Under the pieces are notes generated by a model that worked only from the letters and a program-made list of their open reading frames with translations, did not search any database and was not told the origin of the DNA. The translations under genes were made by a program, and so were the position numbers. A stretch of DNA of 64,000 nucleotides from Candidatus Saccharimonadota bacterium (GTDB taxonomy: Bacteria > Patescibacteriota > Saccharimonadia > Saccharimonadales > Saccharimonadaceae). The stretch is taken from assembly GCA_017406405.1 (NCBI GenBank), contig JAFQYO010000003.1:1-64000 (forward strand), written 5' to 3'. Positions 1 through 64,000 of the stretch are shown piece after piece; position 1 is the stretch's first letter, and every line of letters begins with the position of its first letter.

Positions 1-145
1 ATCTTCCGCCGGCGTATATCTTGTCCGGAACGGTTCAATTCTCGACCAATTCCGCACCAAGAATCGTGAAGCTGGTATCGGTTACCCCATTTCTAACGAA
101 CAAAACGGCACTCAATCTTTCGAGAATGGTGTAATTTCTAAATAA
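1..145 (+). CDS. C-terminal end of a surface/cell-wall protein (partial)
   Basis: An open frame enters from the left edge (codons from base 2) and stops at the TAA at 143-145, leaving 47 residues. The segment GIGYPISNEQNGTQSF followed by ENGVIS fits the G-x-P...E...G....F.nG.I pattern of LGFP repeats, which are found in secreted cell-wall-binding or hydrolase-associated proteins. The repeat assignment is by eye from one copy only. It converges with the glycosyltransferase gene on the other strand, with 4 bases between the two stops. Confidence 0.6.
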   Translation, partial: SSAGVYLVRNGSILDQFRTKNREAGIGYPISNEQNGTQSFENGVISK

Positions 146-149
146 CCAC

Positions 150-2105
150 CTAAGATTTATAATAATCTGGCACGGTAGTTAAATCGTATCGTTCTTCTGT
201 TGTAATCTTTTTCAGTATAATACCTTTATCGTCGACTAAATAATCATATCCAATTGTCTGCATTTTCTTTTCAGGATCCAAGTTATTATATAACTGCCTT
301 CGCGCCTCTCTATCTTCTGCTTTTATCATTTTTAGATGATAGAGATTATAATCCAACAAGAGTTCTCTATCTAACTCGGCAGAGTGCCAATGGATGTGAT
401 GTTTCTGTGGATAATCAAATGTCATATTCGGCAAAAGCCTAAACAGTATATCTTTCTTTTTATCCCCCCATACCCCATCCACTCTATAATGGTCGCAGTC
501 GCCCCAAAGTTCCCGAAAATGAACCGATACATAAGTTTTCTCATCCAGCTTTTGTGTAATTCTTTTTAAATTCTGCAAGAACCTAATCTCGAACCGCTCA
601 TCTGCATCTATGCACAATGCAAACACCTTTTCTTTCTGGGAAACTTCAAGTGCAGCCCTAAATACGGCTCGACGATTTTCTCTTTCATCCCATTCATGCT
701 TATTAGGGTTAAGAACAATCTTTGCCACCTTCTTATGTTTTCTCGCAATTTCAACGCTTCTGTCCGAGGAATTATCGTCAAAAATTACAATTTTATCAAC
801 ATACTTTTCTAAGTGCCTTAAGCATCCGTCAATATTTAGCTCTTCATTATAAACGCACAATACTGCAACGATTTCAGGTTTCTTATGTTTCTCTCTCGCT
901 TTATCTAATTTTCTCTGCAAGACTTCTCTTGGATTCCTTACGGCTCTTGCGAGCTTTACTGCCCCAGAGCTTTCAAATGACCGAATTATTCCTAGTCTCT
1001 CGTTTGCTACCGCTTGAGTTTTAATTAACTCTTCGTTTACATCTTTGATTTGTCTCAGCAAAATCGTGTTCCTCGCCATGTTTTGGCTCGCGATAACATA
1101 AGATATATAACTCTCTTCTAGTTTTACATCTGTTCTCGAGATCTTCTCGAAAATCTTCTCCATATTTGAACTTAAACTAAACTCTCGAATGAACTCGCCA
1201 TGCCGTTCATTCTGAAATCTCTTCGCTCTTGCCATCCCCTCCTTTAGTTCTATCGCAATCTTCTCGGCGCTTTTCTTCCTGAATCCTCTCCCAGAGAAAT
1301 TTGCGTATCTCGCTTTTTCAAAATTCTTCGCACTCAAGTACCCGCACCCCCCAAACTGGTCATAAACATACACGGGTATTGCCTGTGCTAAACAATACTG
1401 CACTGTTTTTCCAATGCTTATTACAACATTATACTGCCTCAATATCTCTGGCGACAATAATTGATACCTTTTACTTGCACTTCCTAAATAATCCACAACA
1501 ACGCCACTAGTTCTTAGTATTTTCTCGAGCTCAAGAACCTCCTCTGGTGGATGGTTGGATACGACTAAAACACGTCTTAACTCTTCATAGCTACGGTCTA
1601 CTTCTTTTCTTAAAAATTCATCCGGGAACGGATTAGGAAAAATCCTAGCAGTATTATAGAACTTTCCATACATCTCTGTTAGTACTTTTTTTGCCTCTTC
1701 GGATACAAACAAGCTTTTCGCAGGCAACTTCTTCTCTAAATCATATATATATGGATGTTCAATAGGTAAATCCTTAAACGACGACATATGATTAAAAAAG
1801 AAAAACGGCAATTTGAGCTTTTTATCTCTAAACTTCTCAAGTAGTCCAATCGGCAATATTTGATGATGTACCCACACATAATCCAAATCATTATAATAAT
1901 CAGAATAATCGTCCGTAGTTACTTTAATCCCTCTCGCTCTAAATTCTGACAAAATCGGTTCATCCACTTCCCAAGTAAAGACTCTTACCTCCGCTCCGTG
2001 TCTCCTAAAATAAGTCGCTATCTCTAGTGTAACTATCTCCGATCCGGAAAACCCCCTCAAAGTATTTTGGGTTAATAAGACCTTCTTTCCGTCCAAATTA
2101 ATCAT
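150..2105 (-). CDS. Two-domain glycosyltransferase (GT4-like N-terminus, GT2-like C-terminus)
   Basis: This 651-residue protein seems to join two glycosyltransferase modules. Residues about 1-330 look like a GT-B (GT4-type) enzyme: a beta strand then LRGFSGSEIVTLEIATYF near the start, and a VVSNHP segment near 180. After a charged helical linker (about 330-410), residues from about 415 read as a GT-A/GT2 fold: VAVLCVYNEELN, FDDNSSDRS and a DADE metal-binding-type motif. The last 100 residues are rich in His and aromatic residues (HHIHWHSAELD). It probably adds one or two sugars in glycan assembly; donor and acceptor are unknown. The start is supported by a minus-strand TATAAT 10 nt upstream and no ribosome site. 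Confidence 0.75.
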   Translation of the reverse strand: MINLDGKKVLLTQNTLRGFSGSEIVTLEIATYFRRHGAEVRVFTWEVDEPILSEFRARGIKVTTDDYSDYYNDLDYVWVHHQILPIGLLEKFRDKKLKLPFFFFNHMSSFKDLPIEHPYIYDLEKKLPAKSLFVSEEAKKVLTEMYGKFYNTARIFPNPFPDEFLRKEVDRSYEELRRVLVVSNHPPEEVLELEKILRTSGVVVDYLGSASKRYQLLSPEILRQYNVVISIGKTVQYCLAQAIPVYVYDQFGGCGYLSAKNFEKARYANFSGRGFRKKSAEKIAIELKEGMARAKRFQNERHGEFIREFSLSSNMEKIFEKISRTDVKLEESYISYVIASQNMARNTILLRQIKDVNEELIKTQAVANERLGIIRSFESSGAVKLARAVRNPREVLQRKLDKAREKHKKPEIVAVLCVYNEELNIDGCLRHLEKYVDKIVIFDDNSSDRSVEIARKHKKVAKIVLNPNKHEWDERENRRAVFRAALEVSQKEKVFALCIDADERFEIRFLQNLKRITQKLDEKTYVSVHFRELWGDCDHYRVDGVWGDKKKDILFRLLPNMTFDYPQKHHIHWHSAELDRELLLDYNLYHLKMIKAEDREARRQLYNNLDPEKKMQTIGYDYLVDDKGIILKKITTEERYDLTTVPDYYKS

Positions 2106-2115
2106 ACCTGTTTAT

Positions 2116-2121
2116 ATTATA
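2116..2121 (-). promoter_or_regulatory. Extended -10 box for the GT4-GT2 fusion gene
   Basis: Minus-strand TGG-TATAAT lies 10 nt before the ATG at 2105. No -35 or ribosome binding site is visible, so the 5' leader would be only a few bases. Confidence 0.6.
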
Positions 2122-2131
2122 CCAGATTTTT

Positions 2132-3874
2132 CTAAATCTTTCTCTGCAACTTTTTTGAACTAAACAAACCGGCATAGGCCGACAAAAACACTATTGTTAA
2201 CAACCCAGGCACTCCTACCCTATAAAAAACAAATACATCGTTCGCATAAGAGGCAGAGCTGTCCAGTGGCAAGCTAAAGAACCATGCCGTTGCAAAACTA
2301 TAGAGAATCGTAATTCCCAAGAACCCGACACTCGTTATCGCGCACGTTAGTATAATGCAATTTTTCTTTAGGTATTTTTCGATACGCTTGCGATTCTTGA
2401 CGACTCCAACTATTGCATAGACATAAACACCCAACGTAACTATTACTAGACACGAATTTATAGCCCTGTATCCCCACAATACAAGCTTCGCCATCACCTG
2501 CGCAATTTTTCTCTCAGGCTTATTCACTACGTTCACATCGTCAGTCATATGTAAAACACGGTTAACCTTCGTTGCATCATCTAATCCACGCTGAGTTCCA
2601 TAAGCCACATCACCGTCCGTAAAGCCAATATCGGTATATCTAGTAAACCATATTGAATCTTCGAGCGAATACCAAATCTGTAACAATATATCACTATTCC
2701 TAATTTCCTCCCAAGTATATCCGCCTGTCGAAGCTAAAAGCTGAATCCGTCCCTCAGCTTCCTTTAAAGTTCCATTCTCAAACGCTTCGTCCAACTCCGC
2801 ATTAACTTGTGCGAATAAATTATTCACATCCTCTTCGCTTGTCCAAAGTCCAGAATCTACTAGTTCTGACCGCATTATCCAAGTCAAAAAATCTCGCCCA
2901 ATTGGATTTTCTTCAATCCCGCCCGGCTGGAATCCAGTTGTTTTAATTTCCTCTAATAACTTTGGATGTGCCCCTAATGTCGGCGAAGCTTCAAATGCTG
3001 CTTCTATTGCGTCGAGCGGCGCCCAGCAATACCAGTTTCGATTTGGTGAATCGATTTTATAAATCTCCTCCACAAATCTTCCCAACTCGCCCTGAGTTCG
3101 TGTATTGGTTTCATAAACCCCAAAGAAAGCGTGATTCACTCCCTTGTAGATGTTTGTCCACCCGAACCAAACTAAATAAGGAATAAAACAAACCGCCACC
3201 CACTGTACTATTCTTTTTGGTTGCCACTCTTTTTTCTTATTGTGGCGTTTTACTAAGATAATCGCTACTTCTATAATCAAAAGAACCGCTAAACATGCCA
3301 TCATCCAAATACCGTCTTCCTTCAAATAGTAAGAAAAAGCAAAAACGAGGCCAGCAAGCACCGCTATCCAGGCCGACTTCTTTAGTTTTTCTTCTCGAAC
3401 AAGGTTTATAAGTCCAATTAACAGTAAACTAAAAGTCAAAATAATCGACGGTGCAATTATGGCATTGCGATAAATCCGTAGTCCTCCCCAAGAAGTAAAC
3501 GCTATTGGCAAAAACAAAACATAGGCAAACGCCCCCAGCTGAACCCATTTATTCTTACAGACTTTTTTTACCAGTATCCAAACCACGAAAGCTGTTAACG
3601 CCCAATACATTGACAATACTATCGTATAAGGTAAGCCTGTTACTGCGGAAGCTCCCAAGAAGACCGAAAAACTCAAATCCTTTATCAACGTAAGATGGTT
3701 TGGATAAATAAACCTTTTCGGGTTGAGTCCTTGTATCATAGCTACATCGTCATATGTTTCGCTAAGGCCAAACCACCCCCCTAAACCATATCCTAATAGT
3801 ATTCGTGCTATCACGAGTACAATCATGATTATATAAATATAGTTATGTTTCAAAAAACAAGAGACCTTCTTCAT
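2132..3874 (-). CDS. Polytopic membrane protein, possible GT-C glycosyltransferase
   Basis: 580 residues with about 10-11 hydrophobic segments: one at 9-25, a cluster to about 240, a large hydrophilic loop (about 245-430), then three or four more. An acidic pair (SETYDD) after the first membrane segment and a KEDG motif later recall GT-C enzymes that use lipid-linked sugars, but no family signature is certain. The start at 3874 (MKKVSC) was chosen over one six codons upstream because TATAAT on the minus strand ends exactly 6 nt before it; the upstream ATG would precede the -10 box. Its place beside glycosyltransferases suggests a role in surface glycan assembly. Confidence 0.6.
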   Translation of the reverse strand: MKKVSCFLKHNYIYIIMIVLVIARILLGYGLGGWFGLSETYDDVAMIQGLNPKRFIYPNHLTLIKDLSFSVFLGASAVTGLPYTIVLSMYWALTAFVVWILVKKVCKNKWVQLGAFAYVLFLPIAFTSWGGLRIYRNAIIAPSIILTFSLLLIGLINLVREEKLKKSAWIAVLAGLVFAFSYYLKEDGIWMMACLAVLLIIEVAIILVKRHNKKKEWQPKRIVQWVAVCFIPYLVWFGWTNIYKGVNHAFFGVYETNTRTQGELGRFVEEIYKIDSPNRNWYCWAPLDAIEAAFEASPTLGAHPKLLEEIKTTGFQPGGIEENPIGRDFLTWIMRSELVDSGLWTSEEDVNNLFAQVNAELDEAFENGTLKEAEGRIQLLASTGGYTWEEIRNSDILLQIWYSLEDSIWFTRYTDIGFTDGDVAYGTQRGLDDATKVNRVLHMTDDVNVVNKPERKIAQVMAKLVLWGYRAINSCLVIVTLGVYVYAIVGVVKNRKRIEKYLKKNCIILTCAITSVGFLGITILYSFATAWFFSLPLDSSASYANDVFVFYRVGVPGLLTIVFLSAYAGLFSSKKLQRKI

Positions 3875-3880
3875 AGCAAA

Positions 3881-3886
3881 ATTATA
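3881..3886 (-). promoter_or_regulatory. Extended -10 box, leaderless, for the membrane protein gene
   Basis: Minus-strand TGG-TATAAT sits 6 nt before the ATG at 3874, placing transcription start on the start codon. It diverges from the promoter at 3897-3902. Confidence 0.75.
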
Positions 3887-3896
3887 CCACATCGTG

Positions 3897-3902
3897 TATA
3901 AT
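3897..3902 (+). promoter_or_regulatory. -10 box for the flavin oxidoreductase gene
   Basis: TGTATAAT lies 28 nt before the ATG at 3931. Unlike the leaderless genes, this one keeps a leader with an ACGGAG ribosome site. Confidence 0.6.
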
Positions 3903-3930
3903 AAGTGTTAAGTTAAAACGGAGATTATTT

Positions 3931-5490
3931 ATGCCTAAAAAACAAACAGTTATCGTTATCGGCGCTGGCCCTGCGGGCCTAACTGCCGCATACGAATTAC
4001 TTGATAAATCTAAAGATTTCGAAGTTATTGTTTTAGAAGAAACAAACACCTTTGGCGGCATTTCAAGAACCGTGAATTACAAAGGGAACCGTATGGATAT
4101 GGGTGGTCACCGCTTCTTCTCTAAGGTTCCCGAAGTTAATGAGTGGTGGGAAAAAATGCTCCCAACTCAAGGCGCGCTCCCTTACGACGACAAAAAACTC
4201 CACCGAAAGTCAAATACAAAAAAAGGCGGCCCAGATCCAGAAAAGACCGACAAGGTCATGCTCCGTCGGAACCGTCTTTCTCGTATTTTCTTCAACCAGA
4301 AATTCTTTGACTACCCGGTTTCCTTAAAAGCCTCAACAATAAAAAACATGGGACTTGGTACCACCTTCGTTGTTGGTTGCAGCTATCTTAAAAGTACCGT
4401 CCATAAACTTCCTGAAACCTCTCTAGAAAATTTCTATATTAACCGTTTTGGCAAAAAACTCTACTCCATGTTCTTTGAAAACTACACAGAAAACCTTTGG
4501 GGTCGCCACCCTCGAGAAATCTCCGCCGAATGGGGCGCGCAACGCGTTAAAGGTCTTTCTATTTCCGCTATCCTTAAAGATATTTTTGGCAAGGCCTTCA
4601 ATAAGAAAAACCGCAAAGTAGAAACTTCGCTTATCGAAGAATTCGCCTACCCGAAACTCGGCCCTGGTCAGCTTTGGGAAGCAACCGCCAAAGAAATCAA
4701 GAAAAAAGGCGGAAAAATTATCATGAACGCCAAAGTTGTCGGTATAAAAAAGAACAAAAAAGACGTCCTAACCGGCGTTGTTTATGAAAAAGATGGTAAA
4801 AAAGTTACCTTAAACGGCGATTACGTTATTTCTTCTATGCCAGTCAAAGACCTCGTCGAAGCTATGAATGATGTCCCGAAAGACATGTTAAAAATTGCCT
4901 CCGGTCTTCCATATCGAGATTATATGACCGTCGGTGTATTGTCTAAAAAACTTGCCCTTAAAAACGAAACTGATATCAAAACCCTCGGAAACATAGTTCC
5001 CGATAACTGGGTTTATGTTCACGATAAAAGCGTTAAGATGGGCCGCTTCCAGATTTACAACAACTGGTCTCCGTACCTCGTCAAAGACGTCGAACACACC
5101 GCCTGGGTTGGTCTCGAATACTTCTGTAACGAGGGCGACGAACTATGGTCTATGACCGACGATGATTTTGCGAAGATGGCTATCGAAGAAATGGCCAAAA
5201 TCAACATCATTAAAAACCCAGACGAAGCTCTTGACTATCACGTTGAACGCGTGAAAAAAGCTTACCCTGCTTATTTTGACACTTATGAGCATATGGACGA
5301 GCTTCGTGAATACTTAAACAAAATCCCGAACCTCTTCTGCGTCGGTCGCAACGGCCAACACCGCTACAATAACCTTGACCACTCCATGTGTACATCTTTC
5401 GAAACCGTTAAGAACATCCTTTCTGGCTCCACTGATAAGTCTAACATTTGGAACGTCAACACCGAAAAAGAGTATCATGAGAGCAAATAA
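3931..5490 (+). CDS. FAD-dependent amine-oxidase/UDP-galactopyranose mutase-like protein
   Basis: 519 residues. The N-terminus has a Rossmann dinucleotide-binding motif ([15 protein letters not shown], residues 9-23) and a GGISRTV FAD contact near 43, then MDMGGHRFF. The C-terminal motif [18 protein letters not shown] is typical of the NAD(P)/FAD-dependent oxidoreductases annotated as amine oxidase, protoporphyrinogen oxidase-like or UDP-galactopyranose mutase-like. In polysaccharide loci such proteins usually modify a nucleotide sugar. A true Glf mutase is usually nearer 370-400 residues, so the reaction is left open. It starts a run of plus-strand genes; the next ATG follows the stop by 2 nt. 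Confidence 0.75.
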
Positions 5491-5492
5491 AA

Positions 5493-6134
5493 ATGGAAAA
5501 AAGAATACAGGAACTAGAACAAAGAATCAACGATCTCGAATCCGAACTTAACGCCTCTATAAAAAGAGAAGAATTGCTCTTACGCCCCGCGGCTGATAAG
5601 AAGACGCTTAAAGAAGTGTTAAAAACTACAAGACTCGGAAAAATTGCCTCAAACCCAAACAGCAAAGCTGGAAAAGTTATTCGTCTTCCCCGCACAGTCT
5701 ATAGAATTATCCGCCACCCAAGCATCCTACGGGACATTTTTGGAGAAAGGAACACTCAAAAAACTACGCTTTCTCAAACAAGCCGCACAAAAAAAGAAAA
5801 AAGTCTTTTCGCACCAATTAAATTTTACTATAGCGACGAAAAACAAAAACGAGTTAATCTCGTCGCGAAAAAGCTTGACATCGAAAAGCTTAGAGAATCA
5901 ATCGCACTCGCAAATGCTATCGACGCAGGACTAAGAATTATCACCACGAGTGAAGCTGCGGACCCAATACAATACAACCGCATGATAAAAAAAGGCAACA
6001 TTAAGAACGTTCCAAAAACCGTTGAATTTTATAGTAGTCTCGACCAAGCGGATAAAAAAGAGCCATTTGAACTAGAAATAGGAAAACAAGATATTTTCTT
6101 GACCGAGGCTTGGGGGAAACAAGATGACGAATAG
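5493..6134 (+). CDS. Hypothetical protein with N-terminal coiled coil
   Basis: 213 residues with no recognised family. Residues 1-30 form a heptad-like coiled coil (MEKRIQELEQRINDLESEL). A basic middle part contains KVIRLPRTVYRIIRHPS, and the C-terminal half is charged and mixed. The coiled-coil plus VYRIIRHP arrangement resembles accessory N-terminal regions found on glycosyltransferases. The start follows the previous stop by 2 nt and the end overlaps the next glycosyltransferase by 11 nt, so it is translationally coupled in the polysaccharide operon. Confidence 0.6.
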   Translation: MEKRIQELEQRINDLESELNASIKREELLLRPAADKKTLKEVLKTTRLGKIASNPNSKAGKVIRLPRTVYRIIRHPSILRDIFGERNTQKTTLSQTSRTKKEKSLFAPIKFYYSDEKQKRVNLVAKKLDIEKLRESIALANAIDAGLRIITTSEAADPIQYNRMIKKGNIKNVPKTVEFYSSLDQADKKEPFELEIGKQDIFLTEAWGKQDDE

Positions 6135-7284
6135 TTCCAATCTCTATCTTGAACCGTGGCTCATTAGCTTCGGAGAAAGAAAGAAAAGACTTCTGGATTC
6201 AATAAACGAGGGCAAAAAAATTGCCTTATATTATTCAAAAGCCCCCGACAGTTCAACTTTTCGTTATCGTTGTTACAACACATTTCAAGCCACCAAAAAC
6301 AGCTCTAAATGGCAAGCTATCTATTTTTATCACTCCGAATTCAAAAAAATCAAGAGTCTCGCTACGAAGGCGGCCATCTTGGTTTTAGGAAGACAATCTA
6401 GATGGGATAGCTCAATTAAAGAATTTTCTGATTTTGCACACAACCATAAAATCCCTTTATTCTTCGACCTCGATGATTTAGTTTTTGACAAACGATATCT
6501 CAGGACCGTTACGAACACCATTTCCAGTTTATCAAGCTTAAGTTATTGGAGTCCTTATTTTTCAGATATCAATAAAACTGCAGAGCAGGCAGACGGCTTT
6601 ATTGTGACAAACGACTTTATTGGGGAAAAACTTAAAGACAGCTTCCAAAAACCCTACGAGACGATTCGGAACTCTCTTAATGACGAACAAGTTGCAGCCT
6701 CTAGAGTATATTTAGAATATAAAAAATCTATTTCAAAACGCGACCAGTTTAAAATAGGCTATTTCGGAGGTTCTCCAACTCATGCAAACGATCTAGATGT
6801 TGCGATGCCCGAACTCTTGTATTTCTTAAAAAAACATCCAAATTCCACTTTTAATATCGTTGGATATATGCAGTTTGACGATCGATTCCAAAGCTTTTTG
6901 AAAAACGGCCAAATAACCTTCACTCCTCCAGTTGATTTTCGCAAATTACAGCGCCTAATGTCGGAAGTTGATGTAAACCTCGCGCCGCTCGTCATCAACG
7001 ATTTTACTAACTGTAAATCAGAACTAAAATTTTTCGAAGCAGCAATCGTAGAAACCACGACACTTGCTTCTCCAACATATTGTTTCAAAAAAGCCATAAA
7101 ACAAGGCTCTACTGGTTTCTTGTGTCAACCCGGAGAATGGCTAGAAACCATAGAATATCTCTATCAAAATCCAAAGAAGAATCAAACAATCGCAAAAGCG
7201 GCAAAAGATTATTGTCTAAAAGAGTATTATGGAAAAGTTTTCTTAAAAGAAGTTGAGGAAGCCTATGACAGAATTTCGCAATAA
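6124..7284 (+). CDS. GT-B fold glycosyltransferase (GT4-like)
   Basis: 386 residues. Features of a GT4-type enzyme are IGYFGGSPTHANDLDVAMPEL at the start of the second Rossmann domain (about 200), a VDVNLAPL stretch, SELKFFEAAIVE (the E-x7-E-like nucleotide-sugar contact, about 300) and a C-terminal helix. The N-terminal domain has FFDLDDLVFD. Donor and acceptor cannot be read from sequence. It overlaps both neighbours, indicating one transcript from 3931 to at least 8161. Confidence 0.75.
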   Translation: MTNSSNLYLEPWLISFGERKKRLLDSINEGKKIALYYSKAPDSSTFRYRCYNTFQATKNSSKWQAIYFYHSEFKKIKSLATKAAILVLGRQSRWDSSIKEFSDFAHNHKIPLFFDLDDLVFDKRYLRTVTNTISSLSSLSYWSPYFSDINKTAEQADGFIVTNDFIGEKLKDSFQKPYETIRNSLNDEQVAASRVYLEYKKSISKRDQFKIGYFGGSPTHANDLDVAMPELLYFLKKHPNSTFNIVGYMQFDDRFQSFLKNGQITFTPPVDFRKLQRLMSEVDVNLAPLVINDFTNCKSELKFFEAAIVETTTLASPTYCFKKAIKQGSTGFLCQPGEWLETIEYLYQNPKKNQTIAKAAKDYCLKEYYGKVFLKEVEEAYDRISQ

Positions 7285-8161
7285 CTCCCCTTCCGTTTCC
7301 GTTATCCTTCCAAACTACAACTACGGGCATTATTTTGTTTCTCGCCTCAAAGAAATCCTAGCTCAAACATACCAAGTCTCAGAAGTTATTGTTCTTGATG
7401 ATGCATCGACCGACAAATCAGCCTCAATCATAAAAAAAGAATTAAAAAACCAAGAAAAACTCCATCCAAAACTAAAGTTCGTCCTTTCTCAAAACTCCGC
7501 CAACTCCGGCAACGTTTTTTCTCAATGGCAAAAAGGAGTAGAACTAGCGACTTCCGAATATATCTGGATCGCCGAACTGGACGATTCTTGCGAACCAACC
7601 TTCCTCGAAACGGTCATGAAACCCATTATAAAACACAAAAAGGTCGTCTTGTCTTACACGAACTCAAAACTTATTGGCGACGTCACAAGACGCGATCTTT
7701 GGCGCCAAAAACTTGATTTTTTCCGTCGCCATCACCTTCCTGGAAAATATGTAATTAGTGGTAAACGCGAACTAAACAAGAATCTTGCCATTTTTAATTC
7801 GATTCCGAACGTCTCCGCCGTCGTCTTTAAGAACATTCCCGAACTAAAAAGAATCCTTGACGGCGCAAAAAAATATTCTCTCTGCGGAGATTGGTATTTT
7901 TATTCAAAACTCGCCGAACAAGGTAAAATAGCTTATAACCCAAAAAAACTCAACAGCCACCGTCTTTCGTCGGAGTCCGTCACCTCCCAAACCGATCTCG
8001 AAAAACGATTCAAAGAAATCAAACGCGTCCATTCCGAAATTGACCTCGCGAACAAACTCTCCGCTCTTGCCCTCATGCGCATGGAAAAATCAGAAAGAAA
8101 GCTAGATAAAGTCTGGAAGATAGCAAAGATTAGGCAATATGATGAAAATATGGTAAAATAG
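7265..8161 (+). CDS. Family 2 glycosyltransferase
   Basis: 298 residues with the GT2 signature [14 protein letters not shown], then [16 protein letters not shown] and an IAELDDSC metal-binding region (DxD-like, about 95). The start ATG at 7265 has GAGGAA 7 nt upstream inside the previous gene, overlapping it by 20 nt; a TTG four codons earlier is less likely. It should be a cytoplasmic GT-A enzyme adding a sugar to a lipid-linked chain. It ends 20 nt before rmlA. Confidence 0.8.
8154..8159 (+). promoter_or_regulatory. Possible internal promoter for the rml operon
   Basis: TGG-TAAAAT overlaps the end of the upstream gene. The rmlA ATG at 8182 follows an AAAGGAG ribosome site at 8166-8172, so a start here would give a very short leader. 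Confidence 0.45.
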
Positions 8162-8181
8162 TCTCAAAGGAGACTTCGCTT

Positions 8182-9069
8182 ATGAAAGGAATTATTTTAG
8201 CCGGCGGTTCTGGAACTCGCCTCTACCCCCTAACTTTAGCAACCTCAAAACAGATGTTGCCGGTTTATGACAAACCGATGATTTATTATCCGCTTTCGAC
8301 CCTAATGCTGGCCGGAATCCGCGACATTTTAGTTATTTCTACCCCGACCGATCTGCCGAACTTCGAGCGACTTCTCGGCGACGGCTCTCAATTTGGGATA
8401 AATCTTTTCTATAAAGTCCAACCCTCTCCAGATGGTCTCGCTCAAGCGTTCGTTCTTGGCGAAGAATTCATCGGCGACGACGCCTGTGCTATGGTTCTTG
8501 GTGATAACATTTTCTATGGCGAAGGGTTTACCCGCTCACTCGAAAACTCCGTTAAAAATGCCGAAAACAATTCCCGCGCTACAATCTTTGGTTATTACGT
8601 AAATGACCCTGAGCGCTTCGGAGTAGTTGAATTCGATAAGGACTGGCACGCTGTTTCAATTGAAGAAAAACCAAAAGCCCCGAAGTCAAATTACGCCGTG
8701 ACTGGCCTTTACTTTTATCCTGCCGGAGTTTCTAATAAGGCTAAAACCGTCGTTCCGTCTGACCGCGGCGAGCTAGAAATCACTTCTTTGAATGAAATGT
8801 ATCTTAAAGAAGGAAAGCTCGATGTCCAACTTCTCGGACGAGGTTTTGCTTGGCTCGATACTGGAACTATGGACTCTCTTGCCGATGCCTCCGATTTCGT
8901 CCGTGTCATCCAAAAACGCCAGGGAATCGAAATTTCTGCTCCCGAAGAAATAGCTTTCCGTCGCGGCTGGATTTCTTCTGAAGAACTCCTTGCCTCTGCA
9001 AACAAATACGGCAAGTCAAGCTACGGCCAACATCTCAAAAATGTCGCGGAAGGGAAGATTAAGGAATAA
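8182..9069 (+). CDS. rmlA: Glucose-1-phosphate thymidylyltransferase
   Basis: 295 residues, the family's usual length. It makes dTDP-glucose from dTTP and glucose-1-phosphate, step 1 of dTDP-L-rhamnose synthesis. The nucleotide-binding signature [11 protein letters not shown] lies at residues 8-18, followed by [20 protein letters not shown] and the metal-binding region VLGDNIFYG. Its stop overlaps the rmlC start by one base. An AAAGGAG ribosome site lies 9 nt before the ATG. Confidence 0.97.
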
Positions 9070-9635
9070 TGTTATCTTTCGAAAAAACCAAAATCAAAGA
9101 TGTCTATGTTATCACCCCGAAAGTTTTTGGGGATGATCGAGGATATTTTATGGAAACCTTCTCGGAAAAGGACTTCGAATCCGAGGGGCTGAACTATAAA
9201 TTCGTCCAAGACAACCAATCTTCAAGTAAAAAAGGTGTCCTCCGCGGCCTTCATTTTCAAAAATCCCACCCTCAGGCGAAATTAGTCCGCGTGTTGAAGG
9301 GAGAAGTCTATGACGTTGCCGTCGATCTAAGAAAAGATTCAAAGACCTACGGCGAATACGTCGGTGTTCTTCTTTCCGCAGAAAACAAAAAACAACTCCT
9401 TGTCCCGCGTGGTTTCGCCCACGGTTTTCTCGTTGTTTCCGATTCTGCCGAGTTTGCTTATAAGTGCGACGAATTTTATCATCCCGAGGACGAAGGTGGC
9501 ATCCGCTTTGACGACCCCGCCATAAACATCGCCTGGCCAAAAATCGACAGCGAGTTTGTCCTTAGCGAAAAAGATAAACTCCACCCAACGCTTAAAGAGT
9601 CTAAAATCGTTTTTGATCTTAAAGGAGAAAGATAA
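9069..9635 (+). CDS. rmlC: dTDP-4-dehydrorhamnose 3,5-epimerase
   Basis: 188 residues, normal for this cupin epimerase, step 3 of dTDP-L-rhamnose synthesis. Signatures are DDRGYFMETFSEKDF, FVQDNQSSSKKGVLRGLHFQ (His of the catalytic pair), KLVRVLKGEVYDVAVDLRKDS and VPRGFAHGFLV. The start codon overlaps the rmlA stop (TAATG). Confidence 0.97.
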   Translation: MLSFEKTKIKDVYVITPKVFGDDRGYFMETFSEKDFESEGLNYKFVQDNQSSSKKGVLRGLHFQKSHPQAKLVRVLKGEVYDVAVDLRKDSKTYGEYVGVLLSAENKKQLLVPRGFAHGFLVVSDSAEFAYKCDEFYHPEDEGGIRFDDPAINIAWPKIDSEFVLSEKDKLHPTLKESKIVFDLKGER

Positions 9636-9636
9636 C

Positions 9637-10662
9637 ATGGAAAAAACTATTGTTGTGACCGGCGGCGCTGGCTTCATCGGTTCAAATTTTGTTTACTATA
9701 TGCTAAACAAATATCCCGATTATAAAATCGTATGTGTCGATTGTCTCACTTACGCAGGAAACCTCTCGACCTTAAAAACAGCTTTAGAAAACCCAAATTT
9801 TCGTTTTGAAAAACTCAATATTTGCGACCGAGAGGGAATTAAAACCCTATTCAAAGAAATCAAACCCGACATTGTTGTTAATTTCGCCGCCGAATCTCAC
9901 GTTGACCGCTCAATAAAAACCCCAGAAATTTTCGTCGATACAAATATTCGCGGAACTCAAAATTTAATGGACATCTGCCGAGAACTTAATGTTCCTCGTT
10001 TTCATCAAGTTTCGACAGACGAAGTTTACGGCGATTTGCCTCTCGATCGCCCAGATTTGTTTTTCACGGAAGAGACCCCTATTCATGCTTCATCTCCGTA
10101 CTCTGCTTCAAAAGCCGGCGCCGACCTTCTAGTCCTTGCATATCATCGCACCTACGGCTTCCCTGCGACCATTTCTCGTTGTTCAAACAACTATGGTCCA
10201 TACCACTTCCCAGAAAAACTCATTCCTCTGATGATTATTAACGCTCTTAACGATAAGCCTCTCCCTGTTTATGGTGACGGAAAAAACGTCCGCGACTGGC
10301 TTTACGTCGAAGACCACTGTAAAGCGATTGATTTAATTATTCATGACGATAGGCTCGGCGAAGTGTATAACGTTGGCGGTCACAACGAAATGACTAACCT
10401 TGATATCGTGAAACTAATTGTGAAAAAACTTGACAAACCAGAAAGTTTGATTACATTTGTTGAAGATAGAAAAGGGCATGACCGTCGCTACGCAATCGAT
10501 CCGACAAAAATTAAAGATAAACTTGGCTGGTATCCGGAAACAAAATTCTCCGACGGAATCGAAAAAACCATCAACTGGTATCTCGAGCATAAAGACTGGT
10601 GGGAGGAAATCATTTCTGGCGATTACAAAAACTATTACGAAAAAATGTACGGAGAAAAATAA
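9637..10662 (+). CDS. rmlB: dTDP-glucose 4,6-dehydratase
   Basis: 341 residues. It is an extended short-chain dehydrogenase making dTDP-4-keto-6-deoxyglucose, step 2 of the pathway. TGGAGFIGSNFV binds NAD; AAESHVDRSI, STDEVYG and the catalytic Tyr-Lys in SPYSASKAGAD are visible. The ATG at 9637 has an AAAGGAG site 9 nt upstream and is preferred to a longer in-frame start inside rmlC. Confidence 0.97.
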   Translation: MEKTIVVTGGAGFIGSNFVYYMLNKYPDYKIVCVDCLTYAGNLSTLKTALENPNFRFEKLNICDREGIKTLFKEIKPDIVVNFAAESHVDRSIKTPEIFVDTNIRGTQNLMDICRELNVPRFHQVSTDEVYGDLPLDRPDLFFTEETPIHASSPYSASKAGADLLVLAYHRTYGFPATISRCSNNYGPYHFPEKLIPLMIINALNDKPLPVYGDGKNVRDWLYVEDHCKAIDLIIHDDRLGEVYNVGGHNEMTNLDIVKLIVKKLDKPESLITFVEDRKGHDRRYAIDPTKIKDKLGWYPETKFSDGIEKTINWYLEHKDWWEEIISGDYKNYYEKMYGEK

Positions 10663-11556
10663 ATGAAAGTTTTTGTCACGGGTGTTTCTGGTCAGCTCGG
10701 CCATGACGTTATGGCAGAATTAGTAAAACGTGGCTATACTGCTATCGGCTCTGATCGTTCCGGAGCTAGCGACGAATTCAACGTTGTTGCTCTCGATATT
10801 ACTGACCGCGAAAATGTCGAAAAAACCCTAGAAAAAATTCATCCCGACGCGATTATTCATTGTGCGGCTTGGACCAATGTTGACGGAGCTGAAGATCCAA
10901 AAGTTCAACCCGTTGTGGAAAAAGTTAATGTCGAAGGAACTAAAAACCTTGCCGAAATGGCAAAAAAGCTAAACAGCAAGATGGCTTATATTTCTACCGA
11001 CTACGTCTTTGATGGAAAAGGTGACGAACCCTGGAAACCCGACGATAAAAATTTCGCTCCTCAGAATTTTTATGGAAAAACCAAACTTGGCGGCGAGCTC
11101 GCCGTCTCTGAACTTCTCGACAAATATTTTATCGTTCGAATCGCTTGGGTTTTTGGCAAAAATGGTAAAAACTTTGTTGATACCATGCTGAAAGTTGGAA
11201 AAACCCATCCCGAGGTTCGCGTCGTTAACGACCAAATCGGCACCCCGACCTACTGCCCCGACCTCGCGCGTCTTCTTGTTGATATGATAGAGACAGAAAA
11301 ATATGGTTTTTATCATGCTACAAACGAAGGCGGCTTTATTTCTTGGGCAGATTTCACGAAAGAGATTTTTAATCAAGCCGGAATTGACTCAAAAGTCATT
11401 CCCGTCTCGACCACTGAATACGAAAAAATTGCCGGAAAAACCGTCGCAAAACGCCCCTCAAACTCTCGTCTTGACAAGTCAAAACTTAAAGAGAAAGGCT
11501 TTTCTCCGCTTCCGACCTGGCAAGATGCCCTCTCGCGCTATCTTAAAGAAAAATAA
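10663..11556 (+). CDS. rmlD: dTDP-4-dehydrorhamnose reductase
   Basis: 297 residues, last step of dTDP-L-rhamnose synthesis. GVSGQLGHDV is the nucleotide-binding motif, AAWTNVDGAE is characteristic of RmlD, STDYVFDG precedes the catalytic Tyr-Lys in NFYGKTKLGGE. It starts directly after the rmlB stop and ends 3 nt before the convergent ABC ATPase gene. Confidence 0.96.
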   Translation: MKVFVTGVSGQLGHDVMAELVKRGYTAIGSDRSGASDEFNVVALDITDRENVEKTLEKIHPDAIIHCAAWTNVDGAEDPKVQPVVEKVNVEGTKNLAEMAKKLNSKMAYISTDYVFDGKGDEPWKPDDKNFAPQNFYGKTKLGGELAVSELLDKYFIVRIAWVFGKNGKNFVDTMLKVGKTHPEVRVVNDQIGTPTYCPDLARLLVDMIETEKYGFYHATNEGGFISWADFTKEIFNQAGIDSKVIPVSTTEYEKIAGKTVAKRPSNSRLDKSKLKEKGFSPLPTWQDALSRYLKEK

Positions 11557-11559
11557 TTT

Positions 11560-12336
11560 TTATTGAAATAATTTCATATATTCGTCCGCAACCTTCTCAG
11601 GTTCGCCCTCAACAACAATCTTCCCTCCCTCGATCAAAATCGCTCTATCGCAAAATTTTCGCACATTGCTCATTGAGTGTGTCACTAAAATCACCGTCTG
11701 ATTCCCCCTCAAACTCGCGAAATAATCGTTGCATTTCTGCTGGAACGCCGCATCGCCGACCGCCAACACCTCGTCAAGAATCAAAATATCTCCCTTTGCT
11801 CTAATCGCAATAGAAAATGCTAATCTGACTTGCATTCCGCTCGAATAATTCTTTAGTTTTTGATCCTGGAATTCTTCAAGCTCAGCAAATTTCCAAATGT
11901 CTTCATACATCGCGTCCATCTCTTTCTTAGAAAACCCAAGAAGCGCCCCGTTCAGATAGACATTTTCTCGCCCTGTAAGTTCCGGATTAAACCCTACTCC
12001 GAGCTCAATAAACGGCACAAGCGTTCCGTTTACTGTTACTTCTCCGCTTTCCGGATAATAAATTCCCGAGAGGATTTTCAGAAGCGTCGATTTCCCGCTC
12101 CCGTTTCTCCCGACGATCCCTAAAAACTCACCCTTATTAACCTTAAAACTTAGATTTCTCAAGACTCTCTGGTCTTTATACCCTTTAACTCCCCTTAGTC
12201 TATTAAAAATCGCTTGTTTGAGCCCCCACGACCTCTCCGTCGGCAATCTAAAACTTTTGGATAGATTTTTTACTTCGATAGCAATTCCATTATCAAGCAC
12301 AACTTCTTTCCTAACCCCAATCTTTCTCTTAGCCAT
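11560..12336 (-). CDS. Polysaccharide ABC exporter, ATP-binding subunit (Wzt/TagH type)
   Basis: 258 residues. Walker A GRNGSGKST, ABC signature YSSGMQVRLAFSIA and Walker B ILILDEVLAVGD are intact, with TENVYLNGALLG-type residues (GRENVYLNG) typical of the O-antigen/teichoic-acid exporter subfamily. It lacks the long C-terminal carbohydrate-binding domain of some Wzt proteins. It begins immediately after the permease stop, so the pair makes one exporter that would flip a lipid-linked glycan outward. Confidence 0.93.
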   Translation of the reverse strand: MAKRKIGVRKEVVLDNGIAIEVKNLSKSFRLPTERSWGLKQAIFNRLRGVKGYKDQRVLRNLSFKVNKGEFLGIVGRNGSGKSTLLKILSGIYYPESGEVTVNGTLVPFIELGVGFNPELTGRENVYLNGALLGFSKKEMDAMYEDIWKFAELEEFQDQKLKNYSSGMQVRLAFSIAIRAKGDILILDEVLAVGDAAFQQKCNDYFASLRGNQTVILVTHSMSNVRKFCDRAILIEGGKIVVEGEPEKVADEYMKLFQ

Positions 12337-13149
12337 TTATACTTCCTCCGCAAAGAACTTTGAAGCTCGTCGGAAATAGATAGAACCGATGATTAGTGTA
12401 ACGAATGTAATAATAAACGGCACGGCTATCGCTACTGGATTTTTCAGATAGTTCCATATCGTAATTGCTTCTGTTGTAATCAAATTATATCTCACATCTT
12501 GAATAACCTGCGCAATCGGGTTCAAAAGAATAAGCTTTGCCGCAAATGCACTAGTATTAGCAATCATTGTTACGGGATAGATAATCGGCACTGCATAAAA
12601 CAACGCCTGAATACAAACATCCCAAATTGACATAATATCTCGATACTTCACATTTATCGCCCCAAGCAAGAAAGCAATTCCGAGCGCCAAAATGTAGAGT
12701 TCTAAAATAAACAAGGGAACAAGGAGCCAATTCAGGCTCGGCGTTACGCCATTTATCAAGGCAAAAATCACCACCACTACCAAGTTAATCGACAAGTTAA
12801 TCACTGCGGTCATCGTCGAGGAAACGACGAGAATATATTTCGGGAAAGAAACTTTTCGAATTAAATCTCCCCGCATCAACATCGTCTGAATCCCTTGGCT
12901 CGTACATTCTGTGAAGAAACTCCAGAGCGTCGTTCCAGTCAAAAGATAGACTGAATAATGCGGAATATCATTTCCGAATCTGAGTAATTTCGAAAAAACG
13001 ACATAAAGAATCGCAAACATCATCAAAGGCCTAAGTAACGCCCAAAGATAACCTAAAACCGAACCTTGATATCTCAGCTTAAAATCAGTTTTTGTCAGCT
13101 CCCCCAACAAAATACGATTTCGCCTGTTTAGCACTCTTGGAATACTCAT
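12337..13149 (-). CDS. Polysaccharide ABC exporter permease (Wzm/TagG type)
   Basis: 270 residues with six likely membrane segments and the ABC-2 family pattern LKLRYQGSVLGYLWALLRPL-like at the N-terminus (read here as FKLRYQGSVLGYLW). An AAGGAGTT ribosome site precedes the ATG on the minus strand. Translation runs straight into the ATPase gene. It diverges from the family 2 glycosyltransferase at 13196. Confidence 0.92.
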   Translation of the reverse strand: MSIPRVLNRRNRILLGELTKTDFKLRYQGSVLGYLWALLRPLMMFAILYVVFSKLLRFGNDIPHYSVYLLTGTTLWSFFTECTSQGIQTMLMRGDLIRKVSFPKYILVVSSTMTAVINLSINLVVVVIFALINGVTPSLNWLLVPLFILELYILALGIAFLLGAINVKYRDIMSIWDVCIQALFYAVPIIYPVTMIANTSAFAAKLILLNPIAQVIQDVRYNLITTEAITIWNYLKNPVAIAVPFIITFVTLIIGSIYFRRASKFFAEEV

Positions 13150-13183
13150 AACTCCTTCTATTTTATCATAAATAACTTTAATG

Positions 13184-13189
13184 TATAAT
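13184..13189 (+). promoter_or_regulatory. -10 box, leaderless, for the GT2 gene at 13196
   Basis: TGTATAAT ends 6 nt before the ATG at 13196, so the mRNA should start on the A of ATG. An alternative ATG at 13181 overlaps the -10 box itself. Confidence 0.75.
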
Positions 13190-13195
13190 AATATT

Positions 13196-14221
13196 ATGCA
13201 ACTCCCCCGAATTTCCGTTATTGTTCCTGTCTATAATACAAAAGACTATCTTTTTGATTGCCTTAGTTCTCTCAAAAACCAAACCTATAAAAACCTAGAA
13301 ATTCTTCTTATCGACGACGGTTCGACTGACGACTCTCTTAAAATCATCCAAAAATATCAAAAACTTGATTCTCGTGCAAGAGTCCTAAAAAAGAAAAATG
13401 GCGGTCTCTCTAGCGCGAGGAACCTCGGCCTCGACCATGCGAACGGTGAATATATTTTCTTTCTCGACTCTGACGATTATCTAGAAAACGACGCGATTGA
13501 ATATCTTTATTTCTTAATTAAGAAGACAAACTCTCCCCTTTCGATTTGCTCTCACTACGAAAGAAAGGGGAACGATAAACTTAAAGACTTCAACAACGGA
13601 GGGGGTTATAAGTCCCAGAAACTCACCGTAGAAACCGCTCTCGACCGAATGTTAAACGAACAGGGTTTTACGATGTCGGCTTGGGGAAAACTATATAAAA
13701 CTGATCTTTTCAAAAAACACAAAAGCCTTGAAAAAATTCGTTTCCCCGAGAGTAAACTTCACGAAGATGTCGGGACGACCTATAAACTCCTCTTACGCGT
13801 TAACGAGTTGAATAAAAATTCAAGAATCGTCTTCGGAGAAAAACCTAAATACATCTATAACATCCGAAAAACCTCTATCACTAATCAAGGTTTTAATAAT
13901 AAAAAACTAGAACTCATTACCCAAACCGACGAAATGTGCGACGCGATTGATAAATCTTTCCCAAACTTAAGAAATGCCACAAATCTCCGCCGACTTCACG
14001 CGCGCTTCTCAATCCTTCGTCAAATTATTCAGAAAACGCATAAAACAGAGAACGATAAAAAACTTGAAGATTCCCTAGTTTATTATATAAAAAGTCATAA
14101 ATCTTGGATTTCTGAAAATCCTGAAAGCACAAAGAGAGACAAACTTGCGCTTGCCTCTCTCATGGCGGGCCGAACCGCCTTCCGAATTGCATGGAGTCTT
14201 TATTCTAAGTTTTTCAAATAA
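13196..14221 (+). CDS. Family 2 glycosyltransferase
   Basis: 341 residues starting MQLPRISVIVPVYNTKDYL. Classic GT2 motifs follow: LLIDDGSTDDSL, GGLSSARNLGLD and FLDSDDYL (DxD metal site, about 95), then EDVGT of the acceptor side. The start was moved to 13196 because the five codons upstream contain the -10 box. It converges with galE and the two genes overlap by 22 nt at their ends. Confidence 0.88.
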   Translation: MQLPRISVIVPVYNTKDYLFDCLSSLKNQTYKNLEILLIDDGSTDDSLKIIQKYQKLDSRARVLKKKNGGLSSARNLGLDHANGEYIFFLDSDDYLENDAIEYLYFLIKKTNSPLSICSHYERKGNDKLKDFNNGGGYKSQKLTVETALDRMLNEQGFTMSAWGKLYKTDLFKKHKSLEKIRFPESKLHEDVGTTYKLLLRVNELNKNSRIVFGEKPKYIYNIRKTSITNQGFNNKKLELITQTDEMCDAIDKSFPNLRNATNLRRLHARFSILRQIIQKTHKTENDKKLEDSLVYYIKSHKSWISENPESTKRDKLALASLMAGRTAFRIAWSLYSKFFK

Positions 14222-15198
14222 TTTAAAGTATCTTTAATCGCGTCTCTGACTGTTAGCTTTGTTTTCCACTCTAATTCCTTTTCCGCCAAACTCGGGTTTG
14301 CATAAAACTCTGCCAAATCTCCAGCCCTCCTTTTACCAATCTTTATAGGCAATTCTTCTCCAGTCTCTTCGTTAAACATCTTCACGACCTCAAATACTGA
14401 AGTCGCGACTCCGCTCCCAAGATTATAGGTTCTTACTCCTGGATGCATTTTCTCAAGCGCCGCCAAGTGTCCGAGCGCAAGATCTGTTACGTGTATAAAA
14501 TCTCGTTTACAACTTCCGTCATCTGTCGGGTAGTCGTCGCCAAAAATCGTCAGCTCGGATAATTCCCCTCGATAGACTTTCGTAATAATCGGCAAGAGAT
14601 TGTTCGGGATTCCGTTCGGGTCTTCACCGAGTAGCCCTGATTTATCCGCCCCGATTGGATTGAAGTATCTTAGAATTGTTGCCGAAAATTCCGGATTCGC
14701 CTTAGCATAATCTCGAATAATCTGTTCAATCATCGCCTTCGTCCAACCATAAGGATTCGTAATCTTTACTCCCGTAGTCATTTTTTCGTCATATGCTTTC
14801 GCTCCTTGGTCGCCATAAACTGTTGCCGAAGAAGAAAAAATCAGTTTCCCTACTCGAGTCTCGTCCATTACTCGAAGCAGATTAATTGTTCCTCCGATGT
14901 TGTTTTCATAGTATTCAAGAGGTTTTTCGACCGATTCCCCGACCGCCTTTAGTCCTGCAAAGTGTATCACGGCATCAAAATTTGTCTCAGCAAACACCCT
15001 CAAAGTTTCGTCATAATTCCTCAAATCGACTTTATAAAACTTTGGTTTTATATGCGTTATTTTTTCTATGTTATCTAAGGTCGATTCTTTCGAGTTTACG
15101 AGATTATCTAAAACCTCCACGTCATATCCAGCTCGCAACAGCTCTACCGCCGTATGCGACCCGATATAACCTGTTCCGCCGGTAACTAATACCTTCAT
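14200..15198 (-). CDS. galE: UDP-glucose 4-epimerase
   Basis: 332 residues of extended SDR. TGGTGYIGSHTAVELL binds NAD; the catalytic Ser-Tyr-Lys set appears as SSSATVYG and NPYGWTKAMIE; DYPTDDGSCKRDFIHV is characteristic of GalE. It interconverts UDP-glucose and UDP-galactose and so feeds the surrounding glycosyltransferases. An AAGGAG ribosome site lies upstream of the ATG. Confidence 0.96.
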   Translation of the reverse strand: MKVLVTGGTGYIGSHTAVELLRAGYDVEVLDNLVNSKESTLDNIEKITHIKPKFYKVDLRNYDETLRVFAETNFDAVIHFAGLKAVGESVEKPLEYYENNIGGTINLLRVMDETRVGKLIFSSSATVYGDQGAKAYDEKMTTGVKITNPYGWTKAMIEQIIRDYAKANPEFSATILRYFNPIGADKSGLLGEDPNGIPNNLLPIITKVYRGELSELTIFGDDYPTDDGSCKRDFIHVTDLALGHLAALEKMHPGVRTYNLGSGVATSVFEVVKMFNEETGEELPIKIGKRRAGDLAEFYANPSLAEKELEWKTKLTVRDAIKDTLNYLKNLE

Positions 15199-15236
15199 TT
15201 CCGCTCCTTCTTATTTTCTAAACATAATATATATGT

Positions 15237-15242
15237 TATAAT
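15237..15242 (+). promoter_or_regulatory. Extended -10 box for the sugar-1-phosphate transferase gene
   Basis: TGT-TATAAT ends 10 nt before the ATG at 15253; no ribosome site is seen in the very short leader. Confidence 0.6.
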
Positions 15243-15252
15243 CATACCATAT

Positions 15253-16677
15253 ATGAAAAAAGACTCCACCTTCGTTTCTCGTCTCTGTTTAGTCTTCGGA
15301 GACATTTTCGCAATCATTTTCTCTTTTTTTGGGGCCTATTATTTTCGAACTCACCTCGATTCTCGACCTTTCTTCTTTGTTTCCGACTCAAAAGGTTTTC
15401 TTCTTGAGATAATTCTCTTAATTCCGGTCTGGATTCTCATTTTAGGTTCCCTTGGTCTCTATTCAAAAAATATCCTCGCGCGCCATGCCCGTGCGAAAGA
15501 AATTGGTCGGCTTCTTGTCGCTTCAATCGTTGGTTTAATGGCGATTATCTCCGTCGATTATTTCGGAGCAAACGACCTCTTTCCCGTCCGTACGATTCCA
15601 GTTTATTCTTTCTTTCTCTGTTTCTTCTTTCTCGTCATAAATCGTACGCTCTTTCGTCAAATTCGCGACCACTTTTTCCGAAAAAACCGTGGCACCCTCC
15701 GCGCAGTCATTATCGGAAATAATAAAAACACCGATTTTCTCGCCGATTATATTTCCTCGGTCCCCGAATCCGGTTATCGTCTTGTCGGAATTGTCGCTAG
15801 CCGTAAATATTTCCCAAAAGACCTCCTGAAACACCAATACCCTTCCCTTAAAGACGCCATAAGATACACCCGCCCTGACGTTATTTTCCAGACCGACGAA
15901 CGCCAGACCGAATATGTCTATAAACAAACGATAGAAAAACACCTCCTCTACTATTTTGTTCCGAGCGAAGCTTCTATGTCTTCTCAGCTTGGTCAACTCG
16001 AGCTGGTCGGAAGCACTCCCGCGATCCGCGTCTCCGCAACTCCCCTCCTCGGGAATATGAAATACCTGAAACGGTTTTTTGATATTTTTCTAGGAGGATT
16101 TATGCTTATTCTCGCGCTAATCCCCATGATAATTCTCTGGATTATTATTAAAATATCCTCCCTTAAGAATCCAGCCATCTATTCGGAGATTCGCCTCAGC
16201 CAGTTTAACCGAAAGTTTAAAATATACAAATTTCGTTCGATGAAACCTGAGTTTTCCGGCATGTCTCCAGAAGAAGCCTTCAAAAAGATGGGACGCCCTG
16301 AGCTTATCAAGAAATATCGTAAAAACGGTGACTTCCTTCCCGACGACCCGAGAATTACCAGAATCGGTAGGTTTATCCGTAGCACTTCTCTCGATGAGCT
16401 CCCTCAACTTTTTAATGTGGTTCGTGGAGATATTTCTCTTGTCGGTCCTCGTGCTCTCGTTCCTGGCGAGCTGAGAAAATATGGCGATCGTTCTCTTCTT
16501 TTGACTGTAAAATCCGGCCTAACTGGTCTCGCGCAGGTTTCTGGGCGCAGAAATATTTCTTTCGAAGAACGCCGAGCGTTAGATTTATATTATATTAAAA
16601 ACTGGTCCATTGCTCTTGATTTTCAGATTCTGCTCAGAACCGTTAAAACCGTCCTTATTCACGAAGGAGCAAAATAA
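15253..16677 (+). CDS. Polyprenyl-phosphate sugar-1-phosphate transferase (initiating glycosyltransferase, WbaP/WcaJ type)
   Basis: 474 residues. Four or five N-terminal membrane segments (to about 125) precede a CoA-binding-like cytoplasmic domain (about 145-255). A further membrane helix near 275 leads into the catalytic sugar transferase domain with KRFFDI, YKFRSM, RITRIGRFIRSTSLDELPQL and the final VSGRRNISFEER...DLYYIKNWS. These enzymes load the first sugar phosphate onto undecaprenyl phosphate, so this gene should start the glycan whose later steps are encoded around it. It ends directly against the GTG start of the next gene. Confidence 0.95.
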   Translation: MKKDSTFVSRLCLVFGDIFAIIFSFFGAYYFRTHLDSRPFFFVSDSKGFLLEIILLIPVWILILGSLGLYSKNILARHARAKEIGRLLVASIVGLMAIISVDYFGANDLFPVRTIPVYSFFLCFFFLVINRTLFRQIRDHFFRKNRGTLRAVIIGNNKNTDFLADYISSVPESGYRLVGIVASRKYFPKDLLKHQYPSLKDAIRYTRPDVIFQTDERQTEYVYKQTIEKHLLYYFVPSEASMSSQLGQLELVGSTPAIRVSATPLLGNMKYLKRFFDIFLGGFMLILALIPMIILWIIIKISSLKNPAIYSEIRLSQFNRKFKIYKFRSMKPEFSGMSPEEAFKKMGRPELIKKYRKNGDFLPDDPRITRIGRFIRSTSLDELPQLFNVVRGDISLVGPRALVPGELRKYGDRSLLLTVKSGLTGLAQVSGRRNISFEERRALDLYYIKNWSIALDFQILLRTVKTVLIHEGAK

Positions 16678-18177
16678 GTGAAGGTCGCTATTGTCTGCGA
16701 CTGGCTCGTCTCTGTTGGCGGCGCCGAGCGTGTCTTAAAATCAATCTCAGAACTCTTTCCTGACGCCCCGATCTATACTTCTCAGTATAATAAAAAGAAG
16801 ATAAACTGGTTCGAAAAATCTGATGTCAGAGTTGGTTGGCTCCAGCTCTTCCCGACTTGTTTTCGAAAATTCCTAGGGCCCCTCCGCCAAAGCTATTTTA
16901 ACCATCTTGATTTGTCCGAATACGAACTAATTATTTCAGTAACAGGTGCCGAAGCGAAATCCGTTAAAAAGGGAAACGCTCTTCACCTTTGTTACTGTCA
17001 TGTCCCGACGCAGTATTATTGGGGGTTGAAAGATGATTATCTTAAAAACCCAGGCTTCGGAATTCTAAACCCCCTTGCTCGACTTGGGCTCAAACTCTTT
17101 CTTAAGCCTCTAAAAAAAGCCGATTATGAAGCCGCTCAAAAGCCGGATTATTTCCTCACTATTTCAACCTACGCCAAAGAAGAGATTAAAAAGGCCTATG
17201 GGAGGGAATCGACCATTATCTTTCCGCCGGTCGCCGTGGAAAAGTTTTCCACAAGAAAGTTTTCCACAAGCAGGGAAAAAACTAAACTCGAAAAAAGTCA
17301 AACGAAAAAACCCGAACAAACAAATCAAAGAAATGAAACAATATCTAAAAAAAGTCAAATCGCCTCTGTTTCCGACGAAAATGAAGGCCATCGATACGGT
17401 TTTGTCACGACCTCTCGCCAAGTAAACTGGAAGCGCCTCGACCTCGCAGTCCAAGCTTGTTCAGCTCTCAAGCTGCCCTTAACGGTCATCGGTGAAGGCC
17501 CTGAGCATAGAAAACTTGTCAAACTTGCAAAAGGCTCCCATTTTATTAACTTTGTTCCTCAAATTGACCAAGCCGGTATCAAAACATATCTAGAAAAAGC
17601 CGAAGGCTATATCTTCCCCTCTCAAGAACCATTTGGGATTGCGCCCGTCGAAGCTCTCTCTGCTGGTTGCCCAGTCGTCGCCTATGGTAAAGGTGGCGCT
17701 CTCGATTATGTCATCGACGGAGAAAACGGCGTTCTTTTTGGAAAGCAAAACGTCAATTCCCTCCGCCAAGCCCTTAAGAGATTTAAGACTTTAAAATTTA
17801 GTGAAGAAAAAATCCGCAACTCCGCCCTTCCGTTCTCGGAGAAAAACTTTCAGAAAAAAATAAAAGCATTTATTGTCGAAAAAGTCAAAGAGAAAAAAGC
17901 AATAAAGACCGAAAATGTCAAACCTAAACCCGAAATAAAACAAAAAATTGTCAAACCAGCTTCCAGGCCGCCTCGGAAGCTTGCTTCGGCACCAGCTCTC
18001 AAACCAGCCTCAAAACCCTCCCCAAAGATGCTTAAAAACTCTCACGCCATAAAACCCAGCCCCGTAAAACCGCTTTCCATAAATCAAGCTCCTAAACCGC
18101 CCCAAAACCCCATTCCTAAGAATCCAAACAAGGAAAAACCAAATGAAGCCACAACTATCTCAGTCGCCTTTAAATAA
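16678..18177 (+). CDS. Family 4 glycosyltransferase with Lys/Pro-rich tail
   Basis: 499 residues from a GTG start with an AAGGAGC site 9 nt before it. The core is a standard GT4 enzyme: SVGGAERVLKSI at the N-terminus, VTTSRQVNWKRLDLAV starting the second domain, VIGEGPEHRKL and SQEPFGIAPVEALSAGCPVVAYGKGG. Two parts are unusual. A charged 50-residue insert (about 188-240) sits between the domains, and a roughly 100-residue Lys/Pro/Ser tail follows the core. The last 35 nt overlap the polymerase-like gene. Confidence 0.88.
   Translation: MKVAIVCDWLVSVGGAERVLKSISELFPDAPIYTSQYNKKKINWFEKSDVRVGWLQLFPTCFRKFLGPLRQSYFNHLDLSEYELIISVTGAEAKSVKKGNALHLCYCHVPTQYYWGLKDDYLKNPGFGILNPLARLGLKLFLKPLKKADYEAAQKPDYFLTISTYAKEEIKKAYGRESTIIFPPVAVEKFSTRKFSTSREKTKLEKSQTKKPEQTNQRNETISKKSQIASVSDENEGHRYGFVTTSRQVNWKRLDLAVQACSALKLPLTVIGEGPEHRKLVKLAKGSHFINFVPQIDQAGIKTYLEKAEGYIFPSQEPFGIAPVEALSAGCPVVAYGKGGALDYVIDGENGVLFGKQNVNSLRQALKRFKTLKFSEEKIRNSALPFSEKNFQKKIKAFIVEKVKEKKAIKTENVKPKPEIKQKIVKPASRPPRKLASAPALKPASKPSPKMLKNSHAIKPSPVKPLSINQAPKPPQNPIPKNPNKEKPNEATTISVAFK
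17241..17270 (+). repeat. Tandem 15-bp duplication inside the GT4 gene
   Basis: AAAGTTTTCCACAAG occurs twice back to back. In frame it encodes a duplicated KFST(R/S) unit in the interdomain insert. The first copy is also half of a palindrome, GTGGAAAAGTTTTCCAC, at 17236-17252. Confidence 0.9.
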
Positions 18178-19597
18178 AATCAAACGTTTTCTTGTTTATT
18201 CCTTCCCTGTCGTTCTCTATTTTTCTTATTATCCAGTTCTATCCTTGCCTCTTTCGACCGACTCAATGAATCTTGAGTTTTCGCTTCCTTTGTTATGGCT
18301 CCTTCTCTTCTCGATTTTCTCTCTAAAAGACTTTTTTCTTTTCCTCAAAGCTCTTTTATTAGAGAAAAAATATCTCCCTCTTCTTCCGCTCCTTTTTCCT
18401 ATTTATCTCTCAATATCGGCTTTTTGGAGCGCTAATCTCCTCCGCGCCATTCTTTCCGCCGGCGTTCTTTGGTGTATTTATATCTCTATTTATGCCTTGA
18501 TAAAACTTTCCAAATCCCTCGATAAAACCATTTTGTTCAAGACCTTCCTTGTCGGCTCGGTCGTGGTTTGTCTCATTTGTTGGCTTCAATGCATTTTAGA
18601 TATTTTTGGAGTTCCGAGTTCTTTCACACTCCTTTGTCGCGGTTGCACCTCTAGAATTTTCGGCTTTCCGCATCCTTCTGGACTTTCTATCGAGCCACAA
18701 TTTATGGGGAACCTCTTACTTGCGCCCGCGCTTCTCATTCTCTATCTTCTTTTTGTCGCCCAAAAAACCTCTTTATCTAAAATTTTTTCAAGAAAAATTC
18801 TTCTTCTCTTTGGTATCATTATTGTTTCGACTCTTTTCTTAACATTTTCACGTGGGGCTATCTTCTCCTTCTTGATTTCCGCGGCTTTTCTTTCCGCATT
18901 TAGTCTCAAATACACTTCGCTAAAATCCATCAAAATTCTTCCATTTATTATTCTCTGTTTTTTTCTTACCCTCCTTTCGCAAGGGTTGTTTGCTGAGTTT
19001 TCTTATACGAACGACAGTTTTCTCTCTGGAATTGACAAAGTCGTCTCTCAACTTTCTCTCGGAAGAATTGAGCTCGGGCTTGCTGACTCCTCGAGAAAAA
19101 CCAATGATTTAAAAACGTCTCCCTCGCCAGTTTACGAAGAATCTAATTCTCCGGCCGAAGACGCCCCAGAAGACCCGGGAGAAAATCTCTCGGTCTTTTC
19201 AGGGTATGTCGAAGAGTCGACCGACATTCGTCTCGGGTTTAACGCCCTCGCCCTTTCTCTGTCCTTATCTTCTTCTCGGACGCTTCTATTCGGTTTTGGG
19301 CTCGGTTCCGCCGGTACAGTTCTCTACGAACAAGGTAAAACCGCATCAAAATTAGAAATAATCCAAAACGAATATCTTTCTCTCCTCTTGGAAACTGGAC
19401 TCCTCGGCCTCTTCCTCGCCTTGATGACGGGAATAATTGTTTTACTTCTCACGAGCCAAAATCTTCCCCGTAGACGGAAAATTCTCCTCTTCTCAATTTA
19501 TCTTGCTTTTGCTCTTTCGCTCAACTTCTTTTCGGGCCTCCCAAACGCCCTCCACATTTACCTCTTCCCGGCCCTAATTATTCTTTTCCTTCATTAG
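18143..19597 (+). CDS. O-antigen ligase/Wzy polymerase-like membrane protein
   Basis: 484 residues with about 10-12 membrane segments and one long outer loop (about 285-365, acidic, with many Ser/Glu/Pro), the layout of Wzy polymerases and WaaL-type ligases. A LTFSRGAIFSFLI segment matches the short conserved motif of the Wzy_C family. It would act on the outer face to polymerise or transfer lipid-linked glycan. The ATG lies inside the previous gene (35-nt overlap), and its end overlaps the convergent GtrA gene by 20 nt. Confidence 0.82.
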   Translation: MKPQLSQSPLNKIKRFLVYSFPVVLYFSYYPVLSLPLSTDSMNLEFSLPLLWLLLFSIFSLKDFFLFLKALLLEKKYLPLLPLLFPIYLSISAFWSANLLRAILSAGVLWCIYISIYALIKLSKSLDKTILFKTFLVGSVVVCLICWLQCILDIFGVPSSFTLLCRGCTSRIFGFPHPSGLSIEPQFMGNLLLAPALLILYLLFVAQKTSLSKIFSRKILLLFGIIIVSTLFLTFSRGAIFSFLISAAFLSAFSLKYTSLKSIKILPFIILCFFLTLLSQGLFAEFSYTNDSFLSGIDKVVSQLSLGRIELGLADSSRKTNDLKTSPSPVYEESNSPAEDAPEDPGENLSVFSGYVEESTDIRLGFNALALSLSLSSSRTLLFGFGLGSAGTVLYEQGKTASKLEIIQNEYLSLLLETGLLGLFLALMTGIIVLLLTSQNLPRRRKILLFSIYLAFALSLNFFSGLPNALHIYLFPALIILFLH

Positions 19598-20084
19598 ATT
19601 CGGATTCTGCTTTTCCTGCCTCAAGTTTCCTTCCAAAGACAAATTTGTCATAAACTAAGAAGTTTATGACCATCACTACCGCAGTTAATAAGACAAAAAT
19701 CCCGGTGCTTTCAACAAATTCGTAGGAAAATGGAATATGCAGAAACTGACAGATATTAAAAGCTAGATTATAAAGCGGGTCAAAAATTTTCATATCAAAA
19801 AATGCAGTCAAAACCGGTTTCACTGCAAGCGACATCACTAAATTCCAGACGAAAAACTTTCCAACCTCAACCTTTCCAACTTTTCTCTCCTTCCAAGTAA
19901 AATTTGAATGGAGATAATACCCCGTAAGAATTCCCACCGCCCCCGAGACCAACGTCGCAAAGGGAAGCAAGCGGTCTTTAAAAACAGTTAAAGCCAATAA
20001 TTCATAAACTCCATAAGCAATCAAGGTGTTTAAAACCCCAAATACGAAGTATTTCCCCGCTCTGAGTTTTTGCTGCTTTTTCAT
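19578..20084 (-). CDS. GtrA-like membrane protein
   Basis: 168 residues with four membrane helices. The N-terminal pattern KYFVFGVLNTLIAYGVYELL and the TGYYLHSNFTWKER motif are the GtrA signature. GtrA proteins are linked to moving polyprenyl-phosphate sugars across the membrane for glycan decoration. Its ATG overlaps the stop of the upstream aminotransferase gene (ATGA), so the two are coupled. Confidence 0.88.
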   Translation of the reverse strand: MKKQQKLRAGKYFVFGVLNTLIAYGVYELLALTVFKDRLLPFATLVSGAVGILTGYYLHSNFTWKERKVGKVEVGKFFVWNLVMSLAVKPVLTAFFDMKIFDPLYNLAFNICQFLHIPFSYEFVESTGIFVLLTAVVMVINFLVYDKFVFGRKLEAGKAESESNEGKE

Positions 20085-21241
20085 ACTATTTTCTCCATAA
20101 CTTTTTTAACTTTTTCAATATCCTCTGGTCTATTATGGTAACCTAAAGAAAATCTCACGAGCGGAGGAAAATGCCGCACTTTGTCGAGATAATAATGTGC
20201 GCAGAAATACCCCGTCCTAGCCATTATTTTTTCCGCGCCGAGAGCCCCTCCTAGAAGATGCGAATCAACCCCTTCCACAAAAAACGACATCGTCGGATTA
20301 GCTTCCCTATTCACAAGCTTAATTTTTTCGCTAGAGTTTAAGAACCTAAACAACTCCGTATAGTTTTCTTCAAAATTCTTCTTATCTCGTTTTGATAATT
20401 TATTCAGCCAATCCAACGCTTCCCCGAGCGCGATTATTTCGCCCCAAGCTTGCAAACCCGGCTCGAACTTCGTATAAAAATGATCTGGGTTTTTCTCGCT
20501 AGAAAGCAAATAGTTCTCCTTCTCGACATCGTCCACCATTCCGCCCCCGATAAAAGACGTTTCAATTTTTTCGAGCAAACCTTTTCTTACGACTATCCCT
20601 CCTAAGCTCGAGGAATATAACTTATGCGCAGAAAAACAAATTGCATCAGGTTCAGTTTTTTGAAGAATGTCCGCCGAATGCGCCATTGCTTGCGCAGCAT
20701 CTATGATAACAATCCCTTCTTCCTCGTGAACCTTCTTTATTAGCTCTTTAATATTTAAAAGTTTTCTCCCGTCAATGTTAGAAGCGGCATTAACGACCAC
20801 GACCGCTCTTCTAAAATCTCCGTCTAGGGGAAGCGTTCCGTCGTCGTTGCGAGAAAGCACGACTCTCGGAATATTTGCTCGCTTCGCAAACGCTATTGTC
20901 GACAAAAATGGCGAATTATGTTCTATATCAGAAGTTATTACAGAATCAAAATCATTCGTGTCAAGTTGCGACAAAATCAAATTTATTCCATAAGTCGTAT
21001 TTAAGGTGAAAGAAACAAAATAATCTTTTGAAGATAGTTTCAGATATTTTAAAACTTTTTTTCTTGTCTCCTCAACTCGTCGGTCAGTCTCCACTCCCCA
21101 CGGGTATTTGACTCGTTCACCGCAAGAATTAAACTTCTCGTAGTATTCCTTTAGCGCGTTCAAAACAGGCCTCGGCCTCAGACTTTGGCAGGCAGAATCA
21201 AGATAAACTTCCCCAGAATTAAGATAATCAAAATCGTTCAT
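20081..21241 (-). CDS. Class V aminotransferase / SufS-like cysteine desulfurase
   Basis: 386 residues beginning MNDFDYLNSGEVYLDSACQS. The PLP lysine is in SAHKLYSSSLGG, the DAAQAMAH aspartate supports the PLP ring, and RTGYFCAHYY carries a cysteine where SufS has its catalytic one (RTGxHCA). It could mobilise sulfur from cysteine, for example for tRNA thiolation or Fe-S clusters, although no Suf scaffold genes are nearby. The start at 21241 is set by TATAAT 7 nt upstream. In-frame codons beyond it overlap the divergent promoter and are not conserved-looking. Confidence 0.82.
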   Translation of the reverse strand: MNDFDYLNSGEVYLDSACQSLRPRPVLNALKEYYEKFNSCGERVKYPWGVETDRRVEETRKKVLKYLKLSSKDYFVSFTLNTTYGINLILSQLDTNDFDSVITSDIEHNSPFLSTIAFAKRANIPRVVLSRNDDGTLPLDGDFRRAVVVVNAASNIDGRKLLNIKELIKKVHEEEGIVIIDAAQAMAHSADILQKTEPDAICFSAHKLYSSSLGGIVVRKGLLEKIETSFIGGGMVDDVEKENYLLSSEKNPDHFYTKFEPGLQAWGEIIALGEALDWLNKLSKRDKKNFEENYTELFRFLNSSEKIKLVNREANPTMSFFVEGVDSHLLGGALGAEKIMARTGYFCAHYYLDKVRHFPPLVRFSLGYHNRPEDIEKVKKVMEKIV

Positions 21242-21248
21242 AAGAATC

Positions 21249-21254
21249 ATTATA
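21249..21254 (-). promoter_or_regulatory. Extended -10 box, leaderless, for the SufS-like gene
   Basis: Minus-strand TGT-TATAAT ends 7 nt before the ATG at 21241. Another ATG at 21250 lies inside the box and cannot be the start of that transcript. Confidence 0.7.
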
Positions 21255-21303
21255 ACATCTCGAAGAAAAATAAACGAATTTCTCTCTTTTCTAAAAACTA
21301 GAG

Positions 21304-21309
21304 TATAAT
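21304..21309 (+). promoter_or_regulatory. -10 box for the thioredoxin-fold operon
   Basis: TATAAT ends 8 nt before the ATG at 21318; no ribosome site lies in between. Confidence 0.65.
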
Positions 21310-21317
21310 ACTTATAT

Positions 21318-22418
21318 ATGGTTTGTATCGCTGCCTTTATTGTTCTCGGCTTGATTGGGGTTTTTGTTGCGATTATCTCAATTTTCAAGCGCGAAGTTGG
21401 CCGAGCTTATTTAAAAGTAATGAAAAAATCTTGGGGTTGCGTCGGGAAAAAAGTTCGCCTCCAAAAATGCGACACAAATTTTAAAGATGACATAAAAAAT
21501 GCTCTTCTAAAAAAGGTAGTCTTAAAGCACCCTAATCTCGTTCATCCTCTCTCGATTATAATAGAAATTAGCTCAGTTATTATCGTTTTTGTTTTTGCCT
21601 GGGCAGTCTTAACGTCGATAAAATCCCTGCTTTCGCTCTGGTCTCTCGGAACCTGTAATGTTGACCGTCCAGCTTCATGCACTCTCAGTTCCGAAGCTTG
21701 CTCGCTTGGCGATGAAGAAGAAACGAAAACCCTTCTAGAAAAAACCGGCCGCTGGTTTACAGAATGGGGAGATATTTTTTCCGCAATTCCTGACCGCGTC
21801 AAAACTTGGCAAGCTGAGGAGTTTTTCCTTTCCCCGACGACTTTTGTCAATCCTTCTATTCTTGACGAAGAAAAATCTTCTCCGGACGAAAACGCCCCAT
21901 TTGCGCTGGATATCGTTGATCCGGGCTGTTCGGCTTGTATGATGTCGTTCAGAAACCAACTTTCCTCCGGGTTCTTCGAAAATCATAAAACAGCTCTTCT
22001 CGTCTACCCCATTAAACTTGACGAAGAAAACTATAAATTTAAAAACTCCGGGATTGTTGCCAGGTTTTTCTATGCTTCCGCTCTACTGGATGATGGAGAA
22101 GCCTCAGAAAACCAACGTCATTATGACTTAAAAATAATGAACCGAATTTTTACCGGAAAAACCGAAGATGGAATTATCTACCAAAGTTATATCAACTCTC
22201 TCTCGTCCGAAGAAGCCAAAGCCGAACTCAAAACCTGGCTTAAAGATTTTGGTGCTTCTAAACAAGAAGTCGAAGAAATATCCTCTCTTGCCGATTCAGA
22301 AGAAGTTGACAGCCTCCTCGAAACCGTTTCCGATATTGTAAATAACCGAGTTCATATCAAAGGAATTCCGACTTTGCTCTATAATAACAAAAAACATCTG
22401 GGGCTATATGAAGAATAA
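21318..22418 (+). CDS. Membrane-anchored thioredoxin-fold (DsbA-like) protein
   Basis: 366 residues. Hydrophobic segments lie at 1-22 and about 80-103, then a probably extracytoplasmic domain. It contains a CxxC redox pair (DPGCSAC, Cys204 and Cys207), a helical stretch, and a KGIPTLLYN motif near 353 supplying the cis-proline of thioredoxin folds. The helical insert between CxxC and cis-Pro fits DsbA-type oxidoreductases, so it may form or shuffle disulfides in exported proteins. More cysteines (41, 51, 113, 121, 128) precede the domain. It overlaps the next gene by 11 nt. Confidence 0.72.
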   Translation: MVCIAAFIVLGLIGVFVAIISIFKREVGRAYLKVMKKSWGCVGKKVRLQKCDTNFKDDIKNALLKKVVLKHPNLVHPLSIIIEISSVIIVFVFAWAVLTSIKSLLSLWSLGTCNVDRPASCTLSSEACSLGDEEETKTLLEKTGRWFTEWGDIFSAIPDRVKTWQAEEFFLSPTTFVNPSILDEEKSSPDENAPFALDIVDPGCSACMMSFRNQLSSGFFENHKTALLVYPIKLDEENYKFKNSGIVARFFYASALLDDGEASENQRHYDLKIMNRIFTGKTEDGIIYQSYINSLSSEEAKAELKTWLKDFGASKQEVEEISSLADSEEVDSLLETVSDIVNNRVHIKGIPTLLYNNKKHLGLYEE

Positions 22419-22941
22419 ATTCACTATTATACTACTACTTTTCTCCTTCGTAAACGTTGTAAATTTTACAACAATTCCCACCTTTGCCGAAGAAAAACCA
22501 ACCCCTATTTCTGAAGAAAAACGAGGTCTAATATCTCAAAACTGCGGAACCATCCGCCAAAGTCTAAAAAATCTCCAACGCGCCGATTCCCGCGCCCGAA
22601 CATATTTTGGCGCCATTTACGAAACAGTTTCCTCAAAGTATATTACCCCGCTTAACCTCCGTCTGGTCAAGAACAATCTTTCTTCGAACTCTCTCATTTC
22701 TCTTCAAACAAATATTGCCGACACCCGTACGAAATTCTCCTCTGACTTTATAGATTATTCAAAATCCCTCGAAGAGTTGATTTCTTTCGATTGCCGGTTA
22801 AATCCTGACGAGTTTTATTCTAAGCTCGTTACGACCCGAAAGAAACGAGAAACTGTCGCTTCCGACGTAAAAAAACTGAACGACTTGCTAATTTCTTCTG
22901 TAAAAATCGTCGAACAGATTAAGGAGAAAACTAATGACTGA
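22408..22941 (+). CDS. Secreted hypothetical protein
   Basis: 177 residues. A signal peptide is clear (KNK then a hydrophobic stretch ending PTFAEE, cleavage near residue 27). The mature part is mainly helical and charged, with just two cysteines (NCGTIRQSL and FDCRLN), a possible disulfide made by the neighbouring thioredoxin-fold protein. No family was recognised. It is the middle gene of a coupled three-gene operon. Confidence 0.7.
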   Translation: MKNKFTIILLLFSFVNVVNFTTIPTFAEEKPTPISEEKRGLISQNCGTIRQSLKNLQRADSRARTYFGAIYETVSSKYITPLNLRLVKNNLSSNSLISLQTNIADTRTKFSSDFIDYSKSLEELISFDCRLNPDEFYSKLVTTRKKRETVASDVKKLNDLLISSVKIVEQIKEKTND

Positions 22942-23302
22942 TAGCTCTTCAGAAAAAAAATCCGAAAAAAGTCCTAAAATGTCTTCCGGAAGCCGCAACT
23001 TGCTCCTCCTTGGTCTCGGCGCAACATTTATCACTCTTCTTTTTACGGTTATTACTCTAAAAATCTACCATGACTCCGGGGATATTTACCTCGACCGCTC
23101 TCGGCCAGGTTTTCTTCCAAAAACCGAAGAAGCCGAACAGGATAAAGACGACACAGATTACGAGTTATCGGATAGTGGCGCTATTACCGGCGAAGTTCTT
23201 GATGAATACTTAGAAAACCTCGTCAAAGAGCTCGACCGTCTCAACGATTTTTCTGAACCATTCGGTTCGAAGCCTCTCTCTGACGAATCTCTCGGAATCT
23301 AA
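22934..23302 (+). CDS. Single-pass membrane protein of unknown function
   Basis: 122 residues with a Ser/Lys-rich N-terminus, one membrane helix at about 23-45 and an acidic outer tail. An AAGGAG site lies 6 nt before the ATG, and the gene overlaps the previous one by 8 nt. It converges with murC, overlapping by 4 nt. It has no recognised domain and probably works with the two genes upstream. Confidence 0.65.
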   Translation: MTDSSSEKKSEKSPKMSSGSRNLLLLGLGATFITLLFTVITLKIYHDSGDIYLDRSRPGFLPKTEEAEQDKDDTDYELSDSGAITGEVLDEYLENLVKELDRLNDFSEPFGSKPLSDESLGI

Positions 23303-24540
23303 ACTGAGAAGTGTTCCCTCAGCCAGCGGTCGCCAGGCCCTGCCGTCATTAAAATAATTAGAAACCCTTTCTCTCGATAGTTTTTAAGCTTCAAATACAA
23401 ACTTTCGTCAAAAACCGCCGGTTCTCCGACCTCAAAATTCTCTAGATTAGAAATAAAATCCTCAGGTTTTAAAATTTTTAGGCTCGGGTCTTCTCTCGTT
23501 AAATATGTCGGTGTCCAAAAAAGTTTCTCAACCCCTAAAAACGCCTTCGTATATCCCGGAAAAACCTCATGTTGGCGCACGTTCTGATGTGGTTCATAAA
23601 CCACAACCACCCCCTTCAGCCCGAGCCTTTTCGCCTCTTCTTTCGCGATTTCTACCGTCGCTATAATTTCTTCCGGGTGATGGGCGTAATCAGAATAAAC
23701 TCCATCCGTAATTTTTTCCATCCGTCTTCCGACCCCAGGAAAATCATTCATTATTTTTAATAGATTATTCTGGCTATATTTATCGCCTTTCAAGCCTAGT
23801 TCTTTTATCATTTCTTGAACCGCCTCTACCCCAAGTCCAAGGTCGAATCTTCGAACTTTTCCTGCGACCGACAGTTTCTTATCGAGATTAGTTTTTGTAA
23901 TGGTTTTCTGGCTTTGGCGAATAAATTGTGCAAATGCCGCCTTATAATCCTCTTCCGTCGGATAAATATCCGGATGGTCATAGCTCACGGAGGGAATTAT
24001 TGATAAGAACGGATGATAATATAAAAAATTCCGGTCATATTCGTCAGCTTCATAAATCAAAAACTTTGAACCCGGCACATATTTTCCCGCTTCCTCAAAC
24101 CCGAGCGTCGTCCCAACCAGCCAAGAAACCGGCAACCCGAGTTTCGAGGACAAGAATACAATTCCCGCTGTTGTCGTCGTTTTTCCGTGCGTTCCAGCAA
24201 CCGCTATCATTTTTAGGCCTAGTTTTTTCACTAAAAATGCAATAAATTCGTCCCGTTTTGAGACCTTCATCTTGAGCTTTTTTGCAAGCATAAGCTCAGC
24301 ATGGTCTTTTGGTAAAGCCGAAGTATAAACAAACCAATCAAGTTTTTTCTTCTCATATTCTTTCGCTAGAAAATCCCCATTCTGTTTTCCGATAAAAATG
24401 TTAATTTTCGCTTTTCTCAGCTCTTCCGTCACGGCCCCCTCCGCTAAATCTGACCCTAAAACTTCAAACCCAGCTTCCTTCGCCATTAAAGCAAGCGGCC
24501 CCATCGCCGTCCCAGATATTCCAGAAATATATATTCTCAT
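23299..24540 (-). CDS. murC: UDP-N-acetylmuramate--L-alanine ligase (MurC-type)
   Basis: 413 residues, somewhat shorter than the 450-490 usual for MurC. The N-terminal Rossmann motif is GISGTAMGPLA, the ATP loop GTHGKTTTTAG lies near 115, YEADEYDRNFL is the central Mur-ligase acidic motif, and FPGVGRRME plus DYAHHPEEI mark the MurC/Mpl branch. It adds L-alanine to UDP-MurNAc in peptidoglycan synthesis. An Mpl-type role cannot be fully excluded. TATAAT 6 nt upstream makes the mRNA leaderless. Confidence 0.88.
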   Translation of the reverse strand: MRIYISGISGTAMGPLALMAKEAGFEVLGSDLAEGAVTEELRKAKINIFIGKQNGDFLAKEYEKKKLDWFVYTSALPKDHAELMLAKKLKMKVSKRDEFIAFLVKKLGLKMIAVAGTHGKTTTTAGIVFLSSKLGLPVSWLVGTTLGFEEAGKYVPGSKFLIYEADEYDRNFLYYHPFLSIIPSVSYDHPDIYPTEEDYKAAFAQFIRQSQKTITKTNLDKKLSVAGKVRRFDLGLGVEAVQEMIKELGLKGDKYSQNNLLKIMNDFPGVGRRMEKITDGVYSDYAHHPEEIIATVEIAKEEAKRLGLKGVVVVYEPHQNVRQHEVFPGYTKAFLGVEKLFWTPTYLTREDPSLKILKPEDFISNLENFEVGEPAVFDESLYLKLKNYREKGFLIILMTAGPGDRWLREHFSV

Positions 24541-24546
24541 ATTTTT

Positions 24547-24552
24547 ATTATA
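24547..24552 (-). promoter_or_regulatory. -10 box, leaderless, for murC
   Basis: Minus-strand TATAAT ends 6 nt before the murC ATG at 24540. It faces away from the divergent box at 24565-24570, only 12 nt away. Confidence 0.72.
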
Positions 24553-24564
24553 CTCTACTTGTGA

Positions 24565-24570
24565 TATAAT
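24565..24570 (+). promoter_or_regulatory. Extended -10 box for the gene at 24582
   Basis: TGA-TATAAT ends 11 nt before the ATG at 24582. The upstream part of each divergent promoter overlaps the other, so simultaneous use looks unlikely. Confidence 0.6.
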
Positions 24571-24581
24571 TATAAGAACTT

Positions 24582-25286
24582 ATGGGTGGAAACAAGAAAA
24601 ACGAAATTAAACGCCATCTTCGTAAGCTTCGAGAGGTCAAAAACTGGCAACTTCTCCTCATTTTTATTCTTCTGCTTTTTGTTTCCGCAACTCTTCTTCG
24701 ATTCGACCATATAAAAATGACCAAACTTCGCGATGCCGTCCTTGTCGCCGATAAAGAAGGGAACTCTGAAGCCCTTGCTGAAGATTTGACTAAACTCCAA
24801 AAGTTCACCTTAAATCATATCGTCGTGAATGTCGTCGACGAAAACGGTGTTCGTAAGCTCGAATTCGGAACAGGAGTTTTTTATCTAGAAAACAACTATC
24901 TTCGTGACGCTACCGCGGCAATCAACCGTGCCGCCGAAGCGGAAATTGACGACTCGAACCCTAACGGAAACATTTACGCCGCCGCTTCCGCCGTCTGCCG
25001 CCCTCGCGCAATCGCAAACGGCTGGGCCTGGAATAGCTCCGAATATCTTTCATGTTTTACGGATGAGCTCGCTAAATATCCCGCGACGGCCACGACCGAT
25101 GGAACCGTCGCAGCTTCGATTCCGTCGACAGATCTTTATCGCCGAGAATTTGTCTCTCCAATTTGGGCTCCTTGTCTCTCTGGCTTTGTCATTATTATCA
25201 CGCTTATCCTAGGTGTTGTAATTTTTATACGCTTCCTTATCTGGGCATGTCTTGAGATAACCTTAATTATTATGAAAAACTCTTAA
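24582..25286 (+). CDS. Two-helix membrane protein of unknown function
   Basis: 234 residues with a basic N-terminus (MGGNKKNEIKRHLRKL), a membrane helix at about 22-40, a loop of some 150 residues and a second helix at about 200-225. The loop holds two cysteines (CRPRAIANGW and SCFTDEL), again a possible exported disulfide. No family recognised. Confidence 0.65.
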   Translation: MGGNKKNEIKRHLRKLREVKNWQLLLIFILLLFVSATLLRFDHIKMTKLRDAVLVADKEGNSEALAEDLTKLQKFTLNHIVVNVVDENGVRKLEFGTGVFYLENNYLRDATAAINRAAEAEIDDSNPNGNIYAAASAVCRPRAIANGWAWNSSEYLSCFTDELAKYPATATTDGTVAASIPSTDLYRREFVSPIWAPCLSGFVIIITLILGVVIFIRFLIWACLEITLIIMKNS

Positions 25287-25292
25287 AACCCC

Positions 25293-25321
25293 TTGACACC
25301 CCTGTCGAACAATAATAAGAT
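25293..25321 (+). promoter_or_regulatory. Promoter of the 68-residue protein gene
   Basis: TTGACA at 25293-25298, 17 nt spacer, TAAGAT at 25316-25321. The leader then carries AAAGGAGG before the ATG at 25354. Confidence 0.65.
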
Positions 25322-25353
25322 AAAACTACAATAACTAAAGGAGGATTAAGCTA

Positions 25354-25560
25354 ATGGCTTATGAACATACTAACAGCAAAGGCGTAAAATACTATCTTCA
25401 CAAGACCGAAGTTACGCTCCGCGGTGGCAAGCCTCAGACGATTTATTTCTTCACGAAAGATGCTAATGGTGGAAAAGGTACCCCTTGCGACCTTCCTAGT
25501 GACCGAGAAGTTAACGAAAACCCTCGCAACGGTTTCTTGACCTTGAAGAAAAAAGCCTAG
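25354..25560 (+). CDS. Small conserved-looking hypothetical protein
   Basis: 68 residues, soluble and basic, with YYLHKTEVTLRGGKPQ followed by IYFFTKD. It has its own promoter, an AAAGGAGG site and a terminator, so it is a monocistronic, strongly expressed small gene. Its compact beta-rich sequence suggests a cytoplasmic nucleic-acid or protein-binding role, but nothing shows which. Confidence 0.8.
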   Translation: MAYEHTNSKGVKYYLHKTEVTLRGGKPQTIYFFTKDANGGKGTPCDLPSDREVNENPRNGFLTLKKKA

Positions 25561-25593
25561 TTTGTTAGTACGTCGATAATTTATTTAGGTATA

Positions 25594-25640
25594 AACCCAT
25601 TTCGCTCGACCTTTGCACGAAATGGGTTTTTGTTTTTTTC
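25594..25640 (+). terminator. Terminator of the 68-residue protein gene
   Basis: An 11-bp stem (AACCCATTTCG with CGAAATGGGTT), 13-nt loop, then a T-rich tract. Confidence 0.9.
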
Positions 25641-25669
25641 AGGATTCTTTATTTTTCAAATGTTATAAT

Positions 25670-25993
25670 CATTTGGATGTTTTTTCTAATAGGACGTCCT
25701 ATGATGATTGTTGTTCCATAGACCAACATGTAATCGCTAGACCAATAATCTACTTCTATCCAGAAAAAGAAACGGAAATTACGGTACGATTAGGTGCGCC
25801 AGAAAGGCTAACAGCTAGCTACCCTAAATACATCGACGAGTGGAACGTGATCGCCTATCCCGACGGAAGTCTAATCGACAAGTCATCTGGAAATATTCTT
25901 GACGGGACCATCTTTGACTGCTTGGTGGGGGGCGAATTGGGAGGCATTAACAATTTACAAGGAATGTATTCTAAAAAATTAGTCGTGTTATAA
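25670..25993 (+). pseudogene. Truncated remnant of a surface/unknown protein gene
   Basis: A TATAAT at 25664-25669 is followed 7 nt later by an ATG (25677), but that frame stops after 14 codons. Another frame, open to 25993, encodes ARPIIYFYPEKETEITVRLG then TASYPKYIDEWNVIAYPDG, which resembles a widespread hypothetical-protein family with a PxIYLYP...LTxxYPxY..GW pattern. No start codon fits that frame, and the sequence after SGNILD looks unrelated. A frameshifted and 3'-truncated gene is the simplest reading. Confidence 0.55.
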
Positions 25994-26025
25994 TGGAAAC
26001 ATAAGAATTTTAGAAAGGAAATATA

Positions 26026-26826
26026 ATGGAGCAAAATGCAGATACTGGTGTACCAGTAGCGCCAATGATAGAAAATAAGCAAAAAAATGGAAATGGTCTA
26101 AAAATCGCTACTGCGATTGCGTGTGTCGTGGCGATTTGTGGTATTGGGTTTGGTGTTTATGGTATGATGCAGAGCTCTCAAAAAGATAACCAGATTTCAG
26201 ATTTGAAAGTTCAAATTGAAAATCGCGATGGAGCAATTACGGAATTAGAAACAGAAAAGATACAAATAAATAATTCAGATAATACCATTACCATTTCCGA
26301 TACTGATGCATCTCTTCCTCAAAACATCAGGTTTATCAATGATAATCTGTCATTTTCAGACCAAAGATATCGTTTGATGTATGATATGCGTGCAGAAGAT
26401 GGCCAACATCTTTTAGCTACGCATGAAAGAAAGTATTATATTATGGATATGAATTCATTGGGTAGCACAAATTCTATAAAGGAATTTGATTTGGTTTCGA
26501 TTTTGAGCCCGATAGAGGAAAGCGAAAAAGCAAATGAGCTACCCGAAACAAGCAAAAATGCTCTCGGTTGGGTTACAAATAAAAATCAATGCGAATCGTT
26601 TTACACTACATATCACGATCCAGTTTATCGTGGTAAAATCGTCGGCGAAACTATTGGAATAGATCTTAGTAAGGAAATCCCAATAGAAATTCTTTACCAT
26701 TGTAAAAAGAATGGCGGGCATGGAGAAGTTCCATTCTCGTATACGATTTATTTAGTGGATGTAGAAAACAGAACTGCAAGGAAATTCCAATACCAACCAG
26801 AAGATAGAGCCGATTTCAGTAATTAG
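26026..26826 (+). CDS. Single-pass membrane protein with coiled coil
   Basis: 266 residues. A polar N-terminus, a membrane helix at about 27-47, a short coiled coil (about 55-80) and an exported domain of roughly 180 residues with two cysteines. AAAGGAAA lies before the ATG and TATAAT at 25989-25994. The codon use (more AT-rich) and the neighbouring pseudogene suggest an accessory gene. No recognised family. Confidence 0.7.
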   Translation: MEQNADTGVPVAPMIENKQKNGNGLKIATAIACVVAICGIGFGVYGMMQSSQKDNQISDLKVQIENRDGAITELETEKIQINNSDNTITISDTDASLPQNIRFINDNLSFSDQRYRLMYDMRAEDGQHLLATHERKYYIMDMNSLGSTNSIKEFDLVSILSPIEESEKANELPETSKNALGWVTNKNQCESFYTTYHDPVYRGKIVGETIGIDLSKEIPIEILYHCKKNGGHGEVPFSYTIYLVDVENRTARKFQYQPEDRADFSN

Positions 26827-26888
26827 GTTCATGTTGGCCATAAAAAACTTAGACCAAATTGTTTAGGATATTAACAGACGTTTTAACA

Positions 26889-26932
26889 GGGGCGAAACAG
26901 TAACTTTTGCCCCATTTTTTTTGCAAAATCGG
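26889..26932 (+). terminator. Terminator downstream of the gene at 26026
   Basis: GGGGCGAAA pairs with TTTTGCCCC around a 7-nt loop, followed by eight T residues. The rest of the 26827-27018 gap holds no gene I can support. Confidence 0.85.
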
Positions 26933-26982
26933 TACAAAATTGCACCCTAGAACCTGCAAGGTACTTAATAGAAACCTACTAC

Positions 26983-27006
26983 TAAAAAATCGGCGAAAAT
27001 GCCGAA
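26983..27006 (-). terminator. Terminator of the CAT-anticodon tRNA gene
   Basis: On the minus strand, TCGGC and GCCGA form a stem around ATTTTC, followed by a T-rich run, a few bases after the tRNA 3' end. Confidence 0.7.
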
Positions 27007-27018
27007 TCTTAGACAATC

Positions 27019-27094
27019 TGGTGGGGGCAGCTGGGTTCGAACCAGCGACCAATCGGTTATGAGCCGACTGCTCTAACCACTGAGCTATGCCCCC
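27019..27094 (-). tRNA. tRNA with CAT anticodon, probably tRNA-Ile2 (lysidine-modified)
   Basis: A 76-nt cloverleaf with encoded CCA. Acceptor GGGGGCA pairs with TGCCCCC and the anticodon arm is GTCGG-CTCATAA-CCGAT. The body (TAGCTCAGTGGTTAGAGCAG, then TTGGTCGCTGGTTC) closely matches, as I recall it, the E. coli minor Ile tRNA whose CAT is changed to k2CAU by TilS. A separate elongator-Met-like CAT tRNA exists at 57184, which supports this split. An extended -10 box lies at 27104-27109. Confidence 0.8.
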
Positions 27095-27139
27095 ACTCCA
27101 GTTATTATACCAAAATCTGTCAAAATGTATAGAAAATGT

Positions 27140-27145
27140 TATAAT
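27140..27145 (+). promoter_or_regulatory. Extended -10 box for the FtsL/DivIC-like gene
   Basis: TGT-TATAAT ends 10 nt before the ATG at 27156; no ribosome site is present. Confidence 0.6.
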
Positions 27146-27155
27146 AAGCATAACC

Positions 27156-27581
27156 ATGCAAAAACTAAAAACCCGTCTTCGTCGGTTTTATTATAGAATC
27201 AAACATGATTATTTTTCATTTGATAATGTCGTATTCTTTATCGCTGTCATTCTTTGTCTTTTTTGGACTTATAGCTCAATTTCCGCCATGTCTAGAAACT
27301 GGGAACTTTCTCAAAAAATCACCACAAAACGTCGTGAGCTCGAACTTCTCCACCTAGAAATCGAAACTATCGAGCTAGAAAATGATTATTATCGCTCCGC
27401 CGAATACCAAGAACTTTCCGCTCGCGCAAAAGAAGACAAGAAACTCGAGGGAGAAAATCTAGTTTACCTTCCAGAAAACTCAGAAACCGCTAAAAATAAA
27501 TACAAATCCTCCCCAGAAAACGAAACAGCCGCCGAACCGTCAAATTTCTCTCAATGGATGTCATTTTTATTTGGCGCATAA
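27156..27581 (+). CDS. FtsL/DivIC/FtsB-like septum protein
   Basis: 141 residues from MQKLKTRLRRFYYRI. A basic cytoplasmic end, one membrane helix at about 22-42, then a heptad coiled coil (KITTKRRELELLHLEIETIELEN region) and a disordered tail is the layout of the small bitopic divisome proteins FtsL, FtsB and DivIC. LSARAKEDKKLEGENLVYLP fits the conserved end of the DivIC family. It probably supports septal peptidoglycan synthesis. Confidence 0.75.
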   Translation: MQKLKTRLRRFYYRIKHDYFSFDNVVFFIAVILCLFWTYSSISAMSRNWELSQKITTKRRELELLHLEIETIELENDYYRSAEYQELSARAKEDKKLEGENLVYLPENSETAKNKYKSSPENETAAEPSNFSQWMSFLFGA

Positions 27582-27584
27582 ACC

Positions 27585-27613
27585 TTGAAAGAAACTATAA
27601 AATCGGTTATACT
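27585..27613 (+). promoter_or_regulatory. Promoter of the gene at 27620, leaderless
   Basis: TTGAAA at 27585-27590, 17-nt spacer, TATACT at 27608-27613, then 6 nt to the ATG. Here both -35 and -10 boxes are clear. Confidence 0.75.
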
Positions 27614-27619
27614 TAAACC

Positions 27620-28198
27620 ATGGAAAAAAGTGAACCGATTATTACGGCGCAAGACACCTCCCCTATCCCCCCCGTCCCTGTCTCGACGCCAGAAAAACCT
27701 CAAAAACAGCCTCGTCGAACTGACGAAAAACAGAATAAGCGTCTTATTATCATCATCTGCGCCGTAGTCGCAGTTATCGCTCTCGGTGTCGGTATCTTCT
27801 TTCTTGTAAAAAACTGGGACAACATCTTTAAATCGTCCGGAGGAATTCCTGAGGAAGAAACCCCTTCAGAGATCCTTATTCCTGGAGGAACGCCCGAAGA
27901 AACCGGAGAAGGACAGAGCGTTGAAGAATACGTCGCAGAAAAGCAAGCCGCGATTGATTCCGCCACAAATTCCGAAGACAGCTTCGATGCAAAGATTAAC
28001 TTAGCGAGTTTCTACGTTGCGATTGAAGATTTTGACCAAGCTCAGGGCATTTTGGATTCATTTGACGTTGCCACTCTTACTAACGACGAAGCATATCGCT
28101 ATTACAACATTATGGCTCGTCTCGCTGAGGGTCGTGGCGACACAGAGAAGCTTGAAGAATACAGTGCTCGCGCCATGGAACTTCGAAACGCGATGTAG
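27620..28198 (+). CDS. Membrane-anchored protein with TPR-like tail
   Basis: 192 residues. A Pro-rich cytoplasmic N-terminus, a membrane helix at about 42-65, an acidic Gly/Pro linker and a helical C-terminal half resembling one or two TPR units (KINLASFYVAIEDFDQAQGIL, then DEAYRYYNIMARLAEGRGD). TPR tails bind protein partners. It lies between a divisome-like gene and rpsL but has its own promoter. Confidence 0.7.
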   Translation: MEKSEPIITAQDTSPIPPVPVSTPEKPQKQPRRTDEKQNKRLIIIICAVVAVIALGVGIFFLVKNWDNIFKSSGGIPEEETPSEILIPGGTPEETGEGQSVEEYVAEKQAAIDSATNSEDSFDAKINLASFYVAIEDFDQAQGILDSFDVATLTNDEAYRYYNIMARLAEGRGDTEKLEEYSARAMELRNAM

Positions 28199-28212
28199 CC
28201 TTAGAATAAATC

Positions 28213-28241
28213 TTGTCAAAAAGATAAAAATAGAGTATAAT
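28213..28241 (+). promoter_or_regulatory. Promoter of rpsL-rpsG
   Basis: TTGTCA at 28213-28218, 17-nt spacer, TATAAT at 28236-28241. The leader is about 75 nt, unlike the leaderless neighbours. Confidence 0.8.
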
Positions 28242-28257
28242 AGCACCAAGAGTTTCA

Positions 28258-28289
28258 TGTCTTGAGGTATTGCTGTACTCCGAAAGACA
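28258..28289 (+). promoter_or_regulatory. Possible structured leader of rpsL-rpsG
   Basis: TGTCTT pairs with AAGACA, with an inner GAG/CTC pairing, in the rpsL leader. The location suits feedback control by a ribosomal protein such as S7, but that link is inference. Confidence 0.4.
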
Positions 28290-28321
28290 CCAATAAATAA
28301 CCTAAAAGGATAATTTTTACT

Positions 28322-28735
28322 GTGCCAACAATCAACCAGCTGATTCGTAAGCCTCGTAAAAAGGCTTCCAAAAAGTCGAAAGCTCCGGCTCTCGGTTCTA
28401 TCGTCAATACGCTCAAAACGCGCTATTATAACCAAGCCGCTCCGCTCAAACGAGGCGTCTGCATTAAAGTTACTACTAAAACCCCGAAAAAACCGAACTC
28501 TGCGCTTCGTAAAGTTGCGCGTGTCCGCCTGACAAATGGCCAAGAAGTTTGGGCATATATCGGCGGCGAAGGTCATAACCTTCAAGAGCACGCAGTCGTG
28601 CTTGTTCGTGGTGGCCGTGTCCCTGATCTCCCGGGTGTTCGCTATCACGTCGTCCGAGGTACGCTTGACCTTCAAGGCGTTCAGGGTAGAAAACAAGGTC
28701 GTTCAAAATACGGCGCAAAGAAGGAGGGGAAATAA
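28322..28735 (+). CDS. rpsL: Small ribosomal subunit protein uS12
   Basis: 137 residues from a GTG start with AAAGGAT upstream. [41 protein letters not shown]-type core and [12 protein letters not shown] are diagnostic of uS12 at the decoding centre. A roughly 14-residue segment between PAL and KRGVC matches the longer uS12 form seen in Gram-positive bacteria rather than the short E. coli form. It is followed 3 nt later by rpsG. Confidence 0.98.
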
Positions 28736-28738
28736 TCT

Positions 28739-29218
28739 ATGCCTAGAAAGACTACAAAATCTCTCGAGAGAAAAGTTTCTCCCGACCGCAAATACCAATC
28801 TATTCTCGTTCAACGCCTAATCAACAAGTCCATGCTCGATGGAAAGAAACAAGCTGCCGAACGTGCAGTTTACGCTGCGCTCGAAGGTGCCGCGAAAAAA
28901 CTTAATTCTGAAGACCCTGTGGAAGTTTTTGAAAAAGCCCTCGCAAACGTCTCTCCGGATTTCGAGGTCAAATCTCGTCGTGTTGGCGGCGCGAACTACC
29001 AAATCCCTTTTCCGATTTCTGGTCATCGCCAACAACATTTCGCTTTCACCTGGCTTGTCCAAGCCGCTCGCGCTCGTCAGGGCATGCCTTATTCAAAGCG
29101 CCTTGAAATGGAAATTATCGACGCCTATAACGAATCTGGTGCCGCCTTCAAAAAGAAAGAAGATTGTCACCGTATGGCCGAGGCCAACCGCGCTTTTGCA
29201 CATTTTGCTCGCGCCTAA
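28739..29218 (+). CDS. rpsG: Small ribosomal subunit protein uS7
   Basis: 159 residues, normal length. SPDRKYQSILVQRLINKSML, VEVFEKALANVSPDFEVKSR-type region, RRVGGANYQIP and the final DCHRMAEANRAFAHFA identify uS7. An AAGGAGGGG site precedes the ATG. The usual str-operon partners fusA and tuf do not follow; a terminator and a prepilin operon do. Confidence 0.98.
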   Translation: MPRKTTKSLERKVSPDRKYQSILVQRLINKSMLDGKKQAAERAVYAALEGAAKKLNSEDPVEVFEKALANVSPDFEVKSRRVGGANYQIPFPISGHRQQHFAFTWLVQAARARQGMPYSKRLEMEIIDAYNESGAAFKKKEDCHRMAEANRAFAHFARA

Positions 29219-29228
29219 ACATAGTCCA

Positions 29229-29256
29229 AAAAATCCCCTAAACGGGGATTTTTTGT
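29229..29256 (+). terminator. Terminator after rpsG
   Basis: AAATCCCC and GGGGATTT form the stem, followed by TTTT. Confidence 0.88.
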
Positions 29257-29278
29257 TGTAAAAAACATAAAAATTGTT

Positions 29279-29284
29279 TATAAT
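29279..29284 (+). promoter_or_regulatory. -10 box, leaderless, for the prepilin operon
   Basis: TATAAT ends 7 nt before the ATG at 29292; no ribosome site for this first gene, in contrast to the two that follow. Confidence 0.7.
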
Positions 29285-29291
29285 CATAACC

Positions 29292-30122
29292 ATGAAGGTC
29301 GTAAAAAAGGGTTTTACGCTTATCGAAGTGAGTCTTTTTCTTGCTCTAACCGGATTTTTAATGCTTGGGCTTGTTATCGGCTCAAACGTCTCTATCTCTC
29401 GCCAGCGCTACAACGACACCGTAAATAGCTTTGCGGAATACCTCCGCGGGGTTTACTCTGACGTCTTAAACGTGTCAAACGACAAAATCCCAAGTTCTAA
29501 ACCCAGCGGTGAAGATGCCGGAAGAACAAACAAAGCCGTTTATGGGAAACTGATTATCGTTGGCGACCCAGACACCGACATCCACACCATCTATTCCTAC
29601 GACGTAATTGGAGATGCAGTAAACTCCTCCGAACTAACCAACTCTAACATTCTTGAAAGTCTCCAAAAATTGAATGCGAATGTTCTTAGCTATGCTGACG
29701 GGAAGAACACATTTTTCAAAGAATCTTCCTTCGTTCTCCCGTGGGAAGGAGTTTTAGAAGACGAAGAAGGCGAAGCTAAACACGGAGCAATCCTTGTCGT
29801 GCGTTCTCCAAGTTCCGGGAGCATCCGCACCTTTAGTGTATGGTTTGCTCCGACAGCGCCATTTCCTTATCTTTCTTTCCGCAACGCTTTAGCTAACGGT
29901 GAAAATAAAACAGGGTTATTTAATACTCTCCTTATGCTTATGGACACATATCAAATTGCGTTCTGTGTTGATTCCCCAGACAATAATTATGAACGACGTT
30001 TCGAAGTTTTAATAAACGAAAACGCCTCGAACTCTTCATTCATAGAAAAACTTGCCTTAGACTCCGATAATAATGAGTGCTTGGATAAAAAATATTCTGG
30101 TAACTTCCCGGGAGAAAGTTAG
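29292..30122 (+). CDS. Type IV prepilin-like protein
   Basis: 276 residues. A class III signal VVKKG|FTLIEVSLFLALTGF has the prepilin peptidase site after Gly6 and Glu at +5, followed by the hydrophobic helix. The rest is an extracellular domain of about 240 residues, large for a major pilin, so a minor pilin or pseudopilin is more likely. It begins a three-gene operon; the matching motor ATPase may be the PilB-like protein at 48721. Confidence 0.88.
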   Translation: MKVVKKGFTLIEVSLFLALTGFLMLGLVIGSNVSISRQRYNDTVNSFAEYLRGVYSDVLNVSNDKIPSSKPSGEDAGRTNKAVYGKLIIVGDPDTDIHTIYSYDVIGDAVNSSELTNSNILESLQKLNANVLSYADGKNTFFKESSFVLPWEGVLEDEEGEAKHGAILVVRSPSSGSIRTFSVWFAPTAPFPYLSFRNALANGENKTGLFNTLLMLMDTYQIAFCVDSPDNNYERRFEVLINENASNSSFIEKLALDSDNNECLDKKYSGNFPGES

Positions 30123-30132
30123 AGGAGCCTGC

Positions 30133-31077
30133 ATGAAAAAAAATATCACAACCAAACACGGCTTTACACTTATCGAACTTTCCTTCGCAATTGCTTTTAT
30201 TTCTGTCCTAGTCATTACGGTTACACTGATCACTAACGAAATAATTTCCCTTTATCGAAAAGGTTACGCCATTAAAACCATTAACCAAGTCGGCAGCGAC
30301 CTAATTGAAGATGTTGTCGACTCTATCCAAGCTTCTCCCCCGGCTAAAATATCCGCATTTTGCGATCGTTATCCAAGCGGAAGTGTTTCGAGGACAAATT
30401 GCGAATCAAACGGCGGTTCATTTTCAGTTTATCAACAATACTATACAGACGTGATTATCACCAGCGGCAAACAAGATAATAAGAAAACCGTCCCTCTCGG
30501 AGGAGTATTTTGCACTGGAAAATACACTTATATTTGGAACACTGGTTATCTATTCGGAGACCAATATCGTTCGGAAGATGGCTCGCCCCTTTCCTCCCGC
30601 GCCTTAAGAGTTAAATATAAAGTTGGAGACACAGAGGGAACTGCCCCGAGCGATTTCAAACTAATTAAATTTGAAGACCCGACTCGTTCAACTTGTGCTT
30701 GGAATATTTATTCGACCGATGATAGTATCGTCTATCCATCTCCATCAGAATATCTATCGCCTCGTCAGATCAGCGGGGAAAGTAGCGTGGCGTACGGCTT
30801 TGAGATCCCGATCAACCTTAATGAAGCTCCGGTTGAACTTCTCTCTAAATCCGACGCTTCTCTCGCCCTTTATGATTTCGTTATCTTCCCTCCGGCTCAA
30901 TATGATGTTACAAACAAATTATTCTTCTCAGGTTCGTTTATTCTCGGTACTATCAACGGAGGCGTAAATATCATGACCTCGTCAAACTATTGTGAAAGCC
31001 CGAACACCTTCAACTCAGATTTTAGTTATTGTGCAATTAACAAATTTAACTTTGGAACTCAAGCTTCAGGAGTATAA
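30133..31077 (+). CDS. Type IV prepilin-like protein
   Basis: 314 residues. The signal TTKHG|FTLIELSFAIAFISVL has the G|F cleavage site and Glu at +5. The start at 30133 has GAGGAG 8 nt upstream; a longer frame overlapping the previous gene lacks one. Several cysteines in the exported domain (FCDRYP, TNCESN, FCTGKY, TCAW) may form disulfides. It is probably a minor pilin or adhesive tip protein. Confidence 0.87.
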   Translation: MKKNITTKHGFTLIELSFAIAFISVLVITVTLITNEIISLYRKGYAIKTINQVGSDLIEDVVDSIQASPPAKISAFCDRYPSGSVSRTNCESNGGSFSVYQQYYTDVIITSGKQDNKKTVPLGGVFCTGKYTYIWNTGYLFGDQYRSEDGSPLSSRALRVKYKVGDTEGTAPSDFKLIKFEDPTRSTCAWNIYSTDDSIVYPSPSEYLSPRQISGESSVAYGFEIPINLNEAPVELLSKSDASLALYDFVIFPPAQYDVTNKLFFSGSFILGTINGGVNIMTSSNYCESPNTFNSDFSYCAINKFNFGTQASGV

Positions 31078-31086
31078 GGAGAAAAC

Positions 31087-32418
31087 ATGAAAACAAACCA
31101 AACATTTAAAACTGGCGCCACCTCAATTTACGTCGTGGTTATCGCTACTTTGCTTTTTAGCGTAATTACGGTCGCTTTCATCCGAATCATTATTAACGAA
31201 TCCGCAAAAACCCTTTCGGACGAACTATCTCAAGCCGCCTATGATGCTGCCTTAGCTGGCGTCGAAGACGCAAAAGTCGCCCTGAAAAAATACAATGAAT
31301 GTAAACAAAATCCCCGCCTCGCAACTTGCGAAAGTCCGACCGATATCGTCAGTATTATCGATAATAGCCTCGCTAATTCTCGAAATGAATCTAACGACAA
31401 TTCTAACAATAAGCCTGACTGCGATTCGGTCGCTAAAGCTCTCGGCCGTATCTCTTCTTCGGGGAGCGAAGAGGTTCTTGTTCAAGAGTTTTCCTCTCAA
31501 AAAATCGACACCGTCCAAGCGTATACTTGCGTCCTCCTCAACAACATCACCTATGATTATCGTTCGTCTCTTTCGTCCGAAACTACCCTTCGTGTAATTC
31601 CATTAAGACCGTACGAATACACAGCTAATGACATCACCGGAATTCAGATTTCTTGGTTCTCAGATAATAATGGCGATCGCAGCGAATATAATTATGCAAA
31701 CAAAAGCGAATTCACTTCGCTCGCGGATGGCGTTCCGACTCCGCCCACTATTTCCGCTCAAATCATTCAAACTGACGGGCGTTATCTCTTATCTGACTTC
31801 GAAGCTCCAAAAGACGGCAAAACAAACCGAGGCGGTGTATTCCTTACGCCATCAGATTCTGGAATTACACACATAAATCAAGGAGTTATCGTTAATTCAA
31901 ATGATCATACAACCGAAAACACCCCCCAGAGAATAGACTGTGAGGCCGGGTTATCAGAAGAGTTTGGATGTGTCACAAGTATAGAACTTCCCGACACAAT
32001 CGAAACCCCGGGCCTTCCGCCGGAACTCCGCGCAAATACTCCCCGTCGAAATCCTGAAACTTTCTTCTTAATTCTCAACTTACCATACGGCCAACCGACT
32101 ACTGATTTCTCCGTCCAACTTTGTGTCGATACGGACACCGTTCGTGGTGACTGTAAAAATGCCGACGGTTCTTCAGCTGTTGCAAAATTCGACAACGTTC
32201 AAATTGCTGTGGACTCGACTGGTCGCGCCAACGACATATACTCTCGCGTCGAATCTCGAGTAGAGTTTAATGATATTTACTTCCCATTCCCCGAATTCGC
32301 CATGCTAGCCACTGGCGATAGCGAATCCTCTATTAACAAAAACTTCTACGTGACTAAAAACTGCTGGATAACCGACGGTGTAACGTCGAGAGACTGCGCA
32401 AATAGCGACAACTTATAA
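31087..32418 (+). CDS. Minor pseudopilin / PilX-like exported protein
   Basis: 443 residues. The N-terminus KTG|ATSIYVVVIATLLFSVITV is pilin-like but lacks Phe at +1 and Glu at +5, as in PilX- or GspK-type subunits. After the helix comes QAAYDAALAGVEDAKVAL, a region seen in PilX-like proteins, then a large Cys-containing outer domain. An AAGGAG site lies 6 nt before the ATG. It ends the prepilin operon. Confidence 0.72.
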   Translation: MKTNQTFKTGATSIYVVVIATLLFSVITVAFIRIIINESAKTLSDELSQAAYDAALAGVEDAKVALKKYNECKQNPRLATCESPTDIVSIIDNSLANSRNESNDNSNNKPDCDSVAKALGRISSSGSEEVLVQEFSSQKIDTVQAYTCVLLNNITYDYRSSLSSETTLRVIPLRPYEYTANDITGIQISWFSDNNGDRSEYNYANKSEFTSLADGVPTPPTISAQIIQTDGRYLLSDFEAPKDGKTNRGGVFLTPSDSGITHINQGVIVNSNDHTTENTPQRIDCEAGLSEEFGCVTSIELPDTIETPGLPPELRANTPRRNPETFFLILNLPYGQPTTDFSVQLCVDTDTVRGDCKNADGSSAVAKFDNVQIAVDSTGRANDIYSRVESRVEFNDIYFPFPEFAMLATGDSESSINKNFYVTKNCWITDGVTSRDCANSDNL

Positions 32419-32424
32419 AAGTTA

Positions 32425-32453
32425 TTGACAAAACAACGAAAGTGCGATAGAAT
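32425..32453 (+). promoter_or_regulatory. Promoter of the initiator tRNA gene
   Basis: TTGACA at 32425-32430, 17-nt spacer, TAGAAT at 32448-32453; the tRNA starts 11 nt later. Confidence 0.8.
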
Positions 32454-32464
32454 ATACAACATAT

Positions 32465-32541
32465 CGCGGGGTAGAGCAGCCTGGTAGCTCGTTTGGCTCA
32501 TAACCAAAAGGTCGTTCGTTCAAATCGAACCCCCGCAACCA
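32465..32541 (+). tRNA. Initiator tRNA-fMet (CAT)
   Basis: A 77-nt cloverleaf with encoded CCA. Initiator hallmarks are the unpaired C1xA72 end and the A11-T24 pair. The anticodon stem is TTTGG-CTCATAA-CCAAA, so only two of the usual three consecutive G-C pairs are kept; position 29-41 is T-A. Confidence 0.95.
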
Positions 32542-32577
32542 TGTTGTTTTAGAAAGAGACGAACTCTCGCCTCCAAA

Positions 32578-32618
32578 AACGGCGGTGAATTGCCCCCCCA
32601 ATTTACCGCCATTTTTGT
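32578..32618. terminator. Bidirectional terminator between tRNA-fMet and the surface protein gene
   Basis: GGCGGTGAATTG and CAATTTACCGCC form a 12-bp stem, with a T run on the plus side and A-rich sequence on the other. Confidence 0.8.
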
Positions 32619-34175
32619 TTATTCCTTCTTTTTCTTAAAGAGGCCAGCTATTTCTTCTCGATATTGAAAAATAATATATAATATCCCAACAACAATAACG
32701 ATTATTATTGCCCAGATTGCGACAAACTCCGATTTTTCTTCAAAAGTTTCCGGCTCAAGAGCATAATCCGCCCCGTCATTATTTCTTATCTTTCGACACC
32801 TTCCCGTATCAGGATTTCTTTCATATCCCTCTGCGCAAGGCTTCAACTCCGCACTCGCTGTCGTTGCGTAGCTTTTACATCTCCCAGTCAGCGGGTTTCG
32901 GTATTTTCCCTCCGGACAAGCTGCAAGAGTCGAGGTTAAACTTGTCTCGTTTACGCAATTTCCGGTTTCAAGATTAATTACTTTCCCAATCGGACAAGTC
33001 TTAAACTGTTGATAAATGTTTTCTGCGTTCGGCGTTATATTATAAGTCTGAACCCATCTCTCCGTTCCATCGGCGCTAAAGCCTATCATCGCAAGGCTAA
33101 CACCTTTTTTCTGACCACTCGAATAAACAAGCTTATCAACAGTTTCTCCCGTCGTATCGATTATTTCTAAAGAATTTGAAGACGTTGGGTTTTTTGTTAA
33201 ACTTAGCCCCCACTCCGCTATATTATATATAGCACGAAACGAATTTGCTCCAATCTCTCCCGAAAGCGCATAGTTTTTGTTTTTATATCGAATAAAACAT
33301 CCTGTCATTTCGACTCGCTCTTCACTTCGATTAAACAGTTCGATAAACTGTTCTGTATTTGAATTTTCAAAATAAGTTAAAATCTCTGAAAATTCTAAAC
33401 TCTTGCATTTCGATTCGACAACTTCCTCTGGCACTTCATGAAAAACTAACCCTGGATTTTCTGGGTCATAAGTCGGCACATAATTTGCAGTATGCACGAA
33501 TGAATCTTCGACTTCTTCTGCGCTCAAATCACGAACGAGTGTCGTCGGCTTATTTGCATTAAATCCCGAAAAACAATCGTCATCATCTAGCCCCCAACAT
33601 AAAGTATCTATCGTCTCCTCCTCATAAACCAATTTTATCCGCCCTTTACTTCTCGACATGTTTCGCGTATATGTCGCATCTGCCACCTCGTGATAATCTT
33701 CAACCCCAGCCACCTCATCCGAGCTTGCTAACCTCATAAGGAGAGACTCGCCGACCATCTCACTTGTTTCTGGAAAGTCGTAGACAACATACTCCCTTCC
33801 AGAAGAAGTTACATAAAGGACCGTAAGGCCGGCGAGCGAAATATTGTTTTTTGAGAGTTTCAAAAGTTCGAAAAACTCTCCCTCTGACGAAAATCCGGGA
33901 TTAAAACTTTTTATAAAAACATTTTCTTTAATCTCTTCAGAAATAAAATCATTCTCCTCGTCTTCAGAATCTTCTGGATTCTCAGTCGTTGGCTCCAGCG
34001 AATCTGAGTCCTCTTCATCAACTTCTTCAAGATCGTCTTCTTCGGATTCGTCCTCAACCTCCAAATAGTCTGTAATCGGAGTCATCTCCTCCGCAAACAC
34101 GAGATAACCCGGCCCCATTACCCCGGTCACTAAAGCTAGACATAGTCCTAAATAAGCATACCTCAACTTTTTCAT
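32619..34175 (-). CDS. Anchored surface protein with lamin-tail-like domains and Cys repeats
   Basis: 518 residues. A signal peptide (1-28), an acidic Glu/Asp/Ser stretch (about 29-85), then two domains that look like lamin-tail (LTD) folds: the first around FIKSFNPGFSSEGEFFELL, the second around EILTYFENSNTEQFIELFNRS. Next come three cysteine repeats of about 28-34 residues with the pattern C-(P/A)-x-G-(K/Y)-x(2)-N-x(2)-TG-x-C (CPIGKVINLETGNC, CPEGKYRNPLTGRC, CAEGYERNPDTGRC). A C-terminal membrane helix and KKKKE tail anchor it. LTD domains on bacterial surfaces may bind other proteins or nucleic acids. Confidence 0.75.
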   Translation of the reverse strand: MKKLRYAYLGLCLALVTGVMGPGYLVFAEEMTPITDYLEVEDESEEDDLEEVDEEDSDSLEPTTENPEDSEDEENDFISEEIKENVFIKSFNPGFSSEGEFFELLKLSKNNISLAGLTVLYVTSSGREYVVYDFPETSEMVGESLLMRLASSDEVAGVEDYHEVADATYTRNMSRSKGRIKLVYEEETIDTLCWGLDDDDCFSGFNANKPTTLVRDLSAEEVEDSFVHTANYVPTYDPENPGLVFHEVPEEVVESKCKSLEFSEILTYFENSNTEQFIELFNRSEERVEMTGCFIRYKNKNYALSGEIGANSFRAIYNIAEWGLSLTKNPTSSNSLEIIDTTGETVDKLVYSSGQKKGVSLAMIGFSADGTERWVQTYNITPNAENIYQQFKTCPIGKVINLETGNCVNETSLTSTLAACPEGKYRNPLTGRCKSYATTASAELKPCAEGYERNPDTGRCRKIRNNDGADYALEPETFEEKSEFVAIWAIIIVIVVGILYIIFQYREEIAGLFKKKKE

Positions 34176-34181
34176 AGCTAA

Positions 34182-34187
34182 ACTCTA
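34182..34187 (-). promoter_or_regulatory. Weak -10 box for the surface protein gene
   Basis: Minus-strand TAGAGT ends 6 nt before the ATG at 34175, the spacing of the leaderless genes but with a poorer box. Confidence 0.45.
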
Positions 34188-34242
34188 TCACGCCAAGTTT
34201 TTTCACTGCAAGCATAATTAGTTTTTAAAACAATAGTTATGC

Positions 34243-34248
34243 TATAAT
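34243..34248 (+). promoter_or_regulatory. Extended -10 box, leaderless, for the operon at 34255
   Basis: TGC-TATAAT ends 6 nt before the ATG at 34255. Confidence 0.75.
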
Positions 34249-34254
34249 ATAATC

Positions 34255-34959
34255 ATGAACGAAATGATTTATTTGGGAATCATCTTTCTCTCGAGTTTAA
34301 TTGTTGCGCTTCTCCAGCTTCCGCTCGGCACTCTTCTGCTTCTTTATCATGCGTCCCTCGGCAAGAAAATCCCGAAAAAAACCAGAACGCTTATCTCGAG
34401 TTTTATTTCCGGATCAACACTAATGTTCTTTCTTCTCCTTTCAGCTAGCTGTTTTCTTATTTTTGCTCTTACGGTGTCTGGAACTTTCACAAATGTATCG
34501 CTAGTCGTCTTGACTAGCTACCTCGTTGTTCTCGGAATTTTTTCTTGGTTTTTCTATTACAAAAGAAAAAATTCAACAGAGCTTTGGCTCCCGAGAAAAA
34601 TTACAAAATTTATTAACCAACGCGCAAAAGAAACTCATGACAATTCCGAAAGCTTTTCGCTCGGAGTTCTCACCGTGCTTTCAGAAATTGTTTTTACCGC
34701 TCCGCTTTTTCTTCTTTCTGGAAACAGCATTTTAATCCTTGAACCAGGCTATCAGGTTATTGCGCTTGTTGGATTCGTTCTTGTCTCAGTTCTTCCGCTT
34801 ATCATCTTAAGAATTGCCATCAGAACTGGGAAAAATCTCGCTGATATTCAACGATGGCGACTAAAAAACAAATCATTTTTCCGTGTAATTACTGGGCTTT
34901 CCTATCTAATTCTGGCGACTTTTATCCTTACTTTTCTCTTGATGGGAGATAAAATATGA
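34255..34959 (+). CDS. Six-helix membrane protein of unknown function
   Basis: 234 residues with about six membrane helices (6-30, 44-72, 80-102, 135-153, 162-185, 208-230). The size and spacing recall LysE, CcdA/DsbD-core or similar small transporters, but no signature motif or conserved cysteine pair is visible. It overlaps the next ATG by 4 nt (ATGA), so it is coupled to a small protein and a flavoprotein. Confidence 0.65.
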   Translation: MNEMIYLGIIFLSSLIVALLQLPLGTLLLLYHASLGKKIPKKTRTLISSFISGSTLMFFLLLSASCFLIFALTVSGTFTNVSLVVLTSYLVVLGIFSWFFYYKRKNSTELWLPRKITKFINQRAKETHDNSESFSLGVLTVLSEIVFTAPLFLLSGNSILILEPGYQVIALVGFVLVSVLPLIILRIAIRTGKNLADIQRWRLKNKSFFRVITGLSYLILATFILTFLLMGDKI

Positions 34960-35201
34960 AAAAACAAACTTTTAGCCCCGAAGCGCTAACCGAAGAGCTA
35001 CAAAAAGAATCTCGTTCGCTCGGCCTCCCAGAAAGTTCCACAAACCTCATCATCGAAAAAGTCCTAAAAGCCGTTTTGACTTGGCTAGAGAATCGCGATA
35101 TAATAACCAAAAGCGATTTAGAAAGGGTCGTAAGTCACGAGCTTGATAAATATTCGACGGATCTCGCATTTCTTTATCAACACCGTGACAAACTAATTTA
35201 G
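34956..35201 (+). CDS. Small protein, possibly ATP-cone-like
   Basis: 81 residues, helical and soluble. The C-terminal half (ENRDIITKSDLERVVSHEL, then KYSTDLAFLYQHRDKLI) faintly recalls the end of ATP-cone domains, where a helix precedes an A-x-x-Y-xx-YR motif. The first half (ALTEELQKESRSLGLP) is consistent with that. An ATP/dATP-sensing role would be a guess. It lies between the membrane protein and the flavoprotein in a tight operon. Confidence 0.55.
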   Translation: MKKQTFSPEALTEELQKESRSLGLPESSTNLIIEKVLKAVLTWLENRDIITKSDLERVVSHELDKYSTDLAFLYQHRDKLI

Positions 35202-35202
35202 T

Positions 35203-36579
35203 ATGGGAAAAAAATTTGACTTCGATATAATCATAATCGGTTCGGGTCTTGCTGGCGCTTCGGCCGCTTTTTCAGCTTCCGCCAGCGGTCAAAAAGTCGC
35301 TTTGATTGAATCTGGAAAATGGGGCGGCTCCTCTCTGAATGCCTATGACATCCCAAGTCAATCCATTTTTCATTTCTCGCATCTTTTCGCTCAAGCTCGT
35401 CAAGGTTCTCGTTTTGGGATCTCCTCGTCAACCCTTCGCTATAACTACCCAACAGTTCAGAATTGGAAGTCCTTTGCCTCTCGTCGTGCAGGAGCAAATT
35501 CAAAAAAGGATTTCGAATCCGCTAAAATCGCCTGTTTTAAAGGCTTTGCCGCTTTTCTTTCTCCGTACGAAGTTGCTGTCGGGAATCAAATTCTTGCCGC
35601 CCAAAAATTCATCATTACAACCGGCGCAAAACCTTCGAGTTCGGACATTACTGGCGTTGAATCCACGACGTGTTTTACGCCCGATGAAGCTTTAAATCTT
35701 CCTCGTATCCCGAAGTCTGTTTTTATCGTCGGCGGCGGTTCAACTGGTTGCGAACTAGCAAATTATTTTTCCGAACTTGGCGCCGAAGTCACGATTGGTG
35801 AACTATCAGGTCGCTTGCTCCCAAAAGAAGACGAAGAAGTTGGTCAGCTCATAAATCAGTACTTCGAATCATCGCTAGGTATAAAAGTTTTGACCCAATC
35901 CCGTATTGTTGCCCTTGAACCAGTAAAAGACTCAAAAACTCGTCAAAAAGTCGTCTTCCTTCGCGGAGGTCAAGAAAAATCCATTATAGTCGACGCGGTC
36001 ATTCTTGCAACCGGCTATGCCCCTAACGTCAACTTAAGCCTCGAAAACGCAGGCGTAGAATACTCTAAATCTGGCATAATCGTCGACGACATGCTTCGAA
36101 CTTCCATGAAACACATTTTTGCGGCCGGTGATTGTATTGGCGGAGAGTCATCTCCCGAACGCGCAGCATACGAAGGCGCTCTTGCCACTTCAAACGTCGC
36201 CAACAAACAAAAGAACCTCCGAAACTACGAAGGCTTTATTCGCGTAACGAACACTTTCCCATCTATTTCTGCAACTGGCCTGACCGAAGACGATTGCGTT
36301 AGAAAGGGAATTAAGTCCAAAAAAGCCGTTCTTCCGCTCTCATCGATTTCGGCTTCGAATATTTTCGACTTTCGTTTTGGCTTTATTAAGTTAATTGCTG
36401 ACCATAAGAACAAATTACTCGGCGCAACAATCGTCTGCCCTTCTTCGGAGCTCGTCATCCAAGAAGTTGCTGTCGCTGTCCGCCATAGATTCACTATTAC
36501 TCAGCTCGCCTCGACGCCCCACGCCTCTTCCTCCTGGTCAGAACTCGTTCATAGCGCGGCAAAAAAACTTGCAAAATAA
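35203..36579 (+). CDS. Pyridine nucleotide-disulfide oxidoreductase homologue lacking the redox cysteines
   Basis: 458 residues, the length of lipoamide dehydrogenase or mercuric reductase cores. The FAD motif IIGSGLAGASAA, the NAD(P) motif VFIVGGGSTGCELANYF, the ILATGYAPNV turn and AAGDCIGG are all present. But the active-site stretch expected as GGTCLNxGCIPSK reads GGSSLNAYDIPSQS, with both cysteines gone, and the C-terminal catalytic His of HPTxSE aligns with a Ser in HASSSWSE. It may still oxidise NAD(P)H through FAD, passing electrons elsewhere rather than to a disulfide. Confidence 0.85.
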   Translation: MGKKFDFDIIIIGSGLAGASAAFSASASGQKVALIESGKWGGSSLNAYDIPSQSIFHFSHLFAQARQGSRFGISSSTLRYNYPTVQNWKSFASRRAGANSKKDFESAKIACFKGFAAFLSPYEVAVGNQILAAQKFIITTGAKPSSSDITGVESTTCFTPDEALNLPRIPKSVFIVGGGSTGCELANYFSELGAEVTIGELSGRLLPKEDEEVGQLINQYFESSLGIKVLTQSRIVALEPVKDSKTRQKVVFLRGGQEKSIIVDAVILATGYAPNVNLSLENAGVEYSKSGIIVDDMLRTSMKHIFAAGDCIGGESSPERAAYEGALATSNVANKQKNLRNYEGFIRVTNTFPSISATGLTEDDCVRKGIKSKKAVLPLSSISASNIFDFRFGFIKLIADHKNKLLGATIVCPSSELVIQEVAVAVRHRFTITQLASTPHASSSWSELVHSAAKKLAK

Positions 36580-36630
36580 CTACTTTTAAGTTAAAATTAA
36601 ACTAGATAATACATTAAAAAAGGAATAAAA

Positions 36631-37071
36631 ATGTACAGCACTCCTTCTTATTATAATTATTCATACAGCTACGATGCTCCAGCTACTGCTGCAGCTGTAG
36701 GCACAGCCGGTGCAATTAGCGCATTCTTCATTTTCTTTATGTTCCTCTTGATTGGTGCCTGGGTTATTCTTACTATCATTGCCGAATGGAAGATTTTCAA
36801 AAAAGCTGGTAAAGACGGCTGGAAATGTCTAATCCCAATTTACAACGCATATACCATGCTCCAGATTTTGAACATGGAACCTATGCTTTGCTTCTTGACT
36901 ATTGTCCCTGGTGCTCAGTTCTTCCTAAATATCGTTATGCAAGTAAAACTCGCTAAATCCTTCCATAAAGGCATTGGCTTTGCGATTGGGTTGATTCTTC
37001 TCGAACCTATCTTCGAAATGATTCTTGGTTTTGGCGGAGCAAAATACACTCAACTTCCTTCCTCGAAATAA
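36631..37071 (+). CDS. Small DUF5684-like membrane protein
   Basis: 146 residues. A Tyr/Ser/Ala-rich N-terminus precedes a helix at about 28-52, then the motif KAGKDGWKCLIPIYNAY and two more helices, the pattern of DUF5684 (small integral membrane proteins of unknown role). An AAAAAGGAA site lies before the ATG; GATAAT at 36605-36610 is the probable -10 box. Confidence 0.75.
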   Translation: MYSTPSYYNYSYSYDAPATAAAVGTAGAISAFFIFFMFLLIGAWVILTIIAEWKIFKKAGKDGWKCLIPIYNAYTMLQILNMEPMLCFLTIVPGAQFFLNIVMQVKLAKSFHKGIGFAIGLILLEPIFEMILGFGGAKYTQLPSSK

Positions 37072-37085
37072 TTCCGAGTATAAAC

Positions 37086-37113
37086 AAATCCCCCAAATTT
37101 CTGGGGGATTTTT
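37086..37113 (+). terminator. Terminator before dnaK
   Basis: AAATCCCCC and GGGGGATTT stem with an 8-nt loop and five T residues. Confidence 0.88.
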
Positions 37114-37118
37114 GTATT

Positions 37119-37145
37119 TTAGCACTCTTGACAAACGAGTGCTAG
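37119..37145 (+). promoter_or_regulatory. CIRCE operator 1 of dnaK
   Basis: TTAGCACTC-N9-GAGTGCTAG, one mismatch from the HrcA-binding CIRCE consensus (TTAGCACTC-N9-GAGTGCTAA). Its 9-nt centre contains the -35 box TTGACA. Confidence 0.93.
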
Positions 37146-37156
37146 TTTGTTACTAT
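37128..37156 (+). promoter_or_regulatory. dnaK promoter
   Basis: TTGACA at 37128-37133, 17-nt spacer, TACTAT at 37151-37156. Transcription should start near 37163, giving a leader of about 60 nt with an AAAAAGGAG site. Confidence 0.88.
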
Positions 37157-37167
37157 GGATACAGAAA

Positions 37168-37194
37168 TTAGCACTCATCTCTAAAGATTGCTAA
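37168..37194 (+). promoter_or_regulatory. CIRCE operator 2 of dnaK
   Basis: TTAGCACTC-N9-GATTGCTAA, one mismatch from consensus, lying just downstream of the expected transcription start. With operator 1 it brackets the -10 box. Confidence 0.88.
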
Positions 37195-37223
37195 AATAAG
37201 CATAAAAAAGGAGATAAAAGAAT

Positions 37224-39125
37224 ATGTCAAAAATCATTGGAATTGACCTCGGAACCACAAACTCTGCCTTTGCATATATGGTTGCTGGGAAGCCAGAAGT
37301 TATCACGAACGCTGAAGGCGACCGCACTACGCCTTCTGTCGTTGCTGTTACTAAAAAGGGCGAACGTCTTGTCGGGAAAGTTGCTCAACGACAACGTGTT
37401 ACAAATCCAAAAAACACGATTTATGGCATCAAACGTTTAATCGGTCGTAAATTCTCAGACAAAGAAGTACAAAAAGACCTCGGAATTATGCCGTATAGCA
37501 TCGTCGAAAAAGGTTCTGGCGTTGCTGTAGAAATGGATGAGAAAGAATACACTCCAGAACAAATCTCTGCTATGATTCTTTCAAAAATCAAAGCAGACGC
37601 CGAAGCGTTTCTTGGCGAAAAAGTTACTGAAGCCATTATCACCGTCCCAGCCTACTTCGACGACTCTCAACGTCAGGCGACAAAAGATGCTGGAAAAATT
37701 GCTGGTCTCGAAGTTAAAAGAATTATCCCTGAACCAACTGCGGCTGCTCTTGCCTATGGCTTGAACAAAAACGAGAATGAAAAAATTGCTGTCTTCGACC
37801 TAGGCGGCGGCACCTTCGATGTCTCTATTCTTGAACTTGGTGACGGTGTATTTGAGGTAAAATCCACAAACGGAGATACCCACCTCGGCGGGGAAGACTT
37901 CGACAACATGATTGTCAATTTCCTTTGCGACGAATTCAAGAAAGAATCCGGCATCGACATCAAAAAAGAACCCGCCGCAATGCAACGCATCAAAGACGAA
38001 GCTGAAAAAGCAAAAAAGGAACTCTCTTCTGCGAAAGAAGTAGAAATCAACCTTCCATTCTTGACTGCGGATGCTGATGGTCCGAAACATTTTGAATATA
38101 CCTTAACTCGTGCCAAGCTCGAGGAACTTGTTAAAGACCTTCTCGACCGTCTTGAAGATCCAGTTAGAAAAGCCCTTAAAGATGCTAAACTCGACACGAA
38201 AGATATTGACGAAGTTGTTATGGTCGGTGGTATGACCCGTATGCCTGCTGTTGTCGAAAAGGTTAAATCTATTTTCGGCAAAGACCCTATGCAGGGCGTA
38301 AACCCAGACGAAGTTGTCGCAGTTGGCGCTGCCATTGAGGCTGGCGTTCTCCAAGGCGATGTTAAGGATGTCCTCTTACTCGACGTTACTCCGCTTTCTC
38401 TCGGTATAGAAACCATGGGTGGCGTCTGCACGAAACTTATCGACCGCAACACCACCATCCCAACCTCAAAGTCCCAGATTTTCTCTACTGCTGCCGACAA
38501 CCAACCTCAGGTAGAAATCCATGTCCTTCAAGGCGAACGCGAAATGGCCACCGATAATAAATCTCTTGGTCGCTTCATTCTCGACGGAATTGCCCCTGCT
38601 CCTCGTGGCATCCCTCAAATCGAAGTTACCTTTAATCTCGATGCAAACGGCATTCTTAACGTTACCGCAAAAGACAAAGGGACTGGCAAAGAACAGTCAA
38701 TTACTATCCAAAACTCCGGCAACATGTCGAAAGAAGATATAGAAAAAGCCCAAAAAGAAGCTGAGCTTCATGCTGACGAAGATAAAAAGAAACGCGAAGC
38801 TATCGACGCACGCAATATTCTTGAGAACAAAGTTTATCAGTTTGAAAAAATGCCCGAAGAATATAAAGACAAAATTTCTGATGAAGATAAAGAAACAATC
38901 AAGAAAGCCTGCGATGCCGCAAAAGAGGTTCTAAACGATAATTCTGCCGAGAAAGACAAACTCGAAGAAGCCGCCAAAGAACTCGATAACCGTATCATGC
39001 CAATTGGTGCGAAGCTCTATCAATCCGCTTCTACAGAAAACGGTACAGCAGGTTCGACCTCAGAATCCGCCGCCGAAGCTGGTTCAGATGATGACGCTGT
39101 CGAAGGCGAAGTTGTCGATAAATAA
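37224..39125 (+). CDS. dnaK: Chaperone protein DnaK (Hsp70)
   Basis: 633 residues. The ATPase signatures [23 protein letters not shown] and [11 protein letters not shown]-type motif are present, with the [11 protein letters not shown] linker-side motif and a substrate-binding domain ending in an acidic, Ala/Gly/Ser-rich tail ([12 protein letters not shown]). It refolds and protects proteins with DnaJ and GrpE. The two CIRCE sites imply HrcA heat-shock repression. hrcA and grpE are not in the window, and dnaJ is 17 kb away. Confidence 0.99.
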
Positions 39126-39129
39126 TCCC

Positions 39130-39135
39130 TACTAT
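39130..39135 (+). promoter_or_regulatory. -10-like box, leaderless, for the small protein after dnaK
   Basis: TACTAT ends 7 nt before the ATG at 39143, the same spacing as the other leaderless genes. Confidence 0.5.
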
Positions 39136-39142
39136 TTCTAGA

Positions 39143-39349
39143 ATGTCCCGCCATTTTGACGTCAACAAGCTAAAAAATTTTGAACCGGAATATTGTTGGG
39201 TTGGCGACGCGAAAAAAGTTTGTTATAAAACTCGCGACGAAGCTGAAGTCGCTGCTCGCGTCGCCGAATTCGACCATAATATTCCTGGGAACCTTTCTGT
39301 TTATAAATGCGAATATGGAAATCATTGGCATTTAAGCTCAAAATCATAA
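39143..39349 (+). CDS. Small protein with possible zinc-binding Cys/His pattern
   Basis: 68 residues. Cysteines lie at about 18, 27 and 55 and a GNHWHLSS motif at the end. The layout C...K.xCYxTxxEA...YxCxxGxHWHLSS is typical of small bacterial proteins with a treble-clef or ribbon-like zinc site, often phage or accessory encoded. The function is unknown. It follows dnaK by 17 nt. Confidence 0.7.
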   Translation: MSRHFDVNKLKNFEPEYCWVGDAKKVCYKTRDEAEVAARVAEFDHNIPGNLSVYKCEYGNHWHLSSKS

Positions 39350-39359
39350 GCTTATATGC

Positions 39360-39365
39360 TATAAT
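39360..39365 (+). promoter_or_regulatory. Extended -10 box, leaderless, for the gene at 39372
   Basis: TGC-TATAAT ends 6 nt before the ATG at 39372. Confidence 0.75.
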
Positions 39366-39371
39366 AAAAGC

Positions 39372-40019
39372 ATGATGAATAGAAAAAAATTATATAAAAT
39401 CACCACCGACAAAATCGTGGGAAGTCTTGCGCTTTTTTGTGTCGGTATCTGTTTAATTATCTGGGCCGAAGAAGTTACAGATATAATCGCGATTATCCTC
39501 GGCGGTTTCGCGCTCCTATATTCAATTTTAGGCCTCGCGCGTTTTATTACTGCTTCGCCGAGAGAACGACGTTCGCTTTCGCTTTTCTTCATTATTTTAA
39601 GCTTCATTATCGGGATTCTTCTGATTCTTCGAACCGATTTTATAAAGGGCGCAATCTCCTTTATCATTGGTTTTTATATTATCTTAACAAGCGCGACAGC
39701 GATTGTTGACCTCTATGATTCGCGTCAAAAACTCGGCTTAAAACTCGGTTCTTATATTTGGCCGGTTATTGGTCTTCTCGTCGGCATCCTTTGTGTTTCC
39801 GGACAATTTATCGTCCCTGACCAACTCGCTCGTCTTACCGGCGCCGTTCTTGTCGTCTATGCTGTCGCATGGTTTATTGGCCTCCTTATGGTCTCGAAAA
39901 ACATAAAAGAAGCAAAATCCTCACCCTCGAAAGAAGCTCCAGCAATCAAAGAAGGAAAAGTCGTAAAACCAAAGTCCTCGAAAAACTCCTCTAAATCCTC
40001 GAAAAAATCTAAAAAATAG
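39372..40019 (+). CDS. DUF308/HdeD-like membrane protein
   Basis: 215 residues with six helices in three similar pairs (about 15-55, 70-110, 120-175), the internal repeat pattern of the HdeD/DUF308 family, and a Lys/Ser-rich cytoplasmic tail (KSSKNSSKSSKKSKK). HdeD is linked to acid resistance in enterobacteria, but the family's molecular role is unknown. Confidence 0.75.
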   Translation: MMNRKKLYKITTDKIVGSLALFCVGICLIIWAEEVTDIIAIILGGFALLYSILGLARFITASPRERRSLSLFFIILSFIIGILLILRTDFIKGAISFIIGFYIILTSATAIVDLYDSRQKLGLKLGSYIWPVIGLLVGILCVSGQFIVPDQLARLTGAVLVVYAVAWFIGLLMVSKNIKEAKSSPSKEAPAIKEGKVVKPKSSKNSSKSSKKSKK

Positions 40020-40021
40020 TA

Positions 40022-40027
40022 TATAAT
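40022..40027 (+). promoter_or_regulatory. -10 box for ackA
   Basis: TATAAT lies 28 nt before the ackA ATG at 40056, whose leader has an AAGGAG site. Confidence 0.65.
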
Positions 40028-40055
40028 AACCCCAGAATTTCTGATAAGGAGTTAT

Positions 40056-41276
40056 ATGAAAAACCCACGCTTAATTTTGATTACAAATCCAGGTTCGAGT
40101 TCACGCAAATATGCGCTCTATCGCGAAGATGAGCTTTTATGCTCCCTCCACTTCGAATTTGAAGGAAAAAAAGTTGTTTGTACGCTAAAGCGAGCTGACG
40201 AAACAAAGAAAAAACTCAAAGAGACATTTCCTAACCTAAATTCAACCGTTGGCGCCCTAAACAAAATCCTAACTGAAGAGGGTTATCTCGGCGGAGTTTC
40301 AAAAATCGATGCAATTCTTGCCCGAATTGTTGCGACGGGAGAATACTTCACAGAAGACCATCTCGTTGACAAAGAGTGCCTAAAAAACCTCGAAATCGCC
40401 AAAAAGCGCACTCCTCTCCATGTTCCTGTCGTTGCGAACGAAATCGAAGCTTTCGTTAAAGAATTCAAGGGAACTCCCGTTATTGCCATCTCCGATTCTT
40501 CATTCCACGCCGATCGTCCCGACCTCATGAAATACTACGCAATCGACAAAGACCTTGCCGACGAGGCTGAGATTAAACGTTATGGCGCTCACGGTCTGTC
40601 CGTTGGCTCAATCGTCAACTATATGACTCGCGAAAATATCCTTCCGGAAAAACTTATTGTATGCCACTTAGGTTCGGGTTCCTCCTTAACTGCCGTTTAT
40701 AAAGGAAAGTCTCATGATACAACCATGGGATATACCCCGCTCGAAGGCGTCATGATGTCGACTCGGTCTGGCTCGCTCGACCCTGCCGCCGCGCTCGCGA
40801 TTAAACGTGCTAAAAAAATTACCGACGACGAAGATCTTGAACAATACCTTAACAAAAAGTGCGGTCTTCTTGGTGTTTCTGGAGAAACTGACGACATGCG
40901 TGAAATCATCCGTCTTCGCGACGAAGGTGACGAACGCGCGACTTTTGCCCATGCTATGTTCGTCTATCGAATTCAAACCGAACTCGGTCGTATGGCGGCT
41001 TCTCTCGGCGGCGTCGATGCCATCGTTTTTACCGCGACAATAGGCGAACGTTCGGCGGAAATCAGGAAATGCATTGCTCAAAAACTCAGCTTCCTCGGTT
41101 TTGAGCTAGATAACGAAAAGAACGATTCTGAGCTTGAAAACCGTCACGAAAACATCGCCAAAAAAGAATCGAAGCCTATTTATGTCATTCGCACTGACGA
41201 GTTCGAAGAAATGATTCGTCGCGCTAAGGTTATTCTTGATGGCGACGATAAATGTGACTGTGAATTCGAAGCCTGA
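40056..41276 (+). CDS. ackA: Acetate kinase
   Basis: 406 residues. It converts acetyl phosphate and ADP to acetate and ATP, the energy-yielding end of fermentation. NPGSSSRKYALY at the N-terminus, VCHLGSGSSLTAVYKGKSHDTTMGYTPLEG with STRSGSLDP, and the C-terminal ATIGERSAEIR fit the family; the first motif has R where most have S/K-F-K. A phosphotransacetylase gene is not seen in the window. Confidence 0.95.
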   Translation: MKNPRLILITNPGSSSRKYALYREDELLCSLHFEFEGKKVVCTLKRADETKKKLKETFPNLNSTVGALNKILTEEGYLGGVSKIDAILARIVATGEYFTEDHLVDKECLKNLEIAKKRTPLHVPVVANEIEAFVKEFKGTPVIAISDSSFHADRPDLMKYYAIDKDLADEAEIKRYGAHGLSVGSIVNYMTRENILPEKLIVCHLGSGSSLTAVYKGKSHDTTMGYTPLEGVMMSTRSGSLDPAAALAIKRAKKITDDEDLEQYLNKKCGLLGVSGETDDMREIIRLRDEGDERATFAHAMFVYRIQTELGRMAASLGGVDAIVFTATIGERSAEIRKCIAQKLSFLGFELDNEKNDSELENRHENIAKKESKPIYVIRTDEFEEMIRRAKVILDGDDKCDCEFEA

Positions 41277-41280
41277 ACTA

Positions 41281-41883
41281 ATGAATTCTGAACCTCCTCA
41301 AGTCACTAAATCCGAAACTGCCGAGATTTTGAGACTCGCCGAACAAATCCTCCTCGAAAAAGTCGAGGGGGATTTTGTTGAGCTCGGCTGTTACAAAGGC
41401 GACACTTCGCTTCTTCTTCAAAAACTTCTCAAAGACTCTCAGAAAGCTCTTTATCTTTACGATTCGTTTGCTGGGCTTCCAGAAAAAACGCCAGAAGACT
41501 CTTCTCCTGCTGGCGTCGCTTTTAAAAGCGGAGAGCTCTACGCGTCTAAACGCGAAGTCATCGAACGCTTCAAAAAACAAAATCTCCCTCTCCCAAAAAT
41601 CAAAAAAGCTTTCTTTTCCGAACTCGATCCAACCAAAGACCTTCCAGAAAAAATATCTTTCGCGTTTCTAGACGGCGACCTGTATTCTTCAATCGTTACT
41701 TCTCTCAAACTCGTCATTCCGAAACTCTCTGAACGGGGAATTGTCGTCGTTCATGATTATAATAATTCCGAACTCCCCGGCGTCTCTCGCGCCGTCGAAG
41801 AGTTTCTCGCCCATAATCCTCTTTTTTCGCTAGAAAATCGCCTCTCGCTCGCCGTTTTAACAAAAAATAGCCCCCAATCCTAG
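41281..41883 (+). CDS. TylF/macrocin O-methyltransferase-like protein
   Basis: 200 residues from ATG 41281. FVELGCYKGDTSLLL is the SAM-binding loop, LYDSFAGLPEKT and AFLDGDLYSSI are family motifs, and GIVVVHDYNN carries the metal-binding Asp. TylF-type enzymes methylate sugar hydroxyls, so it may decorate the surface glycan. The start is uncertain: upstream in-frame TTG/ATG codons overlap ackA. It lies 4 nt after the ackA stop. Confidence 0.8.
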   Translation: MNSEPPQVTKSETAEILRLAEQILLEKVEGDFVELGCYKGDTSLLLQKLLKDSQKALYLYDSFAGLPEKTPEDSSPAGVAFKSGELYASKREVIERFKKQNLPLPKIKKAFFSELDPTKDLPEKISFAFLDGDLYSSIVTSLKLVIPKLSERGIVVVHDYNNSELPGVSRAVEEFLAHNPLFSLENRLSLAVLTKNSPQS

Positions 41884-41920
41884 AGCCAATTTTCGGAGAT
41901 TCGCTCCGCGCTTAAAATTT

Positions 41921-42499
41921 TTACTTTTTACCAAGTTTTCGCGTTAAATAATCTATGATTTCTTTACTTTTTATCGCAACAAACCCAACAACTAACGCAG
42001 AAATCCCGAGCAAAATCGCAGTTTTTCCCAAAGCCCCTTCTTCAATTCCCATCCCGATATAATTTGTCATCACCACTGCCGGCATCCTTCCAATCACCCA
42101 CAAAACCAAGAGTTTTGGAATCGGAATTTTCGACAACCCCGCCGCATAAGACACAATATCGTCAGGCAAGCCCGGAATCAAGAACAAAAGAAAGAAAATT
42201 GTCCCCGCCCGGTCTTCTTCTAACTTATCAAATCTCCCTAGGCTTTTCTTCTTCGTCAGCTTCATAACAATCTTTCGGCCGTATTTTCTTGTCAATAACA
42301 AGACAATAAAAACGCCAACCGTCGACCCAATCGTCGTCCATAAAATTCCCCAAATCCCAAACAAAAAACCACCCGCCGCCCCAACCACATTCCCAGGAAT
42401 CGGCGCAATAATTGTTTGAAGAATCTGGACAAAAATATAGGCAAGTGGGCCGAGTGGCCCTGCGCTATTTACAAAACTTACGATGACATCAGTGTTCAT
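41921..42499 (-). CDS. DedA/VTT-domain membrane protein
   Basis: 192 residues with four or five membrane or re-entrant helices. The motif IPGNVVGAAGGFLFGIWGILWTTIGSTVG and a later FLLFLIPGLPDDIVSY are the VTT/DedA (SNARE-associated) signature, a family linked to phospholipid flipping. The ATG lies 10 nt downstream of the tRNA-Pro CCA end with no ribosome site, so the mRNA is probably released by tRNA 3' processing. An upstream TTG is less likely as start. Confidence 0.88.
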   Translation of the reverse strand: MNTDVIVSFVNSAGPLGPLAYIFVQILQTIIAPIPGNVVGAAGGFLFGIWGILWTTIGSTVGVFIVLLLTRKYGRKIVMKLTKKKSLGRFDKLEEDRAGTIFFLLFLIPGLPDDIVSYAAGLSKIPIPKLLVLWVIGRMPAVVMTNYIGMGIEEGALGKTAILLGISALVVGFVAIKSKEIIDYLTRKLGKK

Positions 42500-42509
42500 A
42501 AGCAAAAAC

Positions 42510-42585
42510 TGGTCGGGGTTAGCAGACTCGAACTGCTGACCTCACGCTCCCAAAGCGCGCGCGCTACCAACTGCGCCAAACCCCG
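42510..42585 (-). tRNA. tRNA-Pro (TGG)
   Basis: 76 nt with encoded CCA, C1-G72 as usual for tRNA-Pro, and anticodon loop TTTGGGA. Minus-strand TGG-TAAAAT at 42594-42599 is the likely -10 box, 8 nt upstream. Confidence 0.95.
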
Positions 42586-42618
42586 TCACTCTTATTTTAC
42601 CACAAAAAGACAGTTTTT

Positions 42619-43176
42619 CTACTTCTCCGTTATCCTCGAAAGATGATAAGCCTTAAAATCACCAACTTCCTTCGTTTCTTTTATCTCATATCCATCAAAA
42701 ATTTCTTGAGAAAAATCCACCTCCTCATCTTTTTTCGCCATATACCAAAAAGAATCTTCTCCTGACGCAAAATCCATCGCCGATTGGACGGGGTTCACAG
42801 TCGTCGCATATGCAACCGCTTGATAAAACAATTCTTTAGATGCTGCAACAATTGTTTCGGAATTATCTGATGCGGTAGAAGAAATCTGCGCAACTATATC
42901 CTTGGGGTCAGTCCGCATATTATATAACCCGAGCGCGTTAAGCCCGACCATCACAAGCACAGCAACAACGAGAATCACAACCGCCTTTTTTACGAGGCTA
43001 AAAATCAAAAGCAAAATCAACGCCGCTACTCCTAGCAAAATCAGTTTTACTACCGGCACTGGCAGCCCCCAATCGTACGCCCACTTCGCCATAAAAACCG
43101 ACGTCCCAGAAGACAAATACGGCAACGCAAGCAACACAATCGCTATGCTAAGAATTATAGAAATAATCTTTTTCAT
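42619..43176 (-). CDS. Membrane protein of unknown function
   Basis: 185 residues with three helices in the first 85 residues (5-25, 38-60, 63-82) and a soluble tail of about 100 residues that includes IVAQISSTASDNSETIV. No family recognised. Minus-strand TGC-TATACT at 43185-43190 ends 8 nt before the ATG, with no ribosome site. Confidence 0.65.
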   Translation of the reverse strand: MKKIISIILSIAIVLLALPYLSSGTSVFMAKWAYDWGLPVPVVKLILLGVAALILLLIFSLVKKAVVILVVAVLVMVGLNALGLYNMRTDPKDIVAQISSTASDNSETIVAASKELFYQAVAYATTVNPVQSAMDFASGEDSFWYMAKKDEEVDFSQEIFDGYEIKETKEVGDFKAYHLSRITEK

Positions 43177-43223
43177 ACAAATCTAGTATAGCATTTTTAA
43201 TCGACAGAGAAAAGAAAATATGA

Positions 43224-43229
43224 TAAAAT
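43224..43229 (+). promoter_or_regulatory. -10 box of the tRNA-Pro (CGG) gene
   Basis: TGA-TAAAAT lies 11 nt before the tRNA 5' end. Confidence 0.5.
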
Positions 43230-43240
43230 ATAAACCGTAT

Positions 43241-43316
43241 CTGGGTGTGGCGCAGTTGGTAGCGCGCAGCGTTCGGGACGCTGAGGTCGTCAGTTCAAGT
43301 CTGATCACCCAGACCA
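43241..43316 (+). tRNA. tRNA-Pro (CGG)
   Basis: 76 nt with encoded CCA; acceptor CTGGGTG/CACCCAG and anticodon loop TTCGGGA. Its last base is directly next to the stop codon of the convergent CDF transporter gene. Confidence 0.95.
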
Positions 43317-44420
43317 CTAATCCGTATAATCATTATCCGGAATTATCATTATTTGATAATCCGGATATTTTTTATTAACGCGTTTTGTTATTTCTGCTAT
43401 CACTCTTTCTGCTTCCTTTTCTTCGAATTTAAATACTAAATCAAACGACAAAACCTTTTTCTTCGTATCGACATAAAATCCATGCATTTCAATTATGTTT
43501 TTATACTCTTGGACAATTCTTTGAACCTCTTGTTTCATTAAAACGGACTTCGTGCCTCCGGTATTACTCGCATAAATCCCCACGGTCAAGACCACGCCAT
43601 ATTTTCTAAAAACTCTCTCAGAAATAGCTCGCGTCAATTCGTGTATTTCCCTTGCTTTCATGTCATCATCAACTTCAATATGCACCGAACCGATTATTGT
43701 CTCCGGTCCGTATTGGTGAAGTACCAAATCATAAACGCCAAGAATTTCAGCATCCTTCGCAATCTCTTTCTTTATCTTTCCGGACAACTCAGCATCTATT
43801 CTCGCACCAATTATCTGTCCTAAGTTATCGCGCGCAATCTCGATTGCCGTCTTTAAGATTAGTACTGAAATTATCAGTCCAATCCATCCGTCAATTGTCA
43901 CTCCAAACAACAATGTTATCACCGCTCCGACTAATGTCGAAAATGAAACTAAAACATCAAAAAGCGCGTCTTTCCCACTTGCAACTAAGGCGCCTGAACG
44001 CAATTTTTTCCCACGTTCTTGTACAAATAGCCCGAGCCAGAGCTTTATTAAAATCCCAATTATAATTAGAAAAATCATCGTTAAGTTAAAGCTTGCTACT
44101 TCCGGTTCAATTATTTTCTCGACCGAATCAATAATTAAAGAAACGCCCGTCCCGAAAATAATCACTCCGATTGCGAGCGCCGCCAGATGTTCGATTTTCC
44201 CATAACCGTAGGGGTGATTTTTGTCTGGCTTTTTCATCGCCACCGTAGTGCCAACAATCGTTACAATTGAAGAAATCGCATCCGTTAAGTTGTTCAAAGC
44301 ATCCGAAAGAATCGAAATCGAACCCGAAATGAGTCCCACTATCGTTTTAATCCCGACTAAAACCAGATTCGTTACGATTCCAACCACGCTGGTTTTAGCA
44401 ATTTCTTTTCGTCGGTTCAT
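43317..44420 (-). CDS. Cation diffusion facilitator (CDF) family transporter
   Basis: 367 residues. Six membrane helices occupy about 12-215. SILSDALNNLTDAISSIV in helix 2 carries the metal-site Asp and Asn of the family, and SGKDALFDVLVSF in helix 5 gives another metal-binding region. A cytoplasmic domain of about 150 residues follows. It exports Zn, Mn or Fe by proton antiport; the metal is uncertain because the site has DALNN/D rather than a clear HxxxD. Minus-strand TGA-TATAAT at 44430-44435 ends 9 nt before the ATG. Confidence 0.93.
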   Translation of the reverse strand: MNRRKEIAKTSVVGIVTNLVLVGIKTIVGLISGSISILSDALNNLTDAISSIVTIVGTTVAMKKPDKNHPYGYGKIEHLAALAIGVIIFGTGVSLIIDSVEKIIEPEVASFNLTMIFLIIIGILIKLWLGLFVQERGKKLRSGALVASGKDALFDVLVSFSTLVGAVITLLFGVTIDGWIGLIISVLILKTAIEIARDNLGQIIGARIDAELSGKIKKEIAKDAEILGVYDLVLHQYGPETIIGSVHIEVDDDMKAREIHELTRAISERVFRKYGVVLTVGIYASNTGGTKSVLMKQEVQRIVQEYKNIIEMHGFYVDTKKKVLSFDLVFKFEEKEAERVIAEITKRVNKKYPDYQIMIIPDNDYTD

Positions 44421-44429
44421 TGTTTCTAA

Positions 44430-44435
44430 ATTATA
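44430..44435 (-). promoter_or_regulatory. Extended -10 box for the CDF transporter
   Basis: TGA-TATAAT on the minus strand, 9 nt from the ATG at 44420; divergent from the box at 44457-44462. Confidence 0.6.
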
Positions 44436-44456
44436 TCATAAGATTTCTTGGTGTGT

Positions 44457-44462
44457 TATAAT
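44457..44462 (+). promoter_or_regulatory. Extended -10 box, leaderless, for the Clp-like operon
   Basis: TGT-TATAAT ends 6 nt before the ATG at 44469. Confidence 0.75.
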
Positions 44463-44468
44463 AAACTT

Positions 44469-44846
44469 ATGCTTATCATCAGCTTCTTTAAGTGGTGGTA
44501 CACCCGTGGTCTGAAAAATTACTTCTTGAAATTTTTTGACACTTTAAAAAACGCAGCAGATTTTTTCTCTATCCGTCTTTTAATTAGTAATTTTTTCTCT
44601 CCTTTTCGTCAAATTTCCGCCGAAAAAACAACTTCTCTTGCGCTCGACGCGCGTATTCGTGCCTTTTTTGACTACCTTCTATCTTGCGTCATCGGTGCGA
44701 TTATTCGTTTTTTTATTCTTGTTATCGGGACTGTCGTGATTATTATCCAGACCGTCCTTGGCCTTATCTGTGGAGTTCTTTGGCCGCTCGCGCCCGCCCT
44801 TATCGTTTATTGTTTTGTTTTATACTCTAAAGGAATCATGTTTTAA
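44469..44846 (+). CDS. Small membrane protein paired with the Clp-like ATPase
   Basis: 125 residues starting MLIISFFKWWYTRGL, with an amphipathic aromatic N-terminal part and two strong helices at about 70-118. No family recognised. It shares a transcript with the anchored ATPase (TAATG stop-start overlap), so it may be a partner or assembly factor in the membrane. An upstream ATG at 44448 precedes the -10 box and was rejected. Confidence 0.7.
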   Translation: MLIISFFKWWYTRGLKNYFLKFFDTLKNAADFFSIRLLISNFFSPFRQISAEKTTSLALDARIRAFFDYLLSCVIGAIIRFFILVIGTVVIIIQTVLGLICGVLWPLAPALIVYCFVLYSKGIMF

Positions 44847-47263
44847 TGGATAGCTTTAACCCTCATTCAATTCGCGCCAAGAAAGCCCGCGCTGGAAAAA
44901 TCCTCAATTCCGCCCCGTTTCGCATTCTTTCGACCGTTTTAATTATCTTCGGTTTGTTCGCCTTCGTATTTTTTATTTTCTCAGCTCCATTATGTAAAAC
45001 CAACTGCGCCGTCGAATTCACTTTTCGGTCTCCTGTCGGCTGGATTTTCCTGGCGGTATCAACTCTTCTTTTTATGATTCGGCTTTGGGCAAAAGATGAT
45101 TGCGACCGCGTTCCGCTCGGAAAAACCGACAATATAAACGATATTCTCTCCGCAAACGTCATGATTGCGCTAGGAAAAAGCCCAACTCCTGTTTCTTTCT
45201 CGGGAAAACTCTATAAGACTCGTAGTGGAAAATTTCTTAGTTTGCGCTTTAACATAACAAAAGATTTTTTGACTAAAATCGCCTCCGAACTTCCCGAGGA
45301 CATGTCGTCAGTTTTCGCAACCGCGCGAGAGATTCGTGCAGAAATCGACGCCGAAGTTGTTTCTGGCGGTATTCTTGCTACCGCTATTATTGCAAACCAT
45401 CCAAATCACGAAGAATTTCTCCGGGGGCTAAAACTCGAGCTTTCTGACCTTAAAAATGGAGTTGATTGGTATAACCATCTTTACGGCCTCGTTAAAAGCG
45501 CAAACAAACACCGTCGCGACGGAGGAATTGCGCGCGATTTTTCCTTCGGTTATATTCCGACTTTGTCTCGCTATGCAGTAAACATCTCCGAACGTCGTTC
45601 TCGTGGGCCTAAGACTCAGATTCATTTGTCCTCTCATCGCGAAATTATCCAAAAAATGCTTGAAGCCTTCTCGAAAGGTGGTCGCCAAAACATCGCGCTA
45701 GTCGGCCCCGAAGGTTCTGGACGCTCGACGATTATCGACGCATTTGCCGAAGAACTTATGGACGCTGATGTAAAACTCCCCTCATCATTAAAATACCGCC
45801 AAATATACACTCTTGACGCCACCGCTCTTATTTCGTCCGCCGGCGAACGTGGTCAACTCGAAAATTTAATGACAATAGTTCTTAACGAAGCTTACGCCGC
45901 AAAAAACATTATTCTTTGTCTTGACAACGCACAGCTGTTTTTCGAAGAAGGCGTTGGCTCGGTCGATATTTCGAATGTTTTGATGCCAATTATCGACGCC
46001 GGACAACTTCGTTTGATCTTTACAATGGACGAACAAAAATTTCTTGAAATCTCCGCCCGAAACTCCACCCTCGCGAATAAACTTAACAAGGTCGTTGTCG
46101 ATCCAGCAAACGAAGCCGAAACTATGAAAATCATGGAAGATAATATCCTTTCTCTCGAAAACAAATACGGCGTTACTTTTGAATATCTCGCTTTGAAAGA
46201 GTCCTATCGGCTCAGTGAACGTTATATCCACGATCTCGTTATGCCGGGGCGCGCCCTAAATCTTCTTGAAAGCTCCGCAAATTATGCCGAAAACAAAATC
46301 GTCACTATCGTTTCGGTCAAGTCGGCCGTCGAAAAAACCAAAGGCGTTCGTCTTTCCGCCGCAAATTCCGAAACCGATAAAAAGGAACTCCTAAATCTTG
46401 AAGAAAAAATTCACGAGCGCATGATTGACCAAACCGAAGCCGTTAAAACCGTTTCTGATGCGCTTCGTCGTGCAGCCGTTGGCGTACGCAACGAAAACCG
46501 CCCAATCGGCACTTTCCTATTTTTAGGGCCGACCGGCGTCGGCAAAACAGAACTAGCAAAATCCCTTGCTGAAGTTTATTTTCATGGCGAAAACAACTTA
46601 ATCCGTCTTGATATGAACGAATTTATCAACAGTACTGACGTCGCTCGTCTTATCGAGGAAGGGAAGGATAATTCCGAATCCTTGACCGCCCAAGTCATGA
46701 AACAACCTTTTTCCGTTGTTCTCCTTGACGAAATCGAAAAGGCTCACCCATCCGTCCTTACGACTCTGCTCCAGCTTCTAGACGAAGGGATTTTACGCGA
46801 CGCTGGGAATCATGAAGTTAGCTTTCGTGACGCAATCCTGATCGCCACCTCTAACGCGGGCGCAGAGAAAATTCGCGAATATGTCGAATCAGGCAAAAAC
46901 CTCGCCAACTTGAAAGAAAGTCTAATTAACGAGATGATTCATTCTGGCCAGTTTAAACCTGAATTCTTAAACCGTTTTGACGAAATTTGTCTCTTCTCTC
47001 CTCTTGGTAAATCCGAACTCCGCCAAATCGTCGATCTTATCATAAAATCCGTCAACAAAACTCTCGAGCCTCAAAAGATTTCCGTCGAACTTTCCGAAGA
47101 CGCGAAAGACATCCTCGTCGAACGAGGCTATGATCCGAAAATGGGCGCTCGCCCAATGCGCCGCATTATTCAGAAAACCGTAGAAAACCTTGTTGCTCGC
47201 CAGGTTCTTGAAGGCGATGCCTCTTCTGGCACTACTATAAAAATTACTCCAGATATGTTATAA
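44846..47263 (+). CDS. Membrane-anchored Clp/Hsp100-like double AAA+ ATPase with degenerate motifs
   Basis: 805 residues. Two membrane helices (about 26-48 and 62-80) are followed by a Clp N-domain-like part (95-205) and two AAA+ modules. Module 1 has Walker A GPEGSGRST (287-295) but Walker B reads LCLDN (Asn361 for Glu), and the pore segment usually KYRGEFE reads GERGQLE. Module 2 has Walker A GPTGVGKT (561-568) and Walker B VVLLDEIE, but the GYVG pore loop is absent: residues 600-615 read ARLIEEGKDNSESLTA. The C-terminal D2-small domain with YDPKMGARPMRR is normal. Usual Clp unfoldases thread substrates with these loops, so this one may remodel membrane-bound proteins differently. Confidence 0.88.
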   Translation: MDSFNPHSIRAKKARAGKILNSAPFRILSTVLIIFGLFAFVFFIFSAPLCKTNCAVEFTFRSPVGWIFLAVSTLLFMIRLWAKDDCDRVPLGKTDNINDILSANVMIALGKSPTPVSFSGKLYKTRSGKFLSLRFNITKDFLTKIASELPEDMSSVFATAREIRAEIDAEVVSGGILATAIIANHPNHEEFLRGLKLELSDLKNGVDWYNHLYGLVKSANKHRRDGGIARDFSFGYIPTLSRYAVNISERRSRGPKTQIHLSSHREIIQKMLEAFSKGGRQNIALVGPEGSGRSTIIDAFAEELMDADVKLPSSLKYRQIYTLDATALISSAGERGQLENLMTIVLNEAYAAKNIILCLDNAQLFFEEGVGSVDISNVLMPIIDAGQLRLIFTMDEQKFLEISARNSTLANKLNKVVVDPANEAETMKIMEDNILSLENKYGVTFEYLALKESYRLSERYIHDLVMPGRALNLLESSANYAENKIVTIVSVKSAVEKTKGVRLSAANSETDKKELLNLEEKIHERMIDQTEAVKTVSDALRRAAVGVRNENRPIGTFLFLGPTGVGKTELAKSLAEVYFHGENNLIRLDMNEFINSTDVARLIEEGKDNSESLTAQVMKQPFSVVLLDEIEKAHPSVLTTLLQLLDEGILRDAGNHEVSFRDAILIATSNAGAEKIREYVESGKNLANLKESLINEMIHSGQFKPEFLNRFDEICLFSPLGKSELRQIVDLIIKSVNKTLEPQKISVELSEDAKDILVERGYDPKMGARPMRRIIQKTVENLVARQVLEGDASSGTTIKITPDML

Positions 47264-47264
47264 T
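47259..47264 (+). promoter_or_regulatory. -10 box of the tRNA-Arg (TCG) gene
   Basis: TGT-TATAAT overlaps the stop codon of the ATPase gene and lies 9 nt before the tRNA. Confidence 0.6.
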
Positions 47265-47273
47265 TAACTTGTT

Positions 47274-47350
47274 GCCCTCGTAGCTCAGTGGATTAGAGCA
47301 CTTGTCTTCGGAACAAGGTGTCGTAGGTTCGAATCCTATCGAGGGTACCA
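47274..47350 (+). tRNA. tRNA-Arg (TCG)
   Basis: 77 nt with encoded CCA; acceptor GCCCTCG with CGAGGGT (G1-T72), anticodon arm CTTGT-CTTCGGA-ACAAG. Confidence 0.95.
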
Positions 47351-47351
47351 A

Positions 47352-47390
47352 TAAATAAAAAAGAAGCCATTTATGGCTTATTTTTTATTT
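47352..47390 (+). terminator. Terminator after tRNA-Arg (TCG)
   Basis: AAGCCA/TGGCTT with a TTTA loop, extended by A-rich/T-rich pairing, then a T tract. Confidence 0.8.
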
Positions 47391-47407
47391 AGCGAGCGTC
47401 AGCGAGC

Positions 47408-47420
47408 TAGGATTCGAACC
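47408..47420 (-). repeat. Inverted copy of the tRNA-Arg T-arm
   Basis: TAGGATTCGAACC is the exact reverse complement of GGTTCGAATCCTA at 47326-47338 in the tRNA. Nothing else of a tRNA is recognisable around it. Confidence 0.7.
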
Positions 47421-47441
47421 GTAAATTTCTAATTCGTATGA

Positions 47442-47447
47442 TATAAT
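47442..47447 (+). promoter_or_regulatory. Extended -10 box, leaderless, for the gene at 47455
   Basis: TGA-TATAAT ends 7 nt before the ATG at 47455. Confidence 0.72.
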
Positions 47448-47454
47448 TATTTAT

Positions 47455-47952
47455 ATGTTCTGGGACGATGAGATTTCTGAAACCGAAAAAAAGCAACAAC
47501 TCCTCGATGACGAGCTCAAAAAACTTCTCGATTCTTTAATGCGCGATTATCTCGAAGAAACAAAAAAGCATCTCCTTTCTCTCGAAAAAGAACTAAAATC
47601 CGCAAAAAAATTTGACGCCTTCGGCAACGAAATCACTCCCGAAGGAAAAGATGAGGAAGTTTGGGAATACTTTGCCGAAAAAAATCTTTGGGAAAATATT
47701 TTTAACAAAAAATATAGAACAAAACAAGCTCATTATCTCGATACGCTCGAGTCCTTCCTCTCCGAAACTATCGACAATCCTGAACGTCATATTGAACTTT
47801 TTGGACGCGGTCTTCTCTGGCGTTACTACGCAAAAACAAACTCCTCCGGCCACGGCTCTTTCGCCTACCTTAAAACCGACGACCCTCTTGTTCCTCTCTC
47901 GAAAACCGTTAAAACCTTCTATAACCATCTAAAAAAGACCAGCCATGATTAA
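47455..47952 (+). CDS. Hypothetical soluble helical protein
   Basis: 165 residues, charged and mainly helical, with a coiled-coil-like first third and a later FGRGLLWRYYAKTNSSGHGSF patch. No signal peptide or membrane helix. The family is not recognised. It overlaps the channel gene by 8 nt. Confidence 0.65.
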   Translation: MFWDDEISETEKKQQLLDDELKKLLDSLMRDYLEETKKHLLSLEKELKSAKKFDAFGNEITPEGKDEEVWEYFAEKNLWENIFNKKYRTKQAHYLDTLESFLSETIDNPERHIELFGRGLLWRYYAKTNSSGHGSFAYLKTDDPLVPLSKTVKTFYNHLKKTSHD

Positions 47953-48547
47953 AGACCTGATAAAAAAATCTATTGCCGCTTCATTCCTGATTGCGCTTGG
48001 CGACTATGCCTTACTAAAGCTCGGAACGCCCCTCGGTCCAATCATCTTTGCGTTCGGGCTGCTCGGTGTCTGTTATCTCGGACTTAATCTTTTCACCGGA
48101 AAATGTGGCTTCCTTTTCGAAGAACGCCTTGACCCGCTTGACCTGACGATTATCCTTCTCGTCAATTTGCTCGCCGGCTTCTTCATTGGCCTTATCTTCT
48201 CCTTCATCGATCCCGAACTAGTCGCCGCCGCAAGCTCAAAAGTCGCTTCCTGGAATTTCTCATTCTCCTTCTTCGGAAAAGCCTTTCTCTGCGGAACAAT
48301 CATGTACCTTGCCGTAAAAATGTACAAACTTAAAACTCCTCTCGGAATACTTTTCGGAATCCCTCTCTTTATTTTTTGCGGTTTTCAACACTGCATCGCT
48401 AATGTCATTACTCTTGGTATCTCACGCGGGTTTGATTGGAGTTTACTGCTTGCGATTCTTGGGAACTTCCTCGGCTCCCTTTTCCTTTCTTGGTTCTCCG
48501 CTAAACAAAAAATTCCTCGCCGTTTCAGCGAGGAAAGTAAGCAATAA
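47945..48547 (+). CDS. Short formate/nitrite transporter (FNT)-like channel
   Basis: 200 residues with about six membrane helices. LNLFTGKCGFLF matches the FNT E/NLFTGN re-entrant motif and FCGFQHCIANVITLG matches the GxxHCVANM signature, including the conserved His. FNT proteins are usually 260-290 residues, so this one has shortened loops. It may release formate, lactate or another fermentation acid, fitting the acetate kinase in the same window. Confidence 0.82.
   Translation: MIKDLIKKSIAASFLIALGDYALLKLGTPLGPIIFAFGLLGVCYLGLNLFTGKCGFLFEERLDPLDLTIILLVNLLAGFFIGLIFSFIDPELVAAASSKVASWNFSFSFFGKAFLCGTIMYLAVKMYKLKTPLGILFGIPLFIFCGFQHCIANVITLGISRGFDWSLLLAILGNFLGSLFLSWFSAKQKIPRRFSEESKQ
48507..48535 (-). 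terminator. Terminator of the 34-residue protein gene
   Basis: On the minus strand CCTCGC/GCGAGG (with extra pairing) is followed by AATTTTTTG. It lies inside the end of the convergent channel gene and has no T run on the plus strand. Confidence 0.78.
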
Positions 48548-48552
48548 AACCT

Positions 48553-48657
48553 CTAGCGACCGTCTTTATGGCGGAGATGTTTACGTTTGTCGCTGTGTTT
48601 ATGATTGTTGTTGCGATTTAGCTTCGCAATCACTTTTTTAGCGTTTCTTTTACTCAT
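48553..48657 (-). CDS. 34-residue highly basic small protein
   Basis: It encodes MSKRNAKKVIAKLNRN and continues with NNHKHSDKRKHLRHKDGR, rich in Lys, Arg, His and Asn and without hydrophobic core. It has its own -10 box exactly 6 nt before the ATG and its own terminator, which argues that it is a real gene despite its size. Such composition suits an RNA- or ribosome-binding peptide. I know no matching family. Confidence 0.75.
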   Translation of the reverse strand: MSKRNAKKVIAKLNRNNNHKHSDKRKHLRHKDGR

Positions 48658-48663
48658 TTCTAC

Positions 48664-48669
48664 ATTATA
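48664..48669 (-). promoter_or_regulatory. Extended -10 box, leaderless, for the 34-residue protein gene
   Basis: Minus-strand TGT-TATAAT ends 6 nt before the ATG at 48657. Confidence 0.75.
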
Positions 48670-48707
48670 ACATAGTTTTTCATTTTGCAAAAGTCTAGTA
48701 TATTTGG

Positions 48708-48713
48708 TATAAT
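48708..48713 (+). promoter_or_regulatory. Extended -10 box, leaderless, for the PilB-like gene
   Basis: TGG-TATAAT ends 7 nt before the ATG at 48721. Confidence 0.75.
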
Positions 48714-48720
48714 CATAAAC

Positions 48721-50328
48721 ATGAACGAGGAAGAGCTCCAACAAAAACGTCGAGACAACGAAGAAACCGCGACCGCTAATCGTGCCCATATCCTAGGCTT
48801 GCCCTACCTCGACACCCGCGATTTTGAAGCGACTATTCCTTTGACGCTCGGTGTTCTTGATAAACAAGAAATGCATAAAAACTTCATCATCCCTCTTCAA
48901 AAAGGCGGCGACGGCGACCATTACCAATTCATGATTACCTCCCAAACTCCGCGTCACCTCCTCTCCGAAATGCGCGAAAATTACGAAAAAGATGGCGAAC
49001 GGGTCGATTTCTTTTTGATTTCCGGCTCGGCCTTTCGCGTTTTTATGCTTCGCTATGATCCTCCGCGCGAAATAAAATACGACGACATTAAAATCGCCGC
49101 TGAAGGCGACTCCGAAACCATCGCCGAGGTTTCTGAAACTCTAAACGCTGTTTCCTCCGAAAAAGTCTTCGATTTTCTCCTTGACCAAGCCGACAAACTC
49201 GGGGCTTCTGATATCCATATCGAAAACCTTCGCCAAGAAATTCGGATTCGTATGCGAATCGACGGAATTCTTCACCCCGTCGCGAACCTCAATAAAGACC
49301 GTTACCGTGTTTTGATGGGCGAACTCTCTTCTCGCGCTAATGTCTCCGCCGCCTCAAACAAGCCTCAGTCCGGCCACATTCAGACCGAAATCCGCCGTTC
49401 TAGCTCGACTCATATCTTAAACGTCCGCGTCGAAACCGTCCCTACTATGTATGGCCAAGACGCCGTCTTGCGTCTCTTTAATTTCGACGAATCTCTCCTG
49501 AAGCTCGACTTACTAGGCCTCTCCGAAGCTGAGCGCCGAGAAATAGACGAAGTAATCACTCGCCCTCGAGGTCTCGTTCTTATGGTCGGCCCGACCGGCT
49601 CCGGGAAATCTACGACTCTCTACTCCATGCTAAACGCTTTAAACACGACCGACCGAAAAATCATCACCCTCGAAGACCCGATTGAATACGGCATTTCCGG
49701 TATTTCCCAAATCCCCATCTCCACAAACAAAGGTGGTTCTTTCGCTGACGGCCTCCGTTCTGTTCTTCGTCTTGACCCAGATGTAGTCATGGTCGGCGAG
49801 ATTCGCGACTCCGACACCGCCAAGACCGCCATCCAAGCTTCAATTACGGGTCATCTTGTCCTCTCCTCATTTCATGCCGATTCGACTTGCGCCGCTTTCT
49901 CGCGCATGATTGATTTGATTGGCCAAAACCCGATTTTCTCCACCTCTATCCGCCTCGTCGTCGCCCAGCGTCTCGTCCGTCGTTTGACCGACGCAAAAGA
50001 GCCCTACGTTCCTGACGAAGCAACAAAAGATTACATTAAAAAGGTGTTGGACGGCATCGAGGGCTTTAACCCCTCCGAAATAACCTTATTTAAGCCCGTC
50101 CCGACCCCAGAAGCTCCTTTCGGCTATGAAGGCCGAACTGTGATTATGGAACAGCTTGTTGTGTCCGACGATATCTCCGCCTTCTTAAAAGGCGACGTAT
50201 CTGATGTCGATACGAAACAAATTGAAACCGTCGCTAAGAAAAACGGCATGCTAACCCTAGAACAAAAGGGCCTTCTTATGGCCCTTCAAGGAATCACATC
50301 TCTTGAAGAAGTCTCCCGAGTTATCTAG
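48721..50328 (+). CDS. PilB/GspE-type secretion or pilus motor ATPase
   Basis: 535 residues. Walker A GPTGSGKSTTLYSML, the Asp box LEDPIEYGISGISQ, Walker B LRLDPDVVMVGEIRD and the His box TGHLVLSSFHADS are intact. An N-terminal domain of about 150 residues precedes the core. After QRLVRRLT the tetracysteine zinc motif of many GspE/PilB proteins is missing. It should power assembly of pili built from the prepilins at 29-32 kb. The start at 48721 is preferred to an ATG twelve codons earlier, which lies before the -10 box. Confidence 0.93.
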   Translation: MNEEELQQKRRDNEETATANRAHILGLPYLDTRDFEATIPLTLGVLDKQEMHKNFIIPLQKGGDGDHYQFMITSQTPRHLLSEMRENYEKDGERVDFFLISGSAFRVFMLRYDPPREIKYDDIKIAAEGDSETIAEVSETLNAVSSEKVFDFLLDQADKLGASDIHIENLRQEIRIRMRIDGILHPVANLNKDRYRVLMGELSSRANVSAASNKPQSGHIQTEIRRSSSTHILNVRVETVPTMYGQDAVLRLFNFDESLLKLDLLGLSEAERREIDEVITRPRGLVLMVGPTGSGKSTTLYSMLNALNTTDRKIITLEDPIEYGISGISQIPISTNKGGSFADGLRSVLRLDPDVVMVGEIRDSDTAKTAIQASITGHLVLSSFHADSTCAAFSRMIDLIGQNPIFSTSIRLVVAQRLVRRLTDAKEPYVPDEATKDYIKKVLDGIEGFNPSEITLFKPVPTPEAPFGYEGRTVIMEQLVVSDDISAFLKGDVSDVDTKQIETVAKKNGMLTLEQKGLLMALQGITSLEEVSRVI

Positions 50329-50435
50329 CTTATCTTCTCATTATATCACTAATTATAATATTTGTCAAGTTTAACCACATTCAAGCCTCCTCCTACCTCT
50401 ATTTTCTTTTCTAATTTTTCCACATTTTTCTATGT

Positions 50436-50441
50436 TATAAT
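50436..50441 (+). promoter_or_regulatory. Extended -10 box, leaderless, for the methyltransferase gene
   Basis: TGT-TATAAT ends 6 nt before the ATG at 50448. Confidence 0.75.
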
Positions 50442-50447
50442 AACTCT

Positions 50448-51203
50448 ATGACTAAATCAGAAAAAAACAAACCCGACCATTCTATCGTCGCTGACTACAA
50501 CGGCTACGATTATAAAAAAATCTTCTGGGAAGACGGAAAACGCGATTACGAAGACCTTGCCGACCGCATGGCAATTCGTAAACTCCTCCCCGAACATATG
50601 GAATCTTTTGTTGATATAGCTGGTGGCTACGGTCGCCTCGCTGACGAATATCTCCCCCGTGCGGAAAAATCCACCATTTTCGACTATTCAAAAACCGAAC
50701 TTGCCGACGCAAAGAAAAAATACGGCGATAAAATCTCGACAAAATCCGGCGACATTTACGATCTCCCTTTTAAAGACGAAACCTTTGACGGGTTAATGAT
50801 GATTCGCGCTACTCATCATTTCAAAGATATGCCGAAAGTCGTCGAAGAACTTTATCGAGTTCTCAAACCCGGCGGGACCGCCGTCATTGAGGTCGCGAAC
50901 AAAAAGACCCTCCCGAAAATGTTCCGTTTCTGGTTTAAAAAATCTTCAGTCAACCCTTTCGATAAAAACCCCTCGAAAATCGACGGCCTAACAATGTATA
51001 ATTACCATCCTAAATACATCGAAGACCTCTTTAAAAAACAAGGTTTTAAGATAGAAAAAGTCTTGTCTGTCTCGAATTTTCGTTCCGCAAAGCTAAAGAA
51101 AATTTTCGGAACAAAAACTCTAGGAAAAATGGAAAACGTCGCCCAGTCCGCTCTCGCCCCAATCCGCTTTGCCCCCTCGATTTATTACAAACTAAAAAAA
51201 TAG
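50448..51203 (+). CDS. Class I SAM-dependent methyltransferase
   Basis: 251 residues. FVDIAGGYGRLADEYL is motif I (with IAGG rather than the common LGCG), DLPFKDETFDGLMMIRATHHF spans motifs II-III and VLKPGGTAVIEVAN follows, as in Methyltransf_11 proteins. The substrate is unknown; a lipid, quinone or glycan carrier is possible. It is monocistronic. Confidence 0.88.
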   Translation: MTKSEKNKPDHSIVADYNGYDYKKIFWEDGKRDYEDLADRMAIRKLLPEHMESFVDIAGGYGRLADEYLPRAEKSTIFDYSKTELADAKKKYGDKISTKSGDIYDLPFKDETFDGLMMIRATHHFKDMPKVVEELYRVLKPGGTAVIEVANKKTLPKMFRFWFKKSSVNPFDKNPSKIDGLTMYNYHPKYIEDLFKKQGFKIEKVLSVSNFRSAKLKKIFGTKTLGKMENVAQSALAPIRFAPSIYYKLKK

Positions 51204-51241
51204 CCGAATTATTCTTAGCTTTAAAACCTTTCCAAGAAAAA

Positions 51242-51262
51242 TCCCCCGCAACCCGCGGGGGA
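51242..51262. terminator. Terminator between convergent genes
   Basis: TCCCCCGC pairs with GCGGGGGA around a 5-nt loop. On the minus strand it is followed by ATTTTTC, so it serves mainly the gene ending at 51306. Confidence 0.78.
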
Positions 51263-51305
51263 ACGATATTGTTGCCCTCTTGATTGTTTAAAACCTTTTA
51301 ACAAT

Positions 51306-51998
51306 CTATTTTTTAAACTCAGGGTCAGCTAACAAATCTGCCATCTCGACGCCTTTTTCATAACTTTTGTTTTCTAGAGATTTTAGAATCTCGTCGCGTA
51401 TATCGTTTATCGAAGATAGAATAGACATTACTTGCTTTATTGACTCGTTTTGTTCTTCTCTAAGTTTATCCAGAGCCTTTTCTCCATACAAATCGAGAAC
51501 CGTTTCAAAGTTTACGAGTTTTATCTTTTCGGCGACCAAATCATCCGCATATCTCTGTAAGGTTGGCTGGAGATGATAAAACCTTTCGAGCTCATTTTTC
51601 TGAATCATCTTTACTACATCAGCCAGCTTTATCTCAGTCCCATAAATCGCGTCATAAATACAGTTCAGTCTCCCAAAGCGATAAAAACTCCAATCCTTAA
51701 TGTTTTTTAGATTTTTCAAAATCCTCTTGCCTTCTGGGGAAATTCGCCCATTTGCCTCGCGATACCTCGCCTTTGTCTGTTGCTTAAACAACTTCAGCGG
51801 AAGATAAGGATTATAATAAATAGAAAACATGGACGAATCTGGCATCAGTTTGAGTTTCTTCAAGTCCGATTTTAGAATTGCCTTTTCCCGAAACTCCTCG
51901 TCCGTGGCTAAAAACGTCTCAGCCACCATATAAGAATAAATCATCGCAAACAAACAAATGAACACTAGAATAATAATCGCTCTAAAAATCAAAGTCAT
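51306..51998 (-). CDS. Membrane-anchored helical protein of unknown function
   Basis: 230 residues from MTLIFRAIIILVFIC. One N-terminal membrane helix is followed by a long charged helical domain ending in a coiled coil (NESIKQVMSILSSINDIRDEI). No family recognised. The start at 51998 lies 8 nt after a strong GGAGGTG site; an ATG two codons earlier lies too close to it. Confidence 0.68.
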   Translation of the reverse strand: MTLIFRAIIILVFICLFAMIYSYMVAETFLATDEEFREKAILKSDLKKLKLMPDSSMFSIYYNPYLPLKLFKQQTKARYREANGRISPEGKRILKNLKNIKDWSFYRFGRLNCIYDAIYGTEIKLADVVKMIQKNELERFYHLQPTLQRYADDLVAEKIKLVNFETVLDLYGEKALDKLREEQNESIKQVMSILSSINDIRDEILKSLENKSYEKGVEMADLLADPEFKK

Positions 51999-52052
51999 CA
52001 GCATCACCTCCAAATCTTGACCCTCTCTATTAAGATGCAACAACTATCAAAA

Positions 52053-52081
52053 ATAGTACAATAATAACCATAAAAAGTCAA
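52053..52081 (-). promoter_or_regulatory. Promoter of the membrane-anchored helical protein gene
   Basis: Minus strand TTGACT at 52081-52076, 17-nt spacer, TACTAT at 52058-52053. A leader of about 50 nt with an SD site follows. Confidence 0.7.
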
Positions 52082-52093
52082 TCTTCTGTTCTG

Positions 52094-52801
52094 CTACCGC
52101 TCTTCGCTCTTGGTCTCTTTTTGTCTTGTTTCTCTTACAATTCTCTCAACTTCTTTAGCAACACCTTCTCCTCCGTCGATTAGCCTTGCCTTCGGGAAAA
52201 ATCTTTGGATTTGCTCTCGAATCAACGGATAATGTGTGCATCCTAAAACCACCGCCTCTACCTCGTCCGATCCCTGTTTTTCTAAAATTTTGAGCGCGGA
52301 CGAAAGTTCCGACATTCCCGAACTTTTCTCCCCCTTAGAAAGGGATTTTTCAATCGCCTTCGCGAGCCCTGGACAGGGAATAACCTTTACTTTCTGTTTC
52401 GGCTTTTTGTTATTTTTAATTAACTGAAACGTTCTCGGAGCCCTTGCCGTCCCCTCTGTCGCAAGCAATACAATCTTCGCTTTCTCTGAACTTTCATCGC
52501 AAGCCTTTTTTATGGCCGGCTCAGTTCCTACAAAGGGAACAGAAGGAAAAGTTTCTCTTAAAAACCCTATCGTTTGAGTCGTTGCCGTATTACAGGCCAC
52601 GACGATTATCTTCGCCCCTTCTCGAATCAACCCCTCCGCAATTCCTGAAACAATTCTCTGAAGCTCCTCTAAAGTCTTTTCTCCATACGGGCAATTTTTT
52701 GAGTCCCCAACATAAATATATTCTTCCTCCGGCAGCTTCTCCTGAATCGCCGCCAATACCGTCTTTCCCCCCATCCCAGAATCAAATACACCAATTTTCA
52801 T
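52094..52801 (-). CDS. murI: Glutamate racemase
   Basis: 235 residues, slightly short for MurI. FDSGMGGKTVL, YVGDSKNCPYGEKT, VVACNTATT (first catalytic Cys) and VVLGCTHYPLI (second catalytic Cys) are all present. It makes D-glutamate for peptidoglycan. An AAGGAA site precedes the ATG. The tRNA-Arg gene lies 32 nt upstream on the same strand, so the two are probably cotranscribed. Confidence 0.96.
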   Translation of the reverse strand: MKIGVFDSGMGGKTVLAAIQEKLPEEEYIYVGDSKNCPYGEKTLEELQRIVSGIAEGLIREGAKIIVVACNTATTQTIGFLRETFPSVPFVGTEPAIKKACDESSEKAKIVLLATEGTARAPRTFQLIKNNKKPKQKVKVIPCPGLAKAIEKSLSKGEKSSGMSELSSALKILEKQGSDEVEAVVLGCTHYPLIREQIQRFFPKARLIDGGEGVAKEVERIVRETRQKETKSEER

Positions 52802-52833
52802 TTTATTCTTCCTTAAAAAATACCACCTAAAAG

Positions 52834-52908
52834 TGGTAGGGCCGGATGGAATCGAACCATCATTGTATCCTTAGAGGGGATATGTCCTATCCGTTGAACG
52901 ACGACCCC
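52834..52908 (-). tRNA. tRNA-Arg (TCT)
   Basis: 75 nt with encoded CCA; acceptor GGGGTCG with CGGCCCT (G1-T72), anticodon arm TATCC-CCTCTAA-GGATA. Minus-strand TGA-TATAAT at 52919-52924 is 10 nt upstream. Confidence 0.95.
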
Positions 52909-52945
52909 ATTAAAGTCCATTATATCACAGTCTCTAAAAATATGT

Positions 52946-52951
52946 TATAAT
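52946..52951 (+). promoter_or_regulatory. Extended -10 box, leaderless, for tsaE
   Basis: TGT-TATAAT ends 7 nt before the ATG at 52959. Confidence 0.72.
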
Positions 52952-52958
52952 AACCTCA

Positions 52959-53441
52959 ATGATTTTCAAGACCGAATCCGAACTAATTTCTTTTGCGGAA
53001 AAAATTGGGGAAACCCTGACCCCTCCGGCTGTTTTTGAACTTGTTGGCGATGTTGGCGCCGGAAAAACGACTTTCACTCGCGCTCTCGCAAAAGGTCTAG
53101 GAGTTAAGGAGCCGGTCACCTCCCCTTCATTTTCCATTTCGAATCGCTATTTTTTCTCAAAATCCCCTAAAGAACCTTCCTCTTCCGTCCTTATTCATTA
53201 TGATTTCTACCGTCTCGACGACCCAGGCATCATGTCCTCCGAGCTCGCCGAGGCTCTTGAAGACAAAAACGCGATTATCATCATCGAATGGGGCGACTCA
53301 ATAAAAAGCCTCCTTCCTCCATCCACGAAAACAATCTGTTTTAAAATCCTCGATGACAATTCTCGCGAACTTATTTTCTCAAAATCTGCAAAAAACCTAG
53401 AAATTTTAAGCGCTAGTCAAAACTCCGAGGGTCAAAGATGA
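52959..53441 (+). CDS. tsaE: tRNA t6A synthesis ATPase TsaE
   Basis: 160 residues. ELVGDVGAGKTTFTRALAKGLG is the Walker A region, VTSPSFSISNRY and HYDFYRLDD are TsaE signatures, and IIEWGD closes the family pattern. TsaE works with TsaB and TsaD to attach threonylcarbamoyl to A37 of ANN-decoding tRNAs. It overlaps tsaB by 4 nt. Confidence 0.95.
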   Translation: MIFKTESELISFAEKIGETLTPPAVFELVGDVGAGKTTFTRALAKGLGVKEPVTSPSFSISNRYFFSKSPKEPSSSVLIHYDFYRLDDPGIMSSELAEALEDKNAIIIIEWGDSIKSLLPPSTKTICFKILDDNSRELIFSKSAKNLEILSASQNSEGQR

Positions 53442-53770
53442 ATCTCTTTCTTGACACATCCGCCTTTAAAGCCGTTTTAAAACTCGACGAAAAAACCTAT
53501 GAAGCCGAGCTCGGCCGTGAAATGGCCGAAAAATTGCTCGGATTTATTGAAGAAAAGCTGAAAGAAAACAATAAATCCTGGTCCGATATAAAAAGCATCA
53601 CTTTCTTCTCTGGCCCTGGTTCCTTTACTGGTCTTCGTATCGGCGCCGCAGTCGTCAATACTCTCGCTCACGAACTAGACATCCCCCTTTACGATCATCA
53701 CGGAGAAAAACACGAAATTATCCTCCCGGATTACGGTCGGCCCGCCCGAATTACTGCGCCGAAAAAATAA
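53438..53770 (+). CDS. tsaB: TsaB-like protein, N-terminal lobe only
   Basis: 110 residues; TsaB is usually about 200-230. NLFLDTSAFKAVLKL and SITFFSGPGSFTGLRIGAAVVNTLA are the TsaB N-terminal lobe signatures of the actin-like (ASKHA) fold. The C-terminal lobe is missing, and the frame ends with an ordinary stop before the promoter at 53801. TsaB is a scaffold for TsaD and TsaE and mainly dimerises through its N-terminal lobe, so a minimal form could still work. Confidence 0.8.
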   Translation: MNLFLDTSAFKAVLKLDEKTYEAELGREMAEKLLGFIEEKLKENNKSWSDIKSITFFSGPGSFTGLRIGAAVVNTLAHELDIPLYDHHGEKHEIILPDYGRPARITAPKK

Positions 53771-53800
53771 GCTTTTCTGCTCAAAAATCCTAAAACATGC

Positions 53801-53806
53801 TATAAT
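53801..53806 (+). promoter_or_regulatory. Extended -10 box, leaderless, for the gene at 53813
   Basis: TGC-TATAAT ends 6 nt before the ATG at 53813. Confidence 0.75.
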
Positions 53807-53812
53807 AAACTC

Positions 53813-54262
53813 ATGGCAGAATCTCCCGACTTTCTTCATCTCAACAACCAAAATTCCCTTCATCCCGGAATGAAAGACGTCATGGGCTCGTCTCACGCCG
53901 AAACTCGCGCTGAGTCTGAGGCCAGAAAGCGTGCCGAGGCCGAGGCAGAAATGGCTCGTTTCGCCATGAGAGAATCTCCCGCCCCCTCCGAACCGCCGAA
54001 AAAATCCTCCGTCCTCTTCGCTGTCCTAACTGTGATTTTTATGCTTATTGCCCTTGCCGGGACTGGTTTTGGCGTCTTTGAATACTTCCAAAACGACTCT
54101 CTCAAACGCGACTATGCCGATCTCGAGCGAGATTATATCGAGCTTAAAGACGAATTCTCTTCTCTTCGCGACTCTTATAATGCCTTGAAATCCTCTTCGA
54201 ATAAATCCTCCTCAAACACAAAAACCTCTCCAAATTCTTCCTCTGACCCCGAAGAAGAATAG
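53813..54262 (+). CDS. Membrane protein with coiled coil and Ser/Asn tail
   Basis: 149 residues. A cytoplasmic part with an Ala/Glu/Arg helix (ETRAESEARKRAEAEAEMAR), one membrane helix at about 65-87, a coiled coil (FQNDSLKRDYADLERDYIEL region) and a Ser/Asn/Lys tail. The general plan resembles the membrane protein at 26026. Function unknown. Confidence 0.68.
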   Translation: MAESPDFLHLNNQNSLHPGMKDVMGSSHAETRAESEARKRAEAEAEMARFAMRESPAPSEPPKKSSVLFAVLTVIFMLIALAGTGFGVFEYFQNDSLKRDYADLERDYIELKDEFSSLRDSYNALKSSSNKSSSNTKTSPNSSSDPEEE

Positions 54263-54294
54263 TCGCCGACCTTTTTTTATTCTTCGCATCGTGA

Positions 54295-54300
54295 TATAAT
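54295..54300 (+). promoter_or_regulatory. Extended -10 box of rny
   Basis: TGA-TATAAT; the leader to the ATG at 54386 is about 80 nt and contains a hairpin and an AGAGGAAA site. Confidence 0.65.
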
Positions 54301-54340
54301 AAACTCGGAATATTATTAATTTGATTTTATTTGTTAACCC

Positions 54341-54364
54341 GTTCGCGAGAGTCATACCGCGAAC
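54341..54364 (+). promoter_or_regulatory. Hairpin in the rny leader
   Basis: GTTCGCG and CGCGAAC form a perfect 7-bp stem with a 10-nt loop, between the promoter and the ribosome site. There is no T run, so it is not a terminator. Confidence 0.6.
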
Positions 54365-54385
54365 AAAACAACTAGAAAGAGGAAA

Positions 54386-55903
54386 ATGGAAATAATAGCC
54401 ATTGTTGTCGCGGGAGTTCTCGGCCTGGGAATTGGCGCTGGCGGCATTTTTGCATACAATAAGAAAAAAGAAAACGGCGGAAAAAACAAAGCCGACGACC
54501 TAATCCGGAAAGCAAAGCACGAAGCCGGAGACATCGTTCTTGAAGCAAAAAAAGAAGCTTCCGAAATCTCATCAAAATCCGCCGCCGAAGAGGCTGATCG
54601 CCGGAAAGAATGGAAACGGACCGAACATCGTCTCGCCGAGCGTGAAACAGTTCTTGACGGAAAACTCGACCAACTCGAAAAGAAAACCGAAAAACTCGTT
54701 CGTCAAGAAAAAGAACTCGAAGATTTGAAGTCTGAAGTTCGTGAAATCCGCACAAAACAACACGAAAAACTCGAAAAAATCGCCGGTCTGACAAAAGTCG
54801 AAGCTCGCGAAAAACTAATGAAAATGACCGAAAACGACATCAAACAAGATCTCGTTGCCCTCGTGAACAAAGAACAAAAAGAAATAAAACATGACATCGA
54901 CGAAACCGCCCAAGCAATTCTTCTTACGGCGATGGAACGTATGTCCTCCGAAGTGACTGCCGACCGAACTATCACTGCCCTGAAGCTTCCTGATGACGAA
55001 ATGAAAGGCCGCATTATCGGCAAAGAGGGAAGAAACATCCAAGCCCTCCAACGTGCAACCGGTGTTGATATTATCGTCGATGATGCCCCCGGCATGGTTG
55101 TTTTGTCGAGTTTCGACCCGATTCGTCGCCAAGTCGCTCGTTATGCCCTCGAACGCTTAATGAAAGACGGCAGAATAAATCCTTCCTCGATTGAAGAAGC
55201 CGTCGCTAAGGGCGAAAAAGAAATAGAAAAAGAAGTTGTTCGTGCCGGCGAAGATGCTGCCCGTGAAGTTGGCGTCGTTGGTATCCCTCGAGAAATCCTT
55301 CATCTTCTCGGCGAGCTTAAATTCCGCACTTCTTACGGCCAAAACGTTCTCCTGCACTCTATCGAAATGGCTCATATGGCTGGTATGATTGCCGAAGAAA
55401 TCGGTGCCGACAAACGAATCGCAAAAACCGCTACTCTCCTTCATGACATGGGAAAAGCCGTCACTCACAAAATCGAAGGAAAACATGCCGAGATTGGTGC
55501 CGAGCTCGCCAAAAAATATGGTCTTCCCGACGCAGTTGTCCATGCTATCGCCGCTCATCACGACGATATTGAGCCCACAACGCCCGAAGCCCTGATCGTA
55601 AAAATCTGTGACGCTATTTCTGCTGCCCGTCCTGGCGCTCGCAACATCTCCGCCGAAAACTTCGCCGAACGCATGCGCGACTTAGAAAACATCGCCACTT
55701 CCTTCCCTGGAATTGAGAAAGCCTACGCTATTTCCGCCGGCCGAGAAATCCGTGTCATTGTCGAGCCGAAACAAATCGACGATTTAACCGCGCTTAAGCT
55801 CGCTCGCGACATCGCAAATAAAATCGAGGCTACAATGTCTTATCCTGGCGTGATTAAAGTAAACGTGATTCGAGAGACGCGCGCCATAGAATACGCTAAA
55901 TAA
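54386..55903 (+). CDS. rny: Ribonuclease Y
   Basis: 505 residues. An N-terminal membrane helix (2-24), a long coiled coil (about 30-190), a KH RNA-binding domain (MKGRIIGKEGRNIQALQ, about 205-265) and an HD phosphohydrolase domain (HSIEMAHMAGMIAEE, ATLLHDMGKA, AIAAHHDD; about 320-413). It is the membrane-bound endonuclease that starts mRNA decay. The order and length match the family. Confidence 0.98.
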   Translation: MEIIAIVVAGVLGLGIGAGGIFAYNKKKENGGKNKADDLIRKAKHEAGDIVLEAKKEASEISSKSAAEEADRRKEWKRTEHRLAERETVLDGKLDQLEKKTEKLVRQEKELEDLKSEVREIRTKQHEKLEKIAGLTKVEAREKLMKMTENDIKQDLVALVNKEQKEIKHDIDETAQAILLTAMERMSSEVTADRTITALKLPDDEMKGRIIGKEGRNIQALQRATGVDIIVDDAPGMVVLSSFDPIRRQVARYALERLMKDGRINPSSIEEAVAKGEKEIEKEVVRAGEDAAREVGVVGIPREILHLLGELKFRTSYGQNVLLHSIEMAHMAGMIAEEIGADKRIAKTATLLHDMGKAVTHKIEGKHAEIGAELAKKYGLPDAVVHAIAAHHDDIEPTTPEALIVKICDAISAARPGARNISAENFAERMRDLENIATSFPGIEKAYAISAGREIRVIVEPKQIDDLTALKLARDIANKIEATMSYPGVIKVNVIRETRAIEYAK

Positions 55904-55910
55904 CCTTTTC

Positions 55911-55937
55911 TTAGCACTCTTGCATTTCAAGTGCTAA
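55911..55937 (+). promoter_or_regulatory. CIRCE operator of dnaJ
   Basis: TTAGCACTC-N9-AAGTGCTAA, one mismatch from consensus. It lies directly upstream of the -10 box at 55943-55948, covering the -35 region. Confidence 0.92.
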
Positions 55938-55942
55938 TTCTG

Positions 55943-55948
55943 TATAAT
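55943..55948 (+). promoter_or_regulatory. -10 box, leaderless, for dnaJ
   Basis: TGTATAAT ends 6 nt before the dnaJ ATG at 55955. Confidence 0.78.
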
Positions 55949-55954
55949 GGTTTT

Positions 55955-56872
55955 ATGTCCAAACGCGATTATTATGAAATTTTAGGAGTCGGAAAAACCG
56001 CCTCAGATGATGAGATAAAAAAGGCTTATCGAAAGCTTGCGATAAAATACCATCCTGATAAAAATCCTGGCGATAAATCCGCTGAAGAAAAATTCAAAGA
56101 AGCGACCGAAGCTTACGAAGTTTTGAGCGACAAACAAAAACGTGCTCGCTATGACCAGTTTGGTCACGCCGGCGTTGGTTCCGACGGCGGCAATCCTTTT
56201 TCTGGTGGCGGGAACCCGTTTGGTGGCTTCAACTTCGGTGGCCAAAGCTTCAACTTTAATTTTGGCGGCGGTGGACTTGATGATATTCTCGGCGATATCC
56301 TTTTTGGAGCCAGCCGAGGTGCTCGTCGAGGAACTCCCCGCGGTTCCGATCTAGAGACTCAAGTCGTGATTGACTTTAAAGAGTCGATTTTCGGTACGAC
56401 CCGCGAAATAAAAGACCCGACTTCAGAAAAAAACATAAAAATAAAAATCCCCTCCGGAATTGACGACGGCATGGCGATTCGTCTTGCTGAAAAAGGTGGC
56501 GAAGCCCCGAAAGGTGGCAAACGTGGCGACCTCTATATCCGTGTTCGTGTTAACCCCGACAAAAACCTCTCTCGCGAGGGAGACATCCTCCTTTCCGAAA
56601 CCCATGTTTCGATGGTTGATGCTGCGCTCGGTTGTGAAGCCGAAGTCGAAACCGTCGACGGCCCCGTCACTATGAAGGTCCCCGCCGGCACCCAAAGCGG
56701 TACGCCTTTCCGTCTCTCTGGACATGGCGTTCCTCTCCGTCGCGAAGGTGCTCGCGGTCCGCATATCGTCACTATTATCGTTGACACCCCTAAAAATCTC
56801 TCCAAAAAACAAAAAGAACTTCTCGAAGAATTCAAAAATCCAAAAAACAAAAAACACGGTTTCTGGGGCTAA
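55955..56872 (+). CDS. dnaJ: DnaJ-type co-chaperone without zinc fingers
   Basis: 305 residues. The J domain (1-70) has [20 protein letters not shown] and the HPD motif in [11 protein letters not shown] Gly/Phe-rich region (about 72-120) leads directly into the C-terminal substrate domains ([16 protein letters not shown], then [20 protein letters not shown]). The four CxxCxGxG repeats of classical DnaJ are absent, so this is the class B (CbpA-like) layout. The CIRCE operator links it to dnaK. The start at 55955 is set by the -10 spacing; an ATG at 55931 lies within the operator. Confidence 0.95.
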
Positions 56873-56881
56873 AATCTGTGC

Positions 56882-56887
56882 TATAAT
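56882..56887 (+). promoter_or_regulatory. Extended -10 box for the 71-residue protein gene
   Basis: TGC-TATAAT lies 35 nt before the ATG at 56923, which has a strong AAGGAGG site. Confidence 0.6.
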
Positions 56888-56922
56888 ACCTCTTAATATC
56901 ACTAAAAAGGAGGTATCGTCCG

Positions 56923-57138
56923 ATGGAATTTATCAAACAAGCATTGTTAAGTGCAAAAATTTTGACCCCTGGTGGGTATATAAATGATGCTCTTGTCTCG
57001 AACAATGCTTGCGTTTGCGACTCTCACGGAACCGTCACTCATATAATAGAATATGATGCGTATAAAACTGACCTCCTTGTCAGAAACAAAAAAACTGGTC
57101 GATATGATCTCCGAATCAAGCTCCCCTACGTTATGTAG
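56923..57138 (+). CDS. Small hypothetical protein
   Basis: 71 residues with ACVCDSHGTVTHIIEYDAY in the middle and RYDLRIKLPYV at the end; soluble and beta-rich. It has its own promoter and a strong ribosome site, like the 68-residue protein at 25354. No family recognised. Confidence 0.75.
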   Translation: MEFIKQALLSAKILTPGGYINDALVSNNACVCDSHGTVTHIIEYDAYKTDLLVRNKKTGRYDLRIKLPYVM

Positions 57139-57144
57139 GCTCCC

Positions 57145-57173
57145 TTGACGGATAGGGAAAAATAGCGTATATT
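57145..57173 (+). promoter_or_regulatory. Promoter of the tRNA-Met gene
   Basis: TTGACG at 57145-57150, 17-nt spacer, TATATT at 57168-57173; the tRNA starts 10 nt later. Confidence 0.75.
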
Positions 57174-57183
57174 TTTAAAGAGT

Positions 57184-57260
57184 GGTACCGTAGCTCAGCT
57201 GGTTAGAGCGTGGGACTCATAAGCCCAAGGTCACTGGTTCGACCCCAGTCGGTACTACCA
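57184..57260 (+). tRNA. tRNA-Met (CAT), elongator
   Basis: 77 nt with encoded CCA; acceptor GGTACCG/CGGTACT (G1-T72), anticodon arm TGGGA-CTCATAA-GCCCA with an A31xG39 mismatch next to the loop. The body CGTAGCTCAGCTGGTTAGAG resembles elongator tRNA-Met; the isoleucine alternative is assigned to 27019. Confidence 0.88.
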
Positions 57261-57273
57261 CTAAATGACTTAT

Positions 57274-57306
57274 AAAATAGCTCAAATATCCGAGCTATTT
57301 CTTTTT
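57274..57306. terminator. Bidirectional terminator between tRNA-Met and ruvB
   Basis: AAATAGCTC and GAGCTATTT stem followed by CTTTTTC; it overlaps the last codons of ruvB. Confidence 0.82.
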
Positions 57307-58317
57307 CTTCAAATGCTCTCTCGCTTTAACCGTCACGACCCGGCCCTTTGGCGTTCTCTCGAGCAACCCGAGCTGCAAAAGATACGGCTCATAGTATTCC
57401 TCAATCGTCGTCGGCTCGTCTCCTGTTAATGCCGCAATCGTTGTCAATCCGACCGGCCTGTCCCCATAGTTATCTAACATCAGCTCAAGCATATTCCTAT
57501 CCGCCGGATCGAGTCCAAATTCGTCAATCTCCATCAAATCAAGAGCTTCTTGAGTTATTTTTTTGTCAATAACCCCATCTCCATTTACGTCCGCATAATC
57601 CCTGACGCGTTTCACGAGCCGGTTTGCGATTCTCGGCGTAAGTCGACATCTCGTAGCAAGCAATTCTGTCGCGTCCGGAGAAATATCTTTCCCGAGCAAG
57701 TTCGCCGTCCTTGAGACAATCTGTTGTATTTCTTCGAGTTTATAATACTCAAGACGATGTATGATCCCGAACCGATCTCGAAGCGGCCCCGCGAGCGCTC
57801 CCGTTCGGGTTGTTGCTCCAATAACCGTAAAATGTGGCAAATCAAGTCTGACCGATCTCGCCGCCGGCCCTTTTCCGATTACAATGTCGAGCTTATAATC
57901 CTCCATCGCCGAGTACAAAATTTCCTCGACTACACGCCTTAAACGGTGAATTTCGTCTATAAAAAGAACGTCTCCATCCTGTAAATTCGTTAAAATCGAA
58001 GCCAAATCCCCCGCACGCTCAATTGCCGGCCCGCTCGTCACTTTCAAATTCGCATTCAGCTCATGTGCAATCACATTCGCCATTGTCGTCTTCCCCAGCC
58101 CCGGCGGCCCATACAAAAGCACATGGTCGAGCGTCGTCCCATCGTTACGTTTTTTTACCGCTTCTATTGAAAGTTTTAAATTTGTTTTCAGGCGTTCTTG
58201 CCCGATATACTCAGAAAAAGTTGTCGGCCTAAGCGACTTCTCAAAAACCTGTTCTTCTGCGTCTTCCTCGTGGTCGTTTATATCGACCACTCTTTCCGTG
58301 CTTCTCTCAATAGCCAT
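57295..58317 (-). CDS. ruvB: Holliday junction branch migration helicase RuvB
   Basis: 340 residues from [30 protein letters not shown], Walker [19 protein letters not shown], Walker [10 protein letters not shown], sensor [17 protein letters not shown] and the C-terminal winged helix ([23 protein letters not shown]) are complete. It moves Holliday junctions with RuvA and RuvC, which are not in the window. Minus-strand TATAAT 6 nt before the ATG fixes the start and removes a 57-codon upstream extension. Confidence 0.98.
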
Positions 58318-58323
58318 AAAAAA

Positions 58324-58329
58324 ATTATA
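58324..58329 (-). promoter_or_regulatory. Extended -10 box, leaderless, for ruvB
   Basis: Minus-strand TGG-TATAAT ends 6 nt before the ATG at 58317. Confidence 0.78.
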
Positions 58330-58359
58330 CCATATCTTGCTAAAACTCGTAAAACAAGG

Positions 58360-58365
58360 TATAAT
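58360..58365 (+). promoter_or_regulatory. -10 box of the ClpP-like gene
   Basis: TATAAT lies 58 nt before the ATG at 58424; the leader carries AAAGGATGGTGAG. Confidence 0.6.
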
Positions 58366-58423
58366 CCTTCCAAATCTTGGGACAGACCTGGAATTTGCTC
58401 TTTTCAGAAAGGATGGTGAGATT

Positions 58424-59104
58424 ATGATAACGCTTGAGAATCCCAAATTCCAAATCAACGACGACTTAACCGATTTAATCTGGCTCAACGAAACATCAGA
58501 ACGCCGATTCTATGTTTATGGAGAAATTCCTAATATCCAGGAATACCGCATGGAGCACGGTTTTGATCTGACTGCGTTGACCACGACCGACATCGCCCGG
58601 ATTATCTTGAATATTAACCGTCAAGACGATCTGGCGGAAGCTGAATCTGACTCTGACTCTGAAGAAAAGTTCGAGCGGAAACCGATTTGGCTCTATATTG
58701 ACTGTATAGGCGGTGACATTGACACCGGCATTACCCTTGCAACAATAATCAGGCTCAGCAAGACCCCAATCTACACCGTAAATCTCGGGCTTTGCTTCTC
58801 TATGGCTTTCGTATTGTTTATCTCCGGTCATCGCCGTTTGAGTTTTCCGGACGCAAAGTTCATGTTCCACGACGGCTACAAGGGGACCATGGGCAGCGCC
58901 ACGAAAGTTGATGAGTTTATGGATTTTAACCGACGCTACGAAAAAGCCGTCATCAAGCGGATTATTCTCGAACGTTCAAACGAGACCTTCACCGATCAGC
59001 TCTACGAGAAGCTTTACCCTCATGACAACTATTTCTTTGCAACCGAAGCGCTCGACTATGGCTTCGTGGACGAGATTGTTACCGACCTCTCGGTGCTCGG
59101 CTAA
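58424..59104 (+). CDS. Divergent ClpP-family serine protease
   Basis: 226 residues. The ClpP/crotonase-like fold is recognisable by [17 protein letters not shown] and by the likely catalytic triad Ser126 (CFSMAF), His149 (FMFHDGYKG) and Asp201 ([20 protein letters not shown]). It differs from housekeeping ClpP by a longer N-terminus and an acidic insert (about 70-85, [14 protein letters not shown]) before the LYI strand. It may be a ClpP paralogue with its own substrates or an alternative partner of a Clp ATPase. The start at 58424 has AGGATGG upstream. Confidence 0.82.
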
Positions 59105-59179
59105 AAGCCCCATCCTTTTCGACAGCTAGCGGGGACCCTTTTTAACCTCCTGGGGGCTCCGACCTGCTTTTTTATATAG

Positions 59180-59210
59180 CCCTCGCCGGCATTCGGCGGG
59201 GGTCTTTTTT
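59180..59210 (+). terminator. Terminator after the ClpP-like gene
   Basis: CCCTCGCCG with CGGCGGGGG (9 bp, one G-T), loop GCATT, then a T tract. A second possible stem, AGCCCC with GGGGGCT, lies upstream at 59106-59157. Confidence 0.9.
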
Positions 59211-59230
59211 CTTGGCCAGAAATTCTATGC

Positions 59231-59236
59231 TATACT
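59231..59236 (+). promoter_or_regulatory. -10 box of the rubrerythrin gene
   Basis: TGC-TATACT lies 16 nt before the ATG at 59253; the short leader contains AAAGGAG. Confidence 0.65.
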
Positions 59237-59252
59237 TAAAAAAAGGAGTTTT

Positions 59253-59798
59253 ATGACCGAACTAAAGAAAAATTCAAAAACCTGGAAAAACCTCGAAACC
59301 GCCTTTGCTGGCGAGTCCCAAGCTCACGTAAAATACCAATTTTACGCCTCTCAGGCTAAAAAAGACGGCTATGAACAGATGTCAGAAATCTTCACCGAAA
59401 CCGCGATGAACGAAAAAGAACACGCGAAAATGTGGTACAAACTCCTCAACGGCGGAAAAGTCGCCTCGACAAAGGAAAATCTAACTCTCGCCGCTAAGGG
59501 AGAGAACTACGAATGGGTTGACATGTACGCAAAATTCGCGAAAGAAGCTCGCGAAGAGGGTTACGAAGAAATCGCTAAATCGTTCGAAGGTGTCGCCGCA
59601 ATCGAGAAAGAACACGAAGCTCGCTATCTCAAACTTCGTGACAACATCGAAAAAGACATCGTCTTTAAGTCCGACAAAGTGACCGTTTGGAAATGTCGAA
59701 ATTGCGGAAACATTTTTGTTGGCGAAGAAGCTCCCGAGGTCTGCCCAGTTTGTGCTCACCCTCGAGCCTACTACGAAATTCGCGCCCAAAACTACTAA
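59253..59798 (+). CDS. Rubrerythrin
   Basis: 181 residues. The diiron four-helix bundle has [31 protein letters not shown] and [10 protein letters not shown] motifs. A C-terminal rubredoxin-like domain holds the iron in [10 protein letters not shown] and [11 protein letters not shown]. It reduces hydrogen peroxide and protects anaerobic or microaerophilic cells. It is monocistronic, with its own terminator. Confidence 0.97.
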
Positions 59799-59816
59799 TT
59801 TCCTCATGAAGAATGA

Positions 59817-59847
59817 AAATCCCCGCCTCTCTGGCGGGGTAATTTTT
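59817..59847 (+). terminator. Terminator after rubrerythrin
   Basis: CCCCGCC/GGCGGGG with a 5-nt loop, then TAATTTTT. It also touches the end of the convergent gene. Confidence 0.85.
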
Positions 59848-60421
59848 AAGATGATAAAAATGCTTTTCGATATTCAAGTCCAACCTGAAAAAGCTTCAAT
59901 TTTGCCTCAAACTCAGACTGATAATGTTTTGCTATCTCACTTGCGTCCCCAAGAGCCGAAATCGGCAAAACCACAAAACTTGTCATGTACTCTAAAAAAT
60001 GGTATTTTGCGCCCATTTTAAGGTCTTCCACCGTTTCCGGCGTAAAAAACCATCCAATGCGATACAAAACAACATCTTCTGCGTTCTTCGGCTCAGTCAG
60101 GAAAAAACTTGGCTCTTCGTTTCTGTAGAAAAAATTTCCAAACTTAGCTCGGAAGCTACCGCCTAAACCCAACTTCACCAGCATTTTACCTTCGATTTCA
60201 AATTCGACATTCATCATGTCAAAAAACTCAATCCTTCCCGACCGCTCATTCGCCCGAAAATATCCATCTCTGTCAATCAGAAACGTCAATCCCTTCGGGC
60301 CTCGCCAGGAACCGATTCCGCAATAAATAATGTAGTCTCTGTCTTCTGAGAACATCCATTTTGGATTTATATTTCCTTCCATATACCCATCAAGGCTCAT
60401 CGGCATTTTTTCGAATATCAT
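59846..60421 (-). CDS. Hypothetical soluble protein
   Basis: 191 residues without membrane segments; beta-rich first half (DGYFRANERSGRIEFF) and a helical end (ASEIAKHYQSEFEAKLKLF). No family recognised. An AGAGGGGG site precedes the ATG and minus-strand TATAAT at 60464-60469 is the likely -10 box. Confidence 0.68.
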   Translation of the reverse strand: MIFEKMPMSLDGYMEGNINPKWMFSEDRDYIIYCGIGSWRGPKGLTFLIDRDGYFRANERSGRIEFFDMMNVEFEIEGKMLVKLGLGGSFRAKFGNFFYRNEEPSFFLTEPKNAEDVVLYRIGWFFTPETVEDLKMGAKYHFLEYMTSFVVLPISALGDASEIAKHYQSEFEAKLKLFQVGLEYRKAFLSS

Positions 60422-60529
60422 ATTATCCCCCTCTCTTAATGTACCACAAAAGTCTATCCCTTTATTATACCACTAATCCCTAAAACGGTCAAGTTTCTCT
60501 CTAATTTTGCGCTTATCTCGCTTTTGTGC

Positions 60530-60535
60530 TATAAT
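60530..60535 (+). promoter_or_regulatory. Extended -10 box of yebC
   Basis: TGC-TATAAT lies 38 nt before the ATG at 60574; the leader carries AAGAGGAAA. Confidence 0.6.
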
Positions 60536-60573
60536 TTATTTAAGTTTTATATAAATCGAAAAGAGGAAAATTT

Positions 60574-61275
60574 ATGTCTGGACACTCTAAATGGGCCACC
60601 ACAAAGCGCCAAAAAGCCGTTGTTGACGCAAAACGTGGCGCACTTTTCACAAAAATTGGGAACCAAATCGCCATCGCCGCCCGTCAGGGAACTGACCCAG
60701 CGATGAACCCCTCCCTCGCTATGGTGCTTGAAAAAGCTCGTCTCGCAAACATGCCGAAGGCAAACATCGAACGCGCAATCGCTCGCGTAGCCGACAAATC
60801 CGCCGCCGCCCTAATCGAAGATACCTACGAAGCTTACGGCCCAGGCGGTGCAGGTATTATTATCGAAGTTGCAACCGACAACAAAAACCGTACTCTTCCC
60901 GAAGTTCGTCACACCCTCGAGAAAAACGGCGGACGCATGGCCGAACCAGGCTCAGTCATGTTCCAATTCGCCCGAAAAGGCTCAATCCTCATTTCCGAGA
61001 AAACCGAAGATGCGCTCCTTGCTGCTCTTGATGCTGGCGCCGAAGACGCCGAAGAAGTCGAAGATGGAATCGAAATCGTGACCGCTCCGTCCGACCTCAT
61101 GAAAGTCCGCGAAAACCTCCTTTCCGCTGGTCTGACTGTCACCTCTGCCGAGCTAAAATACCTCCCGACTTCGACCGTCCCTGTCGAAGGCGACAATGCC
61201 GAAAAACTCGAAAAACTCCTCGATGCTGTTGATGACCTCGATGATGTCGTCGCCGTCCACACTAACGCCGAATAA
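60574..61275 (+). CDS. yebC: YebC/PmpR/TACO1 family protein
   Basis: 233 residues. SGHSKWATTKRQKAVVDAKRG is the family's N-terminal signature, with KANIERAIARVADK and YEAYGPGGAGIIIEVATDN-type core. The family was named as transcription regulators, and some members help ribosomes through proline stretches. The first residues, central GGRMAEPGSVMFQF and length are typical. Confidence 0.97.
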   Translation: MSGHSKWATTKRQKAVVDAKRGALFTKIGNQIAIAARQGTDPAMNPSLAMVLEKARLANMPKANIERAIARVADKSAAALIEDTYEAYGPGGAGIIIEVATDNKNRTLPEVRHTLEKNGGRMAEPGSVMFQFARKGSILISEKTEDALLAALDAGAEDAEEVEDGIEIVTAPSDLMKVRENLLSAGLTVTSAELKYLPTSTVPVEGDNAEKLEKLLDAVDDLDDVVAVHTNAE

Positions 61276-61302
61276 AAATACTTTAGCTCATCTAAAACCT
61301 GA

Positions 61303-61308
61303 TATAAT
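61303..61308 (+). promoter_or_regulatory. Extended -10 box, leaderless, for the aminopeptidase gene
   Basis: TGA-TATAAT ends 7 nt before the ATG at 61316. Confidence 0.75.
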
Positions 61309-61315
61309 AGTTCCT

Positions 61316-63703
61316 ATGGAACATCTTATCGACTTTTTTATTCCAAAAACCTATAAACTCAATCTGTTTTTAGACAAACACTCAGAAACCATCTCCGGAA
61401 CAGTTAAAATCTCCGGAAAAGTGACAAAACCTGGCCTTATTAAACTCCACTCTAAAGACCAAGATATTGACTTTTTCAAAATAAATGATAAAAACGTTGA
61501 CTATAAAAAAGAAGATTGCGTTCTAACGGCTCTAGCGGCCCCTGAGAGCGATGTTTTAGTCGAAGTAGGGTTTCATGGCCCCTTAAACAAAAACATGCAA
61601 GGAGCCTATCTCTCGACCTATAAACACGAAGAAAGAGAAGAACGTATCATCTCTACTCAGTTCGAGTCTCATTATGCTCGCGAAGCTTTTCCTTGTGTTG
61701 ACGAACCCGCCGCGAAAGCCACCTTCGAGCTTTCTATTGCCGTCCCAGACAAAACCGACATCGTGCTCGCGAACACCCCCGAAATCTCCTCCGAACCGCT
61801 CGAAAACAATTCCCAGTTCGTTCATCATTTCGCCCCGACCCCTCGCATGTCTACCTATCTCTTAGCTTTTGTGATTGGAAAGTTTAATGTCCTCGAGAAA
61901 AAGACCAAATCTGGCGTCATTGTCCGGACTTACGCCCCTCTTGATAAATCCCTGGATTCTCTCGAATTCCCGACCTCGGTTGCTGTAGAATCCCTAGATT
62001 ATTACGAAAAACTGTTTGGGATTTCTTATCCTCTCGAAAAGCTCGACCAAGTCGCGATTCCTGATTTTGAGGCTGGCGCTATGGAAAACTGGGGTCTTGT
62101 CACCTATCGTGAGTCCCAGCTCCTCTGTTCCGAGCAGTCCTCTCAGTCCGTAAAAGAAGCCGTCGCTCTGACCGTCACTCACGAACTTTCTCACCAATGG
62201 TTCGGAAATCTTGTAACCATGCAATGGTGGAATGACCTCTGGCTGAACGAAAGCTTCGCGACGATTATGGAATACTATTGTACAGATCACATTTTCCCAA
62301 AGTATAAGGTCTGGAACGGTTTCTTCACCTCTGATTGCTATGTTGCTCTCTATCGTGACGCCTTCCGAGGCGTCCAATCCGTCCGCGAGGACGTAAACGA
62401 CCCAGGAGAAATCGCTACTCTGTTTGACCCTTGTATTGTTTATGCAAAAGGTGCCCACCTTATGCTTATGCTGATTAGAGAAATGGGCGAAGAAAACTTC
62501 TTCAAAGGCATAAAAACCTATTTTGAGAAGAACCAATACAAAAACGCCGATGCTGACGACCTCTGGAGCGCATTAAGCCCCTTCTCGAAATTCGACGTCA
62601 AAAACTACATGCACGCCTGGATTTCTCAACCTGGCTACCCTGTTATCACTGATGGCGCTCAACAACGTTTCCTCTTCGACGGGACGACCGATGACAAAAA
62701 GTATCCCCTTCCGTCCATTAAAGACGACATGTCTGGACATTATCTAATAAATCTTTCTGCCCCCGAGTTTGACGATTCTCTGAAGCACTTTGGCTCCCTC
62801 TCGAACGAACAAAAACTTCGTCTTTTGATTGACCGAATGTTGCTTGCAGACACTGTTCTTGTTTCTTCGTCCTCTCTTATCCCCCTGATTGAAAAGTTCA
62901 AGAACGAAACCTCCGCCCCCGTCTGGACACTTATCGACAATATCGTCTCAAAGCTCACTCTATTTATCGACTATGACACCCCTGAAGAAAAGAAATACAA
63001 AGACTACCTCTATACAGTCGCCGAGCCCGGCCTGAAGAAACTCGGCCTCACCCCGAAAGAAAACGAAGATTTAAACGACCTTGAGCTTCGCCAAATCCTC
63101 CTTTCTATCGCCCTCTATTCAAAAAACGAAGAATTCCTGCGCTCTCTCGCCGACCTCTATTCGGACGATCTCGAATCCATGAACTCAAACACTCGTCCCT
63201 ATATTTTACTTTCAAAGATGTGGCTAGAAGAAGACACTTTCTATCCCCAGATTCTTGACCTCTATAAATCCGCAAAAACTCCCGAACTAAAGTCGAATCT
63301 CCGCGCCCTCTTCGCAAAAGCCCGCAAGCCGAAAAATATCGACTTTGCTTTCACTCTTCTTAAAGACTCAAAAATCGTCAAGCCTCAAGACCACCTCGGC
63401 TTTTATCTTAGCCTTCGTCGCTGGAAATACACCCGCGACCGCGCTCTTGATTGGTTATTTGAGAACTGGAAATACATCGAAAAAATTTCCGGAGAAAAGT
63501 CCATCGAAGATTATCCTCGTTATCTCGCTTCGACCATCGACACTCGCGCTGATGCCGACAGGTTTTTCGAGTTCTTTACACCTATGTCCGAGAACCCTGT
63601 TCTCGCCCGCACTCTCACGGTTGCAAAAAACTCTATCGAATCCACTCTTTCTCTTATCGAAATGGATAAAAAATCCGTCTTAAAAGCAATAAGCAAGCTA
63701 TAA
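61316..63703 (+). CDS. M1 family zinc aminopeptidase
   Basis: 795 residues. The exopeptidase motif GAMENWGL near 260 and the zinc motif HELSHQWFGN with the third ligand Glu in LWLNESFA are intact. The N-terminal beta domain and the C-terminal helical (ERAP1-like) domain are both present. No signal peptide is seen, so it should trim peptides in the cytoplasm, useful to a cell that takes up peptides. The start at 61316 is set by the -10 spacing; forty upstream codons overlap yebC. Confidence 0.97.
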   Translation: MEHLIDFFIPKTYKLNLFLDKHSETISGTVKISGKVTKPGLIKLHSKDQDIDFFKINDKNVDYKKEDCVLTALAAPESDVLVEVGFHGPLNKNMQGAYLSTYKHEEREERIISTQFESHYAREAFPCVDEPAAKATFELSIAVPDKTDIVLANTPEISSEPLENNSQFVHHFAPTPRMSTYLLAFVIGKFNVLEKKTKSGVIVRTYAPLDKSLDSLEFPTSVAVESLDYYEKLFGISYPLEKLDQVAIPDFEAGAMENWGLVTYRESQLLCSEQSSQSVKEAVALTVTHELSHQWFGNLVTMQWWNDLWLNESFATIMEYYCTDHIFPKYKVWNGFFTSDCYVALYRDAFRGVQSVREDVNDPGEIATLFDPCIVYAKGAHLMLMLIREMGEENFFKGIKTYFEKNQYKNADADDLWSALSPFSKFDVKNYMHAWISQPGYPVITDGAQQRFLFDGTTDDKKYPLPSIKDDMSGHYLINLSAPEFDDSLKHFGSLSNEQKLRLLIDRMLLADTVLVSSSSLIPLIEKFKNETSAPVWTLIDNIVSKLTLFIDYDTPEEKKYKDYLYTVAEPGLKKLGLTPKENEDLNDLELRQILLSIALYSKNEEFLRSLADLYSDDLESMNSNTRPYILLSKMWLEEDTFYPQILDLYKSAKTPELKSNLRALFAKARKPKNIDFAFTLLKDSKIVKPQDHLGFYLSLRRWKYTRDRALDWLFENWKYIEKISGEKSIEDYPRYLASTIDTRADADRFFEFFTPMSENPVLARTLTVAKNSIESTLSLIEMDKKSVLKAISKL

Positions 63704-63708
63704 AAAAA

Positions 63709-63731
63709 GCCCCGCCAAAAGCGCGGGGCAA
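63709..63731 (-). terminator. Terminator of the gene entering from the right edge
   Basis: GCCCCGC and GCGGGGC stem; on the minus strand it is followed by TTTTTTTATAG, just after the stop at 63737. Confidence 0.82.
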
Positions 63732-63736
63732 AGGGG

Positions 63737-64000
63737 TTAAGAAATTGGTTCGTCCAGAAGTCGACCTCCCGGATATGAATTCTCAAAGACAACCAGGTAC
63801 AACAGCCGAACCATCAGTCGAAGATTTGAGCTATGAGGAACAAATCTACCACCATTATTGAATCCATACAGCCGAATCGACCACTGCTCCTTTGAGCTAT
63901 TAAAGTCGAAGCCGTTTTTAACGATATCACCGCAGGTCTCGAGTACGATATTTTCGCCATCCTTCCAGATATGTTCAAAAGGAGGAATTTGCTTGACGTA
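63737..64000 (-). CDS. C-terminal part of a hypothetical protein (partial)
   Basis: A minus-strand frame enters from the right edge and ends with TAA at 63739-63737, giving 87 residues. It includes IPPFEHIWKDGENIVLETCG and WSIRLYGFNNGGRFVPHSS. It is supported by the terminator directly after it and by the lack of a competing frame. The style (soluble, aromatic-rich) resembles the hypothetical protein at 59846. No family recognised. Confidence 0.65.
   Translation of the reverse strand, partial: YVKQIPPFEHIWKDGENIVLETCGDIVKNGFDFNSSKEQWSIRLYGFNNGGRFVPHSSNLRLMVRLLYLVVFENSYPGGRLLDEPIS

Follow-up and report, generated by a model that had tools for sequence, protein, structure and literature searches.

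A lineage-restricted gene for a 34-residue basic protein in gut Saccharibacteria and its possible link to the ribosome

Small basic ribosomal proteins that are specific to one lineage are known in bacteria, bTHX and bS22 among them. Where a -10 element ends 6 to 7 nt ahead of an ATG, transcription is predicted to begin at that ATG. The msL1/msL2 protein of microsporidia is inferred to have started out as a small unfolded protein with positive charge that rRNA captured (PMC10764239). Reports on bacteria of the radiation considered here stress the loss of ribosomal proteins (PMC12641178), and in mycobacteria leaderless transcripts are reported to occur together with small proteins (PMC4633059). 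Here we describe a gene for a small basic protein from a 64-kb stretch of a Saccharibacteria contig (the window). The family to which it belongs is undescribed in the libraries and literature that we searched: Pfam and NCBIfam (at curated cut-offs) and the PDB gave no match to the protein, nor did any ribosomal family in Pfam, and literature searches returned no paper with the core motif and none on a ribosome structure or on leaderless transcription from Saccharibacteria. Coordinates at the locus are collected in Table 1.

Table 1. Features of the small-gene locus (positions in the window)
Feature	Position	Strand	Evidence or remark
Formate/nitrite-transporter-like membrane protein, 200 aa, convergent	47945-48547	plus	Form_Nir_trans PF01226, E 8.5e-13
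Intrinsic terminator of small gene	48535-48507	minus	Hairpin and TTTTTT
CDS of 34-aa basic protein with TAG	48657-48553	minus	Translation, same-genus homologues, pN/pS 0.083
Start (ATG) and stop (TAG) of small gene	48657-48655; 48555-48553	minus	
Extended -10 box ATGTTATAAT	48664-48673	minus	6 nt (GTAGAA) from small-gene ATG
Palindrome TTTTGCAAAA	48683-48692		Site where the -35 hexamers of small gene and divergent ATPase gene overlap each other
-35-like hexamer TTTGCA	48686-48691	minus	16 nt upstream of small-gene -10
PilB/GspE-type ATPase, divergent	48721-50328	plus	Pfam T2SSE PF00437, E 6e-91

The minus-strand frame encodes MSKRNAKKVIAKLNRNNNHKHSDKRKHLRHKDGR; a 34-residue basic product had been predicted at 48657-48553, and translation shows this to be accurate. 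A longer frame of 78 aa runs in phase from ATG 48789, and was discarded as the gene because conservation is limited to the part from 48657. Searches with tblastn found relatives in 27 of the 35 other genomes of the window's genus, and the comparison across Saccharibacteria showed the frame, its start, its distance from the promoter, and its terminator kept together; the absence of conservation that had been named as grounds for dropping the gene was not what we found. The core RNNNHKHSxKR hardly varies among the 118 distinct coding sequences compared: its R, N, N, H, K, H, S, K, and R are fixed, and their third codon positions vary freely. Entropy is 0.965 bit at third codon positions versus 0.106 at first and 0.054 at second positions. 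Across 52 close pairs, pN is 0.038 and pS 0.455, which gives a pN/pS of 0.083. Peptide length ranges from 26 to 38 aa in the family, with changes of whole codons at both ends. The third-position substitution pattern rules out a chance frame, as do the relatives in the genus, the pN/pS ratio, and the terminator counts given below. We conclude that the 34-aa frame is a real protein gene under strong purifying selection, and there is good support for the original prediction of a small gene, easy to overlook, that has a promoter and a terminator of its own.

Upstream of the gene, TGTTATAAT ends at 48664 on the minus strand and is separated from the ATG by GTAGAA, which agrees with the predicted TGT-TATAAT exactly 6 nt ahead of the start; the promoter scan scored 10/12, with the TG extension. 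Downstream, the hairpin TTCCTCGCTGAAACGGCGAGGAA (48535-48513, minus strand, 10 pairs, followed by TTTTTT) begins 18 positions beyond the last stop base, i.e., with 17 nt between, so that the predicted spacing of 18 nt holds when counted as positions. The terminator sits within the final codons of the gene convergent with it. The further claim that such signals lie on the minus strand only was right for the elements of the small gene and wrong for the plus strand, which has its own TATAAT at 48708-48713. This box stands 7 nt ahead of the ATG of the ATPase gene, which is thus also of the leaderless type. Motifs resembling the palindrome are visible upstream of some relatives of the small gene.

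With its -10 box 6 nt from the ATG and no Shine-Dalgarno sequence, the small gene has the layout of a leaderless gene (-10 about 6 to 7 nt ahead of the start), and its transcript is predicted to begin at or near 48657. A -10 box 4 to 9 nt ahead of the ATG, without a Shine-Dalgarno sequence, is found at 86 of 121 family loci, the distance being exactly 6 nt at 66 of the 121; a Shine-Dalgarno sequence takes the place of the close -10 box at 24. Terminators lie within 45 nt of the stop at 99 of the 121 loci, compared with 6.5 in shuffled sequences. In the window, 19 frames of 80 aa or longer have the same layout (one gene being counted twice), versus 0.3 after shuffling, and about 18 other genes there share it; examples with an extended -10 (TGnTATAAT) 6 to 8 nt from the ATG lie at 13196, 21318, 34255, 48721, 50448, 52959, 58317, and 3874. 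The position of the promoter is therefore not special to the small gene, since it reflects the ordinary leaderless layout of this organism. In a comparison that drew on bL31 loci L191 to L220 and on loci of g1 and g32, leaderless-type starts were about eight times denser at the bL31 loci of the window's genus, at 2.4 per 10 kb, than at loci, mostly those of bL31, taken from the order's other families, at 0.3 per 10 kb; the sample was small and unmatched for GC.

When 392 genomes of the class were searched with a profile, strong matches came solely from g1, g32, and g42, three genera that belong to one family; a search of 249 genomes of that family returned the same three and one marginal match, in g38, that has no start codon. 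Weak matches outside the three genera have no start codon or no core and look like chance. A scan for RNNNHKHS in some 85,000 species genomes yielded 170 confirmed loci; of the best 80, 79 carry Saccharibacteria titles, mostly from ruminant gut, and one is titled "uncultured bacterium." Some near-complete genomes of the window's genus lack the gene. Genomes of the genus without it retain the ATPase gene, several having directly upstream of it a gene that we take, from our own reading of its C-terminal sequence, to encode CTP synthase, and no basic frame replacing the small gene was found at these ATPase loci. Mapped onto the ATPase tree, presence and absence require 3 changes, versus about 11 with shuffled labels, and an assembly gap might account for one of the three. 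Absence from about three lineages means that the gene is not essential. No relatives of the peptide were found in viral contigs or plasmids, and phage or plasmid cargo was rejected on that account. The gene is passed down vertically, with a few losses (or gains), and is not a mobile element. Two copies occur within one assembly in G137 (contigs C6 and C9) and in G337 (C5 and C17), which could represent duplications or mixed bins.

In the window's genus the commonest neighbour, at 44 of 112 distinct loci, is the PilB/GspE-type ATPase gene, which the small gene diverges from or precedes; divergence from a PilB-like ATPase gene had been predicted for the window and was borne out by the PF00437 match. 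Other neighbours there, CTP synthase and many more, are varied and unrelated to translation, and adjacency to rpmE is absent. At 13 distinct loci, 12 of them in the sister genus g32 and the other being L058, the small gene lies directly downstream of rpmE, which encodes bL31; the upstream protein matches Pfam Ribosomal_L31 at 4.6e-22. The gap is 2 to 24 nt, a GGAGG site is usual, and a terminator mostly follows. The linkage hardly extends beyond one genus and may have arisen in a single evolutionary event. In the order's other families, no divergent homologue was found downstream of bL31 where bL31 was located; the gene that usually follows there is one that we read from its sequence as prfA.

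The family has a mean net charge of +10.5, with MAKK or MARK starts, many His residues, few aromatics, and no Trp. An AlphaFold prediction with 42 sequences (mean pLDDT 67) places a single helix at the N terminus and leaves the remainder extended; with confidence this low, the model is not fit for searching by fold. The peptide is predicted to be intrinsically disordered and lacks a hydrophobic core, and invariant basic, Asn, and His residues in such a chain would be the look of a peptide that folds on RNA. Because in some relatives the gene sits in one operon with that of a ribosomal protein, we consider a ribosome or RNA role probable. Charge, predicted disorder, and the missing hydrophobic core, taken with the bL31 operon, lead us to favour an accessory protein, specific to this lineage, that belongs to the ribosome or helps in its assembly and likely binds rRNA. 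A leaderless monocistronic mRNA, made from the gene's own promoter and ended at its own terminator, would be translated into a highly basic, disordered peptide of 26 to 38 aa, whose core most likely folds on RNA; the peptide would then most likely bind rRNA and take its place on the ribosome.

We give this reading about an even chance of being right, because the bL31 operon is the sole independent functional evidence and perhaps records one event in one genus. The original prediction had proposed RNA or ribosome binding from composition alone; the operon adds independent support to the proposal, in which binding itself is putative. Counting against a ribosomal protein, library searches showed no similarity to known ribosomal proteins. 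The protein is also not present throughout the lineage, a pattern that rules out only a universal ribosomal protein, since accessory ones can be lost. Codon usage is weakly like that of ribosomal protein genes (p ~0.05) and is not decisive.

The main rival is an RNA-binding protein that works off the ribosome, as an RNA chaperone or as a regulator or cofactor of an RNase or of a tRNA or mRNA process. A basic, disordered peptide with an Asn- and His-rich core would suit RNA generally, the gene is mostly its own transcription unit among changing neighbours, and some lineages dispense with it; the bL31 operon of g32, however, indicates the ribosome over other RNA, and we regard this alternative as unlikely. 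Small size and high positive charge would also fit a DNA-binding protein of the nucleoid type, which we consider improbable given the operon with bL31 and the failure of any DNA-binding family to exceed its curated cut-off (HTH_70 reached only E 0.4 to 0.7). The small gene and the leaderless layout co-occur in g1 and g32, and the order's other families have fewer leaderless-type starts, as might be expected of a translation factor for the organism's common leaderless mRNAs. Such a role is quite improbable, however, because leaderless starts persist in species that lack the gene: those of the window's genus retain the leaderless layout of the ATPase gene, and gene-less genera of the family also show leaderless-type starts in a small sample. 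His-rich histatins are the model for another alternative, an antimicrobial or host-directed cationic peptide, which would accord with the Lys/Arg/His-rich composition and with the predicted life of Saccharibacteria carriers as epibionts of other bacteria. We think it very improbable; no signal peptide is visible in the sequence, the core is invariant across three genera where a weapon would be expected to change fast, and the gene can share an operon with a ribosomal protein. A structured small RNA with an incidental open frame, for which the unit of about 150 nt bounded by promoter and terminator might speak, is already largely refuted by the third-position substitutions and low pN/pS, by the retention of frame, start, and stop with length shifts in whole codons, and by the lack of an Rfam match at the locus.

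Genes for bL36, bL28, bL31, and bL33 are all present in the genome, plus a weakly scoring bS21, and none is replaced by the small protein, so that a stand-in for a lost small ribosomal protein was rejected. A duplicate of bL36 or bL28 was likewise rejected: both are already encoded in the genome, and nothing emerged when profiles were compared with bL36. The bL36 of the genome (L180, G000:C8:38098-38211) has lost its zinc-binding Cys/His residues. Its bS21 (G000:C14:18650-18781) and those of same-genus genomes score about 20 to 32 bits, versus up to 43 in most other families of the order, which suggests divergence in the window's genus.

The protein family lies outside curated libraries and occurs in well over 100 species. 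Tentatively, and at somewhat less than an even chance, we propose that it is a hitherto unrecognized ribosomal protein, which one family of gut Saccharibacteria has gained when the reduced ribosome of these bacteria captured a disordered basic peptide; it would have been born or fixed recently enough to lack counterparts in the other lineages searched. A basic protein that is conserved, lineage restricted, and tied to bL31 would, if the proposal is true, be a case of ribosomal protein gain, of interest because the radiation is known mainly for losses. Restriction to three genera makes it testable how ribosomes acquire new proteins.

Of the known systems, bL36 (PF00444) is similar in size and also basic, and some copies of the small protein have a K-V-R stretch near the N terminus; a separate bL36 is encoded elsewhere in the genome, however, and profile comparison shows no relation. 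Leaderless small-protein genes of mycobacteria share the combination of leaderless transcript, predicted here from sequence, and small protein, whereas the protein family here is a different one and lineage restricted. In kind, the protein appears to resemble other lineage-specific small basic ribosomal proteins: like bTHX, bS22, and msL1/msL2, it is short and strongly basic, has little fold of its own, and occurs in one lineage only, although no sequence similarity to them was found and its place on the ribosome is putative.
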